Shown here: piece after piece, positions 1 to 64,000 of the stretch
How positions within the stretch are numbered: position 1 is the first letter of the stretch
Layout of the letters: each line of letters opens with the position of its first letter
Source: Hydrogenophaga sp.
GTDB lineage: Bacteria; Pseudomonadota; Gammaproteobacteria; Burkholderiales; Burkholderiaceae_C
Assembly (NCBI RefSeq): GCF_019264445.1
Contig: NZ_JAHVAB010000047.1
Coordinates: 1-64,000 of the forward strand
Length of the DNA stretch: 64,000 nt
Reading direction: 5' to 3'
Translations under genes and position numbers: made by a program
The notes under the pieces: model-generated
The model's database searches: none
Seen by the model: the letters and a program-made list of their open reading frames with translations, nothing else
What the model was told of the DNA's origin: nothing

Positions 1-33
1 CCTCGGGGGTGGGCGGTTCGGGCGGTGGGGGTC

Positions 34-897
34 TCAGGCGTATTCGGGGCCGGCCACGGCTTGCACGATGGCGGTGTGCGCAGGCGCCAGGGCATGGCCG
101 GCATGGCGCACCATGCGCGCAAAGGGGCGCTCGGGCGTGAAGCCGGCGGCCTGCAGGCGCGCTTCCATGCGGGGGCGGCCTTGCGGCACGTCGATCACCA
201 GGGCCTCGGGCCTTGCCGCCGCGATGGCGTCGAGCAGGGCCGCGCCGTCGGCTTCGTCGTGCGCGTGCATCGGGCCGATCTGGGTGGCGGTACGCCCGGG
301 GCGCAGCAGCGCGGTGGCATCGCCCAGGCGCAGGCACATCGCGCCCTCGCGCGCGGCCAGGCCGCGCAGCAAGGCCGCGCGTTCAAAGCCCAGGGCCTGC
401 GCGTCCAGGCGCAGCAGATGGTCGACGCCATTGGCCATGGGGAGTGCACCCCCGGTGACGGCCTCTTGCCTCGCGCGGCGCCACCGTGTGAAACGCCATT
501 GCGGCTCGAAGCCGAACTTTGCATACAGCGCCTCGCCTTGCGGGGTGGCATCCAGCATGGGCACGCGGTGGTCGGCCAGCACTTGAGCCAGGCAGCTGGC
601 AAACACGGCGCGGCCCAGGCCACAGCCTCGTTGCGCAGGGCTCACCAGGATCATGCTGATCCACGACACCGGCGGACCCGGCGCGGTGGGCGCGCCCATG
701 GGCAACACCGCACCGCTGGCGGTGATGGCACAACCCGCGTCGCGCACGGCATGCACCGTGCCGAGCTGGAAGAACTGCGCCCAGTCGGCCGGGAGCTGGT
801 TCCAGTGACTGTGCACCACCAGCTGCTGCAGCTGCGCCTGCACCTCGGGTGTGAGGGCTGGCACGCGCTGCACGGCGATGGCTTCAGTATTTGCCAT
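34..897 (-). CDS. GNAT-family N-acetyltransferase
   Basis: Predicted cytosolic acyl-CoA-dependent N-acetyltransferase of 287 residues; the acceptor is unknown. The acetyl-CoA loop is visible as RGCGLG at about residues 90-95, after a hydrophobic strand ISMILVSP. The second half (about 140-287) resembles a second GNAT-like lobe, so the protein is about twice the size of a minimal GNAT domain. The ATG is preceded by a GAGAAG-like ribosome site that lies inside the end of the upstream epimerase gene, which it overlaps by 14 bases, implying translational coupling. It is the last gene of the permease-epimerase operon inside the window. Family call is firm, substrate is not. Confidence 0.8.
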   Translation of the reverse strand: MANTEAIAVQRVPALTPEVQAQLQQLVVHSHWNQLPADWAQFFQLGTVHAVRDAGCAITASGAVLPMGAPTAPGPPVSWISMILVSPAQRGCGLGRAVFASCLAQVLADHRVPMLDATPQGEALYAKFGFEPQWRFTRWRRARQEAVTGGALPMANGVDHLLRLDAQALGFERAALLRGLAAREGAMCLRLGDATALLRPGRTATQIGPMHAHDEADGAALLDAIAAARPEALVIDVPQGRPRMEARLQAAGFTPERPFARMVRHAGHALAPAHTAIVQAVAGPEYA

Positions 898-1954
898 CCC
901 GCTTCTCGAACTTGGTGGGCTTGCCCAGCATGCGCTGCTCGTGGGCGACCCATTCGGCCACCCAGCCCATCATCTGCTTGAGCGCAATGCGCGGGTAGCC
1001 GAACAGGCGCTCGGCCTCGCCGGTGTTCATCAGCCAGGCGGTGGGCGCTTCTTCACCCGTGATTTCCACCGGCTTGCCGAAGCGGCGCGCAAACTCCTGC
1101 GCCAGCCAGCGGATGGAGGTGGTTTCCGGGCCGCTCACGTTCAGCGGCGAGGTGGGCACCGTGGCGGCCGCGAGGCAGCGCAGTGCCTGCGCGTTGGCAT
1201 CGCCCTGCCAGATCACGTTGACGTGGCCCATGGTCACGTCCACCGGCTCGCCGCGCCAGACCTTGGAGGCCACGTCGGCCAGCACGCCGTAGCGCATGTC
1301 GATGGCGTAGCTCAGGCGGAACAGGCGCCCCGGGGTCTGGTGCAGTTGTGAAAAGTGTTCGAACAGGCGCTCGCGGCCCACGCAGGACTGCGCGTATTCG
1401 CCCGGCGGGTCGGGCGGCAGGTCTTCAGCGGCGCCCTGGCCGTTCACCGGCACAAAGGGGTACACGCAGGCGGTGGAGAAGGCCACGATGCGCGAGCGGC
1501 TGAAGGTCTCGGCCACCATGGCGGGCACGAGCGCATTCATCGCCCAGGTGAGCGGCAGGTTGCCGTCGCCACCGAACTTGCGGCCGGCCATGAAGATGAT
1601 GTTGGGCGCCTGCGGCAAGGCTTGCAGCGCCTGGCGGTCGAGGAGGTCGCAGGCCAGGGTTTCGATGCCGTGGGCGTTGAGGCTTTCCTTCAGGCCGGGC
1701 TCGCTGAAGCGGGCCACGGCGATCACGCGGCGGTCTCGCGCCATCGCGTTGCGTGCCAGGCGCGCCAGCGTCGGGCCCATCTTGCCGCCCACGCCGAGGA
1801 TCATCAGATCGCCCTCGGTGCGCGCCATGTCGCGCACGAGGTCTTGCGAGGGCACGGCCAGAAAGTCGTCCAGCGCCTCTTCCGTGGGGAAACGTTCGGG
1901 GAGCGGCAGGTCTTCGAGGAAGGGTCCGTTCAGGGTGTCGTGTGGGGTGGTCAT
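884..1954 (-). CDS. NAD-dependent epimerase/dehydratase family protein (atypical active site)
   Basis: A 356-residue extended short-chain dehydrogenase-type protein. The Rossmann nucleotide loop is LGVGGKMG at about 53-60, and the catalytic Ser/Thr region AFSTACVYPF is present. The usual YxxxK pair is changed: the aligned stretch reads YAQSC, so the catalytic lysine appears to be cysteine. A 50-residue extension precedes the Rossmann fold. The ATG overlaps the stop codon of the permease gene (ATGA), and the next gene overlaps its 3' end, so the three genes form a tight operon. It may be an enzyme with altered chemistry or a nucleotide-binding sensor; substrate unknown. Confidence 0.8.
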   Translation of the reverse strand: MTTPHDTLNGPFLEDLPLPERFPTEEALDDFLAVPSQDLVRDMARTEGDLMILGVGGKMGPTLARLARNAMARDRRVIAVARFSEPGLKESLNAHGIETLACDLLDRQALQALPQAPNIIFMAGRKFGGDGNLPLTWAMNALVPAMVAETFSRSRIVAFSTACVYPFVPVNGQGAAEDLPPDPPGEYAQSCVGRERLFEHFSQLHQTPGRLFRLSYAIDMRYGVLADVASKVWRGEPVDVTMGHVNVIWQGDANAQALRCLAAATVPTSPLNVSGPETTSIRWLAQEFARRFGKPVEITGEEAPTAWLMNTGEAERLFGYPRIALKQMMGWVAEWVAHEQRMLGKPTKFEKRDGKY

Positions 1955-2769
1955 TGCAGTCTCGCGTCCTGGGTGATGAAGAGCCGTTCCAGCAACAGAA
2001 CGAGCCCGTAGAGAAGAACGCCCAGTGCCGTGATGAGCAGCACGGCCATGAAGACCGCGGGCGTGTCCAGCGAGGCCTGCACCTGGATCATCAGGTAGCC
2101 CAGGCCCTTGTCGGAGGCGATGAACTCGCCCACCACGGCACCGGCCACCGCCAGCACGGTGGCGACCTTCATGCCGGAGAACAGGTAAGGCAGGGAGCCC
2201 GGCAGCTGGATGTAGCGAAAGAGTTGCCAGCGCGAGCCGTTGAGTGCCTTCACGAGGTCCAGCAGGTCAGGCTCGGTTTCGTTCAGGCCCCGGATCGTGG
2301 TGAGCAGGATGGGGAAGAAGCACAGGCTGAACGTGATGAGGATGTTCGGCCCGATGCCGTAGCTGAACCACACGATGATCAACGGACCCATGGCGACCTT
2401 GGGCACCATGTTCAGCGTGACCAGCACCGGGAACAGCAGCAGCGTGAGCCGCTTGCTCGTCACGAACAGCAGTGCGCCCAGCACGCCCGCCACCAGGCCC
2501 AGCAGGTAACCGCCAAACACCTCCATGGCCGTCACCAGCGTGTTGGAGAACCACGCGTGGCTGGGGTTGTCCAGGGTGGCAAGAATGGCCGACGGCGCGG
2601 GCAGCACGAAGCTGCGGACCTCGAAGACGCGCACCACCACTTCCCACAGCACCACCAACGCGATGTGGACACCTGCGATGGTGGCCCAGCGGTGCCAGAC
2701 AGGGGTATCTCCCGTGCCCTGCACGGGCCTTGCAGCCGGCGCCGTGGCGGCGGCAGGTGGAACGCTCAT
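1951..2769 (-). CDS. ABC transporter permease (SsuC/TauC/ThiX-like)
   Basis: Inner-membrane permease of the BPD transport family that works with NMT1/THI5 or SsuA-like binding proteins. It has about six membrane segments and an EAA-type loop (DLVKALNGSRWQLFRYIQLP) for ATPase docking. The ORF is open to 2811, but the ATG at 2769 has AAGGAG at the right distance and is preferred; the longer form starts with a polar, non-conserved tail. The palindromic operator at 2850-2867 lies about 80 bases upstream. No ATPase gene adjoins it in the window; one could lie beyond the left edge. The likely partner is the binding protein at 5184-6173. Confidence 0.88.
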   Translation of the reverse strand: MSVPPAAATAPAARPVQGTGDTPVWHRWATIAGVHIALVVLWEVVVRVFEVRSFVLPAPSAILATLDNPSHAWFSNTLVTAMEVFGGYLLGLVAGVLGALLFVTSKRLTLLLFPVLVTLNMVPKVAMGPLIIVWFSYGIGPNILITFSLCFFPILLTTIRGLNETEPDLLDLVKALNGSRWQLFRYIQLPGSLPYLFSGMKVATVLAVAGAVVGEFIASDKGLGYLMIQVQASLDTPAVFMAVLLITALGVLLYGLVLLLERLFITQDARLQ

Positions 2770-2849
2770 TTGCAGAACTCCTTCGCATGGGTGCCTGTGC
2801 CACGTTGGCAAGCACCTTGCGGCGAATCATAGGGAGCGGGTGATTCGCT

Positions 2850-2867
2850 GTCAACTATTTAGTTGAC
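2850..2867. promoter_or_regulatory. Palindromic operator, likely for the TetR regulator at 4269-5009
   Basis: GTCAACTATTTAGTTGAC is a perfect 8+8 inverted repeat around TT. Its core TCAAC-N6-GTTGA recurs at 5131-5148 with identical spacing in the tetR/binding-protein divergent gap. It sits in the leader of the permease operon. Binding by this TetR is inferred from the matching sites. Confidence 0.65.
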
Positions 2868-2882
2868 AAGAGTTTCCTTGGG

Positions 2883-4253
2883 TCAGCACTCGATCACGTT
2901 GACGGCCAGTCCACCGCGTGAGGTTTCCTTGTATTGGGTCTTCATGTCGGCGCCGGTCTGTGCCATGGTCTTGATGACCTTGTCGAGCGACACGTAGTGC
3001 TTGCCGTCGCCGCGCAAGGCCATGCGTGCCGCGTGCACCGCCTTCACCGCGCCCATGGCGTTGCGTTCGATGCAGGGCACCTGCACGCGGCCCCCCACCG
3101 GGTCGCAGGTGAGGCCGAGGTTGTGTTCCATGCCGATCTCGGCGGCGTTTTCCACCTGCAGTGGCGTGCCACCCATGACTTCGGCCAGCGCACCCGCCGC
3201 CATGGAACAGGCCACGCCCACTTCGCCCTGGCAGCCCACTTCGGCGCCCGAGATGGAAGCGTTTTCCTTGTAGAGGATGGCGATGGCGGCGGCCGTGAGC
3301 AGGAAGCGCTCCACACCTTCGGCATTGGCGCCGTTCACGAAGCGCGTGTAGTAGTGCAGCACCGCCGGCACAATGCCGGCCGCGCCATTGGTGGGCGCGG
3401 TGACGACGCGGCCACCGGCTGCGTTTTCCTCGTTCACCGCCAGCGCGTACAGGCTTACCCAGTCCAGCACCACCAGCGGGTCGAGCAGGCCGGCCTGCGG
3501 GTTCGCATGGAGATCGCGGGCCAGCTGCGGCGCACGGCGGCGGATGTTCAACGCACCGGGCAGCACCCCTTCGCGTGAGCAGCCCGATTGCACGCAGGCC
3601 TGCATCACCCCCCACAGGTTCGCGAGCGCCGCCGACGTCTGGTCGGCCGGGCGGTAGACCGCTTCGTTGGCGCGCATCAGCGCGCTGATCGACAGCCCCG
3701 TTTCGCGGCAGCGCGCCAACAGCTCATCACCCGTGCGAAAGACATGGGGCACATCGACAGCGGATGCGGCGCCTGGTCCCTGGCTTTGCGCGTCAACCAC
3801 AAAGCCACCGCCCACCGAGAAGTATTCGCGCGCGTCGATGGTTTCGCCATCCGCATTGCAGGCTTCGAAGCGCATGCCATTGGGATGCCCTGGCAAGGGC
3901 TTGCGGAAGTACAGCAGGTGGTCGGGCTCGCTGAAGCGCACCGGCACCTGGCCCGCGAGGTTCAGGCTGCGCGTGGCGCGGATCTGCGCGATGCGGGCTT
4001 CCATGGCGGGCACGTCCACCGTTTCGGGCTGTGCGCCTTCCAGGCCCGCCAACACCGCGCCGCTGCTGCCGTGCCCCTTGCCGGTGGCGCCGAGCGAGCC
4101 GTGCAGTGCCACGCGCACGCTCGCCACCGAAGGCAGCAAGCCCCGCCGGGCCAGACCATCGACAAACCGGGCGGCCGCGCGCATGGGCCCCACGGTGTGC
4201 GAGCTCGACGGGCCGATGCCGATCTTGAAGATGTCGAGCACACTCAGTGTCAT
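2883..4253 (-). CDS. sdaA: L-serine ammonia-lyase (single-chain, iron-sulfur)
   Basis: Deaminates L-serine to pyruvate and ammonia in the cytosol with a [4Fe-4S] cluster. The 456-residue length and the opening [19 protein letters not shown] match the single-chain bacterial SdaA/SdaB type. Three conserved cysteines that ligate the cluster in this family are visible in GVACSM, LTCDPV and VPCIER near the C-terminus. The ATG has GGAGCAGGCC upstream, and only 15 bases separate it from the tetR stop, so it is probably co-transcribed with the regulator. That pairing is unusual, because serine dehydratase is not an obvious member of an uptake regulon. Confidence 0.95.
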
Positions 4254-4268
4254 GGCCTGCTCCGTGGT

Positions 4269-5009
4269 TCAGTCGGTGCCCGGGCGCAGGGCATTGAGCG
4301 TGAACTCGATGACGTGCTTGCGGCGCTGTGCATGTGCCGCGCGGCTGCTGAGCTTCTTTGCAAAGATGACCGACAGCGTGTGGTTGTTGGAGAAGAAGAA
4401 GTACGACAGACCCGCCACCGAGATGTAGAGGTTGATGGCGTCGTAGTCGTCGCGAAACACCTTTTCGGTCACACCGCGCGCGAGCGTGGCCTCGAGCATT
4501 TCGACCAGCGGCAGGTGCATCTGCTGCAGCGACGCCGACTCGCGGATGTGCTGGCCCGCGTTGCGGTTTTCATCTGCCAGCAGGGAGATGAATTCGGGGT
4601 GCTCACTCAGGTAGTCGAACGAAAAGCCCACCAGAGCGGCCATGGCCTCCGCAGGGGCCATGTCGGCCAGGGACAAGGCGCGCTCCTTCTCGCGCAGCTG
4701 GGCATAAACAGCTTCAAGCGCGTCGCGGTAGAGGCCTTCCTTGTTGCCGAAGTAGTGGTAGACCAGCTGCTTGTTCACACCGGCCGAGGCGGCGATGAGG
4801 TCGACGCGCGCGCCGGCAAATCCGTTGCGTGCGAACTCTTCGACGGCGGCCACCAGCAACGCTTCGCGGGTGGCCGCGGCGTCGCGCAGCGGCAGGTTGG
4901 CGCGCGCCCGGGCGGCGCGGGCGGGGGCCTGTGTGGCCTTTGCAGCGGGGGCGCGCGCCGCCTTTTTGGCGGGGCTTCGGGCTGGGGTCTTTCGCGCGGC
5001 GGTGGTCAT
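4269..5009 (-). CDS. TetR/AcrR-family transcriptional regulator with basic N-terminal tail
   Basis: A 246-residue one-component regulator. The helix-turn-helix falls at about residues 45-95 (ATREALLVAAVEEFARNGFA, then ASAGVNKQLVYHYFGNKEGL), followed by a ligand-binding all-helical domain. The first 40 residues are an Ala/Lys/Arg/Pro-rich tail like histone H1 or AlgP tails, unusual for TetR proteins and possibly adding non-specific DNA contact. It is divergent from the NMT1-like binding protein and precedes sdaA. Palindromes with equal arm spacing occur upstream of itself and of the permease operon, pointing to autoregulation and transport control. Overall it looks RutR-like, but the ligand cannot be read from sequence. 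Confidence 0.88.
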   Translation of the reverse strand: MTTAARKTPARSPAKKAARAPAAKATQAPARAARARANLPLRDAAATREALLVAAVEEFARNGFAGARVDLIAASAGVNKQLVYHYFGNKEGLYRDALEAVYAQLREKERALSLADMAPAEAMAALVGFSFDYLSEHPEFISLLADENRNAGQHIRESASLQQMHLPLVEMLEATLARGVTEKVFRDDYDAINLYISVAGLSYFFFSNNHTLSVIFAKKLSSRAAHAQRRKHVIEFTLNALRPGTD

Positions 5010-5130
5010 GAGAGGTTTCCCGTCGTTGTCCTGCGGGTCACTCTACCCGACACGGTGGTGCGGCCTGGCCGCAGGCACCGTGCGTCGCGCGCGGCGCGAC
5101 GGAGTGACTTTTTCAAACGTCCAGTTGATT

Positions 5131-5148
5131 ATCAACAAAAAAGTTGAT
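5131..5148. promoter_or_regulatory. Second TCAAC-N6-GTTGA operator in the tetR / binding-protein gap
   Basis: ATCAACAAAAAAGTTGAT is a perfect inverted repeat with the same arms and six-base spacing as the site at 2850-2867. A second, overlapping dyad (GTTGATTATCAAC, 5124-5136) shares its left arm, so two TetR dimers could bind side by side. The site lies 36 bases before the binding-protein ATG and about 120 bases upstream of tetR. Confidence 0.65.
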
Positions 5149-5183
5149 ACCGTACACATCTCTTCAACCAACCCTGGGTCATC

Positions 5184-6173
5184 ATGAAAAAACTCATCGC
5201 CGCAGCGAGCACCGCCCTCTTGTCCCTGGCAGCAGCGTCCGCCTCTGCGGCCGACGTGACGCTCATGCTGAACTGGACGCCCACGGCCGATCACGCACCG
5301 CTGTACTACGCCAAGTCGCAAGGTTGGTTCAAGAAAGAAGGGATCGACCTTTCCATCGAGTCGGGTCGGGGTTCGGCCGCCACTGCCCAGCGCGTGGGCT
5401 CGGGTGGTTCGCAGATGGGCATTGCCGATTTGCCCACGGCCATGCAGGCGCGCGGCAAGGGCGCCGACCTCACCGCCGTGATGGTGATCTACGCCAACAC
5501 GCCGCAAGGCTTCTACTGGCTCAAGTCGTCCGGCATCAATGGCCCGAAGGATTTCGTAGGCCGCAAGATCGGCAACCCGCCCGGCGATGCCGCGCGCCTG
5601 ATGTGGCCGGCCTTTGCCAAGAACGCCGGGATCGACGCCGGATCTGTGAACTTCGTGAACCTCAGCCCGCAAGCCAAGGTGGCCGCACTGAAGGCCAAGT
5701 CGGTGGACATCATCTCGGACTTCTACAACGAGCACGACCTCAAGGTGCGCGAGTTTGGCAACGACCTGGGCTTTGCGCCGTGGCGTTCGGTGGGCCTGAA
5801 CGTGTACGGCAATTCGATCGTGGTGAACCGCGCGTTCCTCGACAAGAACAAGGACCTCGTGGCCAAGTTCGTGGCGGTCACGCAGCGCGCCTACGACGCC
5901 TGCGTGAAGTCCTTCGACCCTTGCCTGCAAGCCCTGATGGCGGACGTCAGCGGCCTGAGCGCCGACAACCAGCGCGACCAGTGGGGGCGCATCAAGATGC
6001 TGATGCGCGACGACACCACGACCAAGGTGGCGCTCGGCGCATTTGACGCTGGCCGCGTGAAGGCCGACTACGAACTGGTGGGCTCGCTCATCGGCATCGA
6101 CAAGGCGTTCGACCCCGCCACCATGTTCACCAACGATTTCCTGGACTCTAAGGTGCGCATGACGGGGCAGTGA
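5184..6173 (+). CDS. ABC transporter substrate-binding protein, NMT1/THI5-like
   Basis: Periplasmic receptor of 329 residues with a cleavable signal peptide (MKKLIAAASTALLSLAAASASA). The start of the mature protein, DVTLMLNWTPTADHAPLYYAKSQG, is typical of NMT1/THI5 family receptors for pyrimidine-like or other heterocyclic compounds. It is transcribed away from tetR with a shared operator between them. The likely permease is at 1951-2769, on the other side of tetR-sdaA. The ligand class is inferred from the family only; aromatic acids or sulfonates are alternatives. Confidence 0.88.
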   Translation: MKKLIAAASTALLSLAAASASAADVTLMLNWTPTADHAPLYYAKSQGWFKKEGIDLSIESGRGSAATAQRVGSGGSQMGIADLPTAMQARGKGADLTAVMVIYANTPQGFYWLKSSGINGPKDFVGRKIGNPPGDAARLMWPAFAKNAGIDAGSVNFVNLSPQAKVAALKAKSVDIISDFYNEHDLKVREFGNDLGFAPWRSVGLNVYGNSIVVNRAFLDKNKDLVAKFVAVTQRAYDACVKSFDPCLQALMADVSGLSADNQRDQWGRIKMLMRDDTTTKVALGAFDAGRVKADYELVGSLIGIDKAFDPATMFTNDFLDSKVRMTGQ

Positions 6174-6202
6174 TGGCATGCAGCGGGCCACCTAGCCCGC
6201 GA

Positions 6203-7681
6203 TCAGGCTCTCAAGCCTGAGGCTTCAGCCGCAAAACGCCCCGCGCGGCGGCCCGACACGAATGCCCAGGCCAGGTGGTGGCCGTGGCCCTTGAGCAGCA
6301 AACCGCCCTGGCCGGTGGAGCCGGCAGCATAGAGGCCTGGCAACACCTGGTCGTTGGCACCCAGCACGCGGTGCTGGGTGTCCACCATCAGGCCGCCCTC
6401 GCTGTGCACGAACACCGATCGCACGGGGCCCATGGCCACAAAGGGCCCCGCGCCCAGGGCGCGCACGCCACCTTGCGCGGCGCTGTGCACCAAGGCTGTA
6501 GCGTCCATGCCCAGACGTTGCGCCAGCGCCTCCAGCGTGGGCGCTTCAGTGAAGACGTCGGGCCGGTTGCGGCGGTAGTCGGGCACATAGGCATACGCGA
6601 CACCCGGCGCGGTGGACACGAAGTCCGGCCATTGCGAAAAGCGCTGCGCGAGGGCAGCGTCGATCACGATGTAACCCACCTTGCCGGGCTGGTCGGGCAG
6701 GCGCCATGCCGGGCGGTCGCGTTCGTCGCCAAAGCGCTCGCCGCGCCGATTCACCAGCACCGCGCCCGCATCAAACAGCGTGGTGGAGGGCGCCAGCGCC
6801 GTGGTGAGGAATTTCATCATCAGCGGACGCAGGATGAAGGGCGGCACGTGGTCGATCGCCCACTCCATGGTGACGGCGAGCCAGCGCCACGGCGGCAGGC
6901 GGCGCATGAAGTTTTCGGTGGCTGGCGCAATGAAACGGATCTCGGGCCCGAGGGCCAGGTCACCGTTGACGATGCGTGCGCCCAGCGCTTCGCCCATGCG
7001 CTGGCCGTCACCGGTGGCGCTGACGTTCACGCCTTCCACCTTCGCCTCCTGTTCGCCCATGAAGCGCGCCTTGAATTCCGGGCCATTGGTGAAGTCACCG
7101 GCGGCCAGCACCACCCCGCCGCGGGCCAGATAGCGCGCAGGCTCGCCAGCACCCTCGCGGCTGGCGCGCACGCCCACCACGCGATCGCCCTCTTGCAGCA
7201 GCGCGTTCACGCGCAGCCCGGTGCGAATGTCCACCCCGGCGCGCCTCGCGCGCCGCAGCAGGTGGTAGATGAAGGACCGTGAGTTGGGGAGCACGTTGTG
7301 CATGCGCGGTTGGCGGTGCGGCGGTTCGGGCATGGGGCCCATGAAGCGCACGCCCGAATCGAGCAGCCACTGAAAGGTGCCGGGGATCTCGTCGCACAAC
7401 ACGCGGCGTAGGCCATGGTTGTCGCGATCGGCGAGCTCGCCGGCAAAGCCGGGCATGTCGGCCCAGTGGTCGGCCGGCGTGTCCTGGATGCCGCGCCTGC
7501 GCTGGTGCGGGGTGCCACTGGAACTCACCGAGCCGATCGACCAGGACGTGGAGCCTCCGGGCTGGGGGTTCTTCTCCAGCAGCACCACGCGCCGCCCGCT
7601 TTCGGCCGCCTCGATGGCCGCCGCCAGGCCCGCGCCACCGCCACCCACCACCACCACGTCGAAAGTTTCTTCCTGCAGCAT
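6203..7681 (-). CDS. FAD-dependent dehydrogenase, fumarate reductase/KstD-like flavoprotein
   Basis: A 492-residue FAD_binding_2 family flavoprotein. The dinucleotide-binding GGGGAGLAAA motif is at the N-terminus, a GGST loop follows at about residue 40, and the C-terminus carries the family's GLYAAGSTGQGG FAD contact. Such proteins reduce or dehydrogenate carbon-carbon bonds of dicarboxylates or ketones. No signal peptide is seen, so it is probably cytosolic. GTG (7693), ATG (7687) and ATG (7681) are all in frame; the last is preferred because GAGG lies six bases before it. It is the last gene of the large minus-strand cluster, 62 bases after a Bug receptor. The gap to the convergent binding-protein gene has a GCGGGC/GCCCGC hairpin without a T-run. 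Confidence 0.82.
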   Translation of the reverse strand: MLQEETFDVVVVGGGGAGLAAAIEAAESGRRVVLLEKNPQPGGSTSWSIGSVSSSGTPHQRRRGIQDTPADHWADMPGFAGELADRDNHGLRRVLCDEIPGTFQWLLDSGVRFMGPMPEPPHRQPRMHNVLPNSRSFIYHLLRRARRAGVDIRTGLRVNALLQEGDRVVGVRASREGAGEPARYLARGGVVLAAGDFTNGPEFKARFMGEQEAKVEGVNVSATGDGQRMGEALGARIVNGDLALGPEIRFIAPATENFMRRLPPWRWLAVTMEWAIDHVPPFILRPLMMKFLTTALAPSTTLFDAGAVLVNRRGERFGDERDRPAWRLPDQPGKVGYIVIDAALAQRFSQWPDFVSTAPGVAYAYVPDYRRNRPDVFTEAPTLEALAQRLGMDATALVHSAAQGGVRALGAGPFVAMGPVRSVFVHSEGGLMVDTQHRVLGANDQVLPGLYAAGSTGQGGLLLKGHGHHLAWAFVSGRRAGRFAAEASGLRA

Positions 7682-7743
7682 CCACATCCTCACTGACCAC
7701 CGTCACACGGTCCGGGACTGCTCAAGGTACCCGGGGTCTTCCA

Positions 7744-8718
7744 TCAATCCACCTTGATGTTGGCCGTGGTGATCACGGCGTTCCACTTGGTGGTTTCCAT
7801 CTGGTTGCGCTTGAGTGCGTCGGCCGGCGTGCCGCCGAGCGCCACCACGCCCTGCGCGTGCCAACGTTCGACCAGATCAGGCGCCTTCAGCACGGCATTG
7901 ATCTCGGCATTGAGCTTGTTGACGACGGCAGCGGGCACGCCGGCGGGTGCGGAGATGGTGTACCAGGGCACCGACGCGTAACCCGGCACGCCCGCCTCGG
8001 CCACGGTGGGCACGTCGGGCAGGCTCGGGTCGCGCTGTGTGCCGGTAACGGCGATCGCACGCACCTTGCCGCTCTTGAGGTGCGGGTGGGCGGTGCCCAG
8101 GCTCTCGAAAAGCAACTGGATCTGCCCGCCCAGCAGATCGGCCATGGCCGGTGCGCCCCCGCGGTAGGGCACGTGCACGTAGTCCACCTTGGTCATGTAG
8201 CGAAACAGCTCGGCGGCCATGTGCATGGCCGAACCGTTGCCGGCAGAGCCGTAGCTCAACTGGCCTGGCTTGCTTTGCGCCAGTGCCAGCAGCTCTTTCA
8301 CGGAGTTCGCGGGCACGCTCTGGTTGACCAGCAGCACGCTCGGGCTTTCCGCCACCAGGATCACGGGTTGCAGGTCTTTGGCGGGGTCGTAGCGCAGGTT
8401 GTTGTAGAGCTTCACGGCGCCGTTGTGCGCGATGGTGGCAAGCACCAGCGTGTAGCCATCGGGCGCTCCTTTTGCCACCTGCTCGGCACCGGTGTGACCC
8501 CCGGTACCAGGCTTGTTTTCGATCACCACCGGTTGCCCCAGGCGCGGCGCCAGGCGCTCGCCCACCATGCGCGCGAGCATGTCGGCCGGCCCGCCCGCGG
8601 CATATGGCACCACCAGCTTGATGGGCCGCGAAGGGTACGTATCTTGCGCGAGCACGGGCAGGGCCAGTGCGCCCAAGCCCAGGGCGAGCACTGTTCGATG
8701 GAAAGTTCTTTTGAGCAT
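7744..8718 (-). CDS. Bug-family tripartite tricarboxylate transporter substrate-binding receptor
   Basis: Periplasmic receptor of 324 residues with a signal peptide ending around LPVLAQ. The mature start DTYPSRPIKLVVPYAAGGPAD and the later VIENKPGTGGHTGAEQVAK are hallmarks of the Bug/TctC family, which binds carboxylates. No TctA or TctB membrane gene is present in the window, so this is an orphan receptor. It follows a second Bug gene by 33 bases and precedes the flavoprotein gene. The two adjacent Bugs are clearly divergent in sequence and presumably bind different but related compounds, or one acts as a sensor. Confidence 0.9.
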   Translation of the reverse strand: MLKRTFHRTVLALGLGALALPVLAQDTYPSRPIKLVVPYAAGGPADMLARMVGERLAPRLGQPVVIENKPGTGGHTGAEQVAKGAPDGYTLVLATIAHNGAVKLYNNLRYDPAKDLQPVILVAESPSVLLVNQSVPANSVKELLALAQSKPGQLSYGSAGNGSAMHMAAELFRYMTKVDYVHVPYRGGAPAMADLLGGQIQLLFESLGTAHPHLKSGKVRAIAVTGTQRDPSLPDVPTVAEAGVPGYASVPWYTISAPAGVPAAVVNKLNAEINAVLKAPDLVERWHAQGVVALGGTPADALKRNQMETTKWNAVITTANIKVD

Positions 8719-8751
8719 GTCGCTTGTCTCCGGTTCTAAGGGGTGAAGGGC

Positions 8752-9732
8752 TCAGTCGAGCTGCAGGTTGGCCGCTTCGATCACGCGGTTCCACTTCACC
8801 GTTTCGGTCTTGAAAAACGCGGCTGCTTCGGCCGGCGTGTTGGGCGCGTAGTTCAGTCCCAGCTGGTTGTAGCGGGCCACCACTTCTGGCGAAGCCAGCA
8901 CGCGCTGCACGTCTTTGCTGAGCTTGTCCGCCAGTGCGGCCGGCATGCTGGCTGGCGCTGCAAACGTGAACCACGAAGTACCGCTGTAGCCAGGGACGCC
9001 AGACTCGGCGATGGTGGGCACGTCAGGGAACCGCGGATCGCGCCGGGGGCCGGTGACCGCGAGCACGCGCAGCTTGCCGCCCTGGATGTGCGGCATGCTC
9101 GACGACATGTTGTCGAACATCACTTGCACCTGGCCGGCCATGAGGTCCACCAGCGCCGGGCCACTGCCCTTGTACGGCACGTGCGCCATGCGCGTGCCGC
9201 TGGCCAGTTCGAACAACGCGGTGACCATGTGGATGGACGTACCCGCGCCGGCCGAGGCGTAGTTGACCTTGCCGGGGTGGGCTTTCACGTCGGCCAGAAA
9301 ATCACCGAAGGTCTTGTAAGGCGAATTGGCAGGTACCACCACCAGGTTGGGCGCTTCGCCCAGGATGGCAATGGGCTGCAGCTCCGTGGCCGGGTTGTAG
9401 GTGAGCTTCTTGTAGCTGCCGTAGGCGGCATGAATGCCGATGGTGCCGACCATGAGCGTGTAGCCGTCGCCTGGCGACTTCGCCACGAACTGCGCACCCA
9501 GGTGCCCACTGGCGCCGGGCTTGTTCTCCACGATCACGGGCTGCCCATATTGCGCCTGCAGGCGCTCGGCCAGGATGCGCGCGAGGATGTCGACAGCGCC
9601 ACCGGGCGCCAGCGGCGCGACGATGCGCACCGTGCGGGTCGGATAGTCCTGCGCCTGGGCCAGTGCAGCATTTGCACCGGCCAGGGCGAGCAAGCCGGCA
9701 AGGCTCAGCCGGGCGAGGGAACGTCTTTTCAT
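8752..9732 (-). CDS. Bug-family tripartite tricarboxylate transporter substrate-binding receptor
   Basis: Second Bug receptor of the cluster, 326 residues. The ORF is open to 10098, but the real start is the ATG at 9732, giving a clean signal peptide (MKRRSLARLSLAGLLALAGANAA) and the mature start QDYPTRTVRIVAPLAPGGAVD. Family motifs VIVENKPGASGHLGAQFVAK and HVPYKGSGPALVDLMAGQV are present. The start codon overlaps the stop of the upstream binding-protein-like gene by four bases, so the two are translationally coupled. No cognate TctAB permease is seen. Confidence 0.9.
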   Translation of the reverse strand: MKRRSLARLSLAGLLALAGANAALAQAQDYPTRTVRIVAPLAPGGAVDILARILAERLQAQYGQPVIVENKPGASGHLGAQFVAKSPGDGYTLMVGTIGIHAAYGSYKKLTYNPATELQPIAILGEAPNLVVVPANSPYKTFGDFLADVKAHPGKVNYASAGAGTSIHMVTALFELASGTRMAHVPYKGSGPALVDLMAGQVQVMFDNMSSSMPHIQGGKLRVLAVTGPRRDPRFPDVPTIAESGVPGYSGTSWFTFAAPASMPAALADKLSKDVQRVLASPEVVARYNQLGLNYAPNTPAEAAAFFKTETVKWNRVIEAANLQLD

Positions 9733-10637
9733 GGGGCTTGTCTCCGGTCGTTGAGTTGGTCGAGCGTGATCACGGGCCGCGCTTCGTAGGGCAGGTTCCA
9801 CTGCTGGCAATTTCGGGCGTCCACGATCTGCACAGGGAGTTCGATGCGCTCGGGCACAGCCTCGCCGCGCAGATGACTCACCGCGCATTCCGCGGCGAGG
9901 TAGGCCATCTGCATGGCGTTGAAATCGGCCGTGGCCAGCATGCGGCCAGCGGCGATGGCGTCGATGGCCTGCGGAATGGCGTTCACGCCCACCACGGTGG
10001 CGTGGCGCCCGGCCGCGTCCAGCGCGTCGAGCACGCCCACGGCCATGATGTCGTTGGCCACCAGACAGGCGTCGGGCCCGCCGTGCCCTTGCAGCCATTG
10101 CGAGGTGCGCTCACGCGCCACGCTGCGGTCGTAGTCGCCGGCGATCACGCCCGCCACGGCGATGCCGGGGAACGCCGCCACGGCGTCCCGGAAACCCCGC
10201 AAGCGTTCATTGCTGGTGTAGGAAGCCTCGGGCCCGGTGACGATGAGCACACGGCCGGCGCCCTGCAAGTGCTGGAACAGGTGGCGTGCAATGCCCAAGG
10301 CGAGGGCGTGGTCGTCCGAGCTCACGTAGGACACGCTGGGTGCGGCGTCGATGGGATTGACGAAGCCGATCATGGGAATGCCCGCTTCGGCCACGCGGCG
10401 GATGGCTGGGTCCACCTTCGTGGCATGCACAGGCGAGAGCACAAACGCGTCGGGGCGCGGCTGCAAGGCCAGCGCCTCGGCGATGAGCGCGCTCTGTTGC
10501 ACCGGATCGTCTGGTGTTTGCGGTACGAAATGCAGCACTTCCACACCGCCCAGTGCTGCGGCGGCGCGCTCGGCACCCAGCCGCGCCGCGCCGTAGGCCG
10601 GGTTGGTGAGGTTCTTGGTGAACACGGCGAGTCTCAT
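9729..10637 (-). CDS. Periplasmic-binding-type (Peripla_BP_4) protein without signal peptide
   Basis: About 302 residues matching the sugar-binding/LacI effector fold: RLAVFTKNLTNPAYGAARLGAERAA, then the hinge region with VTGPEASYTSNERLRGFRDA and CLVANDIMAVGVLDAL. It has neither an export signal nor a helix-turn-helix. Starts at 10637 (GGAG nine bases upstream, preferred) and 10664 (no ribosome site) both give a signal-less protein, and the upstream SDR stop leaves no room for one. Either it is a cytosolic sensor or scavenging protein, or a degenerate binding protein. Its end overlaps the next Bug gene. Confidence 0.75.
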   Translation of the reverse strand: MRLAVFTKNLTNPAYGAARLGAERAAAALGGVEVLHFVPQTPDDPVQQSALIAEALALQPRPDAFVLSPVHATKVDPAIRRVAEAGIPMIGFVNPIDAAPSVSYVSSDDHALALGIARHLFQHLQGAGRVLIVTGPEASYTSNERLRGFRDAVAAFPGIAVAGVIAGDYDRSVARERTSQWLQGHGGPDACLVANDIMAVGVLDALDAAGRHATVVGVNAIPQAIDAIAAGRMLATADFNAMQMAYLAAECAVSHLRGEAVPERIELPVQIVDARNCQQWNLPYEARPVITLDQLNDRRQAP

Positions 10638-10668
10638 GCGTGGCCGCTCCAGTGCCTGCGCCATCGGC

Positions 10669-11391
10669 TCACACCATGCCGCCGTTGGGCTGCACGATCT
10701 GACCGTGCACCCACGAGGCCTTGTCGGATGCGAGGAAGGCCACCACTTCGGCCACCTCTTCGGGCAGGCCGACGCGGTTGAAAGGGCTCATGCCGGCCGA
10801 GCGCGCCACGGCGGCGTCGTCCTTGCCTGCCCGGAAAAGGTCGGTGTCTACCGGCCCCGGTGCGACGCCATTGACGCGCACCTTGCGACCCGCCAGCTCC
10901 CTGGACAGCGAACGCAGCAGGCTTTCCACCGCCGCCTTGCTTGCGGTGTACGGACCGCCGCCGGGCACCGCCACGCGCACCATGGAGGTGGTCAGGCCAA
11001 TGATGTTGCCGCCATCGGCCACGTGGCGCGCCGCGGCGCTGAGCACGTTGAAGGCGCCCACGATGTTGACCTCGACCAGCTTGCGGAAATTGGCAGGGTC
11101 AAACTGCGCCAATGGTCCGGGCGGCACGTTGATGCCGGCGTTGGCCAGCACGCAGTGCACCGGCCCGCCAAAGTCGCGCGCAACATCGGCAAACACCTGC
11201 TCCACCTGGGCGGCGTCGCAAATGTCGACCGAATAGCCGCGCGTGTGTGAGCCACCGATCTGCGCTGGCAGGCCGGGCGCGCTGCTGACATAGGTGTAGG
11301 CCACGTCGTAGCCGCTCTCGGCCAGTTTTTGCACACAGGCCGCGCCGATGCCGCGCGTGCCACCAAATACCAGGGCTTTTTTCTTGCTCAT
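10669..11391 (-). CDS. SDR-family oxidoreductase
   Basis: Classical short-chain dehydrogenase of 240 residues. It shows the cofactor loop GGTRGIGAA near residue 10, NAG (LANAGIN), the catalytic Ser in TTSMV and YTASKAA (YxxxK), and a PGPVDTDLF segment. The ORF is open to 11487, but the ATG at 11391 has GGAGAACCC upstream and starts exactly before the Rossmann fold. A good match to 3-oxoacyl-ACP-reductase-like SDRs, but in this catabolic operon it more likely acts on a hydroxy or keto intermediate. It follows the ThDP enzyme gene after 119 bases that contain a dispersed repeat. Confidence 0.87.
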   Translation of the reverse strand: MSKKKALVFGGTRGIGAACVQKLAESGYDVAYTYVSSAPGLPAQIGGSHTRGYSVDICDAAQVEQVFADVARDFGGPVHCVLANAGINVPPGPLAQFDPANFRKLVEVNIVGAFNVLSAAARHVADGGNIIGLTTSMVRVAVPGGGPYTASKAAVESLLRSLSRELAGRKVRVNGVAPGPVDTDLFRAGKDDAAVARSAGMSPFNRVGLPEEVAEVVAFLASDKASWVHGQIVQPNGGMV

Positions 11392-11452
11392 GGGTTCTCC
11401 AATCGTTGAGGATCGCGATGTCTTGTCCAGGGCTGACACGGAAGGGGCTGTA

Positions 11453-11510
11453 CCGGGCCGCGGGCAGCGTCCCCCTTCCGGGGGCAAGCCGCGTCAGCGG
11501 CGCAGGGGGG
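11453..11510 (-). repeat. Dispersed GC-rich intergenic repeat, copy A
   Basis: Read on the minus strand it starts directly after the stop codon of the ThDP enzyme gene with CCCCCCTGCGCCGCTGACGC and continues with a CCCCC...GGGGG stem. It matches copies at 56267 and 62720 closely and those at 43845 and 58620 more loosely. Confidence 0.7.
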
Positions 11511-13289
11511 TCATGCCTTCCATGGCTTGCCGTAGATCGGTTCCTTGTAGGGAATCGGGGGCAGTTGCCAAGTGCCGGTGGACGGCGGGCGCACTTCGGC
11601 GTCCACGTGCACATCAATCACGCAAGGGCGCTTGTTCTTCAGGGCTTGCTGCACGGTGGCGCCGAGGTCCTGCGGGCGCGTCACGGTGTAGCCGTCGGCG
11701 CCACACGCCCGGGCCCAGGCAGCGAAGTCGGGGTTGTAGCGCTCGCCCGTGGTGCCGTTGTAGAAGGCGGTGCCGATTTCCCGACCGTCGAACAGGCCGT
11801 ACTGCAGGTCGCGGATGGCCCCCCAGGCGAAGTTGTTCCACACAATCCAGACCACCGGCAGGTTGTATTCGACGGCTGTGCACAACACGTAGGGCGCCAT
11901 GGTGAAGCCGCCATCACCCACCACCGCCACGCAGGGCCGGTCGGGTGCCGCCAGCGCAGCGCCCATGACGCCGCACACACCAAAGCCCATGCTGGAGTAG
12001 CCCCAGCTGTTGAGCATGCTTTGTGGCCGTTTGGCCTGCCAGAACTGCATGAACCAGTTGTGGTGCACGCCGGAGTCCAGCGCCAGGATCACATCGTCGG
12101 GCAACACCTTCTGCAGCGTGCCCACCACAAACTCGGGGCGCAGCGGGTTGGTGCTGTCGCCAAAGTGGGGGCGCACGAACGCTTCCCACTCGGCCTGCCA
12201 GCCCTGCACTTCGGCCAGCCAGGGCGCGTAGCGCGCCGCCGTGATGCCGGTGCGCGCGGGCAGCGCGTTGAGCAGCTGGCGCGTGAAGACCTGTATGTCG
12301 GCAATCACCCCGAGCGTGGGCGCGTAGTTGCGGCCGAGTTCCTGCGGGTCGATGTCGACATGCACCAGCTTCGTGCTGGGGAAGTTCCACGAATAGCCTT
12401 CGTGCCAGCTTGACGAGCTGCGGTCGTCAAAGCGCGTGCCCAGCGTGATGACCAGGTCTGCGCGGCGACCGGCCTCGTTGGCGGGGTAGGCGCCGTTGCG
12501 CCCGATGAACCCCAGCGCCAGCGGGTGATCGCCAGCGATGCAACCCATGCCGTTGGGCGAAGTGATGACAGGAATGCCGAGCAGTTCGGCCAGCGTGGTG
12601 ATCTCCAGGCCGGCTTCCGACAACGTGGCGCCGTGGCCAATGAAAAGCACCGGCTTGTGGGCTGCCGCCAGCAGGTCCAGCGCGGCGGCAACGTCCACGT
12701 CGCTGGCGCCGGGGCGGTGAGCGCGGTGGATATGCGAAGGCGGTGGCAGTTCCACGTCGGCTTCTTCCTGGTACACGTTGTACGGAATGTCCAGGTTCAC
12801 CGGACCGGGCCGACCGGTGACCATGGTGTCCATGGCTTGGCGCAAGGCCAGTGGCAGCATGTCCACGCGCGAGGGCTGGAAAGCGCGCTTGACCACCGGG
12901 CGCATCACCTGCGCGAAGTCGGCCTGGTTGTGCTTGTAGAGCTCCTGGAATGGTGCGCGGTTGTGCTGCGAGGTCGGCACATTGGAGGTGATGCACAGGA
13001 AGGCCGAGGAGTCCGAGAGCGCGGTGGCACAGGACATCACCATGTTGGCCGAGCCGGGACCAGTGCTGGTGAGCGTGGCCACCGGCTTGTGCTTGACACG
13101 AAAGTAGGCGTCGGCCATGTGGCCCGCGCACTGCTCGTGGCGCGGCGAGATCAGCTTGAGCTCATCGCGCACGTCGTACATCGCGTCCAGGATGCCCACG
13201 TTGCCGTGACCGCAGATGCCAAACACATAGGGCACCTTTTCCTGAACCAGGTATTGGGCGATCAGCTCGCCGCCTTTCATCTTGGGCAT
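11511..13289 (-). CDS. Thiamine-diphosphate-dependent enzyme, acetolactate synthase-like
   Basis: A 592-residue ThDP enzyme with the three-domain acetolactate synthase/decarboxylase layout. The conserved glutamate that activates the cofactor is E52 in SPRHEQCAGHMADAYFR. The C-terminal cofactor/Mg motif runs from GDGGFTMAP to WNN. No small regulatory subunit gene is adjacent, and no other branched-chain amino acid synthesis gene is present, so a catabolic role is more likely: decarboxylation or carboligation of a 2-oxo acid. The downstream aldehyde dehydrogenase partner fits a 2-oxo acid to aldehyde to acid route. A sulfoacetaldehyde acetyltransferase-like role is an alternative. The preceding ALDH gene ends 38 bases upstream. 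Confidence 0.85.
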   Translation of the reverse strand: MPKMKGGELIAQYLVQEKVPYVFGICGHGNVGILDAMYDVRDELKLISPRHEQCAGHMADAYFRVKHKPVATLTSTGPGSANMVMSCATALSDSSAFLCITSNVPTSQHNRAPFQELYKHNQADFAQVMRPVVKRAFQPSRVDMLPLALRQAMDTMVTGRPGPVNLDIPYNVYQEEADVELPPPSHIHRAHRPGASDVDVAAALDLLAAAHKPVLFIGHGATLSEAGLEITTLAELLGIPVITSPNGMGCIAGDHPLALGFIGRNGAYPANEAGRRADLVITLGTRFDDRSSSSWHEGYSWNFPSTKLVHVDIDPQELGRNYAPTLGVIADIQVFTRQLLNALPARTGITAARYAPWLAEVQGWQAEWEAFVRPHFGDSTNPLRPEFVVGTLQKVLPDDVILALDSGVHHNWFMQFWQAKRPQSMLNSWGYSSMGFGVCGVMGAALAAPDRPCVAVVGDGGFTMAPYVLCTAVEYNLPVVWIVWNNFAWGAIRDLQYGLFDGREIGTAFYNGTTGERYNPDFAAWARACGADGYTVTRPQDLGATVQQALKNKRPCVIDVHVDAEVRPPSTGTWQLPPIPYKEPIYGKPWKA

Positions 13290-13327
13290 GTCTTGCTTTC
13301 GGTCAAATCAAAAGTGTTTGCACTGTC

Positions 13328-14788
13328 TCACGCGGTCGTGAAGGTCACCACGCGCTCTTCGGTCATTTCGTGCACGGCATAGCGCGGACCTTCGCGGCCA
13401 AAGCCGCTGTCCTTGGAGCCGCCGTAAGGCATGAGGTCCACGCGCGAGCTCGAAGTCTCGTTGACGTGCACGCCACCCACTTCCAGCTTCTGGGCCGCCG
13501 CCAGCGCATCGCCCAGGCGGTTGGTGAAGAGGCCGGTGGCCAGCCCGAAGGGCGTGGCGTTGACACGGTCGATGGCTTGCGCCAGTGTCTTGAACGGCAC
13601 GATGCAGACCACGGGGCCGAAGATTTCGCTGCACCCCACGCGCATGCCGTCGTGGATGCGGGTGAGCAACGTGGGCGCCACCACGGCGCCCTCGCGTGTG
13701 CCACCGGCCAGGCATTGCGCACCGTCAGCCACCGCCTGCGCCACCCAGTCTTCGATGCGGCGCGCTGCCTCTTCGCTGATCACGGGGCCGACAAACGTCC
13801 TGGGGTCCATCGGGTCGCCATAGGGGAGCGCCTTGACCATCTGGGCCAGGCGCGTTTCCACCGTGGCCTGCAGCGATTCATGCACCAGCAGCAGCTGCAC
13901 CGAGGTACAGACCTGGCCGGCCTTGCGGTAGCCCGCATTGACGATCTTGGGCAAGGCCATGTCGAGGTCGGCGTCCTCACAGACGATGGTGCAGGCGATG
14001 GAGCCGAGCTCCATCTGCGTGCGCCGAAGGCCCGCCGCCTGCTGGATCAGGCGGCCCACCTCGGTGCTGCCGGTGAAAGCAAAGAAGCGCACGCGGTCAT
14101 CGGCCTGCAGATGCCGCACCACGTCGCCACTGCCGTGCAGCAGGGTGAGAAAGCCCGGGGGCACGCCGGCGTCCAGCAGCACCTGCACCAGCAGGCTGGC
14201 CGTGAAGGGCGTGTGTGTGGACGGTTTGAGAATGAGCGCGTTGCCCGCAGCCAGGGCCGGCGCGACCTTGTGTGTGACGGTGTTCAGCGGCGAATTGAAC
14301 GGCGTGATGGCGGCCACCACGCCCAGCGGCACACGCAGCGTGAAGCCCAGGCGACCGGCCTGCCCGGGCGCGCCGGCGAGGGGAATCACGTCGCCCGCCA
14401 GGCGCCGTGCCTCCTCCGACGACAGCCGCAGCGTCTGAATGCAGCGCCGCACCTCGCCCGTGGCGTCGGCCTGGGTGAAGCCGGCTTCGATCTGCATGGT
14501 GCGCACGAAGGTCGGCAGGCGCTCCTCCATCAGCGCGGCGGCACGGTCGAGCACCATGCCACGTTCGTAGGCCACCGGGGCGCCACGGCGGAAGGCCGCA
14601 TGTGCCGCATCCACGGCCAGGCGTACTTGCGCCGCGTCGGCGGTGGCAATGGTGGCGCAGGGTTGCAGCCGGAACTTGTCCTGCACGGTGACGCGGGGAC
14701 CAGCGCCTTCGACCCAGGCGCCAGCAATCAACAACTGGTGCGTCGCACCCATGGCCGTGTCAAACACGGCGGTGGCCTGTCGGTCCAT
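13328..14788 (-). CDS. NAD(P)-dependent aldehyde dehydrogenase
   Basis: Cytosolic enzyme of 486 residues oxidising an aldehyde to an acid. The cofactor loop FTGSTEVGR, the general-base glutamate in MELGSI and the nucleophilic cysteine in AGQVCTSVQ are all present in the usual order. The C-terminal region (ETSSSRVDLMPYGGSKDSGFGREG) is typical of succinate-semialdehyde, lactaldehyde and phosphonoacetaldehyde dehydrogenase-type members. Its ATG shares one base with the stop of the cupin gene, so the two are coupled. In this operon it could oxidise the aldehyde made by the neighbouring ThDP enzyme; substrate not deducible. Confidence 0.9.
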   Translation of the reverse strand: MDRQATAVFDTAMGATHQLLIAGAWVEGAGPRVTVQDKFRLQPCATIATADAAQVRLAVDAAHAAFRRGAPVAYERGMVLDRAAALMEERLPTFVRTMQIEAGFTQADATGEVRRCIQTLRLSSEEARRLAGDVIPLAGAPGQAGRLGFTLRVPLGVVAAITPFNSPLNTVTHKVAPALAAGNALILKPSTHTPFTASLLVQVLLDAGVPPGFLTLLHGSGDVVRHLQADDRVRFFAFTGSTEVGRLIQQAAGLRRTQMELGSIACTIVCEDADLDMALPKIVNAGYRKAGQVCTSVQLLLVHESLQATVETRLAQMVKALPYGDPMDPRTFVGPVISEEAARRIEDWVAQAVADGAQCLAGGTREGAVVAPTLLTRIHDGMRVGCSEIFGPVVCIVPFKTLAQAIDRVNATPFGLATGLFTNRLGDALAAAQKLEVGGVHVNETSSSRVDLMPYGGSKDSGFGREGPRYAVHEMTEERVVTFTTA

Positions 14789-15174
14789 CAGCGCGTCTCC
14801 TCGTCGTCGCTCGCGGGCGTGGTGATCACCAGGAACACCAGGCCTTGCGTGCCCGTGTTGGTGAAGCTGTGCCGCACGCCGGGGGGCACATACACGTAGT
14901 CGTGGGGGCGCATCAGGTTCTTTGTGTCATCCAGCGTGAGGATGCCCTCGCCCTCGAGCACGTAGTACACCTGCTCCTGCACCTTGTGCACGTGTTCTTC
15001 CACGTAGGCGGCAGGGGCGTAGCGCGAAATGCGGAAGTCCACGCGCGAGCTGCCGGTGGTTCCTGGCCCGGCAAGCTCCTTGGACAGGGCGCCGCCGAAA
15101 TGGCCCGGGTATTCCTTCCAGGGCATGTTGGCCATCTTCTCCAGCAGCAGTCGCAGCGCCGGTTTCTGGTTCAT
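14788..15174 (-). CDS. Cupin domain protein
   Basis: A small single-domain cupin of 128 residues. Motif 1 is visible as EEHVHKVQEQVYYVLEGEG (two His and one Glu metal ligands) and motif 2 as VPPGVRHSFTN. The 40-residue N-terminal part is not conserved. Such proteins act as small isomerases, lyases or dioxygenases, or simply bind a sugar or organic acid. It lies between the transporter and the dehydrogenase genes, with one-base overlap to the latter. Function unassigned. Confidence 0.82.
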   Translation of the reverse strand: MNQKPALRLLLEKMANMPWKEYPGHFGGALSKELAGPGTTGSSRVDFRISRYAPAAYVEEHVHKVQEQVYYVLEGEGILTLDDTKNLMRPHDYVYVPPGVRHSFTNTGTQGLVFLVITTPASDDEETR

Positions 15175-15196
15175 GTTGTGTCCTTCCTAGTGGTTG

Positions 15197-17731
15197 TCAG
15201 AGCCAGAGGATCTGTTTGCGGTAATCGAGATCGGTGAGCAGCGGCTCGGCCGGCCCTTCATGGAACACGGCGCCACGCTCCAGCGCGTAGACGCGGTCGG
15301 CCAGCGCGAGCACGAGGTCGAGGTTGTGTTCGACGATGACGATGGAGATGTGCTGGCGCAGCCGGTCGAACACGGTGAAGAGTTCCTGCACCACCGTGGG
15401 GGCCAGACCTTCGAACGGTTCGTCGAGCAAGAGCAGCTTCACGTTGCCCGAGAGCGCTCGCGCCACGGCCACCATCTGCTGCTCGCCGCCAGACAGATAG
15501 TCCGCCGCAATGTGCATGCGCTCCTTGATGCGCGGGAAGAACTCGAAGATCTTCTCTTCGTCCCACACCACGCCGGTGCTGCCGTCGGTGGGCCGGGACA
15601 AGCGGCCGAGCGACAGGTTTTCGGCCACGGTCATGCCCGCGAACAGCCCGCGGCCCTGAGGCACGTAACCAATACCCAGCCGCGCGATGTCGGGTGCGCT
15701 CAGACCGGCAATGTCCCGCCCGTTGAACATCACACGGCCGCTGGCGGGTGGCACCAGTCCCATGAGGCTCTTGAGCAGTGTGGACTTGCCCGCCCCGTTG
15801 CGTCCGAGCAGGGCCACGATCTCGCCTCCGCGAACCTGCAGGCTGGCGTCATTGAGGATGTGGCTCTTGCCGTAGAAGGCATTGACCTGGTCGAAGTCCA
15901 GCACCAAGGCGCGGTCGCCGGTTGCCTCCCCGGTGCGCCCGGTCACGGGTGGCGTGCCGGTGCCGGTGTAGATGGCCTGGACGCGGGCGTCGTCGCGCAC
16001 TTCGGCGGGCGAACCGCTCATCAGCACCTCGCCCTGGTTCATCACCGTCACGCGGTGCGACAGCGCGAGCACGCGGTCAATGTCGTGCTCCACGATGAGC
16101 ACCGGAATGTTGCTGGCGATGGTGGTCACCAGCCGCGAGACACGCTCGCGCTCGGCGGCGGCCAGCCCGGCCAGTGGCTCGTCCATCAGCAACACCTGGG
16201 GCTTGGACCCCAGCGCGATGCCCAGATCCACCAAGCGTTGTCCGCCGTACGACAGGTCGCCGCCGCCCACCGCCTCCATGCCCTGCAGCCCGAGAAATTT
16301 CATGAGCTCGGCCGTCTCGGCATGGATCTCGGGATAGCTGTCGATGTCGCGCCAGATGTTGAAGCGCGCCGGGTGCCGCGCCTGCAGCGACAGGCGCAGG
16401 TTTTCCTCAATCGTCAGACCCTTGAAAAGGTTGGTGATCTGGAACGAGCGCGCCAGGCCTTGCTGGCAGATGCGGTCGGGCGCCAGCGCGTGAATGGGCT
16501 GCCCGTGCAGGCGAACGCTGCCGGTGCTGGGCGGGAACATGCCCGAGATCAGGTTGAAGGTGGTCGTCTTTCCGGCACCATTGGGGCCGATCAGCGCGTG
16601 GATCTGGCCGGCCTGCACCGAGAGATTGGCACCGCGCACCGCCTGGATGCCGCCAAATCGCATGCCGATGTCGCTGGCTTCCAGCACCGCGCCATCGCGC
16701 CGCTTGGGCCGAAGAAACTCCGGCAGGGGCAGGCCTTCGTAGATCTTGCGCTTGCTCATGGCCGCGCCGTCTTCGGGCGGTGGCCGCAGGCGCCGCTGGA
16801 TCTGCCCCCAGATGCCGGTGAGGCCCGACGGCGAGAAGATGATGAAGCCAACGAAAATGAGGCCGAACCACAGCAGCCAGTTGTCGGTCCACATCGAGAA
16901 CAGCTCGCGAAACAGCAGAAAGAACACCGCGCCCAGCGCCGGGCCCAGAAAGCTGTGCATGCCACCGATCACCACCATCGCCAGCAATTCGCCAGAGAAG
17001 TGCACGGCAGTGGACTCGGCCGCCGCCAGGCGGTGCAGAAACACCATGAGCGAGCCGGCCAGGCCGGTGACCGTAGCCGACAGCACAAAGGCCACCAGCT
17101 TGTAGCGCTCGACGTTGTAGCCCTGAAAGGTGGCGCGCTGCTGGTTCTCACGGATGGCCACCAGCACATGCCCGAAGGGCGAACGCACCACGCGGTGCAG
17201 CAACACCAGCACCGCAAAGCCAATGAGCGCGGCGAACACGTAGTAGCTCAGGTGGCCGTTGAGATCGATCGGCCCGAAGGTGGCGCGCTCGATGCCGCCA
17301 AGACCGCCCTCGCCGCCAGTCAGGCTGGTCCAGCGGAACGAGATGGCGAAGGTCAGCGCGCACAGCGCCAGCGTCAGCAGCGAAAAGTACACCCCACGCC
17401 GACGCAGGATGAGAAAGCCGATGACCAGTGAGAGCGTGGCGGTGAACAGCACCGAAAACAACATGGGCAGCAGCATCTGGTTCTTGAACCAGTGCAGTTG
17501 CGCCAGGCCGGCGGCATAACCGCCAATGCCGAACCAGGCCGCATGGCCGAAGGAAACCAGGCCGGTGTAGCCCACCAGCAGATTCAGCCCCATGGCCGCC
17601 ACGGCCAGGATGACCACCACCGTGGCGGAATCCAGCGTGAGGCCGATGGCCTGGAACACAAGGGGCAGGGCCACCAGGCCCACGGCGCCGATCCACAGGG
17701 CGCGGTGTTTGGAAGTCAGAAAGGACAACAT
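15197..17731 (-). CDS. Fused Liv-type ABC transporter: LivM permease + LivG ATPase + LivF ATPase
   Basis: One uninterrupted 844-residue reading frame joins three proteins that are normally separate. Residues 1 to about 320 are a LivM-like permease with about ten membrane segments (VGYTGLVSFGHAAWFGIGGY). About 325-600 is a LivG ATPase with Walker A GPNGAGKTT, signature LSYGGQR and Walker B LLMDEP. About 605-844 is a LivF ATPase with GRNGAGKST, LSGGEQQ and LLLDEP. An in-frame ATG at 16759 could start LivG alone, but no ribosome site precedes it and no stop separates the parts. The start at 17731 is 11 bases after livH. Substrate is probably an organic or amino acid related to the cluster's pathway. 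Confidence 0.9.
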   Translation of the reverse strand: MLSFLTSKHRALWIGAVGLVALPLVFQAIGLTLDSATVVVILAVAAMGLNLLVGYTGLVSFGHAAWFGIGGYAAGLAQLHWFKNQMLLPMLFSVLFTATLSLVIGFLILRRRGVYFSLLTLALCALTFAISFRWTSLTGGEGGLGGIERATFGPIDLNGHLSYYVFAALIGFAVLVLLHRVVRSPFGHVLVAIRENQQRATFQGYNVERYKLVAFVLSATVTGLAGSLMVFLHRLAAAESTAVHFSGELLAMVVIGGMHSFLGPALGAVFFLLFRELFSMWTDNWLLWFGLIFVGFIIFSPSGLTGIWGQIQRRLRPPPEDGAAMSKRKIYEGLPLPEFLRPKRRDGAVLEASDIGMRFGGIQAVRGANLSVQAGQIHALIGPNGAGKTTTFNLISGMFPPSTGSVRLHGQPIHALAPDRICQQGLARSFQITNLFKGLTIEENLRLSLQARHPARFNIWRDIDSYPEIHAETAELMKFLGLQGMEAVGGGDLSYGGQRLVDLGIALGSKPQVLLMDEPLAGLAAAERERVSRLVTTIASNIPVLIVEHDIDRVLALSHRVTVMNQGEVLMSGSPAEVRDDARVQAIYTGTGTPPVTGRTGEATGDRALVLDFDQVNAFYGKSHILNDASLQVRGGEIVALLGRNGAGKSTLLKSLMGLVPPASGRVMFNGRDIAGLSAPDIARLGIGYVPQGRGLFAGMTVAENLSLGRLSRPTDGSTGVVWDEEKIFEFFPRIKERMHIAADYLSGGEQQMVAVARALSGNVKLLLLDEPFEGLAPTVVQELFTVFDRLRQHISIVIVEHNLDLVLALADRVYALERGAVFHEGPAEPLLTDLDYRKQILWL

Positions 17732-17742
17732 GGTTCGGGATC

Positions 17743-18618
17743 TCACTCGAAGCGCTCGATGCGCTCGCCCAGCAGGCCGCGCGGACGGAACATCAGGACC
17801 AGGAACATCAGGACATACATCGATGCCTCGCTGGCCGCCGGCATGAAGTGGGTGGTGATGCCCCGCACCACGCCCACCAGAAGCGCCGCGGCCACCACGC
17901 CCCAAAAACTGCCCAGGCCACCGATGACGACCACCACAAAGGCCACCGTCATGATCTCCATGCCCATGGCCGGATGCACGATGGCAATCGGGCCGAACAG
18001 CACGCCGCCCAGCGCTGCCGTGGCCACGCCCAGCACGACGATGGCTGTCATGTAGGGCTGCAGCTTGATGCCCAGGGCCGCCACCATGTCGGGCTTTTGC
18101 ACACCGGCGCGAACCACGCGGCCAAAGGCGGTCTTGTGCATCAAAAGCCAGATGCCGGTCATGACCACGATCACCACCGCCAGGATGAAGAGACGGTATT
18201 TCGACAGCAGAAACTCGCCCAACATCACACTGCCCTTGAACTCGGGTGGCATGGTGGAGGCCAATGGGGCAGAGCCCCAGATCATGCGCAAGGCCTGCTC
18301 GGCCACCAGCGCCAACCCGAAGGTGACCAAGAGGCTGAGGATCGGGTCGGCCGCGTAAAAGCGGCGCAACAGAAACCGTTCGAACAGGATGCCTAGCAAG
18401 CCCACCAGCAAAGGCGTGATGAGAATGCTCGGGCCGAAGCCGGTGACCTTGATGACTTCGAGCGACAGGTAGGCGCCCAGCGCATAAAAGGCGCCGTGCG
18501 CCAGGTTGACGATGCCACCCACGCTGAAGATGAGCGACAGGCCCAGGGCCAGCAGCAAGTAGTAGCCCCCGAGCACCAGGCCGTTGACGACCTGCTCGAG
18601 CAGAAAGACGATTTCCAT
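17743..18618 (-). CDS. Branched-chain amino acid-type ABC transporter permease, LivH-like
   Basis: Integral membrane protein of 291 residues with about eight hydrophobic segments. The opening LLEQVVNGLVLGGYYLLLALGLSLIFSVGGIVNLAHGAFYALGAYL is the standard LivH signature. It pairs with the LivM part of the downstream fusion to form the channel. It follows the binding-protein gene by 65 bases and precedes the fusion gene by 11. Assignment to a specific amino acid is not justified, since the neighbouring genes are catabolic and the Liv family carries urea, amides and aromatic acids as well. Confidence 0.92.
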   Translation of the reverse strand: MEIVFLLEQVVNGLVLGGYYLLLALGLSLIFSVGGIVNLAHGAFYALGAYLSLEVIKVTGFGPSILITPLLVGLLGILFERFLLRRFYAADPILSLLVTFGLALVAEQALRMIWGSAPLASTMPPEFKGSVMLGEFLLSKYRLFILAVVIVVMTGIWLLMHKTAFGRVVRAGVQKPDMVAALGIKLQPYMTAIVVLGVATAALGGVLFGPIAIVHPAMGMEIMTVAFVVVVIGGLGSFWGVVAAALLVGVVRGITTHFMPAASEASMYVLMFLVLMFRPRGLLGERIERFE

Positions 18619-18683
18619 GGGAGTCCGGAAAGGGAAGGAAAACCGGCACCGAGCGGTGCCGGAAAGGGCCGCTCAGCGCGCGT

Positions 18684-19946
18684 TTACATCTTGCAAACGC
18701 TCTCCGACTTCGGCGGGGCGAGCTTTTCAAGGGGCTCGTTGGCGCCAGGCACGGCTTCACCGAACTGCAGAAAGTCCTGCTTGTTTCTGGCCTGCCCCTT
18801 GGGCTTGACGGTGAAGGGATAGGCCTCCTGCATGAGCTGATGGTCCCAGCTGCGGAAGTACGCCTTGCGTGCCTTGAGCACGTCGAATTGCGCCTCGCTC
18901 TCGAAGTACGCAATGACCTTGTCGGTGTCCACAGACTTGGTTTCCTTGATCGCCTGCACCAGCATCATCAAGGACACGTATTCGATCCAGGCGTGGTTCT
19001 CGGGGATGCGGCCGTACTTCTTGGTGAACTTCTCCACAAACGCCTGCGAGCCCGGTGTCTTGAGTTCGTGGTGCCACACCGTAGGCCAGATGCCGCCCAG
19101 GTTGCCTTCACCGGCTGCCCACGCATCGGCGGTGTTCAGGTTGAAACCCGCCACCGGAATCTGCAGACCAAACTCCGCGTACTGCTTTACAAAGTTGGTG
19201 ACCTGGTTGCCGCCCAGGTTGGTGGCAATGAGATCGGGCCGCGCCTGGCGGATCTTGATCATCTGCGAGCTGAAGTCCGTGAGGTCGGTAGGGACCAGCT
19301 CATCGCCAATGACGGTGCCGCCGTTGGCCGCGAAGAAGCGCTTGGCCTGGCGCGAGAGATCGTGGCCAAAAAGGTAGTCGGAGGTCAGCGCATAGATCTT
19401 CTTGCCCTTGACCAGGCCCTCGCGCATCAACGCTTCACCCGCAGCGTTGACCATCACGGTGACCGGGATGTCGACGTGGAAGGTGTAGCGATTGCAGTCT
19501 TTGCCGCGCAGGGCATCGGAGCGCGCGCCGATGCTCATGAACAGGGTTTTGTTGCGTGCGGCCACCTGGGAGATGGTGAGCGCCGAAGCGGAGTTGATCT
19601 CGCCCATGAGGAAGGCCACCTTGTCGCGCTCGATCATGCGCTGCGCCTTGCTCGAAGCAGTCTGCGGGTTCACCGAGTCCTCGCTGATCAGATCGATCTG
19701 GCGGCCCAGCACACCACCGGCGGCATTCACTTCTTCCACCGCCATCTTGATGCCCTGCACGGCATAGTCGCCTAAAGCGCCCAGAAAGCCGGTGAGCGGT
19801 GTGAGATGCCCGATTCTGATTTTTTCAGCCTGCGCATTGGCCACCATGGGCAAGCCCAGTGCCGCGCTGCCTGCCACCAGGGCACCGGTCTTGAGCATCG
19901 TGCGGCGATGCGCCGAAGCCACCTGCGATTGCGTTTTCGATTCCAT
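18684..19946 (-). CDS. ABC transporter substrate-binding protein, Liv/amide type
   Basis: Type I periplasmic binding protein of 420 residues. The N-terminus has a Tat-like signal (HRRTMLKTGALVAGSAALGL, then VANAQA), and the mature protein starts EKIRIGHLTPLTGFLGALGDYAVQG, as in LivK/AmiC-type receptors. The ORF is open to 19994, but the ATG at 19946 has GGAGACAAGCGC before it. It heads the eleven-gene minus-strand cluster and is divergent from a LysR gene, with a palindrome in the gap. It binds the substrate for the LivH and fused LivMGF proteins. The twin-arginine export prediction is inferred from the RR-hydrophobic pattern. Confidence 0.9.
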   Translation of the reverse strand: MESKTQSQVASAHRRTMLKTGALVAGSAALGLPMVANAQAEKIRIGHLTPLTGFLGALGDYAVQGIKMAVEEVNAAGGVLGRQIDLISEDSVNPQTASSKAQRMIERDKVAFLMGEINSASALTISQVAARNKTLFMSIGARSDALRGKDCNRYTFHVDIPVTVMVNAAGEALMREGLVKGKKIYALTSDYLFGHDLSRQAKRFFAANGGTVIGDELVPTDLTDFSSQMIKIRQARPDLIATNLGGNQVTNFVKQYAEFGLQIPVAGFNLNTADAWAAGEGNLGGIWPTVWHHELKTPGSQAFVEKFTKKYGRIPENHAWIEYVSLMMLVQAIKETKSVDTDKVIAYFESEAQFDVLKARKAYFRSWDHQLMQEAYPFTVKPKGQARNKQDFLQFGEAVPGANEPLEKLAPPKSESVCKM

Positions 19947-20013
19947 GCGCTTGTCTCCTGTTGTAAGGGTCTTCCGGGATGCAGGCGCGATCATAGGAAG
20001 GACCTTCTCAGAG

Positions 20014-20030
20014 GGAAAATACTGTTTTCC
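20014..20030. promoter_or_regulatory. Inverted repeat in the LysR/ABC divergent promoter
   Basis: GGAAAATACTGTTTTCC has perfect six-base arms around five bases. It lies between the divergent binding-protein gene and the LysR gene, where LysR-type regulators normally bind. Assignment to the adjacent LysR is inferred from position. Confidence 0.5.
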
Positions 20031-20099
20031 GAGATGGGCTATCGCTTTTGCTTATGGCCTTGTCCACTATGCTCGGCGCACACCAGAAGGAGACACGGC

Positions 20100-21035
20100 A
20101 TGGACCTGCGACAACTCAAATACTTTGTGCAGATCGTGGAAAGCGGGAGCCTTGCGAAGGCTTCACGCCAGCTCTACATCGCGCAGCCGGCGCTGAGCCA
20201 GCACGTGGCCAAACTTGAAGCAGAGGTCGGAAAGCCCCTGCTCATCCGCACCGCCAAGGGTGTCACGCCCACGGAGAACGGTGCAGCCTTGCACCACCAC
20301 GCCCGCTTCATGCTGCGCCAGCTGGACCAGGCTCTGTCGATCGCGCGGCAGGAGCCGGGCACCGTGCACGGCATGGTGTCGGTGGGCCTGGCGGCCACCA
20401 CGGTGTGCGCGGTAGGCGTGCCCTTCATGCGTCGGGTTCGCGAGAAGTACCCGGGCGTGGTGCTCAACGTGGTGGAGGGCATGAGCGGCCACCTGGCGCA
20501 GATGATGCGGCTGGGCCAGCTCGACCTGGCCATCCTGTTCAGCCGCGACGCCGTGCCCGACCTGCCCGCCGAACCGCTGGTGGAGGAAGAGCTCTTCGTC
20601 ATGCTGCCCGACGACAGCGACCTTGTGGCCCCGCGCCGCATCAAGCTCAGCTGCGCGGAAACGGCCGAGCTGCCCCTCATCTTGCCCACCGGCATTCACG
20701 GCCTGCGCCGCCGCATCTCCGCCGAGTTCGAGCAGCGCAATCTGACCACGCGCATCGTGGCTGAGATCGATTCACTCTCGCTGCTGATGACCTGCGTGCG
20801 CGACGGCATGGGCGCCACCATCAAGCCCATGTCAGCCGCGCTGCTCGAGGGAAAAATGCGCGAGCACTGGCGCACCCTGGCGTTTTCCGACGCCGACATG
20901 AAGCGACCGAACTATCTGTTTTCAGTGGTGGCCGACCGCCTCACGCCTGCGGCAGCGGCGGTACGCGCTGAGCTGCGGGAAACGGTGAAAGACTTGGTGA
21001 CCAGTGGGGACTGGCGAGGCGTGAACCTGATCTGA
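20100..21035 (+). CDS. LysR-family transcriptional regulator
   Basis: A 311-residue LysR regulator with the helix-turn-helix in the first 60 residues (MDLRQLKYFVQIVESGSLAKA, ALSQHVAKLEAEVGKPLL) and a co-inducer domain after about residue 90. The ORF extends upstream to 19806, but the ATG at 20100 follows AGAAGGAGACACGGC and begins the LysR signature. It is divergent from the Liv/ThDP catabolic cluster, which it presumably activates in response to a pathway compound. It is clearly related to the LysR at 25597-26556 (both carry SVGLA..TT and EGMSGHLA/ESMSGHLA stretches), so the two probably sense similar ligands. Confidence 0.92.
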   Translation: MDLRQLKYFVQIVESGSLAKASRQLYIAQPALSQHVAKLEAEVGKPLLIRTAKGVTPTENGAALHHHARFMLRQLDQALSIARQEPGTVHGMVSVGLAATTVCAVGVPFMRRVREKYPGVVLNVVEGMSGHLAQMMRLGQLDLAILFSRDAVPDLPAEPLVEEELFVMLPDDSDLVAPRRIKLSCAETAELPLILPTGIHGLRRRISAEFEQRNLTTRIVAEIDSLSLLMTCVRDGMGATIKPMSAALLEGKMREHWRTLAFSDADMKRPNYLFSVVADRLTPAAAAVRAELRETVKDLVTSGDWRGVNLI

Positions 21036-21151
21036 CGGGGTGGGGCCACTGGCCTGCGCCATGCTCTTTTGCCGCTGCGGGTCTGCGTTAACCTGCTAAC
21101 CCACGCGCATCCGTTTCACCCCTCAAGGCCTCTGGCCCAAGGAGCACCCAT

Positions 21152-21895
21152 TTGACAGAGCCCACCCAGCACCTGCCGCATGCCCCGCTGCCCGACTACT
21201 ACCGCGACGAAGCCGACCACACGCGCTACGTGCGCCGCATCTTCGACGAGACCGCCGTCGACTACGACCGGATCGAACGCACGATGGCATTCGGATCGGG
21301 CAGCTGGTACCGGCGCGAAGCCTTGGTGCGGGCCGGTCTGGCCGCGGGCGACAAGGTGGTGGACGTGGGCATTGGCACCGGCCTGCTGGCGCGACAGGCC
21401 TGCGCCGTGATCGGCGAGAAAGGTCGCCTCATCGGCGTGGACCCCAGCCCCGGCATGCTCGCGCAGGTGGACCTGCCCGGCATCGAGTTGCGCGAAGGCA
21501 TCGCAGAGGCGCTGCCTTGCGCCGATGGCGAAGCGGACTTTCTGAGCTTTGGCTACGCCTTCCGGCACGTGTCGGACGTGGACGCTGCGCTGCGCGAGTT
21601 TCACCGCGTCGTGCGGCCGGGCGGGCGCGTGCTGATTCTGGAAATCAGCCAGCCTTCGAGCGGCTTCTCGCGCGCGATGCTGAAGTTCTACATGCGCCGC
21701 ATCGTGCCGACGCTGGCGCGCGTGGTGGCCCGCGCGCGCGGCAGCGCGGAGCTGTGGCGCTTCTACTGGGACACGATCGAATCGTGCATTCCGCCGGAGC
21801 AGATCCTCCAGGCCATGGAGCGCGCCGGCTTCGTGCAGGTCAAGCGCCACACGGAGCTGGGGATCTTCTCGGAGTACACGGCCATTCGGCCGTGA
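21152..21895 (+). CDS. UbiE/COQ5-like class I SAM-dependent methyltransferase
   Basis: A 247-residue methyltransferase. The SAM-binding motif VVDVGIGTGLLARQA, a downstream acidic GVDPSPGM and the UbiE-like FGYAFRHVSD and VLEIS-type (VLILEIS) segments are present. The start is TTG, supported by GGAG seven bases upstream. The opening YYRDEADHTRYVRRIFDETAVDYDRIERTMAFGSG resembles UbiE. It is a paralogue rather than the main ubiquinone/menaquinone enzyme, since no ubiquinone genes adjoin. It stands alone between a LysR gene and the convergent tcu-like locus. Confidence 0.85.
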   Translation: MTEPTQHLPHAPLPDYYRDEADHTRYVRRIFDETAVDYDRIERTMAFGSGSWYRREALVRAGLAAGDKVVDVGIGTGLLARQACAVIGEKGRLIGVDPSPGMLAQVDLPGIELREGIAEALPCADGEADFLSFGYAFRHVSDVDAALREFHRVVRPGGRVLILEISQPSSGFSRAMLKFYMRRIVPTLARVVARARGSAELWRFYWDTIESCIPPEQILQAMERAGFVQVKRHTELGIFSEYTAIRP

Positions 21896-21922
21896 TGAGA
21901 GCCCGGCGCTTGCCTCACGCCA

Positions 21923-22900
21923 TCAGTTGGCGGTGATCTTGCGTTCGCGCACGATGGCGCTCCACTTCGCATCTTCCTTGCGCATGAACTCGGTGAGTTC
22001 GGCCCGGCTCATGGGCTGGGGCGTGAGGCCGTGCTGATTCAGGGCGCTCTTCACTTCGGCGTCGTTGAGCACCTTGACGATCTCCTGGTTCCAGCGCTCC
22101 AGCAGGGGTGAAGGTGTCTTGCCCGGCGCCACGAAGGCGTACCAGTTCAGGGCCTCGAAGCCCGGGTAGCCGGCCTCGGCCACGGTGGGAATGTTGGGCA
22201 GGTAAGCGGGCCGGGTCAGGCCGGTGGTGGCCAGCGGCACGAGTTTGCCGGTCTCGATGTGCGGCAGGGCCGTGGGTGGCGCGGCGAAGTAAGACGCCAC
22301 CCGTTCGCCCAGCAGGTCTTGCAGCGCCGGCGCTCCGCCCTTGTAGGGCACGTGGACCATGTCGATGCCCGCGCGCTGGTTGAAGAGCTCGCCGGCCAGG
22401 TGCGAGGCGGAGCCCGCGCCGGTGGAGGCGTAGTCCAGACTGCCGCGCTTCTTTTTCTCCAGCGCAACAAACTCCGCGAGGTTCTTTACACCCAGGCCGG
22501 TGTGCGCGACCAGCACATTGGGAAAGTTCACGCCACCGGAGACGGCGGCAAGGTCCTTGAACGGGTCGTACGGCACCTTCATGATGTGCGGCGCAATGGT
22601 CAGCGGGCCGATGGAGCCGAAGAGCAACACCGACCCGTCGGGCGCGGCATTCGCGACGAACTGGTGCGCGATGTTGCCGCCCGCGCCGCCCTTGTTGTCG
22701 ACCACCACCGACTGGCCGATGTTGGACGCGAGCTTTTTCGCGATCAGGCGCGCGGCCGCATCGGCGGCACCGCCAGCGGCGAAACCCACCACCAGCGTGA
22801 CCGACTTCTTGGGCGGGAAGTCCTGGGCCTGTGCGGGCCCGAAGATCAGCGCAGCGGTGGTGATGGCGATGGCCCGCAGCAGCAGTTGTCGTTTGTTCAT
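21923..22900 (-). CDS. Bug-family tripartite tricarboxylate transporter substrate-binding receptor
   Basis: A 325-residue periplasmic receptor with a signal peptide (ITTAALIFGPAQAQ) and Bug hallmarks FPPKKSVTLVVGFAAGGAADAA, VVVDNKGGAGGNIAHQFVA and HVPYKGGAPALQDLLGE. It is the last gene of the tcu-like operon, 25 bases after tcuB. In enterobacteria the third gene there is tcuC, an MFS carrier; here a Bug receptor occupies that place, so uptake of a tri- or dicarboxylate probably relies on a TctAB permease encoded elsewhere. Confidence 0.9.
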   Translation of the reverse strand: MNKRQLLLRAIAITTAALIFGPAQAQDFPPKKSVTLVVGFAAGGAADAAARLIAKKLASNIGQSVVVDNKGGAGGNIAHQFVANAAPDGSVLLFGSIGPLTIAPHIMKVPYDPFKDLAAVSGGVNFPNVLVAHTGLGVKNLAEFVALEKKKRGSLDYASTGAGSASHLAGELFNQRAGIDMVHVPYKGGAPALQDLLGERVASYFAAPPTALPHIETGKLVPLATTGLTRPAYLPNIPTVAEAGYPGFEALNWYAFVAPGKTPSPLLERWNQEIVKVLNDAEVKSALNQHGLTPQPMSRAELTEFMRKEDAKWSAIVRERKITAN

Positions 22901-22925
22901 CGTGGTCTCTTTCAGGGTGGGTGAA

Positions 22926-24098
22926 TCAATCCGCGCTCAGCCCCACCGGGTTCGGCAACCGCTTCTCTACCGCGAACCGCAGCAGCGACGCCGTGCGGAA
23001 CACACCGTGGGCGAACTTGCCGTAGGGCAGCGTGGCAAACAGGGCCATCACCGCACCGAGGTGCAGGCACAGGGCGATGGCCAGCGCGGGTGTGCCGCGC
23101 AGCAGCCACAGCGCCAGGCCTGTGGCGCTGGTGAGAAAAAGCAGGGCGATGAAGCCCAGGTCCATGGGCTTTTGCGCCACGTCGCCATGCAGCGGGTGGC
23201 GGCGGCGGTTCAGGCGCCACAGGCCAACAGTGCCGATCAGCAGGCTCACGCCCCCCAACACGCCGAGCAGCTTGGGCAGGCTGGGCAGCTCGTAGGGCGC
23301 GACCCAACCGAACACGTAGTGGTAGACCGTGGCCACGCTGGTGGCGGCGAAGCACAGCATGAAACCGTAGAAGGTGAAGTGGTGGAAGCGGCGGCGCGAG
23401 AGCGTGTAGGCGTCGTCCTCGTTGGGGCAGCCGTCGCCGTGGCCGCCGTCCAGGTACTTCAGGCGCAGTGCTGCGTGCGTGGCCTCTGTGGTGGCCGGCA
23501 GATTCAGCGGCGCGCCGCTGGTGGCGGGGGTCACGTCGCGCCAGAAGCGTGTGACGCCCATGCCGAGCGCCAACACCACGAAAAGGAATACCGGCGCGAA
23601 CAGGCTCACCAGCAGGTTGTGCGGGAACAGGTTGTAGAAGTTGCCCGCAAGGTCGGTGGGCCACAGGCTGCCCTTGAGCGCCACGGCCAGCAGCAGGAAG
23701 ATGGCCAGGCCGGCGGCCAGCGCCACGCTCAGCGTGAGGCCGTTGCGCTGGTAGAGCTTGCCCAGCGCAGGTGGCCAGGCGTAGTCGGCATAGGTCTGGC
23801 CGCGCACCTCGGCCATGGCCTTGGGGACGTTGATGGCGAACTCGTGCGGCGGCGCGTACTGGCAGGCATGCAGGCAGGCGCCGCAGTTGTGGCAGAGGTT
23901 GGCCAGGAAATGGATGTCGGCCTTGCCGAATTCGAGCCGGCGCGTCATGGCCGGGAACACCGCGCAGAAGCCTTCGCAGTAGCGGCAGGCATTGCAGATC
24001 TGCATCTCGCGCGCCACTTCGGCCTCGGGTGCGGAGAGCACGATGTCGCCAGCGGCGAGGGCGCGTGCGTCGCGGGTGAGGGCTTCAAGCGCTTGCAT
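22926..24098 (-). CDS. tcuB: Tricarballylate/citrate utilisation protein B, iron-sulfur membrane electron carrier
   Basis: A 390-residue protein with two N-terminal 4Fe-4S cysteine motifs ([11 protein letters not shown] at about 35 and [11 protein letters not shown] at about 70) followed by about six membrane segments. In the TcuAB system it re-oxidises the FADH2 of TcuA and passes electrons to the membrane quinone pool. The start at 24098 is chosen because AAGGAG precedes it and the longer ORF only adds a basic, non-conserved tail. It overlaps the end of tcuA by 14 bases, matching the family's gene order. Assignment rests on the combined domain layout and on the tcuA neighbour. Confidence 0.9.
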
Positions 24099-25500
24099 GG
24101 CGGGCTCCTTGCTGCTGTGCGGCGCGTGCGGCCTGGGTGCCCGCGATGCGGCCAAAGGCCGTGCCGATCGACATGCCCACCCCGGCGGTGTAGCCCTTGC
24201 CGAGCACGTTGCCGGCCATCATTTCGCCAGCCACAAACAGGTTGGGGCTGGGCTGGTCGTTGAAGCGGACCGCGGTGGTGTCGTCGGTGCGCAGGCCCAG
24301 GTAGGTGAAGGTGACGCCGGGGCGCACGGCGTAGGCGTAGAAGGGTGCGGTGTCGATGGGCCGCGCCCAGTGGGTCTTGGCCGGTGTCACGCCGTCGGTG
24401 TGGCAGTCGTCGAGCGCGGTGTGGTCGAAGGTGCCAACGCGGCAGGCGGCGTTGTAGCTGTTGAGGGTGTGCATGAAGGTGTCCACGTCCAGGCCGAGCT
24501 GGCGGGCGAGGTCGGGCAGGGTGTCGGCTTTCACGCCCGGAAACACGGGCGGCATGAAGCGGCCGATGGCCTTGCTGTCGATGACCGAGTAACCAATCTG
24601 CTGCGGTTGCTGGGCCACCAGGCGGCCCCAGATGGCGTAGCGCTTGGGCCAGAAATCTTCGCCCTCGTCGTAGAAGCGGCGCGCCTCCTGGTTGACCACC
24701 ACGCCCAGCGAGACGCAGTCGATGCGGGTGCAGATGCCGCCGTCGTACAGCGGTGCACGCGCGTCGATGGCGACCATGTGCGCCTGGGTGGGGTCACCGA
24801 TGCGGTCGGCGCCGTGGTCGTCGAGCAGGTGGCGCAGCAGCACGCCCTTGTTGTAGGCGGTGCCGCGAATGAGGAAGTTGTCGGCGGGCCACTCGCCGCG
24901 CTCGTTCTGCCCCCAGGCTTCACGCAGCCAGGCGAGGTCGGATTCGAAACCGCCGGCAGCGAGCACGCAGGACTTGGCGGTGATGCGTTCGCCAGCCCGC
25001 GTGTGCGCCGCGATGAAACGGCCGTCCCGCATTTCAATGCGGTCCACCGGCGTTTCGTAGCGCACACCCACACCGAGCCGCTCGGCGCTGCGGTAGTACG
25101 CGTTCACCAGGGCTTTGCCTCCGCCCATGAAGAAGGCGTTGGTGCGCGCCACGTGCAACGCGCCGGATAGCGGTGGCTGAAAACGCACGCCATGGCGGCG
25201 CATCCAGTCGCGGCAGTGGGACGACGCGCGGATGGTCAGGCGCGCCAAGTGTTCGTTGGTTTGTCCGCCGGTGACCTTGAGCAGGTCTTGCCAGAACTCT
25301 TCTTCGGGATAGGCCTCCACCAGCACATCTTGCGGCGCGTCGTGCATGCAGCGCAGATTGCGGGTGTGAGCAGAGTTGCCACCGCGCCATGCCCGAGGCG
25401 CGGCCTCGAGCAGCAGCACGCTGGCACCGGCCTCGCGCGCCATGAGCGCCGCGCACAGGGCGGCGTTACCGCCTCCAATCACCAGAACATCGGGTTCCAC
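24085..25500 (-). CDS. tcuA: FAD-dependent tricarballylate dehydrogenase
   Basis: A 471-residue FAD_binding_2 flavoprotein that in the known system oxidises tricarballylate to cis-aconitate. Visible are [20 protein letters not shown] (FAD loop), [16 protein letters not shown] (a TcuA-type segment) and the C-terminal [22 protein letters not shown]. The start is GTG at 25500, with AAGGAG 8 bases upstream; the longer ORF from 25578 only adds a basic tail. It is followed by tcuB and a Bug receptor and preceded by a LysR gene, the tcuRABC order without tcuC. The exact tricarboxylate is inferred from the family. Confidence 0.9.
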
Positions 25501-25594
25501 TCTTCGCTCCTTGCAGCGCACCGGCAAGGCCCGGTGCTGGTCGCCAATGTAGGGAGCGAGCCGCCGCCGGTGAAGCACACCGACGGCATGAGGG

Positions 25595-25611
25595 CATCAC
25601 GGTTCGTGATG
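25595..25611. promoter_or_regulatory. Palindrome at the tcuR 3' end, in front of tcuA
   Basis: CATCACGGTTCGTGATG has perfect seven-base arms around three bases and spans the stop codon of the LysR gene, about 95 bases before the tcuA start. It shares CGTGATG with a dyad in the LysR promoter (26583-26596). It could be a TcuR operator or a chance dyad. Confidence 0.4.
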
Positions 25612-26556
25612 GGTCAGGTGGGTACCAGGCCAGCGGCCGCTGTTCACCAATTCGCGCACGGTGTCGCGGATCACGACGCGCGCGGCCAGGGCCACAGGCG
25701 AGAGCTCGTCTTCCGACAGGCTGCAGAGCAGGTTGACGCGGCTGGCCTGGGGGTCTTCGATGCGGACCACGTCGAAGCGTTCTTGGGCATCGGGGAAACG
25801 GCCGAGCGCGGCGCGCGGCTGCAGCGTGGTGCCCAGACCGGCGTCCACGGCGGCCATCAGCATGGCGAGGGAGTCCACCTCCAGCACGATGCGCGGCTCC
25901 ACACCGGCACGCGCGAAAGCCGCGTCCAGCGTGCTGCGCAGCCCGTGCGGACCGGTCGGCAGGATGAGGGGTTCGTCCGCCAGCGCGGCCAGCGGCAGCG
26001 ATGGCGGCCAGACACGGTCAGGCTGTCGGGCACCGATGAGGAACAGGTCTTCCGACAGCAGGGACTGCACCTGCCAGAGGCGGCTGCCAGCCCCTTCGGA
26101 CTGGGATTGCAGGCGTGCATCGAACAGCACAGCCAGGTCCAGCTCGCGCGCATTGAGCAGGGACGCGAGGTGGCCGGACATGCTCTCCACCATGTGCAGC
26201 CGCACGTCCGGGTACCGGGCCTGCATGGCCTGCATCAAGGGCAGGCCAAGCATGGCCGCGGTCGTGGGCGCCAACCCCACGCTGACCGAACCCGAGAGCC
26301 GGGCCTGCTGCGCCGCGCGCACCGCCTGCGCGGCATGGCGCAGCGTGAGCTGCGCTTCGCGAAAGAAGGCGGCACCCGCTTCGGTGGCCACCACGCCACG
26401 CGGCGTGCGCTGCAGCAACCGGGTGCTCAGCTCGCTCTCCAGGCGGCTGATCTGTTGGCTCAGGGCAGACTGCACGAGGTCGAGGTCGATCGCCGCGCGG
26501 CCCATGGAGCCCAGCTCCACCACCCGCACGAAGTAGCGCAGTTGTCGCAGTTCCAT
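25597..26556 (-). CDS. tcuR: LysR-family regulator of the tcu-like operon
   Basis: A 319-residue LysR regulator. The helix-turn-helix begins at MELRQLRYFVRVVELGSMGRA, and the co-inducer domain follows. The ORF is open to 26631, but the ATG at 26556 has GGAGCACGCC upstream. It lies directly upstream of tcuA on the same strand with a 96-base gap, so it may drive its own operon from two promoters. It is similar to the LysR at 20100. The tcuR name follows from gene order, not from a diagnostic motif. Confidence 0.85.
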   Translation of the reverse strand: MELRQLRYFVRVVELGSMGRAAIDLDLVQSALSQQISRLESELSTRLLQRTPRGVVATEAGAAFFREAQLTLRHAAQAVRAAQQARLSGSVSVGLAPTTAAMLGLPLMQAMQARYPDVRLHMVESMSGHLASLLNARELDLAVLFDARLQSQSEGAGSRLWQVQSLLSEDLFLIGARQPDRVWPPSLPLAALADEPLILPTGPHGLRSTLDAAFARAGVEPRIVLEVDSLAMLMAAVDAGLGTTLQPRAALGRFPDAQERFDVVRIEDPQASRVNLLCSLSEDELSPVALAARVVIRDTVRELVNSGRWPGTHLTHHEP

Positions 26557-26582
26557 GGGGCGTGCTCCGTCGGTTGCCATCA

Positions 26583-26596
26583 CACATCGTGATGTG
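26583..26596. promoter_or_regulatory. Inverted repeat in the tcuR promoter region
   Basis: CACATCGTGATGTG has perfect six-base arms around GT. It lies 27 bases upstream of the LysR ATG and shares the half-site CGTGATG with the palindrome at 25595-25611, consistent with autoregulation. Evidence is sequence symmetry only. Confidence 0.4.
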
Positions 26597-26648
26597 CGGA
26601 ATGATCGCATGCGGGTCTGTGCCCTTGCCAACGATGGGCCATTCAGCT

Positions 26649-26676
26649 GGGAAATATGACGATCATCATATTTCCC
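26649..26676. promoter_or_regulatory. Long palindromic operator of the TetR/MATE pair
   Basis: Eleven-base arms GGGAAATATGA and TCATATTTCCC flank CGATCA, a perfect dyad of 28 bases. It ends 17 bases before the tetR start codon, so repressor bound here would block its own transcription. The inner eight bases on each side recur at 27341-27362 with the same six-base gap, before the efflux gene. Confidence 0.75.
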
Positions 26677-26693
26677 GCTACACTCCCGCCACC

Positions 26694-27287
26694 ATGGAAA
26701 TCGCGCCCAACCGCAAGGCCCTCACGCACGAACGCATCCTGGACACCGCGTCCAAGGCGATCCGCCGCGCGGGGTTTCAAGGGGTGGGCGTGGCCGACAT
26801 CATGAAACAGGCCGGGCTCACGCACGGCGGCTTTTATGCGCACTTCGCCTCGCGCGACGCGCTGCTGGCCGAGGCCCTGGCGCACGCCGGGCAGCAGAGC
26901 GCCGAGCGCATCGCCAAAAGCACGGCCCGGCGCGCCGCCGCCGGGGCCAGCCCGTTGCGCGCGCTGGTGGAGGGTTACCTGTCGGATGCGCACCTGGGTG
27001 GCACCGAGACCGGCTGCGCGGTGGCCGCGCTCGCGTCCGAGATGCCACGCCAATCGGCCGATGTGCGCGAGGCCGCTGCGCAGCGCGTGCGCGGCCTGGT
27101 GGCGACGGTGGAGCGCGCGCTGCCCGAAGGCGCCGCGCCGGGCACCGCAGCCGCCTTGGCGAGCCAGATGGTGGGCGCGCTGCAGCTGGCGCGCGCGCTG
27201 GGCGACAACGCCGAAGGCCGCGCCTTGCTGGCCGCCAACCGCCGCACCTTGCTGGCGCAACACGACACCACCGGCTCACCCGGCTGA
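26694..27287 (+). CDS. TetR/AcrR-family repressor of the adjacent MATE pump
   Basis: A 197-residue regulator with the helix-turn-helix in residues 10-55 (THERILDTASKAIRRAGFQG, then IMKQAGLTHGGFYAHFASRDAL), followed by a helical ligand pocket. The start at 26694 has no clear Shine-Dalgarno sequence and lies just after the operator; with a start site inside or beside the operator the mRNA would have almost no leader. The ORF is open further upstream to 26562, but that would run the coding region through the operator. It resembles NemR/QacR-type repressors of drug or electrophile efflux. Ligand unknown. Confidence 0.9.
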   Translation: MEIAPNRKALTHERILDTASKAIRRAGFQGVGVADIMKQAGLTHGGFYAHFASRDALLAEALAHAGQQSAERIAKSTARRAAAGASPLRALVEGYLSDAHLGGTETGCAVAALASEMPRQSADVREAAAQRVRGLVATVERALPEGAAPGTAAALASQMVGALQLARALGDNAEGRALLAANRRTLLAQHDTTGSPG

Positions 27288-27340
27288 GCCATGGACTTCA
27301 CCCTGCCACCGCGTTCGCGGTCCAGATCTCCTTCACCCTT

Positions 27341-27362
27341 GAATATGACACCCGTCATATTC
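27341..27362. promoter_or_regulatory. Second TetR operator, in front of the MATE gene
   Basis: GAATATGA-CACCCG-TCATATTC is an inverted repeat with eight-base arms and six-base spacing, nearly identical in its arms to the operator at 26649-26676. It lies in the 166-base gap between the TetR gene and the efflux gene, so the regulator likely controls both itself and the pump. Confidence 0.72.
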
Positions 27363-27394
27363 GAGGGCGCTTCCATCCGCCCGGGACTCCCCTC

Positions 27395-27457
27395 ATGAAA
27401 CGCCACCCAGCCACCGCCTCCATCCAACGCACCTGCCTGCGGGGCCCGCGCGCATGA
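27395..27457 (+). CDS. Possible 20-residue leader peptide coupled to the MATE gene
   Basis: An ATG opens a 20-codon frame (MKRHPATASIQRTCLRGPRA) whose TGA stop overlaps the ATG of the efflux gene as ATGA. The overlap suggests translational coupling of the pump to a short upstream ORF. The ribosome site is weak and the peptide is unlike known families, so this could be chance. Confidence 0.3.
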   Translation: MKRHPATASIQRTCLRGPRA

Positions 27458-28803
27458 CCGCCCAGAACCGGGTGCAGCAGATGCTGCACGCGCCCTTGCT
27501 GCCCACGCTGCTGCAACTGGCCACGCCCAATGTGATGGGCCTGTTTGCCACGACCGTCGTCATCGGCTACGACGGCTACATCCTGGGGCGGGTGGGTGCC
27601 GATGCGCTCGCGGGCATCGCGCTGGTGTTTCCGCTCTCGATGCTGATGCTGCAGATGTCGGCCGGCGGCATTGGCGGCGCCACCACGGCCGCCGTGGCGC
27701 GGGCACTGGGTGCGGGGCGGCATGAGGATGCGAGCCGGCTCGCGCAGCAGGCACTGCTGATCGCCGCCTTGCTGGCGGTGCTGTTCATGGTGGCGTTGCT
27801 GGGTTTCGGGCGCGGCATTTTCAGCGGCATGGGCGGGCGCGGTGCCGCGCTGGGCGCGGCGCTGGCGTATGCCCAGGTGCTGTTTGGCGGCGCGGCGGTC
27901 ATCTGGTTCACCAACGTGCTCGCGGCGGTGGTGCGCGGCGCGGGCAACATGTTGCTGCCTTCCTTGCTGTTGCTGGGCACCGCGCTGCTGCACCTGGCGC
28001 TGGCGCCTCTGCTGGTGTTTGGCTGGGGTCCGCTGCCCGGCATGGGGGTGGGCGGCGCTGCCGCCAGCACGCTCGCGGTGAACGCGCTCTCTGCGCTGGT
28101 GATGGTGGCTTACCTGCTGCGCCCCCAGGGCGTGGTGAACCTGAGGCGCACCGCTTGGTTGCCGCGCGCAGCGCTCTGGCGCGACATCCTGCGCGTGGGG
28201 TTGCCGGCCTCGCTCAGCCCGGTGATCAGCAACGCCTCGATTGCGGTGGCCACGGGCTTCGTGGGCCACTACGGCACGGCCGCGCTCGCGGGCTATGGCG
28301 TGGCCGCGCGGCTCGAATACATCCTGGTGCCCATTGCCTTTGGCTTCGGCACGGCACTCACCGCCATGGTGGCCACCAACATGGGCGCGGGGCAGTCGGC
28401 GCGCGCGGTGCGTGTGGCCTGGCTCGGTGGCGGTGTGGTGGCGGCCATCACCGGCACCATCGGCGTGGTCACCGCCATCGCGCCTGGGCTGTGGATGAAC
28501 CTCTTCACACAAGACGCAGAGGTGCTTGGCGTGGGCGCGCCTTACCTGCGCATCGTGGGCGGCTGCTACGCGTTCTTCGGCCTGGGGCTGGCGCTGTTCT
28601 TTGCATCGCAGGGCGCAGGCCGCATGCTCTGGCCGCTCACCGCCAGCATGGGCCGCCTCGTGGTGCTGGTGGTGGGCGGCTGGCTGTGCGTGCACGTGTT
28701 CGAGACGTCCGCCACGGCCCTCTTTGCTGTGATCGCTTTCAGCCTGGTCGTCTATGGTTCCACGCTCGCCATCGCCATCCGCATGGGCAGCTGGACACGT
28801 TGA
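27454..28803 (+). CDS. MATE-family multidrug efflux transporter
   Basis: Twelve-helix inner-membrane antiporter of 449 residues that expels cationic drugs in exchange for Na+ or H+. The two related halves are visible: the first from LLPTLLQLATPNVMGLFATTVVIGYDGYILG and the second from DILRVGLPASLSPVISNASIAVATGFVGHYG. Length and layout are typical of NorM/MepA-type proteins. It is downstream of a TetR gene and a matching operator, the usual arrangement for inducible drug efflux. No adaptor or outer-membrane channel gene adjoins. Confidence 0.93.
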   Translation: MTAQNRVQQMLHAPLLPTLLQLATPNVMGLFATTVVIGYDGYILGRVGADALAGIALVFPLSMLMLQMSAGGIGGATTAAVARALGAGRHEDASRLAQQALLIAALLAVLFMVALLGFGRGIFSGMGGRGAALGAALAYAQVLFGGAAVIWFTNVLAAVVRGAGNMLLPSLLLLGTALLHLALAPLLVFGWGPLPGMGVGGAAASTLAVNALSALVMVAYLLRPQGVVNLRRTAWLPRAALWRDILRVGLPASLSPVISNASIAVATGFVGHYGTAALAGYGVAARLEYILVPIAFGFGTALTAMVATNMGAGQSARAVRVAWLGGGVVAAITGTIGVVTAIAPGLWMNLFTQDAEVLGVGAPYLRIVGGCYAFFGLGLALFFASQGAGRMLWPLTASMGRLVVLVVGGWLCVHVFETSATALFAVIAFSLVVYGSTLAIAIRMGSWTR

Positions 28804-28838
28804 ATCCCTTCTTTCCTTCATCACCCCAGGAGACCTTC

Positions 28839-29261
28839 ATGACCGACCTCACCCAGCAGTTCAACGCACGCGGCGAAGGTGCCTTGCCCGGCCACCTGGG
28901 CCTGGTGTTCACGCTCGTGAGCCCGGCCGAGGTGCGCGCCGAGCTCGCCGTGAAGCCGCACACCATGGCCCCGAATGGTTTCCTGCACGCAGGCAGCATC
29001 GTCACGCTGGCCGACACCGCCTGTGGCTATGGCTGCGTGGCCAACCTGCCCAAAGAGGCCAACGGCTTCACCACCATCGAACTCAAGAGCAACCACCTGG
29101 GCACCGCACTGCAAGGCACCATTGAGTGCGTGGCACGCCCCGCGCACGTGGGCCGCACCACGCAGGTGTGGGACGCGGTCGTCACCCACCACGACACGGG
29201 CAAGACCATTGCGCTGTTTCGCTGCACGCAGATGGTGCTGTACCCCAAGGCCAGTGCCTGA
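28839..29261 (+). CDS. PaaI-like hotdog-fold thioesterase
   Basis: A 140-residue cytosolic hotdog protein that hydrolyses acyl- or aryl-CoA thioesters. The active-site region NGFLHAGSIVTLADTACGYGC and the later HVGRTTQVWDAVV match the PaaI/YiiD-type family. The start has CAGGAGACCTTC upstream. It begins 35 bases after the MATE gene and may be read on the same transcript. It is a general acyl-CoA housekeeping enzyme; no specific substrate can be named. Confidence 0.9.
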   Translation: MTDLTQQFNARGEGALPGHLGLVFTLVSPAEVRAELAVKPHTMAPNGFLHAGSIVTLADTACGYGCVANLPKEANGFTTIELKSNHLGTALQGTIECVARPAHVGRTTQVWDAVVTHHDTGKTIALFRCTQMVLYPKASA

Positions 29262-29393
29262 CAAGGGTCCGCCCGCGATTTTGTGAGCATTTGTGTCGAT
29301 GCCGATTTTTTTTGAATCCAGAGGGCAGGGTTAACGCGTATTCAGTGGGCAACCCAACGCTGGCTCTGCCGGCACAACCGAAAGGAAACCCTC

Positions 29394-29825
29394 ATGAAAA
29401 CCGCACGCCTCTCCCTCATCGCCTTGGCCCTGACCACCGCTTCCGCCGGCATGGCTTTCGCAGCCGACGCCTCCGCCCCCAAGACGCGTGACCAGGTCCG
29501 CGCCGAGCTCATGGAAGCCCAGCGCAACGGCACCCTGATCGCCGACGGCCAGACCGGCGCCACCTTCCGCGACCTCAACCCCGGCCGCTACAGCGCGATG
29601 CCCGCCACGTCGATGAAGACGCGTGCCGAAGTGCAAGCCGAGCTGCGCGACGCCTGGGCGCGTGGTGAACTGGTGGCCGATGGCCAGACCGGCGCCACCT
29701 ACCGCGACCTCAACCCCGGCCGCTACAGCGCACAAACCATGGCCATGCAGCCCGTGCAGCCGCGCGTGAACATGTCCACCCAGGTGGGCCAGCTGCAGGG
29801 CGACACCACGCTGCAACTGCGTTAA
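29394..29825 (+). CDS. DUF4148 family secreted protein with duplicated module
   Basis: A 143-residue periplasmic or secreted protein of unknown function with a signal peptide (MKTARLSLIALALTTASAGMAFA). Two copies of a module follow, each with KTR..V.AEL and then DGQTGAT(F/Y)RDLNPGRYS; the second starts 45 codons after the first and their DNA differs at only two positions over 56 bases. This is the DUF4148 signature, common and often multi-copy in Burkholderiales. AAAGGAAACCCTC precedes the ATG. A terminator hairpin follows at 29842. The near-identity of the two units points to a recent duplication or gene conversion. Confidence 0.85.
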   Translation: MKTARLSLIALALTTASAGMAFAADASAPKTRDQVRAELMEAQRNGTLIADGQTGATFRDLNPGRYSAMPATSMKTRAEVQAELRDAWARGELVADGQTGATYRDLNPGRYSAQTMAMQPVQPRVNMSTQVGQLQGDTTLQLR

Positions 29826-29841
29826 GCCACTCACCGCACAC

Positions 29842-29873
29842 AAGCCCCCACGCCCTCGAAGGCGCGGGGGCTT
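29842..29873 (+). terminator. Hairpin after the DUF4148 gene
   Basis: AAGCCCCC and GGGGGCTT form a stem around an inner imperfect CGCC/GGCG pairing, 17 bases after the DUF4148 stop. The T-run after it is poor, so termination may be incomplete. Confidence 0.55.
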
Positions 29874-29926
29874 GCTGCCTTGTGCGGCGGGTGGGTGAGG
29901 GCGGGCGTGGCGCTACAGTTCAGCCC

Positions 29927-30571
29927 ATGTCCCGCATCGCCGTCATCGACTTTGAAACCACCGGCATCTCGCCAGGCCTGGGCGACCGTGCCACCGAGGT
30001 GGCCATCGTCATCACCGAACACGGCCGCGTGGTGGACCGCTACCAGAGCCTGATGAACGCGGGGGTGCGCATCCCTGGTTTCATCACACAGCTCACCGGC
30101 ATCACCAACGAGATGATCGCCTCGGCCCCGACGGCGGAAACCGTGATGAGAGACGCCGCACGCTTCGTGGACGATGTGCCCATGGTCGCGCACAACGCTT
30201 CTTTTGACCGGCGGTTCTGGGCGGCCGAGCTCGAGCGCGCTGGTGCACAAGCTTTGCAGCCCTTTGCCTGCACGGTGCTGCTTTCGCGGCGCCTCTACCC
30301 CGAAGCGCCGAGCCACAAACTGGGGTCACTGGTGGATTTTTTCCGGCTGCCACGCACCGGGCAAGCGCACCGCGCACTGGCCGACGCCGAGATGGCCGCC
30401 GAGCTGTTGGGCCGCATTCAGCACGACCTGCGCACCCGCCACGGCGTGGGCGTGCCCGATCATGCGTTTCTCATGGCGCTGCAACGCTGCACGCGCGCTG
30501 CGCTGCCGCGCTTCATCCAGACGCACACGCAGCGCGCGGATGTTGCCGCGCTCAGTACACGCGCAGCTTGA
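29927..30571 (+). CDS. DnaQ-like 3'-5' exonuclease domain protein
   Basis: A 214-residue DEDDh-type exonuclease. ExoI is DFETTG at residues 8-13, ExoII includes HNASFDRRF, and ExoIII is HRALADAEM, giving the full acidic and histidine set. The length is that of stand-alone proofreading-type exonucleases rather than the DNA polymerase III epsilon subunit with a polymerase-binding tail. The start ATG opens directly at the first strand of the fold; the ORF extends 45 bases further without support. Its last 20 bases overlap the convergent outer-membrane gene. Confidence 0.9.
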   Translation: MSRIAVIDFETTGISPGLGDRATEVAIVITEHGRVVDRYQSLMNAGVRIPGFITQLTGITNEMIASAPTAETVMRDAARFVDDVPMVAHNASFDRRFWAAELERAGAQALQPFACTVLLSRRLYPEAPSHKLGSLVDFFRLPRTGQAHRALADAEMAAELLGRIQHDLRTRHGVGVPDHAFLMALQRCTRAALPRFIQTHTQRADVAALSTRAA

Positions 30572-31046
30572 ACTGGACAATCACCGCGCCGTCCACCTTG
30601 CCGATGGATGGGATCACGCCGACGTTCACACCATAGCGCTTGCCTTCCCAGGTCGCCATGGGCAAGGCGGCGAAAAAGGTGCCGCCCTTGGCCAGCGACG
30701 GGTAGCCGTCCATCACGCCCACGGTGGCGCCGAGCTTGATGGGACCGATCGACCAGGGCTGCCAGTTCACGGCGGCATACGTCGTGGTCTTGCGCACGCT
30801 GTTGTAGTAAGCGCCGGCCATGTACGACACCTCGGGGCTGGTGCGGTATTCCGCGCCAAGGCCGAGGTTGTTTTCGTTGTACCCATTGCTGCGCGAGAAG
30901 TGGCGCGAGAAGCCGCCCACGTTGAGCCACACCTCATTGCGGGGGGCATCGAGCTGCATGGCCGGTGGGCTGGCGGGAGCGGTCTGGGCCAGCACCGGGC
31001 CGGCTGTGACGCACAGCGCCGCCATCGCGAGGTAAAAAGGTTTCAT
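30552..31046 (-). CDS. Small outer-membrane beta-barrel-like protein, family unknown
   Basis: A 164-residue exported protein with signal peptide (MKPFYLAMAALCVTAGPVLA). The rest is a run of short amphipathic strands (WLNVGGFSRHF, NNLGLGAEYR, YMAGAYYNS, YAAVNWQPW, IKLGATVGVMDGY, RYGVNVGVIP) ending in a strand QFKLRVY. This fits an eight-stranded outer-membrane barrel of the type that includes PagP-like and other small barrels; I cannot name the family with confidence. The start at 31046 gives the signal peptide; the longer ORF adds a basic tail. It converges on, and slightly overlaps, the exonuclease gene. Confidence 0.72.
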   Translation of the reverse strand: MKPFYLAMAALCVTAGPVLAQTAPASPPAMQLDAPRNEVWLNVGGFSRHFSRSNGYNENNLGLGAEYRTSPEVSYMAGAYYNSVRKTTTYAAVNWQPWSIGPIKLGATVGVMDGYPSLAKGGTFFAALPMATWEGKRYGVNVGVIPSIGKVDGAVIVQFKLRVY

Positions 31047-31216
31047 GCGGGCCTCTGTCGTTGAGCCACCCAAGAAGGGTGTGTGACAACTTGTTTCGAC
31101 CCGCGAGCGCCCGGCTTGAACCCGCTCATGCCCCAGAATCCACCGCTGCGTGACTTTTTGGGCATTTGCCACGGCGTGGCGCCACCCTTTGTCATGAACA
31201 CGACACACCGACCCGC

Positions 31217-32314
31217 ATGAAAACCCACACCCCCCACACCGTCCTGACCACCCACGACACCACCCGCATCGACGACCTGCGCATCGGCGCGGTGCGCCCG
31301 CTCATCACGCCCGCGCTGCTGCAGGAATGGCTGCCCGCACCGCTCGAAGCCCAGGCACTCGTGGAGTCCAGCCGCGCCGCAATCTCGCGTGTGCTGCACG
31401 GGCAGGACGATCGCCTGGTGGTGGTGGTCGGCCCATGCTCCATCCACGACCATGCACAGGCCATGGCGTACGCGCGCCTGCTCAAGGCACAGGCCGATGC
31501 CGTGCAGCAAGACCTGCTGGTGGTCATGCGCGTGTACTTCGAGAAGCCGCGCACCACCGTGGGCTGGAAGGGCTACATCAACGACCCGCACCTCGATGGC
31601 AGCTTCGCGATCAACGAGGGGCTCGAGATGGCGCGGGCGCTGTTGCTCGACGTGCTGGCGCTGGGCTTGCCGGTGGGCACCGAGTTCCTCGATCTGCTCA
31701 GCCCCCAGTTCATCAGCGACCTCGTGAGCTGGGGCGCCATCGGCGCGCGCACCACCGAAAGCCAGAGCCACCGCCAGCTCGCCAGCGGCCTGAGCTGCCC
31801 CGTGGGCTTCAAGAACGGCACCGACGGCGGTGTGAAGGTCGCGTCCGACGCCATCCAGGCGGCCAGCGCCTCGCACGCCTTCATGGGCATGACCAAGATG
31901 GGCCAGGCCGCCATCTTCGAGACACGCGGCAACGACGACTGCCACGTCATCCTGCGGGGCGGCGTACAACCCAACTACAGCGCCGCTGACGTCAGCGCCG
32001 CCTGCGCGCTGCTGCACAAAGCCGGGCTGCGCGAGCAGGTCATGGTGGACGTGTCGCACGCCAACAGCAGCAAGCAGCACCGCCGGCAAATCGACGTGGC
32101 CGCCGACGTGGCGGCACAAGTGACCGCAGGCGACCGGCGCATCGTGGGTGTGATGATCGAAAGCCACCTGCATGAAGGCCGCCAGGACATCGTGCCCGGC
32201 CAGGCGCTGCAGGCCGGCGTGAGCGTGACCGATGCCTGCATTTCGTTTGAACAGACCATGCCGGTGCTCGAAGGCCTGGCCGCGGCGGTGCGTGCGCGCC
32301 GCGCGCGAGGCTGA
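31217..32314 (+). CDS. aroG: 3-deoxy-7-phosphoheptulonate synthase (DAHP synthase), class I
   Basis: Condenses phosphoenolpyruvate and erythrose 4-phosphate, the entry step to aromatic amino acids. The 365 residues show class I motifs GPCSIHD, RVYFEKPRTTVGWKGYINDPHLDGS, VGFKNGTDG and DVSHANSSK. The ORF is open to 31166 but the ATG at 31217 starts the family's N-terminus. It corresponds to the AroF/AroG/AroH type; which amino acid inhibits it cannot be read reliably from the sequence, so the aroG label is generic. No leader peptide or attenuator is evident in the 170-base upstream gap. Confidence 0.92.
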   Translation: MKTHTPHTVLTTHDTTRIDDLRIGAVRPLITPALLQEWLPAPLEAQALVESSRAAISRVLHGQDDRLVVVVGPCSIHDHAQAMAYARLLKAQADAVQQDLLVVMRVYFEKPRTTVGWKGYINDPHLDGSFAINEGLEMARALLLDVLALGLPVGTEFLDLLSPQFISDLVSWGAIGARTTESQSHRQLASGLSCPVGFKNGTDGGVKVASDAIQAASASHAFMGMTKMGQAAIFETRGNDDCHVILRGGVQPNYSAADVSAACALLHKAGLREQVMVDVSHANSSKQHRRQIDVAADVAAQVTAGDRRIVGVMIESHLHEGRQDIVPGQALQAGVSVTDACISFEQTMPVLEGLAAAVRARRARG

Positions 32315-32319
32315 ACACA

Positions 32320-33348
32320 ATGGCCCTGGCCTGGCGCGCGGCGCCCGCTGTCAACCTCGCCCTGCAAGGCGGTGGCGCGCACGGTGCTTTCACCTGGGGC
32401 GTGCTCGACGCCTTGCTGGAAGACGGTCGGCTGCCATTCGAGGGCGTCAGCGGCACCAGTGCCGGCGCGATGAACGCGGTAATGCTTGCGCAAGGCCTGA
32501 TGGTGGGTGGCGCCGACGGCGCACGTGCGGCGTTGCGCGACTTCTGGATCGCGGTGGCCACCAGCCTGCCTTTCGAAGTGGCCCAGCCCACGGCCGACGG
32601 CAAAAACATGCGGCTGGCGCCCGCCATGCAGCTCCTGCTGCAGTGGACGCAATACTTCTCACCCGAGCAGCTCAACCCTTTCGATCTCAACCCGCTGCGC
32701 CAGATCCTGTCAAAGCAGGTCGACTTCGAGCGCCTGCGCGCGCACAGCCCGGTGAAGCTGTTTGTGGCCGCCACCCACGCCAACAGCGGCAAGCTGCGCT
32801 TGTTCCGCGAACCAGAGCTCACGCCAGACGCCGTGCTGGCCTCGGCGTGTCTGCCCACCCTGCACCGCAGCGTGGTGATCGATGGTGAACCGTATTGGGA
32901 TGGAGGCTATGCGGCAAACCCGGCGGTGTTTCCGCTGTTTCACGAGTGCCGTGCGCGAGACATCCTGCTGGTCATGCTCGCGCCGCTAAAGCACAGCGCC
33001 GTGCCGCAGTCAGCGCCAGACATCCGCAGCCGGATGATGGAGCTGGCGTTCAACGCCACGTTCCTGCGCGAGATGCGCATGTTTGCAGACCTTCGGGAGC
33101 GGGCGGCGCGCACCGCGTGGTGGCGAAGGGGCGACCTGGACCGGCGACTGGCCGGCACGCACTTTCACGTGATCGAAGCCAGTGACGTGATGCGCGAGCT
33201 GAGCACCGAGAGCAAGGTGGCCGCGAACATGCGCTTTTTCGAAATGCTGTTTGCGCTGGGCCGTGAGCACGGCAGCGCGTGGCTGTCGGCCCACCATGCC
33301 GACGTTGGCCGACGCAGCAGCGTCGACCTTCAAGCCCTGTTTGACTGA
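32320..33348 (+). CDS. Patatin-like phospholipase
   Basis: A 342-residue serine lipid acyl hydrolase. The patatin set is complete: oxyanion loop GGGAHGAFTWG near residue 17, nucleophile in GTSAG near residue 45, and the catalytic aspartate in DGGYAANP near residue 195. There is no signal peptide, so it acts in the cytosol or at the inner membrane, or is exported by another route. It starts five bases after the DAHP synthase stop and is probably co-transcribed with it, without an obvious metabolic link. Confidence 0.92.
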   Translation: MALAWRAAPAVNLALQGGGAHGAFTWGVLDALLEDGRLPFEGVSGTSAGAMNAVMLAQGLMVGGADGARAALRDFWIAVATSLPFEVAQPTADGKNMRLAPAMQLLLQWTQYFSPEQLNPFDLNPLRQILSKQVDFERLRAHSPVKLFVAATHANSGKLRLFREPELTPDAVLASACLPTLHRSVVIDGEPYWDGGYAANPAVFPLFHECRARDILLVMLAPLKHSAVPQSAPDIRSRMMELAFNATFLREMRMFADLRERAARTAWWRRGDLDRRLAGTHFHVIEASDVMRELSTESKVAANMRFFEMLFALGREHGSAWLSAHHADVGRRSSVDLQALFD

Positions 33349-33352
33349 AGGA

Positions 33353-33607
33353 TCAGCGCGGCTTGCGCGGCACCATCGGGCCGCGGCCTTCGATGTGGCG
33401 GAAGTTGATGCGGCCCTTGGTCAGGTCGTAAGGCGAGAGCTCCAGCGAAACGCGATCACCCGCCAGGATGCGGATGTGGTTCTTCTTCATCTTGCCGGCG
33501 GAATAGGCGATCAACTGGTGACCGTTGTCCAGCGTGACGCGAAAGCGCGTGTCGGGCAGCACCTCGTTGACGATGCCCATCATGTCGATCAGTTCTTCTT
33601 TGGCCAT
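33353..33607 (-). CDS. infA: Translation initiation factor IF-1 (second-copy type)
   Basis: An 84-residue S1/OB-fold protein that binds the ribosomal A site during initiation. [43 protein letters not shown] is IF-1-like. It is longer than the usual 72 residues because of the tail [20 protein letters not shown]. Burkholderiales carry an extra, longer IF-1 of this type outside the ribosomal-protein operon, and the location here fits that copy. The ATG at 33607 has AAAGGAAACACC upstream; the longer ORF is not supported. Confidence 0.9.
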
Positions 33608-33635
33608 GGTGTTTCCTTTGCTTGAAGTGTATCGG

Positions 33636-33917
33636 TCAGTTGGGACGGGCCGACTGGCGGGCAGCATCGTGCACCCAGTCAATGCCCTGCGCAAGGCCGT
33701 AGTCGGCCGCGGCGGCGTGTGTGGCAAAAGCGCTGTCGAACCGCATCACGCGGGCGGTGGATGCACTGCCTTGCCCGCTGGCGATGGACACCTGGGCAGC
33801 AAAAAGGCCACCGGGGAGAAGCCGCGGGGAAGCCGCAATGCGGTACTTGCCCAGCGTCAGGGGAGCGTGCGTGGCAGTCGTTGGAATCGTGGAAATCGTT
33901 GGAATCATCAAAAACAT
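33636..33917 (-). CDS. Small conserved hypothetical protein
   Basis: About 93 residues. The core, [62 protein letters not shown], is regular alternating strand-helix sequence of the kind seen in small DUF-type proteins of Burkholderiales. The frame is open to 34238, but the upstream part is Cys/Pro/Arg-rich with no coding character, so the start is placed at 33917 (33908 is the alternative); neither has a strong ribosome site. The N-terminal [10 protein letters not shown] comes from a short tandem repeat of GTTGGAATC-like units. It precedes infA by 28 bases. Function unknown. Confidence 0.6.
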
Positions 33918-34280
33918 CAGTGGGCCAGAGCCCTGGTCAAAGCCATGACATCGGTACGGCCCGAAACACATACAGGTGGCAGCCCCAAGCGCCGGGGTGC
34001 CCCACCGGTTCTTCCGGCACTGGCCCAACGCGCAAGGCATCAGGCCGGAACCGGTGCACGAGCCACGGCAGAGGCATCGGCAACAGCAGGGAGAAAGAGG
34101 GCCACGGTGCTGTGAGAGAGCCGTGTGGCACGCGCCTTGGAGGGGCTGGACCAGCAGCCCCTCTGCCGGGGGCGGGTGCGTCCTGGCGGTGAAGCTGGGG
34201 CGCGGCTGGTCGCTCAAGGCGACCGCGCACTGTAACACGGCGCGGCAAAACGCGCAGCAGCACGTTTTGGCGGCCGGGAC
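33918..34280. other. Intergenic stretch without a recognised gene
   Basis: No frame here has coding character on either strand; the tracked ORFs are cysteine/proline/arginine-rich shadows. The part next to minE holds a CAAAACG/CGTTTTG inverted repeat (34246-34269) downstream of the minE stop, which might terminate the min transcript but lacks a T-run. Confidence 0.5.
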
Positions 34281-34541
34281 TTACTTGCGATCCGGGAGCT
34301 CAATCTTCACTTCGAGCACATCCAGGTTGTCCTGGCGGTCGAGCTGAACCTTGATGTCGTCCTGGTTGATCTTGATGTACTTGCTGATGACCGCCACCAG
34401 CTCACGCTGGAGGGCGGGCAGGTAATCCGGCTCGGAAGCGCTGCGTCCGCTGCGCTCATGCGCCAGGATGATCTGCAGCCGCTCCTTGGCGACGCTGGCG
34501 GTCTTCTTTTTCTCACCGAGCAGGAAGGAGAGTATCGACAT
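34281..34541 (-). CDS. minE: Cell division topological specificity factor MinE
   Basis: An 86-residue protein that drives MinD off the membrane and so confines septum inhibition to the cell poles. The N-terminal amphipathic segment [30 protein letters not shown] is the MinD-binding/membrane part, and the rest is the dimer domain ([21 protein letters not shown]). It is the last gene of minCDE, three bases after minD. Length is typical. Confidence 0.97.
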
Positions 34542-34544
34542 GCC

Positions 34545-35360
34545 TTACTTCCCTCCAAACAGGCGCTTGAAGAAGCCCACTTTCTCGGCCTCGATGAAGC
34601 GCAGCGGTTTTTCGGCACCCAGAAAGCGGTCGATCACATCGCTGTAAGCCTCGGCCACATCGGTGCCCTTGAGGTGGATGGCCGGTGTGCCCTGGTTGGA
34701 CGCGGTCAGCACACTTTCGCTCTCCGGGATCACGCCGATGAGCTTGATGCGCAGGATGTCCTGGATGTCTTCAAGTGAGAGCATCTGGCCGTCGGCCACG
34801 CGGCCCGGGTTGTAGCGGGTGATCAGCAGGTGTTCCTTGACCGGTTCCTTGCCTTCGATGGCGCGCTGCGTCTTGCTGCCCAGCATGCCCAGGATGCGGT
34901 CTGAGTCGCGCACGCTGGAGACTTCCGGGTTGGTCACGACCAAGGCCTCGTCGGCGTAGTGCATGGCCATGAGCGCTCCAGTCTCGATGCCGGCTGGCGA
35001 GTCGCACACGATGTACTCAAAACCCATCTCGGTGAGGTCGGTCAGCACCTTGTGCACGCCTTCCTGGCTGAGTGCGTCCTTGTCGCGCGTCTGGCTGGCC
35101 GCCAGCACAAACAGGTTGTCACACTGCTTGTCCTTGATCAGCGCCTGGTTCAGGTTGGCTTCGCCCTGAATCACGTTGATCAGGTCGTACACCACGCGGC
35201 GCTCGCAACCCATGATCAGGTCCAGGTTGCGCAGGCCCACGTCGAAGTCGATCACGGCGGTCTTGTGGCCGCGCAGGGCGAGGCCCGACGCGAAGCTGGC
35301 GCTGGTGGTGGTCTTGCCCACGCCGCCCTTGCCGGAGGTGACGACAACAATCTTGGTCAT
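34545..35360 (-). CDS. minD: Septum site-determining ATPase MinD
   Basis: A 271-residue deviant-Walker ATPase that recruits MinC to the membrane. The deviant Walker A is VVVTSGKGGVGKTTTSASFA, with the switch regions DFDVGLRNLD and VCDSPAGIE. The C-terminal amphipathic membrane helix is EKVGFFKRLFGGK. It lies between minC (37-base gap) and minE (three-base gap), the standard operon. Confidence 0.98.
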   Translation of the reverse strand: MTKIVVVTSGKGGVGKTTTSASFASGLALRGHKTAVIDFDVGLRNLDLIMGCERRVVYDLINVIQGEANLNQALIKDKQCDNLFVLAASQTRDKDALSQEGVHKVLTDLTEMGFEYIVCDSPAGIETGALMAMHYADEALVVTNPEVSSVRDSDRILGMLGSKTQRAIEGKEPVKEHLLITRYNPGRVADGQMLSLEDIQDILRIKLIGVIPESESVLTASNQGTPAIHLKGTDVAEAYSDVIDRFLGAEKPLRFIEAEKVGFFKRLFGGK

Positions 35361-35397
35361 GGTGAGAAGTCCTTCAATTCAAACAGTGGGGGCGGTC

Positions 35398-36171
35398 TCA
35401 GGCGCCAATGGCGTCGATCACCAGTTTGTCGCCGTCAGGGCCGGGCACCAGGCGCACCTGAGCGGTCTTGCCCTGAACGGATTCGGGCAGGGCAACCTCG
35501 CTGGTGCGGTAAATGCCGGCAATGGAAATGAGTTCGGGCGCCATCGACAGGGCGAAGATGCGGGCATCGGCGTTGCCGCGCGCCCCTGCAATGGCCTTGC
35601 CGCGCAGCGGCGCGTACACGTGGATGTGGCCGTCGGCAATGACCTCGGCACCCGGATTGACCATGGCCATCACCACCAGGTCGCGGCCACGCGCATAGAC
35701 CTGCTGACCCGAGCGCAAGGGCTTGTCGATCACCAGCGCACCGGGGGGTGGAGCGGTGGGTGTCGTCGGCGCAACGGGCTCACGCACCGAAGCGATGTCG
35801 GTGGGTGATGTGGCCGGGGCCGTGCGCTGCACGGTGGCGTCGGGCGTGGGCGTGAGGCCCGCGGCCATGGCCAGCGACGTCTGTTCGATGGTCCCACCCC
35901 GCACCGCCAGCGGCGTCAGGCGGTACTGCCGCAGCAAGGTCTGCAGTGCCCCGAAATCGGGCAAGGCGTTGGCCTCGGCCACATTGAGCGGGTGCAGGTC
36001 GATGACCAGCGGGTCGTTGTCGAAAAAGTCGGGAATGTCACCGAACCGCTGCGCCAGCTCTTCGGCCAGGCGGGTGAGATCGGACGACTTGAGCATGAGG
36101 GCCACCAGGGGCAGGTGGGCACTCTTGATCTCAAAAGTGGCGGGCGCGTTTCCTGCAAGGGCGACAGACAT
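35398..36171 (-). CDS. minC: Septum site-determining protein MinC
   Basis: A 257-residue inhibitor of FtsZ assembly. The N-terminal FtsZ-binding domain (about 1-105) is followed by a Pro/Thr-rich linker (about 125-150) and the C-terminal beta-helix dimer domain (VIDKPLRSGQQVYARGRDLVVMAMVNPGAEVIADGHIHVYAPLRGKAIAGARG). It is the first gene of the operon. The upstream 300 bases hold its promoter but no gene. Confidence 0.97.
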   Translation of the reverse strand: MSVALAGNAPATFEIKSAHLPLVALMLKSSDLTRLAEELAQRFGDIPDFFDNDPLVIDLHPLNVAEANALPDFGALQTLLRQYRLTPLAVRGGTIEQTSLAMAAGLTPTPDATVQRTAPATSPTDIASVREPVAPTTPTAPPPGALVIDKPLRSGQQVYARGRDLVVMAMVNPGAEVIADGHIHVYAPLRGKAIAGARGNADARIFALSMAPELISIAGIYRTSEVALPESVQGKTAQVRLVPGPDGDKLVIDAIGA

Positions 36172-36473
36172 GGGCGAAACAGATCCAAAAACGGGCCAGC
36201 CGCTGGAACGCCGGGTCGGCAGCTGTGGCTGTGGAAGCGGCGCATCTTAACAGCCGGGTCGGGCCATCCCGCGCTGCTGCCCGGTGCAGGTGTCAGGGCA
36301 TGTTTCACACGGTCGATCCGCCCTTTCGGGCACAACCCTGTGTGTAACTTTTGAACAAGCATCAGGTTGTCCACAGAAGATGCGCCAGCTCGCGGGTTAT
36401 CCCAGTTCATGACCTTGAGAAACCGGCCACTTCACACAGGCTTCTGAGCGCGCCAAGTCCTTGATACGACAAG
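36172..36473. other. minC upstream region, no gene seen
   Basis: No coding frame with supporting features is present on either strand. The stretch presumably contains the minCDE promoter. A TTGTCCACA close to the DnaA-box consensus occurs near 36369, alone and without other boxes in order. Confidence 0.4.
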
Positions 36474-36507
36474 AAAAAGGGCGCTTGTCCACACCGGACA
36501 GCGCCCT
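36474..36507 (-). terminator. Rho-independent terminator of the copZ-cueR-spy operon
   Basis: AGGGCGC/GCGCCCT and TGTCC/GGACA form a strong stem; read on the minus strand it is followed by a run of five T. It lies about 80 bases after the Spy-like gene stop. Confidence 0.82.
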
Positions 36508-36585
36508 CTACTACTACTGCTATTCAGTATTTAAGTATCTATAAGAACAAGAAGACAGAACACCGCTCGGGCTGGCGGCCGGTGG

Positions 36586-37185
36586 TCAGACGGGCACGCC
36601 CATGCGCTGGTGGCCACCCTGATGGTGGTGCTTGCCATGCTCGCCACGCATGCCGGCGCGCTGGTAGCCCGACATGAATTTCGCATCGAACACCTTCTGC
36701 TGGTCGGCGTTCAGTGCGGCGTAGAAGCTCTTGATGGCGTCGGTGCGTTTGGCCATGGCCGCATCGCGCTCGGCCTTGAGCGCCTGCATCTTGTCCAGGC
36801 GTTGCGGTGTGGTCAGCTTGGACCAGTCTTCCCGGGTGTGTTCGCGTGCGGGACGTGCCTGGGGCTGGGTGCGGGCCACAAATGCGTTCCAGGCCGGCTC
36901 TTGTTCGGGCGTGAGCTTGAGTTCGGTCTTGAATGCGGCCTGGCGCTCGGCCATCTTCTGCTGCATGCGGGCGATGTGTTCGGCGCGCTTCTGGTCGCGC
37001 TGTTCGGCCGTGGGTGCCGTGGGCTTGGCGGCTGGGGTGGCCTGGGCGAGTTGTGCTGTGCCGGGTGTGGTTGCGCCTGCCGAGGGCTGCAGGGCCGAGG
37101 CCTGCACAAGGGCGGTGGCCGACATGCCGACCAGGGCGGTGGCCAGTGTGGCGGCGATCAGGGCGCGTGGGTGAAGCGATTTCAT
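36586..37185 (-). CDS. Spy/CpxP-like periplasmic LTxxQ-motif protein
   Basis: A 199-residue periplasmic protein with signal peptide (MKSLHPRALIAATLATALVGMSATA). Two LTxxQ-like motifs are visible, LTPEQEPAWNAFVA and LNADQQKVFDAKF, the hallmark of Spy/CpxP family chaperones that sense or buffer envelope stress. The C-terminus is rich in His (GEHGKHHHQGGHQ), which may bind copper or other metals. It is the last gene after copZ and cueR, ending at the terminator. The ORF track frame reaches 37875, but the ATG at 37185 has AGGAG upstream. The linkage to copper genes suggests a role in periplasmic copper tolerance. Confidence 0.87.
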   Translation of the reverse strand: MKSLHPRALIAATLATALVGMSATALVQASALQPSAGATTPGTAQLAQATPAAKPTAPTAEQRDQKRAEHIARMQQKMAERQAAFKTELKLTPEQEPAWNAFVARTQPQARPAREHTREDWSKLTTPQRLDKMQALKAERDAAMAKRTDAIKSFYAALNADQQKVFDAKFMSGYQRAGMRGEHGKHHHQGGHQRMGVPV

Positions 37186-37250
37186 GAGAACTCCTGGTGA
37201 CTGTTGAGGATGAACCTCCACACGACAGGGTGTCTGGCTGCGGAGTGACT

Positions 37251-37772
37251 TCAGTGTCTGGCGCGGGTGTTTCCGCGCTGTGCCCCCGGTGTGGCGGGCT
37301 TGTAAAGTTTCGGCTCGCTTCGTGCAGCAAATGTGGAAGCGGGCTGGCTCAGGTCGTCCAGGATGGGGCAGTCGGGTCGACCATCGCCCGGGCACAGGTG
37401 CAGCAGATGACCCAGCGTGCGCTGCATGGCCTGCAGGGCTTCGATGCGCTGGGCCAGTTCGTCCAGGTGTTTTTGCGTGATGCGTTTGACATTCGCGCTG
37501 CTGCGTTTGCGGTTGTGCCAGAGGCTCACCAGTTCGGTGATGGCGTCCAGTCCGAAACCCATGTCGCGTGCGCGTCGGATAAAGCGCAGTGTGTGCACGT
37601 CGGCTTCGCTGTACTGGCGGTAGTTGCTGTCGGTGCGGGGCACGGCGGCCAGCAGGCCCAGTGATTCGTAGTGGCGCAGCATCTTGGGTGAAATGCCGCT
37701 GAGCTCGGCAGCCTTGCCGATGCTGACCGGCCAGCGGATCGGTGCGTCGGCGTCGGTGGGTTTTCCGGGCAT
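37251..37772 (-). CDS. cueR: MerR-family copper-responsive regulator, CueR-type
   Basis: A 173-residue MerR regulator. The winged helix starts at SIGKAAELSGISPKMLRHYESLGLL, a dimer helix follows, and the metal loop is CPGDGRPDC with the two cysteines that bind Cu(I) in CueR. The tail after DDLSQ is about 30 residues longer than usual. It begins five bases after copZ and activates promoters with a long spacer; a matching palindrome lies between copZ and copA. Cu(I) sensing is inferred from the C-x7-C loop and neighbours. Confidence 0.93.
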   Translation of the reverse strand: MPGKPTDADAPIRWPVSIGKAAELSGISPKMLRHYESLGLLAAVPRTDSNYRQYSEADVHTLRFIRRARDMGFGLDAITELVSLWHNRKRSSANVKRITQKHLDELAQRIEALQAMQRTLGHLLHLCPGDGRPDCPILDDLSQPASTFAARSEPKLYKPATPGAQRGNTRARH

Positions 37773-37777
37773 GGCGA

Positions 37778-37975
37778 TCAGGCCGCGACCGCGTAGCCTT
37801 CTTCCCGGATGGCTTGCTCCAGCGATTCGCGCGGCTGGGCGGACTCCACTTCGACGCGGTTCTGGCTGCGGTCAATGACCACCCGGGCCTGGGGGTCCAG
37901 CAGGCGGATGGCCTGGGTTACGGCCTTTTCGCAGTGGCCGCAGGTCATGCCCTGCACGGTGAGGACTTGTTTCAT
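37778..37975 (-). CDS. copZ: Copper chaperone, CopZ-like HMA-domain protein
   Basis: A 65-residue ferredoxin-like metal-binding protein with MTCGHC at residues 10-15. It carries Cu(I) in the cytosol and hands it to CopA. It is divergent from copA across a gap containing the CueR-type palindrome and is followed five bases later by cueR. Length is typical for CopZ/Atx1. Confidence 0.95.
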   Translation of the reverse strand: MKQVLTVQGMTCGHCEKAVTQAIRLLDPQARVVIDRSQNRVEVESAQPRESLEQAIREEGYAVAA

Positions 37976-38016
37976 GTTGCGATCCTTTTCAGTGATTGGG
38001 ATGAACGCATTCTGAT

Positions 38017-38035
38017 CCTTGACACCGTGTCAAGG
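38017..38035. promoter_or_regulatory. CueR-type palindrome in the copZ/copA divergent promoter
   Basis: CCTTGACACCGTGTCAAGG is a perfect nine-base dyad around one base. On the minus strand it fills the space between a TTGACC -35 and a CAGAAT -10 separated by 19 bases, the long-spacer layout that MerR/CueR proteins open. The site lies between copZ and copA and may serve both. Confidence 0.72.
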
Positions 38036-38110
38036 TCAAGAAAAATGGTTTCTCCCGCGACGGCCTGGAACGCTTGACCTTCCCACGATGGCAAAGCTTA
38101 TGCTGACTTC

Positions 38111-40429
38111 ATGGACACCATCACCGACCCTTCACCAGCTTCCGTTGCCCACGCTTTGCCATTGACCCAGATCGACATTGGCGTGGGTGGCATGACCTGC
38201 GCGTCGTGTGTCGCGCGGGTCGAGAAGGCTCTGCGCAAGCAGCCGGGGGTGACCGACGCTTCCGTGAATCTGGCGACCGAATCTGCCAGGGTGATGCTGA
38301 GCGCAGGTGACGCTGCGGAGTCGTTGGCGCGCGTCAAACGCGCGGTGCGTGATGCGGGCTATGAACCGCGCAACGTGGAAGCCATGGACGCGGTGGACGA
38401 ACCGCGCGTGATGGGTGTGCCACGCGATGCCTGGCCTGTGCTGATCGGTGCGTTGTTGTCGGCACCGCTGGTCGTGCCGATGGTGGGAGACCTCTTCGGC
38501 CTGCACTGGATGCTGCCCGCCTGGGTGCAGTTTGTGCTGGCCACACCGGTGCAGTTTGTGCTGGGTGCGCGGTTCTACAGGGCGGGTTGGCATGCGCTCA
38601 AGGCGTTCACCGGCAACATGGAATTGTTGGTGGCGATCGGCACATCGGCGGCCTGGGCGTTGTCCACCTGGTTGTGGTGGCGGGGCGAAGCAGGTGAGAT
38701 GGCCCACCTGTACTACGAGGCTTCGGCGGTGGTGATCACGCTGGTGTTGCTCGGCAAGTGGCTGGAGGCCCGCGCGAAGCGCCAGACCACCACAGCCATT
38801 CGGGCGCTGCATGCGTTGCGCCCTGCGCACGCGCACCTGCTGCCCGATGGTGTGCGCCGCACCGAGCTGACCGATGTGGCGGTGGACGAACTCCTGCCTG
38901 GCGATGTGATCCGCGTGTTGCCCGGTGAACGTTTTGCGGCCGATGGCACGGTGGTGCAAGGAGAGACGCAAGCCGACGAATCGATGTTGACCGGTGAATC
39001 GCTGCCGGTGCCCAAGCAGGTGGGCGATGCTGTGACGGGTGGCTCGCTCAACGGAGAAGGTGCGGTGGACGTGCGCGTGCGTGCCATCGGCGCGCAGAGC
39101 GTGCTGGCACACATCATTGGCCTGGTGCAGGACGCGCAGGCCGGCAAGGCCCCGGTGCAGCGCATGGTGGACCAGGTGGCGGCGGTGTTCGTGCCGGTGG
39201 TGCTGGTGATTGCTCTGGCCACGCTGGTGGGCTGGTGGTGGGTGGGCGTGCCCATGGAAGAAGCCTTGCTGCACGCGGTGGCCGTGCTGGTCATTGCGTG
39301 CCCGTGTGCATTGGGCCTGGCGACGCCGGCTGCCATCATGGCCGGCACGGGTGTGGCCGCTCAGCACGGCATTCTCATCAAGGATGCGCAGGCATTGGAG
39401 ATCGCCCACCGGGTGGACACCGTGGCGTTGGACAAGACAGGCACCTTGACCGAAGGCCATCCGCGCCTGCTCGGCATGGACGTGGCACCGGGTGTGGACG
39501 AGCAGGTGGTGCTCCTGTCGGCCGCTGCCTTGCAGGCGCAAAGCGCGCACCCCCTGGCCAGGGCGGTGATGGAGGCCGCTGCGGCCCGGGGCATCGACGT
39601 GGCACCCGATGCCGCGATGGCGGTGCAGGCGGTGTCAGGCCGGGGCGGGCAGGGCCGTGTGAACGGCGTGCCGATGGCGCTGGGCAGTTTGCGCTGGATG
39701 GAAGAACTGGGAGCTCCGCTGGGCCCGTTGCAGGCGCGTGCCCAGGCCTTGCAAGAGGAGGGTGCCACGGTGTCGGTGCTGGCCCATCAGACGCCAGGCG
39801 CGGGTGACACGGCGGTGTGGTCGGTGCTGGCGTTGCTGGCTTTCGGTGACGAGCCCAAGGCGGGTGCGGCCGAAGCCATCCGCCAGCTGCGTGAGCAAGG
39901 GGTGCGGCTTTTCATGGTGTCGGGCGACAACCGGGGCGCGGCGCTGGCCATGGCCGCGCGCCTGGGTCTGCGCGCCGATCAGGGTGAGGTGATTGCCGAG
40001 GTGCTGCCGGGCGACAAGGCCGCGGTGGTTCGTCAACTGCGACTGAACGAAGCGGGTGCCTCGGTGCACACGGTGGCGATGGTGGGGGATGGCGTGAACG
40101 ACGCGCCCGCGCTGGCTGCCGCCGACGTGGGCATGGCCATGAGCCACAGCCAGGGCGGCAGCGCCGATGTGGCGATGCACGCTGCCGGCATCACGCTCAT
40201 GCGTGGCGACCCGATGATGGTGATGGCGGCGCTGGATGTGTCACGGCGCACCGTGAGCAAGATCCGGCAGAACCTGTTCTGGGCCTTTGCCTACAACGTG
40301 GCGGGCATTCCGCTGGCGGCGCTGGGTGTGCTCAGCCCGGTGGTGGCGGGTGCGGCGATGGCGCTGAGCTCGGTGAGTGTGGTGAGCAACGCATTGCTGC
40401 TCAAGCGCTGGAAACCGCCCCGGCGCTGA
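38111..40429 (+). CDS. copA: Copper-exporting P1B-type ATPase
   Basis: A 772-residue inner-membrane pump that moves Cu(I) to the periplasm. In order: a single N-terminal HMA domain ([16 protein letters not shown]), eight membrane segments, actuator TGES, the channel CPC ([12 protein letters not shown]), phosphorylation site DKTGTLT and [10 protein letters not shown] hinge. The CPC and the MTCxxC domain specify Cu(I) or Ag(I). It is divergent from copZ-cueR with the palindromic operator between. No other heavy-metal gene is nearby. Confidence 0.96.
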
Positions 40430-40438
40430 GCGGATGTG

Positions 40439-40452
40439 TTGACGCACGTCAA
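40439..40452. promoter_or_regulatory. FNR/DNR-type box upstream of the hemerythrin gene
   Basis: TTGACGCACGTCAA is a perfect palindrome of the form TTGAC-N4-GTCAA, the shape bound by FNR/ANR/DNR regulators of oxygen and nitric oxide response. It ends 52 bases before the hemerythrin ATG, fitting an activating position near -40. The regulator is not in the window. Confidence 0.6.
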
Positions 40453-40504
40453 GGCGGGCCGCCTGGCGTGGCTTCATGCTCGGGTCAACTGCCGGAGCAT
40501 TCCC

Positions 40505-41101
40505 ATGAAACACGAATCGATGCGCGTGATCTTTGACGAACACGCCAACCTCAGCGCGATGTTGCAGTCGCTGTCGCACATGGTGCGCGTGGGGCCTGAC
40601 GCCATGGTGGGCTGCAACCGGGACGGTTACTTTGACGTGCTGCGCGCCATGTTGTTCTACATCGATGCGTTCCCGGAGAAGAACCACCACCCCAAGGAAT
40701 CGAACCTGCTCTTTCCGCGCCTGGTGCGGGCGGCACCGCAGCTGCTGCCCACCATCGAACAGCTTGAGCGCGACCACATGAGCGGTGAGATGCGTGTGCG
40801 CGAGCTCATGCACCTGCTGATGGCCTGGGAGTACATGGGTGAGATGCACCGCGCAGACTTTGAAAACGAAGCGGTGCGTTATGTGGCGTTCTACCTGGAG
40901 CACATGCGGCTGGAAGAAACGGCTTTGCTCCCGATCGCCGAGCAGGTGTTGACCGATGAAGACTGGAGGGTGCTGGACAGAGAGTTTTCCTGCCACGAAG
41001 ACCCGCTGAGCTACCGGTTGCCGCGCGATCCCAAGTTCGACCGGCTGTTCACCCGCATCGTGCTGCGTGCACCCGCGCCGCTGGGCCTGGGCGGCAAGTG
41101 A
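40505..41101 (+). CDS. Hemerythrin-like HHE domain protein
   Basis: A 198-residue four-helix bundle with the pattern of di-iron ligands: FDEHANL near residue 11, KNHHPKESN near 58, ERDHMSGE near 91 and FYLEHMRLEETAL near 130. Such proteins bind O2, sense redox state or protect against nitric oxide (DnrN/Ric-like). The ATG has GGAGCATTCCC upstream; the ORF before it is not supported. An FNR-type box lies upstream, so expression under low oxygen or nitric oxide is likely. It follows copA by 75 bases but probably has its own promoter. Confidence 0.87.
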   Translation: MKHESMRVIFDEHANLSAMLQSLSHMVRVGPDAMVGCNRDGYFDVLRAMLFYIDAFPEKNHHPKESNLLFPRLVRAAPQLLPTIEQLERDHMSGEMRVRELMHLLMAWEYMGEMHRADFENEAVRYVAFYLEHMRLEETALLPIAEQVLTDEDWRVLDREFSCHEDPLSYRLPRDPKFDRLFTRIVLRAPAPLGLGGK

Positions 41102-41103
41102 AT

Positions 41104-42471
41104 TCAGGGGTCGGCGAGCGCGGCGAGCAGCGCGTCGAACACCTGGAGCAGTTGCTCGACATCCTGCGCCGTGGTGGCGGGTGAGACCAGCAGCATGCTG
41201 TGAAATGGCGTGAGCAGCACGCCGCGGTTGAGCATGAAGAGGTGCGTGAGGGCTTCGAGTTCGCCGCGCGCATGGTCGCGCACGTCTTGCGCATGTCGGG
41301 GCGTCTCCGGCATGAACTGCAGCTCCATGCGCGCACCCAGGCGCGTGACGGTCCAGGGCATGCCGGCGTGTTCGATGCGTTCGGTCAGGCCGTGTTCCAG
41401 CCGTTCGGCCAGCGCGAGCATGTGCGCGTAGCTGGCGTTGGTGTGCAGGTGGGTGAGCGCCGCCTGCAGGGCAGCCAGCGCCAGCGCATTGCCCGACAGC
41501 GTGGTGCCAATGCCGCTGTGGCCCTCGGGCGCGGCTTGCTTGGCCTGGCGCATGCGCTGAGCCACTTCTTGCGTGAACCCGTACACCGCGCAGGGCAGAC
41601 CGCCCGCCACGGCCTTGCCCACCACCAGGAAGTCGGGCGCGAGGTCATTGGCACGGGCGTAGCCACCGAGGGCGGTGGAGATGGTGTGGGTTTCGTCGCA
41701 GACGAAGAGCGTGCCGTGGGCGCGGCACAGGGCGCGCGCAGCGGCCCAGAAGCCGGGCTCGGGGGGCACCAGGCCGAAGTTGGTGAGCGCAGGTTCGGCC
41801 AGCAGACAGGCCACATCGCCCTGCACCAGCGCGGCTTCGAGGGCGGCCAGATCATTGAAGGGCACCACGCGGGTGAAGTGGGCGTGGTTGTGCACCTGCC
41901 CGAGCACGGAGGGCCGCGCCAGCATGTGGCCCGTGACGGGGTCCAGGTCCACCAGGGTGTCGTCGACGGCACCGTGGTAGCAGCCGTCAAACACCAGCAG
42001 CTGCGGGCGCTGCGTGATGGCGCGGGCCCAGCGCAGCACGAAGCGGTTGGCGTCGCTGGCCGTGAGCGCCATCTGCCACATGGGCAGGCCGAACACGCGG
42101 GCCAGGCTTTCGCCCACCGCCAAGGTGTTGGCCGCCGGCAGCATGCAGGTGAGGCCGCGCGCCGCCTGTTGCGCGATCGCCTGTGCCAGTGGCTCGGGGC
42201 TGTGGCCGAACATGGCGCCTGTGTCGCCCAGGCAGAAGTCGGTGTAGCGCAGGCCGTCGGCGCATTGCAGCGTGACGCCTTGTGCTTCGTTCACGAACAG
42301 GGTGGCCGGGCTGGGCCAGTCGCGCATCCAGTGCAGCGGCACGCCAAAGAGGTAGTGCGCCTGGGCAGCGTCGGCCAGCGCGAGGGAGGCCGGGTGCGTG
42401 GCCATGAAGCGCTCGCGCTCGGCCTGTTGCAACGCGGCGATGCGGTCGGAAGACGGGTGCTGAGAGGTCAT
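41104..42471 (-). CDS. Class III PLP aminotransferase, glutamate-1-semialdehyde aminomutase-like
   Basis: A 455-residue class III aminotransferase. It shows DGCYHG, a cofactor aspartate in VCDETHTIS and the Schiff-base lysine in VVGKAVAGGLPCAVYG. The fold and length resemble GSA aminomutase and beta-amino acid or omega-aminotransferases. No heme synthesis gene is nearby, so a catabolic transamination is more likely. It converges on the hemerythrin gene (two-base gap) and is divergent from the MFS gene. Substrate unknown. Confidence 0.85.
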   Translation of the reverse strand: MTSQHPSSDRIAALQQAERERFMATHPASLALADAAQAHYLFGVPLHWMRDWPSPATLFVNEAQGVTLQCADGLRYTDFCLGDTGAMFGHSPEPLAQAIAQQAARGLTCMLPAANTLAVGESLARVFGLPMWQMALTASDANRFVLRWARAITQRPQLLVFDGCYHGAVDDTLVDLDPVTGHMLARPSVLGQVHNHAHFTRVVPFNDLAALEAALVQGDVACLLAEPALTNFGLVPPEPGFWAAARALCRAHGTLFVCDETHTISTALGGYARANDLAPDFLVVGKAVAGGLPCAVYGFTQEVAQRMRQAKQAAPEGHSGIGTTLSGNALALAALQAALTHLHTNASYAHMLALAERLEHGLTERIEHAGMPWTVTRLGARMELQFMPETPRHAQDVRDHARGELEALTHLFMLNRGVLLTPFHSMLLVSPATTAQDVEQLLQVFDALLAALADP

Positions 42472-42600
42472 GGCGCCAGCTTACGTGCGACAGCGCGCGC
42501 CCAGCGCGTTGGCAGGCAGTGGACATTTCGTGGCGCGCCGAATTGGCACCGCTGCAGGCACCGCTGGCCGGGGCCCCGGATGAACCACAATGGCCCGGCC

Positions 42601-43824
42601 ATGGACCACACCGCCGCGCACGACGCCACACCCCCCGCACCCGACACGACGCCTTACCTGCGGCTGGCGCTGGCCCTGTCGCTGGGGGCGGCGGTGTCGC
42701 TGGGCATCACGCGGTTTGCCTACGGTTTGCTGCTGCCGCCGATGCGCGAGGACCTGGGCTGGAGCTACACGCTGGCCGGCGCCATGAACACCTTCAATGC
42801 GCTGGGCTACCTGCTGGGTGCGCTGGTCACGCCCTGGCTCATGCGGCGCCTGTCGCCCACGGGCCTGCTGCTGTCGGGTTCGTTGCTGGCGTCGTTGTTC
42901 ATGGGGCTCAGCGGGTTCTTCACGTCGGCGGCGCCGCTGCTGGCGCAGCGCCTGCTGGCGGGTGTGGCCAGTGCGCTGGTGTTCATTGCCGGCGGCTTGC
43001 TGGCGGCGCGGCTGGGCGCGCGCCAGCCCCGGCGCAGCGGCTTTCTGCTGGGCCTGTATTACGGAGGCACGGGCCTGGGCATCGTGGTCTCGGCGCTGGG
43101 GGTGCCACCGGTGCTGGCGGCAGCCGCAGGGCAGGCCCACGGATGGGCCTGGGTGTGGTGGGGCCTGGCGCTGGTGTGTCTGCTGGCCACGGCGCTGATG
43201 GTGTGGCCCGCGCGCGTGCTGGCGGGCCAGGCGGCACCGGCCGCAGGCGTGCAGGGCGGTGGCGTGCGCGTGTTCCGTGTGCGGGACTTTGCGGCGTCGC
43301 TCGCGGGCTATGCCGGTTTTGGCGTGGGCTACATCGGCTACATGACGTTTGTGATCGCGCTGCTGCGCGAACAGGGCAGCACCCCGGGCGCCATCACGGC
43401 GTTTTATGCGCTGCTGGGGGCGGCGGTGGTGGCCTCGTCGCGCATCTGGGCCGGGCTGCTGGACCGCCACCGCGACGGCCAGGCGCTGGCGCGCCTGAAC
43501 GCCTTGCTGGGCGTGGCGGCCATCGTGCCCGCGCTCACCGCCAGCTGGCCCTGGGTGCTGGCTTCCGGCCTCGTGTTCGGGGGTGTTTTCCTGTCGGTGG
43601 TGGCGTCCACCACCGCGCTGGTGCGGCACAACCTGCCGCCTGCGCAGTGGGCGGCCGGCATCAGCGCCTTCACCATCGTGTTCGCGGCCGGGCAGATCGT
43701 CGGCCCCACGGTGGTGGGCCTGATCGCCGACGGCCCCGGTGGCCTGGCGCGTGGCCTGGTGTTCTCGGCCGTGGCGCTCTGGGTAGGCGCCGCCCTCGCC
43801 ACACGCCAAAAATCGCTGGCGTGA
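42601..43824 (+). CDS. MFS transporter, YbfB/YjiJ-like
   Basis: A 407-residue twelve-helix major facilitator protein. The opening YLRLALALSLGAAVSLGITRFAYGLLLPPMREDLGW is typical of the YbfB/YjiJ family of putative sugar or drug carriers. The start is uncertain: ATG at 42601 or 42580, neither with a strong ribosome site; the tracked 874-residue frame before it is a shadow of the antisense aminotransferase gene. It is divergent from the aminotransferase gene, so the two could share regulation. Confidence 0.85.
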   Translation: MDHTAAHDATPPAPDTTPYLRLALALSLGAAVSLGITRFAYGLLLPPMREDLGWSYTLAGAMNTFNALGYLLGALVTPWLMRRLSPTGLLLSGSLLASLFMGLSGFFTSAAPLLAQRLLAGVASALVFIAGGLLAARLGARQPRRSGFLLGLYYGGTGLGIVVSALGVPPVLAAAAGQAHGWAWVWWGLALVCLLATALMVWPARVLAGQAAPAAGVQGGGVRVFRVRDFAASLAGYAGFGVGYIGYMTFVIALLREQGSTPGAITAFYALLGAAVVASSRIWAGLLDRHRDGQALARLNALLGVAAIVPALTASWPWVLASGLVFGGVFLSVVASTTALVRHNLPPAQWAAGISAFTIVFAAGQIVGPTVVGLIADGPGGLARGLVFSAVALWVGAALATRQKSLA

Positions 43825-43844
43825 GGTAGCCCCGTCCAGATGCC

Positions 43845-43916
43845 CACGGAACCGGCTCCGCCGGGCCGCAGGGCATGCCCCCTGGGGGGTGACGCCGCAG
43901 GCGGCGCGGGGGGGGT
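43845..43916 (-). repeat. Dispersed GC-rich intergenic repeat, copy B
   Basis: Read on the minus strand it starts directly after the stop codon of the glutathione transferase gene as CCCCCCGCGCCGCCTGCGGC, then a CCCCCCAGGGGG stem and GGCCCGGCGGAGCCGGTTCC. It is closest to copy D (58620). It lies between the convergent ends of the MFS and GST genes. Confidence 0.7.
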
Positions 43917-44522
43917 CTAGACCAAGCCTTCCGCCTTCATCGCAGCCTGCACGCCAGGACGCGCGCCCACGCGGGCGCGGTAGGCGGTCAGGTGGGCATA
44001 ACCGGTGATGTCCACACCCACGCGCGGAGCCCAGTTGGTGACGGTGAACAGGTAGCCATCGGCCACGGTGAAGGTGTCGCCCATCAGGTACGGCTTGCCG
44101 GCCAGTTCGCTGTCGACCCACTTCAGGCGTTGTGCCAGACGGTCTTTGGTCATGGTCTTGTAGTCCTCCGGCGTGGCCGGGTTGAACAGCGGGCCAAAGC
44201 CCTTGTGCAGCTCGGTGCCGATGAAGGTCAGCCATTCCTGCAGGTGGTAGCGCGCCATGGTGCCGTTGGCGGGCGCCAGGTTTTTCTGCGGCACCTGGTC
44301 GGCGATGTACTGCACGATGGCCGGGCCTTCGCGCAGGCGCTCGCCGCTGTCGAGCTCCAGCAGGGGCACGTAGCCCAGGGGGTTGATGGTGTAGTAGTCG
44401 GTGCCGTCGGGCAGCTTGTGCGTCTTGGTGGGCGCGGCTACGGCTTCGAAGGCCAGGCCGGCTTCGTGCAGGGCGATGTGCGGGGAGAGCGAGCAGGCGC
44501 CAGGTGAGTAGTAAAGCTTCAT
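43917..44522 (-). CDS. gstA: Glutathione S-transferase, beta-class type
   Basis: A 201-residue thioredoxin-fold transferase. The N-terminal KLYYSPGACSLSPHIAL carries the beta-class cysteine that forms a mixed disulfide with glutathione, the cis-proline segment is YVPLLEL, and the C-terminal helical domain includes FTVADGYLF. It conjugates glutathione to electrophiles in the cytosol. AGGACGAACCCCC precedes the ATG. It is divergent from the AsmA-like gene. Confidence 0.92.
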   Translation of the reverse strand: MKLYYSPGACSLSPHIALHEAGLAFEAVAAPTKTHKLPDGTDYYTINPLGYVPLLELDSGERLREGPAIVQYIADQVPQKNLAPANGTMARYHLQEWLTFIGTELHKGFGPLFNPATPEDYKTMTKDRLAQRLKWVDSELAGKPYLMGDTFTVADGYLFTVTNWAPRVGVDITGYAHLTAYRARVGARPGVQAAMKAEGLV

Positions 44523-44639
44523 GGGGGTTCGTCCTGAAATGGCGATGACGCCGGTTGGCGCATCGGCCCCGATGCTACCGGCGGCGGGGCTTTGGCGTGG
44601 TCACAGGACAGGCGGCGCGGCCTTGCCCACAATGCCGCC

Positions 44640-45968
44640 ATGCGCCGCGTCCTCCGATTTCTGGGCTTCGCCCTGGGCCTCACCGTGCTGCTGGTCGGAC
44701 TGATGGTGTTTGCCCTGCACCTGTGGACCGGCTCCGACGGCTTTCGCCAGCGCGTGGAGCGCGAGGCCAGCGCGGCGCTGGGCGTGCCGGTGAGCCTGCA
44801 GCGCGTGACGGTGGCGGTGTGGCCCTTGCCGGCGGTGGCGCTGGAGGGGCTGAACATCCAGGCGCAGCCCGCGCTCACGCTGGACCGTGTGGAGGCCCGG
44901 CCGGTGTGGACGGCGCTGCTGGCGGGCCGTCTGGAGGTGTCCACGCTCACCGTGCGGCAGGCGGTGCTGCCGCAGGCCACGCTGGTGCTGCTGGGCGCAC
45001 GCCTGCAAGACCCGGCGCGGCCCACTGCCAACGCAACGCCCAGGCCCGCCGGGGCCGAAGAAGAAGGCGCTTCGCTCGACCTGAGCTGGCTGCCGCGCAG
45101 CGTGGTGCTGGACGGCGTGACCTGGGTCAACGAACAAGGCCGCCGCACCACCGTGCAGGCCACCGCCCGGCTCGACGACGACGGCTGGCCCGCGCAGGCC
45201 GAGGTGCAGGTGACCGAGGGCGGGCTGCAAGGCGCGAAGGCGCGCCTGGCGCGAGACGCTGGTGGCCAGACGGCCTGGACACTGCGGCTGGACGTGGGCG
45301 GTGGCACGGTGCAAGGCCCGCTGAAGGTGACCCTGCCCGTGGCCGGCGACCCGAAGGCGCGCGACCTGCTGCTGGAAGGCTCGCTGCAAACGCGCGGCGT
45401 GGAGGTGTCTGCCCTCACGGCGCCCAGCCGCCCGCTCACCGGCCGGCTCGAAGCCGACACCACGCTCTCGGCCCGCATCAACCCCCGCGGCAGCGGCGCA
45501 GCGCTGCGCGAGGCGCTGCACACGCAGACGCGCTTCAAGGTGGACGGCGCGGTGCTGCAGGGGCTCGACCTGCTGGAGGCCGTGGCCACCGTCGGCCTCT
45601 CGCGCGGCGGGGTGACGCGGCTGGACACGCTCACCGGCGAGGTGGGCACGCGCGGGCAGGCGGTGCAGCTCAGCGAGCTGGTGGCCCGATCCGGGCTGCT
45701 CTCGGCCACGGGCGAGGTGGCGGTGGCGCCCTCGCGCGCGCTCTCGGGCCGCTTGCGGGTGGACGTGACGCGTGGCGCCAGCGGTGGCGTGGCGAGCGTG
45801 CCGCTGGCGGTGGGCGGGACGGTGGACGAACCCACCGTGATGCTCACGCGCGCGGCCCTGCTGGGTGCGGCCATCGGCACCGTGATCGCCCCCGGCGTGG
45901 GCACCGGTGCGGGCGCCAACATCGGCGACCGCATTGGTGAAGGCCTCAAGGGGCTGCTGGGCAAGTGA
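44640..45968 (+). CDS. AsmA-like membrane-anchored protein
   Basis: A 442-residue protein with one N-terminal membrane segment (FLGFALGLTVLLVGLMVFALHLW) and a periplasmic body with the AsmA-type start GSDGFRQRVEREASAALGVPVSLQ. The body is a repetitive series of short strands with a DUF/AsmA_2-like C-terminal part (GLDLLEAVATVGLSRG...TGEVGTRGQ). AsmA/TamB proteins are thought to carry phospholipids between the two membranes. The C-terminal glycine-rich helix (LLGAAIGTVIAPGVGTGAG) is glycine-zipper-like. The ATG at 44640 is the first with a clean membrane anchor. Confidence 0.78.
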   Translation: MRRVLRFLGFALGLTVLLVGLMVFALHLWTGSDGFRQRVEREASAALGVPVSLQRVTVAVWPLPAVALEGLNIQAQPALTLDRVEARPVWTALLAGRLEVSTLTVRQAVLPQATLVLLGARLQDPARPTANATPRPAGAEEEGASLDLSWLPRSVVLDGVTWVNEQGRRTTVQATARLDDDGWPAQAEVQVTEGGLQGAKARLARDAGGQTAWTLRLDVGGGTVQGPLKVTLPVAGDPKARDLLLEGSLQTRGVEVSALTAPSRPLTGRLEADTTLSARINPRGSGAALREALHTQTRFKVDGAVLQGLDLLEAVATVGLSRGGVTRLDTLTGEVGTRGQAVQLSELVARSGLLSATGEVAVAPSRALSGRLRVDVTRGASGGVASVPLAVGGTVDEPTVMLTRAALLGAAIGTVIAPGVGTGAGANIGDRIGEGLKGLLGK

Positions 45969-45987
45969 GCCCCGAAGAGACGCTCGC

Positions 45988-47379
45988 TCAGCCTCGCGAT
46001 GGGTGTGCCAGACGTGCTGCGTCTGAGGTGGGGTGAATGCGCTGAATGGGCGCCGCGGCAACGGCTTGTTGGGCTTTCTCGCGGGCACTGGCCATCAGGG
46101 CGCGGGCGTCCCAGTCCAGTGGCCAGCCTTGCCACAGCCGCACGCGGCCCTGCACCAGCACGGCTTCGATCTGGCTGCGGTGGGCCAGGCGCACCAGCTC
46201 CCAGCCCAGGTCCCACGACGGTGTGAGTTCGGGTACGTCCAGATCGATCAAGAGACAGTCGGCCGCCAGGCCGGTGGCGATGCGCCCGGTGACGCGGGAC
46301 AGGCCCGCAGCGTCAGCGCCCGCGGCCGTGGCCATGGACAGCCAGGTCCAGCCCGCGCCGGTGGAGAAGTCGCCGATGTCCATGCCGCTGGTCAGGCGTT
46401 GCGCGGTTTCGGCCGCGTCCATGAGCCGGAAGCCGTCGCTGCGGGTGCCGTCGGTGCCCAGGCCCATGCGGATGCCCAGCCCGTGCATGAGCAGGGCCGG
46501 GGCCACGGCGTTGCCCTTCCAGCTGCTGGCCACGGGGTTGTAGCTCACGGCGGCGCCGCTGTCTCGCAGCAGGCCGATTTCGCGCGGCGTGACCATGGTC
46601 GCGTGGGCGGCGAGCAGCTCGGGCCCGAGCGCCCCTGCGCGGTGCAGCACCTCCAGCGGGCGCAAGCCGCGCGCAATGAGCGAGCGCTCGATGGAGGCGA
46701 GATGCTCGTTGAGGTGAACCTGAAACGCCACCCCGGCGTCGCGGCAGAGCCGTGCCACGCGCTCGAGCATGCGGTCGCTGGCGGCTTCGGGGATGGAAAT
46801 GCCCAGCGAGGCGTGGAGCAACCCGCTGGAGTGCGAGGCGGCGAGGTGCTGCTCGGCCTCGCGCTCGATCTGGCGGCCCGCGCCGTCGTCCAGGCCGGCG
46901 TCGTTGCAGATGCGGGCGAGCACGCACCGGATGCCGGTTTCGTGCACCGCCGCTTCGATGGCGCGCAGGCCGTGGGCCGAGCGCGTGCCGGCGTCGCACA
47001 CGGTGGTGAAGCCGCCGCGCAGGGCTTCGAGCGCGGCCAGGCTGGCGGAGAGGTGCAGACCCTCTTCGTCCAGGTGCTGTTCCAGCGGCACCCAGATGCG
47101 GCGAAAGATCTCGGAAGGCTCGCCAAACGCCAGCGCCTTGCCGAACGACTGTGTGAGGTGGTGGTGGGTATCGATGAAGCCGGGCATGAGCAGGCGGCGC
47201 GGGAGCGGCACCGGCACTAGGTGCGGGTGGCGCGCCTGCAACTCGGTGGCGGACCCGACGTCGGCAAAGTGGCCGTCGCGCAGCACCACGGCATGCCCGG
47301 CGAGCGGTGCGTCGTCGATGAGTGTGAGTTCGGGGCACAGCAGCACTTCGGGGGCGGCCAGGGCGTCGGGGAAGTTCAT
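45988..47379 (-). CDS. Amidohydrolase-family deaminase (8-oxoguanine/guanine/TRZ-ATZ-like)
   Basis: A 463-residue metal-dependent amidohydrolase. The metal ligands are visible: DTHHH, QVHLNEH, AHATMV and LGTDG, in the order expected for the AtzF/TrzN/8-oxoguanine deaminase branch. It likely deaminates or dechlorinates a nitrogen heterocycle. The ORF is open to 47586, but the ATG at 47379 begins the family N-terminus. It is the last of a three-gene operon (Bug receptor, TauE, amidohydrolase) opposite a GntR gene. Substrate unknown; purine-like or triazine-like compounds are likely from the family. Confidence 0.85.
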   Translation of the reverse strand: MNFPDALAAPEVLLCPELTLIDDAPLAGHAVVLRDGHFADVGSATELQARHPHLVPVPLPRRLLMPGFIDTHHHLTQSFGKALAFGEPSEIFRRIWVPLEQHLDEEGLHLSASLAALEALRGGFTTVCDAGTRSAHGLRAIEAAVHETGIRCVLARICNDAGLDDGAGRQIEREAEQHLAASHSSGLLHASLGISIPEAASDRMLERVARLCRDAGVAFQVHLNEHLASIERSLIARGLRPLEVLHRAGALGPELLAAHATMVTPREIGLLRDSGAAVSYNPVASSWKGNAVAPALLMHGLGIRMGLGTDGTRSDGFRLMDAAETAQRLTSGMDIGDFSTGAGWTWLSMATAAGADAAGLSRVTGRIATGLAADCLLIDLDVPELTPSWDLGWELVRLAHRSQIEAVLVQGRVRLWQGWPLDWDARALMASAREKAQQAVAAAPIQRIHPTSDAARLAHPSRG

Positions 47380-47392
47380 GGGGTCGAAGAGG

Positions 47393-48124
47393 TCAGGAAA
47401 AAAGGAACCAGGCGCCGGTCGCCAGCAGCACGCTGGCGGTGGCGGCCTGCAGGGCGCGCACGTCGGTGCCGCGCGCGAGGCGGCGGCCCAGCCACGCGCC
47501 CACCACGAGCGCCACGGCCACGGCGGCGCCCAGCACGAAGTCGATGCGGCCGGCCAGCGCGTGCGCGGTGCTCGCGGCCAGCGCAATGGGCAGCTGAATG
47601 ATTTGCGCGGCCACGATCGCGCGCGCCACGGGCCGCTGCATCAGCATGAGCAGGGGCAGCAGCATCACCGGCCCGCCGGTGCCCGAGAGGGCCGAGCCCA
47701 CGCCCACGGCCAGACCCAAGGCCACCTGCGCCGGCGCGCCGGGCCAGGGGCGCACGGTGGTGGGCGTGGCCTGGCGCAGGCGCAGCACCGCGTGCACGCC
47801 CGAAACCAGGGCGAGCAGGCCGATCCACATGCGCACGGCGTCGGCCGGCAGCCAGGCGGCGAGGGTGGCACCGGTGGCGGCGCCCACGAGAGCCGCCGCC
47901 AGCAGCGGGCCTTCGTGGCGCACACGCGCCAGCGCGCCCGTGCCGCTCAGGGCAAAGGCACCCGTGACGAAAAAGGCCAGGCTGGAGACCGCGATCGCGG
48001 TGGGCAGGGGCACGCCCAGCAGGGTGGTGAGCACGGGCACGACGAGCACGCCCCCGATGGCCGTAGCGCCAATGGCGGCACCGGCCAGTGCGATCAACAG
48101 CCAGGCGAGCAGCTCAGTGCCCAT
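47393..48124 (-). CDS. Sulfite exporter TauE/SafE family membrane protein
   Basis: A 243-residue integral membrane protein with about eight hydrophobic segments. The duplicated TauE half is visible: LIALAGAAIGATAIGGVLVVPVL at the start and GSALSGTGGPVMLLPLLMLMQRPVARAI in the second half. Members move sulfite, sulfoacetate or other small anions. It lies between a Bug receptor and an amidohydrolase in a tight operon (13 and 34 base gaps), so it may move the product of the deaminase or its substrate. Confidence 0.85.
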   Translation of the reverse strand: MGTELLAWLLIALAGAAIGATAIGGVLVVPVLTTLLGVPLPTAIAVSSLAFFVTGAFALSGTGALARVRHEGPLLAAALVGAATGATLAAWLPADAVRMWIGLLALVSGVHAVLRLRQATPTTVRPWPGAPAQVALGLAVGVGSALSGTGGPVMLLPLLMLMQRPVARAIVAAQIIQLPIALAASTAHALAGRIDFVLGAAVAVALVVGAWLGRRLARGTDVRALQAATASVLLATGAWFLFS

Positions 48125-48158
48125 GGTCGGGTGTGGTGGGGTGCCGCTCAGCCATGCG

Positions 48159-49151
48159 TCATTCCGGTTGAATGCCGGCTGCCTTCACCGCCGCAGCGAG
48201 GGTCTCGCGTTCGCGCTTGAGCAGTGCGGTGAACTCGTCGCGCTCAATGCTCATAGGCTTGAGGCCGGCGGTGTTCATCTTCTCGAGCAGGGTCGGGTCT
48301 TTCAGGGCTTCGCGCAGCGCAGCGGCCACGCGGGTGACGATGGCGGCATCGGTGCCGGCGGGCGCGAAGAGGCCGTACCAGGAGTCCACGTCCACCGACT
48401 TCAGCGCCGGCGTTTCGGCCAGCGCCGGCACCTCGGGCATGGAGGGCCAGCGCTGGCGGGACGTGACGCCATACGCCTTGATCTTGCCGTCCTTGATGAA
48501 AGGCTGGGCCAGTGTGACCGGCATGACCGCCAGTTCGATCAGGCCCGAGGAGAGCTCGGTGAGCACTTGCGGCCCGTTCTTGTAGGGTACGTGCACGATG
48601 TCCACGCCCGCGCCGAGCTTGATGATCTCGGCGGTGAGGTGCATGGAGGTGCCCACGCCGTCGGTGCCGTAATTGAGCTTGCCGGGTGACTGGCGCGCCA
48701 GCGCGATCACGTCGGCGGTGGTGGGCGCGGCGAGTTTGGGCGTGCCTACCAGCACAAACGGGGAGCTGGCGACGGTGGCGATCGGTGCGAAGTCCTTGAA
48801 GGCGTCGTAGCGCACGATCGAGGGCTTGACCACCGGCGCCACATTGATGGGGCTGGCCACCGCGAAAAGCAAGGTGTAGCCGTCGGGTGTGGCGCGGGCC
48901 ACGCGCTGGGTGCCCACCGTGCCGGAGGCGCCCGCCACGTTCTCGACGACGAACGGTTGCTTGAGCCGGTCGCCCAGGGCTTGCAGGGTGAGGCGCGCGG
49001 CGGAATCCACGCTGCCACCTGGTGCAAAAGGCACCACGACGGTGACGGGCCGCGCAGGATACGCAGGGGCTTGCGCCAGCGTGGTGCCTGCGGTGCAGGC
49101 CATGAGGGCGGCAATAGCCAGGCGGCGGGAGAGGGGGGCGCTCAGGGACAT
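48159..49151 (-). CDS. Bug-family tripartite tricarboxylate transporter substrate-binding receptor
   Basis: A 330-residue periplasmic receptor. The ORF is open to 50117 but the ATG at 49151 has GGAGTTTCCC upstream and gives a signal peptide (MSLSAPLSRRLAIAALMACTAGTTLAQ). Bug motifs YPARPVTVVVPFAPGGSVDSAARL and FVVENVAGASGTVGTQRVAR follow. It heads the TauE-amidohydrolase operon. With no TctAB genes in the window it is again an orphan; it may deliver the compound later handled by the amidohydrolase. It is divergent from a GntR gene with a palindrome in the gap. Confidence 0.9.
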   Translation of the reverse strand: MSLSAPLSRRLAIAALMACTAGTTLAQAPAYPARPVTVVVPFAPGGSVDSAARLTLQALGDRLKQPFVVENVAGASGTVGTQRVARATPDGYTLLFAVASPINVAPVVKPSIVRYDAFKDFAPIATVASSPFVLVGTPKLAAPTTADVIALARQSPGKLNYGTDGVGTSMHLTAEIIKLGAGVDIVHVPYKNGPQVLTELSSGLIELAVMPVTLAQPFIKDGKIKAYGVTSRQRWPSMPEVPALAETPALKSVDVDSWYGLFAPAGTDAAIVTRVAAALREALKDPTLLEKMNTAGLKPMSIERDEFTALLKRERETLAAAVKAAGIQPE

Positions 49152-49201
49152 GGGAAACTCCGGTCTGAAGTGGGACGGCACCAGTCTGGTGGCTGAATTC
49201 A

Positions 49202-49217
49202 ACTTGATATAACAAGT
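49202..49217. promoter_or_regulatory. Palindrome between the Bug operon and GntR gene
   Basis: ACTTGATATAACAAGT has perfect five-base arms (ACTTG/CAAGT) around six bases, the shape of HutC-branch GntR operators. It sits in the divergent gap, 52 bases from the GntR gene. Binding is inferred. Confidence 0.6.
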
Positions 49218-49268
49218 CATGACAAGAGAAGCAAACTTCGTTCCAGCAACCGGATGGCAGCCCACGGC

Positions 49269-50006
49269 ATGAACACGACACCCGACACCCCAGGCGGCGG
49301 CTGGACCTTGCGGGCCCGCGTGCGCGAGGCTCTGCGCGAGCGCATCCTGCGCGGCGAATGGCAGACCCACGAGCGCCTGCCCAGCGAAAACCAGCTCATT
49401 GAGGAACAGGGCGTGAGCCGCATCACCGTGCGGCAGGCGCTGGCCGATCTGGTGGCCGACGGGCTGATCGTGCGGGTGCATGGCAAGGGCTCGTTTGTGG
49501 CACCGGCGCCGGTGCGCCAGGAGCTCTCGCGGCTGCAGGGCCTGTCGGAAGCGCTGGGAGGCCAGGGCCGCGAGGTGCTGACCCGCGTGCTCTCGCTGGG
49601 CCAGGCCAGCCTGCCCGCGCGCGCGGCCAAGGCGCTGGGCCTGCCGGCGGGCACGCCCTGCGTGGAGCTGCAGACCCTGCGGTTTTCCGATGGCCAGCCG
49701 CTGTCGCTGAACAGCACCTGGATCGAACCCACGCTGGGCGCCAGCCTGGACAAGGACACCCTGGCCCAGACGGACCTGCTCACGGTCTACGAGTCCACCC
49801 TGAACCTGCGCGTGATCCGCGCGGTGGTCGACATTGGCGCCGCCCTGGCCAACGCGCGCCAGCGAAGGCTGCTGGCGCTGGAGGCGCCGGCCGCGGTGCT
49901 GGTGGTGGAGCGCACCGTGTTTTCCACGGGCGAGCGCCCGGTGCACTTCGAGGCCAGCACCTACCGGCCCGACGCGTTCAGCTACCGCCTGGAGCTGGCG
50001 CGCTAG
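49269..50006 (+). CDS. GntR-family regulator, HutC branch (UTRA domain)
   Basis: A 245-residue regulator. The winged helix-turn-helix occupies about 15-75 (LRARVREALRERILRGEWQTHERLPSENQLIEEQGVSRITVRQAL), and the C-terminal UTRA domain about 90-240 binds the effector (SRLQGLSEALG, LRFSDGQPLSLNSTWI, VVERTVFSTGERPVHFEASTYRPD). Starts at 49254 and 49269 are in frame; the second is used here, but both are plausible. It is divergent from the Bug-TauE-amidohydrolase operon and probably represses it and itself at the palindrome in the gap. Confidence 0.9.
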   Translation: MNTTPDTPGGGWTLRARVREALRERILRGEWQTHERLPSENQLIEEQGVSRITVRQALADLVADGLIVRVHGKGSFVAPAPVRQELSRLQGLSEALGGQGREVLTRVLSLGQASLPARAAKALGLPAGTPCVELQTLRFSDGQPLSLNSTWIEPTLGASLDKDTLAQTDLLTVYESTLNLRVIRAVVDIGAALANARQRRLLALEAPAAVLVVERTVFSTGERPVHFEASTYRPDAFSYRLELAR

Positions 50007-50035
50007 CTGGTGGCGCGGTGGACGCCGGCCTGGCC

Positions 50036-50047
50036 GGCCAATTGGAC
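50036..50047 (-). promoter_or_regulatory. MocR-type box, inverted copy, upstream of the ureohydrolase operon
   Basis: GGCCAATTGGAC, read on the minus strand as GTCCAATTGGCC, shares the 11 bases TCCAATTGGCC with the box at 56381-56391 in the puuD promoter. It lies 69 bases before the ureohydrolase ATG. Because CCAATTGG is itself a palindrome, the match could arise by chance. Confidence 0.4.
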
Positions 50048-50115
50048 TCATGCGGGCCACCGCCCGGCGGTATCTTCTGGCACCCTTTTGCCTTCCACCT
50101 CCTGAGGACGCCGCC

Positions 50116-51057
50116 ATGGCCCTGGGTCAGTTCGCCTACGCCAACCACACCAACCGTTTCCTGGGCTGCGAGCCGCTGGCCGACCAGCCCTTTGCCATCG
50201 CGGGCGTGCCGTTTGACGGCGTGGTGACCAACCGCCCCGGCGCGCGCTTCGGGCCGCAGGCCATTCGCACCGCCAGCCTGATGCTGTGCGACGGCACGCA
50301 CCCGGTGTTTGACGTGTCGCCGCTGGCGCACCTGGGCGACGCGCTCGACATGCGCCTGCCCAACGCTTCGCCCCTGCCCGAGGTGCGCCGCCATATCGAG
50401 GCGCAGGCCGCCGCGCTCATGGCCCGCCACCACTGCGTGTTTCTGGGTGGCGACCATTCGGTCACGCTCTCGCTGCTGCGCGCCCTGAAAGCGCAGCAGG
50501 GTGGCGAGCCGCTGGCGCTGGTGCACTTCGACGCGCACTGCGACACCTGGGCCGACCATTTCGGCGAGCCCTCGGGCCACGGCACCTGGACCTACGAGGC
50601 CTTGCAGGAAGGCCTGGTGAGTGCGGCGCACACGGTGCAGATCGGCATTCGCTCCAGTGGCGAGCGCGCCGCGCGCGAGTACGTGGCCGACCAGGGCGGC
50701 CAGATCTTCACGGCCCGCGCGCTGCGCGGGCTTGATGGCGCCGGCCTGCAGCCCACCATCGATGCGATCCGCGCGCGCATCGGCCAGCGGCCGTGCTACC
50801 TCACGCTGGACATTGACTGCCTGGACCCCGCCTTCGCGCCCGGCACCGGCACGCCCGAGCCCGGCGGCATGACGAGCTCGCAGGTGCTGACCCTGCTGGA
50901 AGAACTCGCCGACCTGCACTGGATCGGCATGGACTGTGTGGAAGTGGCCCCCGCCTACGACCACGCCGAACTCACCACCAACGCGGCCGCCACCTTTGTG
51001 TGGACTTACCTCAGTGGCCAGGTGGCCAAGCGGCTGCAGGCCGCGAAGGGAGCCTGA
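50116..51057 (+). CDS. speB: Ureohydrolase: agmatinase/guanidino-acid hydrolase family
   Basis: A 313-residue Mn-dependent enzyme that removes urea from a guanidino compound such as agmatine (to putrescine). The metal ligands are visible: GGDHSVT, DAHCDTW and DIDCLDPAFAPGTGTPEPGG. The ATG has GAGG upstream; the ORF before it is a shadow. It precedes a PuuB-like oxidase by one base (TGAGATG), forming a two-gene operon. With the puu genes 6 kb on, putrescine supply is the likely role, though guanidinobutyrate is possible and the symbol is provisional. Confidence 0.87.
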   Translation: MALGQFAYANHTNRFLGCEPLADQPFAIAGVPFDGVVTNRPGARFGPQAIRTASLMLCDGTHPVFDVSPLAHLGDALDMRLPNASPLPEVRRHIEAQAAALMARHHCVFLGGDHSVTLSLLRALKAQQGGEPLALVHFDAHCDTWADHFGEPSGHGTWTYEALQEGLVSAAHTVQIGIRSSGERAAREYVADQGGQIFTARALRGLDGAGLQPTIDAIRARIGQRPCYLTLDIDCLDPAFAPGTGTPEPGGMTSSQVLTLLEELADLHWIGMDCVEVAPAYDHAELTTNAAATFVWTYLSGQVAKRLQAAKGA

Positions 51058-51058
51058 G

Positions 51059-52369
51059 ATGTGGGCGCGGTCACTGATCGGGTCGGACACCCAGCTCAAC
51101 CAGAAGAGCTACTACGAGGCCAGCGTGCAGCGGCCCGCCGCGCAGCCTGCGCTGCAGGAGACGCTGGACGTGGACGCCGTGGTGGTCGGCGCCGGCTTTG
51201 CCGGCCTCAGCGCGGCGCTGGAGATGGCGCAGCGCGGCCTCTCGGTGGTGGTGCTGGAGGCCGATCGCATCGGCAGCGGCGCCAGCGGGCGCAACGGCGG
51301 CCAGGCCATCGTGGGCTACGCCAGCGGGCAGGGCCCGTTCGAGCAGCAGCTCGGCGCGGCCGACGCCCAGCGCGCCTGGGACCTGTCGCTCGAGGCCATC
51401 GATCTGATCGACACGCGCATTGCCACGCACGGCATTGAGTGCGACCGCGTCAACGGCTATGTGTATGTGGCCGACTCCGCGCGCAAGGCGCAGGAGCTGC
51501 ACGAGGAAATGGAAGGCCTCAAGCGCCGCGGCATTGCGGTGGACTGGGCTGAAGGCGCCGACCTGCCGCGCCTCATCAACAGCCCGCGCTATGTGGCCGC
51601 CGCGCGCGAGCAGCGCTCGGGCCACCTGCATCCGCTGAAGTACGCGCTGGGCTTGGCGCGCGCCGCGCAGGCCGCGGGCGTGCGCATCTTCGAGCACTCG
51701 CCGGTGACCGGCCTGCAGCGCGGCGCCACGCTGGTGGCCAGCACCGCCCGGGGCCAGGTGCGTGCGCGCTTTGGCGTGCTGGCCGGCAACTGCATGCTGC
51801 CCGAGTACGGCCCGCGCGTGGCCCCCGAGGTGACGCCGCGCATCATGCCGGTGGGCACCTACATCGTGGGCACCGCACCGCTGGACCCCGAACTCTGCGC
51901 GCGCCTCATCCCGCGCAACGCGGCGGTCTGCGACAACAACTTCGTGCTCGACTACTTCCGCTTCAGCGCCGATCACCGCATGCTGTTTGGCGGCCGCGTG
52001 AGCTACACCACGCGCACGCCCACGAACCTGGAAGCGGTGATGCGCCAGCGCATGGGCGAGGTCTTCCCGGCGCTGCGCGAGGTGCCGGTGGAGTTCGTCT
52101 GGGGTGGCTTCGTCGACATCAGCATGAACCGCGCGCCCGACTTCGGCCGCCTGGGCGACAACCTCTATTACGTGCAAGGCTTCAGTGGCCACGGCGTGGC
52201 CCTCACCGGGCTGGCCGGGCTGCTGGTGGCCGAAGCCATCGAAGGGCAGGCCAGCCGCTTCGATGTGTACGCGCGCCTCAAGCACCGCCGCTTTCCCGGC
52301 GGCCCGCTGCTGCGCACGCCCAGCCTGGCGCTGGGCATGCTGTGGCACCGCCTGCGCGACGTGATGTAG
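51059..52369 (+). CDS. puuB: FAD-dependent amine oxidase, gamma-glutamylputrescine oxidase-like
   Basis: A 436-residue DAO-type flavoprotein. The FAD motif is VVVGAGFAGLSAALEMAQRG, with GASGRNGGQA after it, as in PuuB. In the Puu route it oxidises gamma-glutamylputrescine to gamma-glutamyl-gamma-aminobutyraldehyde. The N-terminal QKSYYEASVQRPAAQPAL is also seen in PuuB. It starts one base after the ureohydrolase stop, and its neighbour set (agmatinase, puuD, puuA) supports the assignment. A direct opine or amino-acid oxidase role is the alternative. Confidence 0.85.
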   Translation: MWARSLIGSDTQLNQKSYYEASVQRPAAQPALQETLDVDAVVVGAGFAGLSAALEMAQRGLSVVVLEADRIGSGASGRNGGQAIVGYASGQGPFEQQLGAADAQRAWDLSLEAIDLIDTRIATHGIECDRVNGYVYVADSARKAQELHEEMEGLKRRGIAVDWAEGADLPRLINSPRYVAAAREQRSGHLHPLKYALGLARAAQAAGVRIFEHSPVTGLQRGATLVASTARGQVRARFGVLAGNCMLPEYGPRVAPEVTPRIMPVGTYIVGTAPLDPELCARLIPRNAAVCDNNFVLDYFRFSADHRMLFGGRVSYTTRTPTNLEAVMRQRMGEVFPALREVPVEFVWGGFVDISMNRAPDFGRLGDNLYYVQGFSGHGVALTGLAGLLVAEAIEGQASRFDVYARLKHRRFPGGPLLRTPSLALGMLWHRLRDVM

Positions 52370-52547
52370 CGCCCCGGGGGGCCCACCAGCCCCCTTGCCG
52401 GGGCTGCCGTTGGTCGGGCCGTTGGCGCCGTGTGACGGACCGCACGGCGGCGGCGCCCTGTCGCGCAGCCGGCGACGGACGGCCCTCAAGCGCCTCGGTG
52501 GCGCGTCGATTCGTTCGGCAACACAGCGGCCACTTGAGCCGGTTTGT

Positions 52548-53171
52548 ATGCCACGACCCACCCAGCTTCCTGTTTCCCGGCCCACGCGGATCGCGTGGAA
52601 GTGCGCCTGCGCGTGGGCGCTGGCCGCTGTGCCGTGGGCGTGCGCGCAGGCGGACTGGGCCTACCTGCTGCCCTCACCCGGTACCACCAGCCTGATCGAA
52701 CTCCGCCAGGGATCGGAGCTGTCCCGTCAGGTGAGGAGCCTGCACGGCCAGGGCTATGAGTCGTCGGGCGGCGAGCGCGTGGAGTTCGCCGCTTGGTACA
52801 GCTCGAACTGGACCGACATGCGCGCCACCTGGATGACGCCGCTCTCGGCCAATACCGGCTTCATCTGGGGTTTTGGCACGGGCGAGCGCGGCGCCAAGTA
52901 CCGCATTGACCCCAGCCTCAAGCTCGGCTTCATCCACCGCGCAGCCCTGGCCCCCCACACCGTGCTCACCGTGCGCGCCACCACCACGCTGGGAGGCCGC
53001 CTGCGCGAGAAGAGTTGCACCGCCGACTACGGCGACATCGGCGGTGTGCAGACCGTGAACTGCCGACTGGCCGCGTCCACCCTGGAGCCGGCCGAGACGC
53101 TGCGTTACCTGTTCAACGAAACACCGCGCGACCGGCACCAGATCTCGGTGTCGATCTCCCGCGCGTTCTAG
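52548..53171 (+). CDS. Small outer-membrane-like exported protein next to a subtilase
   Basis: A 207-residue protein with a signal peptide (CACAWALAAVPWACAQA). The rest reads as amphipathic strands (RVEFAAWYSS, TWMTPLSANTGFIWGFGTG, SLKLGFIHRAAL, TVLTVRATTTLGG) and ends in ISVSISRAF, a C-terminal aromatic like outer-membrane beta signals. A single cysteine pair (CTADYG, NCRLAA) may form a disulfide. The family is not recognised. The subtilase gene begins 24 bases after its stop, so the two form one operon and may act together at the cell surface. Confidence 0.65.
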   Translation: MPRPTQLPVSRPTRIAWKCACAWALAAVPWACAQADWAYLLPSPGTTSLIELRQGSELSRQVRSLHGQGYESSGGERVEFAAWYSSNWTDMRATWMTPLSANTGFIWGFGTGERGAKYRIDPSLKLGFIHRAALAPHTVLTVRATTTLGGRLREKSCTADYGDIGGVQTVNCRLAASTLEPAETLRYLFNETPRDRHQISVSISRAF

Positions 53172-53194
53172 CTCCCCCACCACCGAGAGAAACC

Positions 53195-54133
53195 ATGAAA
53201 ACAACCCCCTCAATCGCCTTCACGCTGTGCGGCGCCTTGTCTGGCGTTTGGTGTGCCGTGCCCGCGTTCGCCCAGCAAGGCGAAGCACAACTGGAGGCCT
53301 CGCTGAGCGCCGCCGCCGCCACCCCCGCCTGGATGAGCACCGAAGTCGGCGACGCCTGGGCGAAGGGCTACAAAGGCAAGGGCGTCACCATCACCGTGGT
53401 CGACGATTTCAGAAGCAACTCCATGCTCAACGGCAAGCTCGGCACGAGCAGCCAGTCGCAGCGCCACGGCCAGTGGACCACCCTGGAAGCCAGCATGATC
53501 GCGCCGCTGGCCACCGTGGCCACGCAAGACTTCGGCAGCGGCACCGCAGTGAAGCTCAACAAGGGCCTCAACGTGCTGAACCTGAGCTACGGAATGATGG
53601 CCACCGCCGGCTACACCGCCAGCCAGATCCGCTGGAGCGCGCAAGAGAACTCCATCATCAGCTACGCGCAAAACGGCACCGCCGTGGTGTCCAAGGCCGC
53701 CGGCAACGACGGCATTGCGGTGCTGGGCAAGAACGCACGCGGCCAGACCGACTACCTCAACCTCGCGCTCAAGGGCACCAAGACCGCCATCTACGTGGGC
53801 GCCCTCAACAGCAACGGCACCACGGCGGCACCCGCCACGCTGGCCTCGTACTCGAACACCGCTGGCACCGATGCCGCGATCCAGAAGCAGTTCCTGGTGG
53901 TCGGTGTGGAGGGCAGCAAGACCGGTCTGTACGGCACGTCGTTTGCCGCCCCCGTGATCACGGGCTACGCCGCCGTGCTGGGCAGCAAGTTCACCAGCGC
54001 CACGCCGGTGCAGATCACCAACCAGCTGCTCAATACCGCGCGCCAGGACACGATCAAGGGCTACCAGGCGCAGCTGCATGGCCGCGGTGAAGCCAGCCTC
54101 ACGCGGGCCCTCGCGCCCGTGGCGATCAAGTAA
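53195..54133 (+). CDS. Secreted subtilisin-like S8 family peptidase
   Basis: A 312-residue exported protein with signal peptide (MKTTPSIAFTLCGALSGVWCAVPAFA). The catalytic triad fits the S8 pattern: Asp in ITVVDDF, His in QRHGQWT, and Ser in YGTSFAAPVITGYAAVLG; the oxyanion Asn is in KAAGNDG. There is no clear I9 prodomain between signal and protease. It is shorter than most subtilases and has a reduced loop set. It follows the outer-membrane-like gene by 24 bases and stands in an island between polyamine genes. Substrate unknown. Confidence 0.82.
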   Translation: MKTTPSIAFTLCGALSGVWCAVPAFAQQGEAQLEASLSAAAATPAWMSTEVGDAWAKGYKGKGVTITVVDDFRSNSMLNGKLGTSSQSQRHGQWTTLEASMIAPLATVATQDFGSGTAVKLNKGLNVLNLSYGMMATAGYTASQIRWSAQENSIISYAQNGTAVVSKAAGNDGIAVLGKNARGQTDYLNLALKGTKTAIYVGALNSNGTTAAPATLASYSNTAGTDAAIQKQFLVVGVEGSKTGLYGTSFAAPVITGYAAVLGSKFTSATPVQITNQLLNTARQDTIKGYQAQLHGRGEASLTRALAPVAIK

Positions 54134-54249
54134 ACGCAGGCGCAGCGCGCAGCGCGTTCTCCTACAGCGCGCGGCGCGCCTTTCCTACGGCGCAGGCGGC
54201 CGCACGGGGTGACGATGCAGTCTCTCGAAACCCACAAGGAGATCGCAAC

Positions 54250-54654
54250 ATGTACATCAAGACCTTCACCGCTGTGGCGCTGTGCGCCGCCTCTGCATTC
54301 GCTTCTGCCCAGACCATGACCAAGGCCGAATACGACGCGGGCAAGCAGCGCATTGAGATGAACTACAAGATTGCGAAGAAGGCCTGCGACACCGTCAAGG
54401 ACAACGCCAAGGACGTGTGCGAACAGGAGGCCAAGGGCAAGGAAAAGGTCGAGAAGGCCGAGCTGGAGCACCAATACCAGAACACCCCGGCCAACGCGCT
54501 CAAGCTGGAAGAGGTGAAGGCGGACACCGCCTATGACATCGCCAAGGAAAAGTGCGAAGACCAGGCCGGTGACGCCGAGAAGGTGTGCAAGGCCGACGCC
54601 AAGGCCGTGCATGAGCGCGCGGTCAATGCCGCCAAGGCCAAGGCCAAGGGCTGA
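54250..54654 (+). CDS. Small exported helical protein with repeated AK-C-AK modules
   Basis: A 134-residue protein with a signal peptide (MYIKTFTAVALCAASAFASA). The body is lysine/alanine/glutamate-rich and likely helical, with two related segments each holding two cysteines (IAKKACDTVKDNAKDVCEQEAK and IAKEKCEDQAGDAEKVCKADAK), one about 65 residues after the other. Similar proteins are common in Burkholderiales and have no known role. It has its own terminator at 54687. GGAGATCGCAAC precedes the ATG. Confidence 0.75.
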   Translation: MYIKTFTAVALCAASAFASAQTMTKAEYDAGKQRIEMNYKIAKKACDTVKDNAKDVCEQEAKGKEKVEKAELEHQYQNTPANALKLEEVKADTAYDIAKEKCEDQAGDAEKVCKADAKAVHERAVNAAKAKAKG

Positions 54655-54686
54655 CCCATCGGGCTCGGTCACTGACCCTGCGCAAG

Positions 54687-54711
54687 AGCCGCCCTTCGGG
54701 GCGGCTTTTTT
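54687..54711 (+). terminator. Rho-independent terminator
   Basis: AGCCGCCC-TTCG-GGGCGGCT forms a perfect eight-base stem with a stable TTCG loop and a run of six T. It follows the AK-repeat gene, 33 bases after its stop. It may also end the convergent MocR transcript in part. Confidence 0.92.
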
Positions 54712-54720
54712 GTGCCCGCT

Positions 54721-56232
54721 TCAGGCCGAGCCCAGCACCTGCTGCACCGCTGCGGCCAGCACCGGCCCGCAGCGCTCGATGTCGGCCAGCGGCGCGTAGC
54801 CGTAGCCGATCACCAGTCCGCGCAGGTCGGTGCGTTGCAGGCAATAGGCCGAGAGCGGCCGCACCGTGAGGCCGTGCTGGGCGATGCGCTGCGCCAGCGC
54901 GCGGTCGTCCACCTGGGCCGGCAGGCGCAGGCACAGGTGCAGGCCCTGTTCGGCGCCGCTGATGCTGGGGCCTTCGGGGGTGTCGCGCAGCACCGGTTTG
55001 AGCGCTTCGAGCAGGCACTGTCGGCGTTCGCCATAGTTCTGCCGTGCGCGTCGCAGCGCGCTGGCGAAGTGGCCCATTTCAATGAACTCGGCCAGCGCGG
55101 CCTGCACCGGCATCTGGCCCGGGCGGTTGAGGTCGTAGTGCGCCTGCTTGAAAGCGCCCACCAGCGGCTTGGGCACCACGAGGTAGCCGATCTTCAGCCC
55201 CGGGTAGAGCACCTTGGAGAAGGTGCCCATGTAAAACACGCGGCCATCGGTGTCCAGGCCTTCCAGGCTGGAGATGGGTGGGCCGCTGAAGCGGTACTCG
55301 CTGTCGTAGTCGTCTTCGAGCACCCAGGCGTCGTGCGCGCGCGCGGTGGCCAGCAGCTGGTGGCGACGCGGCAGCGACATCACCGCACCGGTGGGGTACT
55401 GATGCGAGGGGGTCACGTAGATGAGGCGCGGGGGCCGGGCGTTGTCGGCCGTGCTGGGCTGGATGCCCTCTTCGTCCACCGGCACCGGGTGCAGGCTCAG
55501 GCCGGTGGCCATGAAGGCTTTCACCGCGCCCCAGTAGGCCGGGTCTTCCACCCACACGGTGTCGCCGTGGTCGGCCAGCAGCCGCGCGCAGAGCTCGATG
55601 GACTGCTGCGTGCCGCTGGTGATGACGACCTGGTCGGCCTCCAGGTGCACGCTGCGGAACACGCGCAGGTAGTCGGCCACGGCGCGGCGCAGGGGCGCGT
55701 AGCCACCGGAGGTGTTGTAGTCCAGCATGTCCGGGTAGGTCATGCGCCAGTGCTTGTTCTGCAGGCGCTGCCACAGCGTGAGCGGGAAGGCGCTGAAGTC
55801 GGCAATGCCGGGCGTGAAGGGCTGCACCTCCAGCTCCGTGGCGCAGAAGGTGCTGGCCAGCGCCTGCCCGCGGCTGGAGAGGCGAGCGGCCTGCACCGTG
55901 GCCGCCTGGCCGCCCGTGTGGCGCGGGGTGCGGCCGGGGGTGGCGCGGGGCACGTTGTCGTTGACGAAGGTGCCACTGCCCACGCGGCTGGCCAGGTAAC
56001 CCTCCACGCCGAGCTGGTTGATCGCGGCCACCACGGTGTTGCGCGAGAGCCGGAGGTCTTGCGCTAGGTCGCGGCTGGAGGGCAGGCGCTCACCGGCGCC
56101 CAGCTTGCCCTCCAGCATGGCGCGGCGCAGCGCTTCATAGAGCTGGCGGTGCAGGGGCAGGGCGTCCTGGGCGCCCAGGCGGCTCATTTCAGCGAGAAGA
56201 AATTCAGACAGCATGAACAGATCCCAATGCAT
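54721..56232 (-). CDS. MocR/PdxR-type regulator: GntR helix-turn-helix fused to aminotransferase fold
   Basis: A roughly 503-residue fusion regulator. Residues to about 85 hold the winged helix (LHRQLYEALRRAMLEGKLGAGERLPSSRDLAQDLRLSRNTVVAA). The rest is a class I aminotransferase-like domain with its PLP region (YMGTFSKVLYPGLKIGYLV, lysine in FSKVL). Such proteins sense PLP and an amine; GabR and PuuR-like regulators belong here. ATG at 56232 is chosen; 56214 and 56253 are also in frame. It is divergent from puuD-puuA-spuC-potFGHI, and repeated boxes in the gap fit its binding to a direct-repeat operator, so polyamine or GABA control is likely. Confidence 0.88.
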   Translation of the reverse strand: MHWDLFMLSEFLLAEMSRLGAQDALPLHRQLYEALRRAMLEGKLGAGERLPSSRDLAQDLRLSRNTVVAAINQLGVEGYLASRVGSGTFVNDNVPRATPGRTPRHTGGQAATVQAARLSSRGQALASTFCATELEVQPFTPGIADFSAFPLTLWQRLQNKHWRMTYPDMLDYNTSGGYAPLRRAVADYLRVFRSVHLEADQVVITSGTQQSIELCARLLADHGDTVWVEDPAYWGAVKAFMATGLSLHPVPVDEEGIQPSTADNARPPRLIYVTPSHQYPTGAVMSLPRRHQLLATARAHDAWVLEDDYDSEYRFSGPPISSLEGLDTDGRVFYMGTFSKVLYPGLKIGYLVVPKPLVGAFKQAHYDLNRPGQMPVQAALAEFIEMGHFASALRRARQNYGERRQCLLEALKPVLRDTPEGPSISGAEQGLHLCLRLPAQVDDRALAQRIAQHGLTVRPLSAYCLQRTDLRGLVIGYGYAPLADIERCGPVLAAAVQQVLGSA

Positions 56233-56266
56233 GACCGGCGCGAGAGTCCCCATCCAGACGCGACAA

Positions 56267-56340
56267 GGATCCGGCTTTGCCGGTCCGAGGCGCGGTCCCC
56301 CCACCGGGGGGAAGCCGCGTCAGCGGCGCAGGGGGGTGCC
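56267..56340 (-). repeat. Dispersed GC-rich intergenic repeat, copy C
   Basis: On the minus strand it reads CACCCCCCTGCGCCGCTGAC, then a CCCCCC...GGGGGG stem and ACCGGCAAAGCCGG. It lies in the MocR/puuD divergent gap just outside the MocR boxes. It is closest to copies A and E and, unlike the others, does not start at a stop codon. Confidence 0.68.
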
Positions 56341-56394
56341 ATTGGCACCATAACATGGGGCCAAATGGCCCTCATCCTGATCCAATTGGCCCTC
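56335..56394 (+). promoter_or_regulatory. Direct repeats and palindrome in the MocR/puuD promoter
   Basis: CCAAATGGCCCTC (56361-56373) and CCAATTGGCCCTC (56382-56394) are near-identical direct repeats starting 21 bases apart, two helical turns. A palindrome GGTGCC-ATT-GGCACC (56335-56349) sits just upstream and its half resembles the repeat core. MocR regulators such as GabR bind paired direct repeats, so this is the likely operator for the adjacent MocR protein. Confidence 0.62.
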
Positions 56395-56423
56395 CACAAT
56401 GCATGCCATTGTCTGGAGTCATG

Positions 56424-57215
56424 ATGAACAAGCCGCCGTGCATGGTCTGGCTGCCTGCCGACCACCGCCTCATGGGCGATCACGGGCATCAGATGCCCTT
56501 TCTTCTGCTGGGCGACAAGTACGCCCGGGCCGTCAAGGTGGGGGCAGATGCCCAGCCGGTGATGTTCCCGCTGGCCGACACCGGCCAGATCAGCGAGCTG
56601 CTCGCGCTGGTGGACGGCGTGATGCTGACCGGCTCGCCCTCCAACGTGCACCCCTCCCATTTCGACGAGGCCGTGGCCGACCCCAGCCTGCCGCTGGACG
56701 CCGACCGCGACCTGCTCACGCTGGCGCTGGTGAAGGCCTGCGTGCACGAAGGCGTGCCGCTGCTGGGCATTTGCCGGGGCTTTCAGGAAATCAACGTCGC
56801 CCTGGGCGGCACGCTGCACCAGCGCGTGCACGAAGTGCCCGGGATGATGGACCACCGCGAGCCCAAGACGGCACCGCCCGACGAGCAATACGCGCCGCGC
56901 CACAGCATCCGCTTTGTGCCGGGCAGCGTGTTCGAGCAATGGGCGGGCGGCCCCGAGACGCAGGTCAATTCGCTGCACGGCCAGGGCATCAACCGCCTGG
57001 CCGCCGGGCTGGACGCGCTGGCCCATGCGCCTGATGGCCTGGTGGAGGCCTTTGGCGTGCGCGGCGCGCGCACCTTTGCCTACGCCGTGCAGTTCCACCC
57101 CGAGTGGCGCTGCTGGGAAACGCCTTTCTATGCCGCGATCTTCGAAGCCTTTGGCCGCGCCTGCCGCCAGCGCATGAACCTGCGCCTGCAAGCCGCCGAC
57201 CTCGCCAGAGCATGA
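56424..57215 (+). CDS. puuD: Gamma-glutamyl-gamma-aminobutyrate hydrolase
   Basis: A 263-residue class I glutamine amidotransferase fold enzyme (C26 family). The nucleophile is in GICRGFQEI and the catalytic His/Glu in FHPEW. It releases glutamate and GABA from gamma-glutamyl-GABA, the last step of the Puu route before GABA use. The start ATG at 56424 has GGAG five bases upstream; 56421 is in frame. It begins the puuD-puuA-spuC-pot operon and is divergent from the MocR gene. Confidence 0.92.
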   Translation: MNKPPCMVWLPADHRLMGDHGHQMPFLLLGDKYARAVKVGADAQPVMFPLADTGQISELLALVDGVMLTGSPSNVHPSHFDEAVADPSLPLDADRDLLTLALVKACVHEGVPLLGICRGFQEINVALGGTLHQRVHEVPGMMDHREPKTAPPDEQYAPRHSIRFVPGSVFEQWAGGPETQVNSLHGQGINRLAAGLDALAHAPDGLVEAFGVRGARTFAYAVQFHPEWRCWETPFYAAIFEAFGRACRQRMNLRLQAADLARA

Positions 57216-57251
57216 CGTGAACACACCCTATAACCACAACGGAGATGGCAC

Positions 57252-58619
57252 ATGACAGCCCCCCAAAAGATGAGCTTCAACGATCTGGAAAACTGGCTCA
57301 ACCAGAACCGCGTGACCGAAGTCGAGTGCCTGGTGCCCGACTTGACCGGGGTGGCGCGCGGCAAGATCCTGCCGCGTGAGAAGTTCACCGAAGACCGGGG
57401 CATGCGCCTGCCGCAGGCGATCGTGGCGATGGGGGTGACGGGCGAGTTTCCGGCCAGCGGGCCTTATTACGACGTGATCGAGCCGACCGACCGCGACATG
57501 CAGCTGCGCCCGGACCCGACCACCGCGCGCATCGTGCCCTGGGCCACCGACCCGACCGCGCAGGTGATCCACGACTGCTTCGACCACGCCGGCAAGCTCG
57601 TGCCCTTTGCACCGCGCAGCGTGCTGCGCCACGTGTGCGAGTTGTTCGACGCCGAGGGCCTGGACCCGGTGGTGGCGCCCGAGCTCGAGTTCTACCTGAC
57701 CGCGCGCAACACCGACCCCAACACGCTGCTCAAGCCGCCGATCGGTCGCAGCGGCCGTGCCGAGACTTCGCGCCAGTCGTACAGCATCGACGCGGTCAAC
57801 GAGTTCGACCCGCTGTTTGAAGAGATCTACGACTACTGCGACAAGATGAAGCTCAACGTGGACACGCTGATCCACGAAGCCGGTGCGGGACAGATGGAGA
57901 TCAACTTCTTCCACGCCCACCCGCTGGGCCTGGCCGACGAGGTGTTCTTCTTCAAGCGCACGGTGCGCGAGTCGGCGCTGCGGCACGACATGTACGCCAC
58001 CTTCATGGCCAAGCCCATCGCGGGCGAGCCCGGCTCGGCGATGCACGTGCACCAGAGCATCCTGAACAAGAAGACCGGCAAGAACATCTTCAGCAACGAC
58101 GACGGCACGCCCTCCGAATCGTTCTACCACTACATCGGCGGCCTGCAGCGCTATATTCCGGCGGCCATGGTGCTGGTGGCGCCCTACGTGAACAGCTACC
58201 GCCGCCTCTCGCGCCACACCGCAGCTCCCATCAACATCGAGTGGGGCCACGACAACCGCACGGTGGGCATCCGCTCGCCCATTTCCAGCCCCGAAGCGCG
58301 CCGGGTGGAAAACCGCGTGATCGGCGCCGACGCCAACCCCTACGTGGCCATGGCCATGACGCTGGCCTGCGGCTACCTCGGCCTGAAGAACAAGATCAAG
58401 CCCAAGCCGGAGATGAGGGGCGACGCCTACCTGTCGCCGTACTCGCTGCCCCGCAGCCTGGGCGAGGCGCTGGACTGGCTGCGCCGCGAAACCGACCTGC
58501 ACGACGTGCTGGGCAAGGAGTTCATCACGATCTACACCGAGATCAAGGAGCTGGAGTTCGACGAGTTCATGAAGGTGATCTCGCCTTGGGAGCGCGAACA
58601 CCTCCTGCTGCATGTCTGA
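57252..58619 (+). CDS. puuA: Gamma-glutamylputrescine synthetase, glutamine synthetase family
   Basis: A 455-residue glutamine-synthetase-like ligase that joins glutamate to putrescine with ATP. The C-terminal metal/ATP domain shows AGAGQMEINFFH, AKPIAGEPGSAMHVHQS and RLSRHTAAPINIEWGHDNRTVGIR, and the N-terminal grasp domain is ECLVPDLTGVARGKILPREKF. The length and missing adenylylation loop fit the PuuA/GlnA2-type branch rather than nitrogen-control GlnA. GGAG precedes the ATG. It follows puuD by 37 bases. Confidence 0.93.
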   Translation: MTAPQKMSFNDLENWLNQNRVTEVECLVPDLTGVARGKILPREKFTEDRGMRLPQAIVAMGVTGEFPASGPYYDVIEPTDRDMQLRPDPTTARIVPWATDPTAQVIHDCFDHAGKLVPFAPRSVLRHVCELFDAEGLDPVVAPELEFYLTARNTDPNTLLKPPIGRSGRAETSRQSYSIDAVNEFDPLFEEIYDYCDKMKLNVDTLIHEAGAGQMEINFFHAHPLGLADEVFFFKRTVRESALRHDMYATFMAKPIAGEPGSAMHVHQSILNKKTGKNIFSNDDGTPSESFYHYIGGLQRYIPAAMVLVAPYVNSYRRLSRHTAAPINIEWGHDNRTVGIRSPISSPEARRVENRVIGADANPYVAMAMTLACGYLGLKNKIKPKPEMRGDAYLSPYSLPRSLGEALDWLRRETDLHDVLGKEFITIYTEIKELEFDEFMKVISPWEREHLLLHV

Positions 58620-58692
58620 GCTCCCCCCGCGCCGCCTTCGGCGTCACCCCCCAGGGGGCAACGCTGGCGGCCCGGCAAAGCCGGTTCCGCGG
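58620..58692 (+). repeat. Dispersed GC-rich intergenic repeat, copy D
   Basis: It begins directly after the puuA stop codon as GCTCCCCCCGCGCCGCCTTC, with a CCCCCCAGGGGG stem and a GGCCCGGCAAAGCCGGTTCC hairpin. It is nearly the same as copy B on the minus strand (43845). Confidence 0.75.
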
Positions 58693-58732
58693 CGTTACTG
58701 GATAACTACCCCTCTCTGAAAGCGAGCCTGTT

Positions 58733-60172
58733 GTGAACACCTCGACCCTCATTGCCCCGCCTGCCCTGGTTCGCCGTGCCGAGCAGCAGGACACCAAATC
58801 CATCCAGGCGCAAGACAGCGCGCACTTCATCCACCCGTTCACCGACCACGCCGGCCTGGCCGAGCGTGGCGCGCGCGTGATCACGCGGGCCGACGACATC
58901 TATGTCTGGGACTCCGAAGGCAAGAAGATCCTGGACGCGATGAGCGGCCTGTGGTGCGTCAACGCCGGTTACGGCCGCAAGGAACTGGCGGACGCGGCCT
59001 ACCAGCAGACGATGACGCTGCCGTTCTACAACAGCTTCTTCAACACCACCAACGTGCCCGCCGTGCAGCTGGCCACCAAGCTGGCGTCGCTCGCACCGCA
59101 GGTGGGCGGGCGCAAGTTCGAACACGTGTTCTTCTCCAGCAGCGGCAGCGAGAGCAACGACACCAACGTGCGCATGGTGCGCCGCTACTGGGACCTGCTG
59201 GGTCAGCCCCAGCGCAAGGTCATCATCAGCCGCCACAACGCGTACCACGGCAGCACCATGGCCGGCGCCTCGCTGGGTGGCATGAGCGGCATGCACGCAC
59301 AGGGCGACCTGCCCATTCCCGACATCGTGCACATCGAGCAGCCGCACCACTTCGAGAACGCACGGCCCGGCGAGAGCCAGGCGGACTTCGGCGTGCGCGC
59401 CGCGCGCTGGCTCGAAGAAAAGATCCTCTCCATCGGCGCCGACAAGGTGGCCGCCTTCATTGCCGAGCCGGTGCAAGGCGCCGGCGGCGTGATCATTCCG
59501 CCGGCCACCTACTGGCCCGAGATCCAGCGCATCGTCGACCAGTACGGCATCTTGCTGATCTCCGACGAAGTGATCTGCGCCTTTGGCCGCCTGGGCCACT
59601 GGTTTGCGTACGAAAAGTTCGGCTACCGCCCCGACCTCATCACCTTCGCCAAGGGCGTGACCAGCGGCTACATCCCGCTGGGCGGCGTGATGGTGGGCGA
59701 CCGCGTGGCCCAGGTGCTGATCGAGAAAGGCGGCGAGTTCAACCACGGCTACACCTACAGCGGCCACCCCGTGGCCTGTGCGGTGGCGCTGGCCAACATC
59801 GAGCTCATGGAACGCGAGAAGCTGGTCGAGCGCGTGAAGAACGACACCGGCCCCTACCTGGCCGAGCGCTTCGAGGAACTGAACCACCACCCGCTGGTGG
59901 GCGCGGCCGAAACCTGCGGCTTCGTGGCCGGCCTGGTGCTGGTGAAGAACAAGGCGACAAAGAAGCTGTTTGACGAGAGCGTGAGCGCGGGCATGCGCTG
60001 CCGCGCGCACTGCTTCAAGAACGGGCTGATCATGCGCGCCGTGGGCGACCGCATGATCATCGCGCCACCGCTGGTGATGACCCGCGCGCAGATCGACGAG
60101 ATGATGGACCTGATCCACCTCTGCCTGGACGCCACCGTGGACGAATTGCGCGCCGAAGGGCTGCTGGCCTGA
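58733..60172 (+). CDS. spuC: Polyamine/putrescine-type class III aminotransferase
   Basis: A 479-residue class III PLP aminotransferase. The cofactor aspartate region is ILLISDEVICAFGRLG and the Schiff-base lysine is in LITFAKGVTSGYIPLGGVMV. The sequence resembles Pseudomonas SpuC and other putrescine/beta-alanine-pyruvate aminotransferases. It would convert putrescine to 4-aminobutyraldehyde with pyruvate. The start is GTG at 58733, with no strong ribosome site but no better alternative nearby. It lies between puuA and potF, which supports polyamine catabolism. Confidence 0.9.
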   Translation: MNTSTLIAPPALVRRAEQQDTKSIQAQDSAHFIHPFTDHAGLAERGARVITRADDIYVWDSEGKKILDAMSGLWCVNAGYGRKELADAAYQQTMTLPFYNSFFNTTNVPAVQLATKLASLAPQVGGRKFEHVFFSSSGSESNDTNVRMVRRYWDLLGQPQRKVIISRHNAYHGSTMAGASLGGMSGMHAQGDLPIPDIVHIEQPHHFENARPGESQADFGVRAARWLEEKILSIGADKVAAFIAEPVQGAGGVIIPPATYWPEIQRIVDQYGILLISDEVICAFGRLGHWFAYEKFGYRPDLITFAKGVTSGYIPLGGVMVGDRVAQVLIEKGGEFNHGYTYSGHPVACAVALANIELMEREKLVERVKNDTGPYLAERFEELNHHPLVGAAETCGFVAGLVLVKNKATKKLFDESVSAGMRCRAHCFKNGLIMRAVGDRMIIAPPLVMTRAQIDEMMDLIHLCLDATVDELRAEGLLA

Positions 60173-60206
60173 GGGGCACGCGGGGCGCGAATGCACGGAA
60201 TGGGTG

Positions 60207-60219
60207 CGAAGTGGCCCTA
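60207..60219 (+). promoter_or_regulatory. Possible MocR-type box upstream of potF
   Basis: CGAAGTGGCCCTA matches the CCAAATGGCCCTC box of the puuD promoter at 10 of 13 positions. It lies in the 189-base gap between spuC and potF and overlaps a TAGAAT -10-like element. It also overlaps nothing else that is repeated, and only one copy is seen. A separate dyad ATACC-N7-GGTAT follows at 60233-60249. Confidence 0.35.
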
Positions 60220-60361
60220 GAATGTTTTCCGCATACCCCTACGCGGTATCCCTGCTGCAGCCGGCGTGCGTTGGGTCTGGAAATTGCTAGCGCATTGGCA
60301 ACGATTTCAGCCCCTGCCGGTTGAGTTCTTTCGGTCAACAACCATTGGAGTGAGCAACACC

Positions 60362-61534
60362 ATGAAAAAGCAAGTTCTGGTTCTGGCGATGTCGGCAATG
60401 CTGCTGGCAGCCTGTGGCAAGAAAGAGGAGCCGGTGGCCGCTCCAGCCGCCCCGGTGGCTGCCGCCCCGGCCGCGCCCGCTGCCCCCGCCGGCCCGGTGC
60501 TGGACGCTGAAAAGGTCCTGAACGTCTACAACTGGCCCGACTACATCACCGAAACCCTGGTGGCCGACTTCGAGAAGGAGTACGGCATCAAGGTGAACTA
60601 CGACACCTTCGAGAACAACGAGGCGCTGCACGCCAAGCTGGTCGCCGGCAATTCGGGCTACGACATCGTCATCCCCACCGCCGGTTTCGCCAAGAAGCAG
60701 ATCGACGGCGGCCTGTATCAGCCCATCGACAAGAGCAAGCTGACCAACTACGCCAACCTCGATGCCGACTTCATGGCCAAGATTGCTGGCGTGGACCCGG
60801 AGAACAAGCACCTGGTGCCATGGGCCTGGGGCTTCACCACCGTGGGTATCAACAAGCAGAAGGTCGAGAAGGCACTGGGCGGCATGCCCATGCCCGAGAA
60901 CGCGTGGGATCTCGTGTTCAAGCCCGAGTACTCCAGCAAGCTGCGCTCCTGCGGCATCGCCTACCTGGATTCGCCGAGCGAAATCCTGCCGGTGGCGCTG
61001 CACTACGTGGGCAAGCCGGCCTACAGCGAGAACCCGGAAGACTTCAAGCTCGCGGGTGAAATGCTCAAGAAGGTGCGCAAGGACGTGCGCCTCTTCTCCA
61101 GCACCATGATCGACGACATCGCCGGCGGCAAGGCCTGCGCGTTTGTGGGCTGGTCGGGCGACATCAACATCGCGGCCGACCGCGTGAAGGAAACCGGTGG
61201 CAAGGACGAGATCGTGCCGCTGCTGCCCACGGGCGGCGGTCTGGTGTTCATCGACACCATGGCCATCCCGAAAGACGCCAAGCACGTGAACAACGCGCAC
61301 GTCTTCATGGACTTCTACCTGCGCGCGGCCAACGCTGCAGCCATGGCCAACGAACTGAACTACCCCACCGGCAACAAGGCTGCGCTGGCCGACATCAAGG
61401 ACGAGGTCAAGGGCAACAAGACCATCTTCCTGAGCCCCGAGGACACGGCGCGCCTGATCCCCACCGGCGGCTTCTCCAACGACATCTCGGGCGTGTTGAA
61501 CGAGACCTACAACGCGTTCAAGCGCGGCAAGTAA
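60362..61534 (+). CDS. potF: Polyamine ABC transporter substrate-binding lipoprotein, PotF/SpuD-like
   Basis: A 390-residue periplasmic receptor. The N-terminus is a lipoprotein signal with lipobox LLAAC (cysteine at about residue 19) followed by an Ala/Pro linker. The body begins VLNVYNWPDYITETLVADFEKEYGIKVNYDTFENNEAL, as in PotF/SpuD, which bind putrescine. It is the first of potFGHI. A strong terminator follows it, so potGHI may be transcribed at a lower level. The start has GGAGTGAGCAACACC upstream. Confidence 0.93.
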   Translation: MKKQVLVLAMSAMLLAACGKKEEPVAAPAAPVAAAPAAPAAPAGPVLDAEKVLNVYNWPDYITETLVADFEKEYGIKVNYDTFENNEALHAKLVAGNSGYDIVIPTAGFAKKQIDGGLYQPIDKSKLTNYANLDADFMAKIAGVDPENKHLVPWAWGFTTVGINKQKVEKALGGMPMPENAWDLVFKPEYSSKLRSCGIAYLDSPSEILPVALHYVGKPAYSENPEDFKLAGEMLKKVRKDVRLFSSTMIDDIAGGKACAFVGWSGDINIAADRVKETGGKDEIVPLLPTGGGLVFIDTMAIPKDAKHVNNAHVFMDFYLRAANAAAMANELNYPTGNKAALADIKDEVKGNKTIFLSPEDTARLIPTGGFSNDISGVLNETYNAFKRGK

Positions 61535-61560
61535 GCCGACCGACTCCCCTCGGGTACAAG

Positions 61561-61594
61561 GGCCGCTCATCCTGTCTGGTTGAGCGGCCTTTTT
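61561..61594 (+). terminator. Internal terminator between potF and potG
   Basis: GGCCGCTCA and TGAGCGGCC form a perfect nine-base stem, followed by five T. It lies 27 bases after the potF stop and 31 before potG. It likely reduces read-through so the receptor is made in excess of the permease. Confidence 0.92.
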
Positions 61595-61624
61595 ATTTCG
61601 TTCAGCGAAGAAACGGACTTCAAC

Positions 61625-62719
61625 ATGGCAGACACAACGGGTTTTCTGGTGACCGAGAAGCTGGTCAAGCGCTTTGACGAAGCGGTCGCGGTCGACGAGG
61701 TGTCGCTCTCGATCGGCAAGGGCGAGATCTTTGCGCTGCTGGGCAGCTCGGGCTGCGGCAAGTCCACGTTGTTGCGCATGCTGGCCGGCTTCGAGAAGCC
61801 GACCTCCGGGCGCATCCTGCTCGGCGGCCAGGACGTGGCGGCCATGCCGCCCTATGAGCGGCCGGTGAACATGATGTTCCAGTCGTACGCGCTGTTCCCC
61901 CACCTGGACATCTGGGAAAACATCGCCTTCGGCCTCAAGCGCGAAGGCCTGCCCAAGGCCGAGATCAAGCAACGCACCGACGAGATGCTCGCGCTGGTGC
62001 AGCTCACGCCGTACGCCAAGCGCAAGCCGCACCAGCTCTCGGGCGGGCAGCAGCAGCGCGTGGCGCTGGCCCGCAGCCTGGCCAAGCGGCCCAAGATGCT
62101 GCTGCTGGACGAACCCCTGGGCGCGCTGGACAAGAAGCTGCGCGAGCAGACGCAGTTCGAGCTGGTCAACATCATCGAGAAGGTGGGCGTGACGGTGGTG
62201 ATGGTCACGCACGACCAGGAAGAGGCCATGACCATGGCCAGCCGCATCGCGATCATGAGCAAGGGCCGCGTGCTGCAGGTGGGCACGCCCGAAGAAATCT
62301 ACGAGCACCCGAGCAATCGTTTCGTGGCCGACTTCATCGGCAACGTGAACCTGTTTGAAGGCCGCCTGACGGTGGACGAAGCCGACCGCTGCGCCGCCAC
62401 CACCGGCATCGGCGAGATCCACGTGGGCCACGGTGTGAGCGGCACGCTCAACATGCCGGTGGCCATTGCCGTGCGGCCGGAAAAAATCGAGATCAGCAAG
62501 CAGCGCCCCGACACCGGTGGCCCCAATCTCTTCACCGGCAAGGTCAAGGAGATTGCGTACTTCGGCTCGTACAACACCTACATCGTGGTCGCCACCGACG
62601 GCTCCAAGGTGAAGATCACCGAGGCCAACACCTCGCGCCACGACCTCTCCGACATCACCTGGGAAGACGACGTGTACTTCTGGTGGGACGACCGCGCCGG
62701 TGTGGTGCTGAGAGATTGA
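61625..62719 (+). CDS. potG: Polyamine ABC transporter ATPase
   Basis: A 364-residue ABC ATPase of the PotA/PotG type. Visible are Walker A GSSGCGKST, Q-loop FQSYALFPHLDIWENIAFGL, signature LSGGQQQ and Walker B LLLDEPLGALD, with a C-terminal TOBE-like domain (AIAVRPEKIEISK onwards). It hydrolyses ATP to drive PotHI. The ATG at 61625 is the start; the longer ORF runs from the terminator. It follows potF after the terminator and precedes potH. Confidence 0.93.
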   Translation: MADTTGFLVTEKLVKRFDEAVAVDEVSLSIGKGEIFALLGSSGCGKSTLLRMLAGFEKPTSGRILLGGQDVAAMPPYERPVNMMFQSYALFPHLDIWENIAFGLKREGLPKAEIKQRTDEMLALVQLTPYAKRKPHQLSGGQQQRVALARSLAKRPKMLLLDEPLGALDKKLREQTQFELVNIIEKVGVTVVMVTHDQEEAMTMASRIAIMSKGRVLQVGTPEEIYEHPSNRFVADFIGNVNLFEGRLTVDEADRCAATTGIGEIHVGHGVSGTLNMPVAIAVRPEKIEISKQRPDTGGPNLFTGKVKEIAYFGSYNTYIVVATDGSKVKITEANTSRHDLSDITWEDDVYFWWDDRAGVVLRD

Positions 62720-62790
62720 CCCCCTGCGCCGCTGCGCGGCTTCCCCCTGAAAGGGGGACGGTGCGAGAGGCCCGGCGAAGCCGGTTCCTC
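62720..62790 (+). repeat. Dispersed GC-rich intergenic repeat, copy E
   Basis: It begins directly after the potG stop codon as CCCCCTGCGCCGCTGCGCGG, then CCCCCTGAAAGGGGG and the hairpin CCCGGCGAAGCCGGTTCC. It resembles copies A and C. It divides potG from potH and may act as an RNA stabiliser or attenuator. Confidence 0.75.
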
Positions 62791-62840
62791 CGCACCCCTG
62801 GATAGCGTGTTTGGTTTGCCTACTTTTGCAGGAACTTCGT

Positions 62841-63752
62841 ATGGCCTCTGTACCTATACCCGGCAAGCGTTTCGTGATCGGCGTGCCGTATGCGTGGCTG
62901 CTCCTTTTCTTCTTCCTGCCTTTCCTGATCCTGCTGTACATCAGCTTCGTGGACATGGGCGGCGACATCAGCCCCTTCAAGCCCATCTGGGACCCGGTCT
63001 CCGGCATCCTGAGTCTGAAGTACGAAAACTACCTCGCGATCTTCCGCACGGAAGAGGGTGCGCCGCTGTTTCGCACGCTCTACATCGACGCCTACCTGCG
63101 CTCGATCTGGTACGCGCTGTGCACGGCCTTCTTCTGTCTGGTGATCGGCTACCCCTTCGCCTACTTCATCGCGCGCTCGCCCGCCAGCATCCGGCCGGCG
63201 CTGCTGCTCATGGTGATGCTGCCGTTCTGGACGTCGTTCCTGCTGCGCGTTTACGCATGGAAAGGCATCCTGGCCGACCAGGGCGTGCTCAACCGGCTGC
63301 TGATGTCGATCGGGCTCACCAGCGAGCCCATTCCCATGCTGTACACCAACGTGTCCATGCTGATCGGCATGACCTACGTGTACCTGCCGTTCATGATCCT
63401 GCCGCTCTACGCCAACCTGGTGAAGATGGACTTCCGTTTACTGGAGGCCGCGTACGACCTGGGCACCACGCCCTTCAAGGCGTTCTGGCTCATCACGGTG
63501 CCGCTGTCCAAGGCCGGCATCGTGGCGGGCTTCATGCTGGTGTTCATTCCCTGCGTGGGCGAGTTCGTGATCCCCTCGCTGCTGGGCGGGCCGGAGAACC
63601 TCATGATCGGGCGCGTGGTGTGGGACGAGATGTTCACCGCCAACGACTGGCCGCGCGCCACCGCCCTCGCGGTGGTGATGATCGCGCTCATCGTCATACC
63701 GCTGGCCTTCTACTACCACTACACCGGCGACGCTGCCGACACACGCAAGTAA
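62841..63752 (+). CDS. potH: Polyamine ABC transporter permease
   Basis: A 303-residue inner-membrane permease with about six membrane segments, starting at the ATG after GCAGGAACTTCGT. The EAA loop is LLEAAYDLGTTPFKAFWLITVPLSKAGI. It is the PotH/PotB-type partner in potFGHI; it forms the channel together with PotI. It follows potG after a 121-base gap holding a dispersed repeat. Confidence 0.93.
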   Translation: MASVPIPGKRFVIGVPYAWLLLFFFLPFLILLYISFVDMGGDISPFKPIWDPVSGILSLKYENYLAIFRTEEGAPLFRTLYIDAYLRSIWYALCTAFFCLVIGYPFAYFIARSPASIRPALLLMVMLPFWTSFLLRVYAWKGILADQGVLNRLLMSIGLTSEPIPMLYTNVSMLIGMTYVYLPFMILPLYANLVKMDFRLLEAAYDLGTTPFKAFWLITVPLSKAGIVAGFMLVFIPCVGEFVIPSLLGGPENLMIGRVVWDEMFTANDWPRATALAVVMIALIVIPLAFYYHYTGDAADTRK

Positions 63753-63761
63753 GGGCCAGCC

Positions 63762-64000
63762 ATGAAACCACTGCTTGAAAAACACTTCGGCAAGTTCTGG
63801 CTGGCGATGGTCTTCGCCTTCCTGTACCTGCCGCTGGTCTTCATGATCGTGTTCTCGTTCAACAGCACGCGGCAGGACGCGCGCTTCACCGGCTTCTCGC
63901 TGCGCTGGTACGAGGCCCTCACACGCGACGACAAGATCGTTGAAGGTTTCTTCCTGTCGCTCAAGGTGGCGGCCATCACCGGCGTGCTGTCGGCCGTGCT
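63762..64000 (+). CDS. potI: Polyamine ABC transporter permease, cut by the window edge
   Basis: The window ends inside this gene; it opens with MKPLLEKHFGKFWLAMVFAF and a first membrane segment, followed by the periplasmic loop FSFNSTRQDARFTGFSLRWYEAL that is typical of PotI/PotC. It begins nine bases after the potH stop and is the second permease of the putrescine importer. The ORF track omits it because no stop is present. Confidence 0.9.
   Translation, partial: MKPLLEKHFGKFWLAMVFAFLYLPLVFMIVFSFNSTRQDARFTGFSLRWYEALTRDDKIVEGFFLSLKVAAITGVLSAV

What the first reader, a model, noticed from the sequence alone, without database searches (positions are those of the whole stretch)
52548..54133. 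Outer-membrane-like protein paired with a compact subtilase
A 207-residue exported strand-rich protein ending in a phenylalanine is followed 24 bases later by a secreted S8 protease without a visible prodomain. The barrel-like partner could act as chaperone, anchor or export pore, a split version of a subtilase autotransporter. I do not recognise the partner family.
Basis: inference. Interest (0 to 1): 0.6.

Follow-up and report, generated by a model that had tools for sequence, protein, structure and literature searches.

The report
Outer-membrane partner of a pro-domain-less protease
Two neighbouring genes, one for a small protein that looks built for the bacterial outer membrane and one for a secreted subtilisin-type protease lacking the usual folding helper, are inherited together in diverse bacteria, which suggests that the first folds, restrains or anchors the second.

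Summary
A 207-aa exported protein (52548-53171) precedes a 312-aa secreted subtilase (53195-54133) with an intact Asp/His/Ser triad and no prodomain. The partner matches no Pfam, NCBIfam or PDB sequence family. Both families are rare, and they are paired: every intact partner found has the subtilase next to it (24 chromosomal loci, mostly Burkholderiales; a divergent pair; rhizobial plasmids). The pair survives reversed order and convergent arrangement; no other neighbour is conserved. The partner carries the C-terminal signature of an outer-membrane protein (26 of 28 such ORFs among 795 examined). AlphaFold predicts six long strands with outer-membrane topology and two long loops; the most conserved loop holds an invariant Cys pair. 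A read-through model of the pair has pTM 0.74, near the ceiling set by its disordered residues, so a specific complex is predicted. The 'split autotransporter' idea is only partly supported: the nearest other subtilases are autotransporters, but no homology to their barrels was detected. Best reading: a dedicated outer-membrane foldase/anchor acting in trans, functionally like Aeromonas ORF2-ASP but unrelated in sequence. Localisation and function are inferred, not shown.

The parts
52548..53171 (+). Partner gene: 207-aa exported outer-membrane-like protein of an undescribed family
   Evidence: family of 24 aligned members; no Pfam/NCBIfam/PDB family
53010..53135 (+). Long loop L3 of the partner (residues 155-196), predicted extracellular, most conserved part, with invariant C157 (53016-53018) and C172 (53061-53063)
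   Evidence: mean column entropy 1.04 bits versus 1.51 for strands; alignment; model
53142..53168 (+). C-terminal beta-signal of the partner (residues 199-207, ending in Phe)
   Evidence: pattern found in 26 partners and 2 autotransporters among 795 ORFs
53195..54133 (+). Subtilase gene: 312-aa secreted S8 peptidase without prodomain
   Evidence: PF00082; alignment
53402..53404 (+). Catalytic Asp70 codon
   Evidence: invariant
53465..53467 (+). Catalytic His91 codon
   Evidence: invariant
53705..53707 (+). Oxyanion-hole Asn171 codon
   Evidence: invariant
53939..53941 (+). Catalytic Ser249 codon
   Evidence: invariant
54080..54130 (+). Conserved C-terminal tail GRGEASLTRALAPVAIK of the subtilase, at the place where S8 autotransporters continue into linker and barrel

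Best explanation
The two genes encode a dedicated pair. The partner is exported, assembled into the outer membrane by the BAM machinery, and uses its two long conserved loops (L1 and the Cys-paired L3) to bind its own subtilase. Because the subtilase has no prodomain, the partner most likely supplies in trans what a prodomain supplies in cis (folding help and/or temporary inhibition) and keeps the enzyme at the outer membrane. Shown here by computation: conserved pairing, absent prodomain, outer-membrane-type C-terminus, predicted specific complex. Inferred: membrane insertion, orientation, that binding is through L1/L3, the foldase/anchor function, and where the active enzyme ends up.
For: Obligate pairing across Burkholderiales families and Alphaproteobacteria, retained when the order is reversed (L026/L070) or the genes are convergent (L047, L048); no other neighbour conserved. 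Correlated distances in the two trees, r=0.64, 0 of 2000 permutations. No prodomain in any member. Beta-signal. Six-strand model, pLDDT 87.8, with short turns on one side and long loops on the other; structure hits mostly outer-membrane proteins. L3 is more conserved than the strands, as expected if it binds a fixed partner. Read-through model of the pair: pTM 0.74 with about 430 of 532 residues ordered, the same ratio to its ceiling as the partner alone (0.73 with about 165 of 207), which an uncertain domain placement (my estimate about 0.53) would not give.
Against: No structure match is significant (best E 0.07, TM below 0.3), and a six-stranded single-chain barrel is not known (PMC6340704). 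The two strand faces do not differ in conservation, so membrane insertion rests on the C-terminal signal and the predicted topology. No negative control could be run for the pair model, which used a covalent read-through chain, and the interface itself could not be inspected. No promoter or terminator stood out, so co-transcription is inferred from spacing only.
Confidence: 0.5

Rival explanations
1. The partner is a soluble periplasmic foldase or inhibitor whose C-terminal Phe strand is coincidental; it protects the cell from, or folds, the subtilase before secretion by another route, like Lif or Aeromonas ORF2.
For: Pairing, missing prodomain and predicted complex fit equally well. Six strands suit a small soluble barrel. 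ORF2-ASP shows that such a system exists (PMC5638518).
Against: The outer-membrane C-terminal pattern is kept in nearly all members although the rest of the strand varies, and is otherwise seen only in autotransporters in this set. Structure hits are mostly outer-membrane proteins.
Confidence: 0.25
2. A true split autotransporter: partner subunits assemble into an oligomeric barrel (for example 6 + 6 = 12 strands) that carries the subtilase across the outer membrane in trans.
For: Nearest subtilases outside the family are S8 autotransporters with C-terminal barrels; the subtilase ends where the autotransporter passenger would continue into its linker; six-strand protomer; outer-membrane signal.
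Against: No profile similarity to S8 autotransporter barrels. No evidence of oligomerisation. Conserved bulky loops would sit over the pore.
Confidence: 0.12
3. The partner is mainly a surface anchor or substrate adaptor: the subtilase folds and is secreted alone, then docks on the partner's loops at the cell surface.
For: Predicted complex and conserved, presumably extracellular loop.
Against: Does not explain why every member lacks a prodomain.
Confidence: 0.1

Closest known systems
Aeromonas sobria serine protease ASP and its external chaperone ORF2
   Same: Prodomain-less secreted subtilase whose neighbouring gene encodes a dedicated partner; asp-orf2-like operons recur in several genera (PMC5638518, PMC9549277).
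   Different: ORF2 lies downstream of asp and its C-terminal tail occupies the active site; here the partner is usually upstream, carries an outer-membrane-type C-terminus, and its profile matches no PDB chain. ASP is a kexin-like S8B enzyme with extra domains; this subtilase is a compact S8 catalytic domain.
S8 (subtilase) autotransporters, e.g. Serratia Ssp, NalP, SphB1
   Same: Secreted subtilase associated with an outer-membrane beta protein; nearest subtilase relatives outside the family; Ssp is among the PDB matches (8e7f).
   Different: Two separate polypeptides with separate signal peptides; the partner has six predicted strands and no detectable similarity to the autotransporter barrel; no linker or autochaperone region.
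Lipase-specific foldases (Lif)
   Same: Dedicated membrane-held steric chaperone encoded beside its secreted enzyme (PMC7046727 abstract).
   Different: Inner-membrane-anchored helical protein acting on a lipase (own knowledge); no sequence comparison was made.

Membership tests
Peptidase family S8 (subtilases) | Asp/His/Ser triad in subtilisin fold | tested here: met
   PF00082 in 25 of 25 members; triad invariant; fold matches subtilisins
Peptidase family S8 (subtilases) | N-terminal I9-type prodomain (usual, not universal) | tested here: not met
   no prodomain match and no room for one
S8 autotransporter (type Va) | Passenger and 12-stranded barrel in one polypeptide | tested here: not met
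   two ORFs with separate N-termini in every locus
S8 autotransporter (type Va) | Barrel homologous to the autotransporter beta-domain | tested here: not met
   no Pfam match; hhalign probability 0.2% against S8 autotransporter C-termini
ASP-ORF2 external chaperone system | Prodomain-less subtilase with adjacent dedicated partner gene | tested here: met
ASP-ORF2 external chaperone system | Partner homologous to ORF2 | tested here: inconclusive
   partner profile matches no PDB chain below E 0.2, but ORF2 was not compared directly
ASP-ORF2 external chaperone system | Partner needed for folding and inhibits the enzyme | not testable with these tools
   needs experiment
Outer-membrane beta-barrel proteins | Signal peptide and C-terminal beta-signal ending in Phe | tested here: met
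   signal peptide judged by eye
Outer-membrane beta-barrel proteins | Closed barrel of at least eight strands | tested here: inconclusive
   six long strands predicted; closure or oligomer not visible

The most novel reading that the evidence does not exclude
The partner is an oligomeric outer-membrane translocon built from six-stranded subunits that exports a separately encoded subtilase: a two-gene autotransporter, a new type V-like arrangement.
Probability: 0.12. Interest if true: 0.85.

Novelty: new variant of a known kind. Interest (0 to 1): 0.58.

Why it matters
If right, this is a second, independently evolved solution to folding a subtilase without its own prodomain, this time by a protein destined for the outer membrane. 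The partner family is undescribed in the libraries searched, is only called 'hypothetical protein' in public records, and its predicted fold has no significant match in the PDB. It offers a small, testable model of how an outer-membrane protein can chaperone and hold a secreted enzyme, and bears on how autotransporters might arise from, or break into, separate genes.

Tried and rejected
Pfam, NCBIfam and PHROGs hits for the partner were absent or sub-threshold noise, e.g. DHFR_2/DfrB. Homology of the partner to S8 autotransporter barrels: not detected. Conserved third gene (substrate or secretion component): none; only the pair is shared by all. Conservation contrast between the two strand faces as a test of membrane insertion: no difference. 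Viral structure library: nothing significant. Promoter/terminator scan uninformative. The weak partner hit in G107 has in-frame stops and was not counted.

Full report
Observation. The window encodes, on the + strand, a 207-residue protein (52548-53171) and, 24 bases on, a 312-residue subtilase (53195-54133). Both have signal-peptide-like N-termini (by eye). The subtilase matches PF00082; the partner matches nothing in Pfam, NCBIfam or the PDB by sequence. Each is single-copy in its genome.

Pairing. A scan of one genome per species with the partner gave 21 loci; six-frame searches of these and of genomes fetched earlier showed the subtilase beside the partner in every one. Most lie in Burkholderiales (Hydrogenophaga, Limnohabitans, Macromonas, Malikia, Alcaligenaceae MAGs; some MAGs bear other labels); two are Aestuariivita. 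In a sample of 201 genomes of the family, the five with a strong subtilase match are the five with a strong partner match. In a sample of 399 genomes of the order, the partner is in G000, G115, G217, G302 and G466, the subtilase in G000, G115, G217 and G302; in G466 the partner is frame-broken next to what looks like an insertion-element remnant and no subtilase was found. If independent, four of four falling within five of 399 has a probability of about 5e-9. An independent collection agrees: seven rhizobial plasmids hold the partner and the same seven hold the full-length subtilase, adjacent in each of the four regions opened. A class-level search found no further close subtilase without a partner.

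The linkage is not mere operon inertia. In L026/L070 the order is reversed, with the genes overlapping slightly; in L047 and L048 the genes are convergent; in L033 one partner precedes two tandem subtilases. All-against-all comparison of flanking ORFs shows that only these two genes are common to all 23 loci compared; the next large clusters are other reading frames of the pair, and further genes are shared only within lineages. The distance matrices of the two families correlate (r=0.64, 0 of 2000 permutations), as shared ancestry and co-inheritance both predict.

The subtilase. D70, H91, N171 and S249 are invariant in 25 sequences. No member has a prodomain match, and in members such as L030 only a few residues separate the probable signal-peptidase site from the catalytic domain. 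The conserved end 'GRGEASLTRALAPVAI' corresponds to the end of the catalytic domain; outside the family the best matches are mostly 700-900-residue S8 autotransporters, which continue at this point into linker and barrel.

The partner. Alignment of 24 members shows invariant C157 and C172, a GTGE...KY motif, VNCRLAA, and a terminal Phe (followed by one residue in one member). The last nine residues follow the BAM beta-signal (hydrophobic at -5, -7, -9; Phe at -1): of 795 distinct ORFs of at least 150 codons in the fetched loci and the window, 28 have this pattern, 26 of them partners and the other two S8 autotransporters. AlphaFold2 (24 sequences) gives pLDDT 87.8, pTM 0.73 and six long strands (48-54, 91-98, 103-115, 118-135, 138-154, 197-205, joining short neighbouring elements), with short turns at 99-102 and 136-137 and long loops 55-90 and 155-196. 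By the rule that the last strand of an outer-membrane protein ends in the periplasm, both long loops would be outside (inference). Loop 155-196 is more conserved (1.04 bits) than the strands (1.51 bits), unlike ordinary outer-membrane proteins whose outer loops vary fastest (own knowledge). Foldseek against the PDB gives mostly outer-membrane proteins (OccK8, OmpA, FapF, FadL) but no significant match and TM below 0.3. Eight strands is the smallest known single-chain outer-membrane barrel (PMC6340704), so the partner is a new small barrel, an open sheet completed by oligomerisation, or not a membrane barrel at all.

Predicted complex. In several loci the two genes are in the same frame, so a read-through translation (stops read as Gly) gives a natural linker. 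With 12 such paired rows plus unpaired members, AlphaFold2 of the L003 pair gives pLDDT 85.0 and pTM 0.74, with the linker disordered. About 430 of 532 residues are ordered; pTM divided by that fraction is 0.92, the same as for the partner alone (0.73 over about 165/207). My estimate for two confident domains in unknown relation is about 0.53. This indicates a confident relative placement. Limits: no non-cognate control, no interface coordinates, covalent chain.

Mechanism. Most likely the partner is an outer-membrane-resident cognate foldase/anchor that does in trans what a prodomain does in cis. The nearest characterised logic is the Aeromonas sobria protease ASP, which lacks a prodomain and needs ORF2, a chaperone encoded just downstream whose C-terminal tail sits at the active site (PMC5638518; PMC9549277). 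The partner here is not detectably related to any PDB chain and looks like a different kind of protein. A second analogy is the S8 autotransporter, where C-terminal sequences aid folding of the enzyme (Ssp; PMC9977779 and its reference 32). Membership of the autotransporter family fails on two tested features; 'works like a split autotransporter' remains possible but is not the leading reading.

Novelty. The literature searched holds no description of this pair that I found; public records call the partner 'hypothetical protein'. I rate it a new variant of a known kind (external partner of a prodomain-less subtilase).

Noticed in passing
L071 (NC_002679.1, Mesorhizobium japonicum pMLa) 4884-6480: The pair also sits on rhizobial, mostly conjugative plasmids; the pMLa copy of the subtilase has in-frame stops while its partner is intact.
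   Followed up: partly
L074 2501-2647: Mesorhizobium sp. 131-3-5 keeps only a C-terminal scrap of the subtilase, near nif-associated fdxB and an ACC deaminase gene; no partner was found on that plasmid.
   Followed up: partly
L025 399-1161: G466 has a frame-broken partner and no subtilase; the downstream sequence resembles a transposase fragment, suggesting loss of the pair by an insertion.
   Followed up: partly
L033 6490-8506: Two tandem divergent copies of the subtilase follow a single partner gene.
   Followed up: no
L070 433-2702: Divergent pair in reversed order in a 1.8 Mb genome; the subtilase is about 553 aa with an N-terminal pair of repeats (YIASYPDLIRAFG / YLAKYPDLQRAFG).
   Followed up: partly
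window 54250-54654: A small secreted, charged protein of 134 aa with four Cys in its mature part follows the subtilase; it matches no family and is not conserved beside other pairs.
   Followed up: partly
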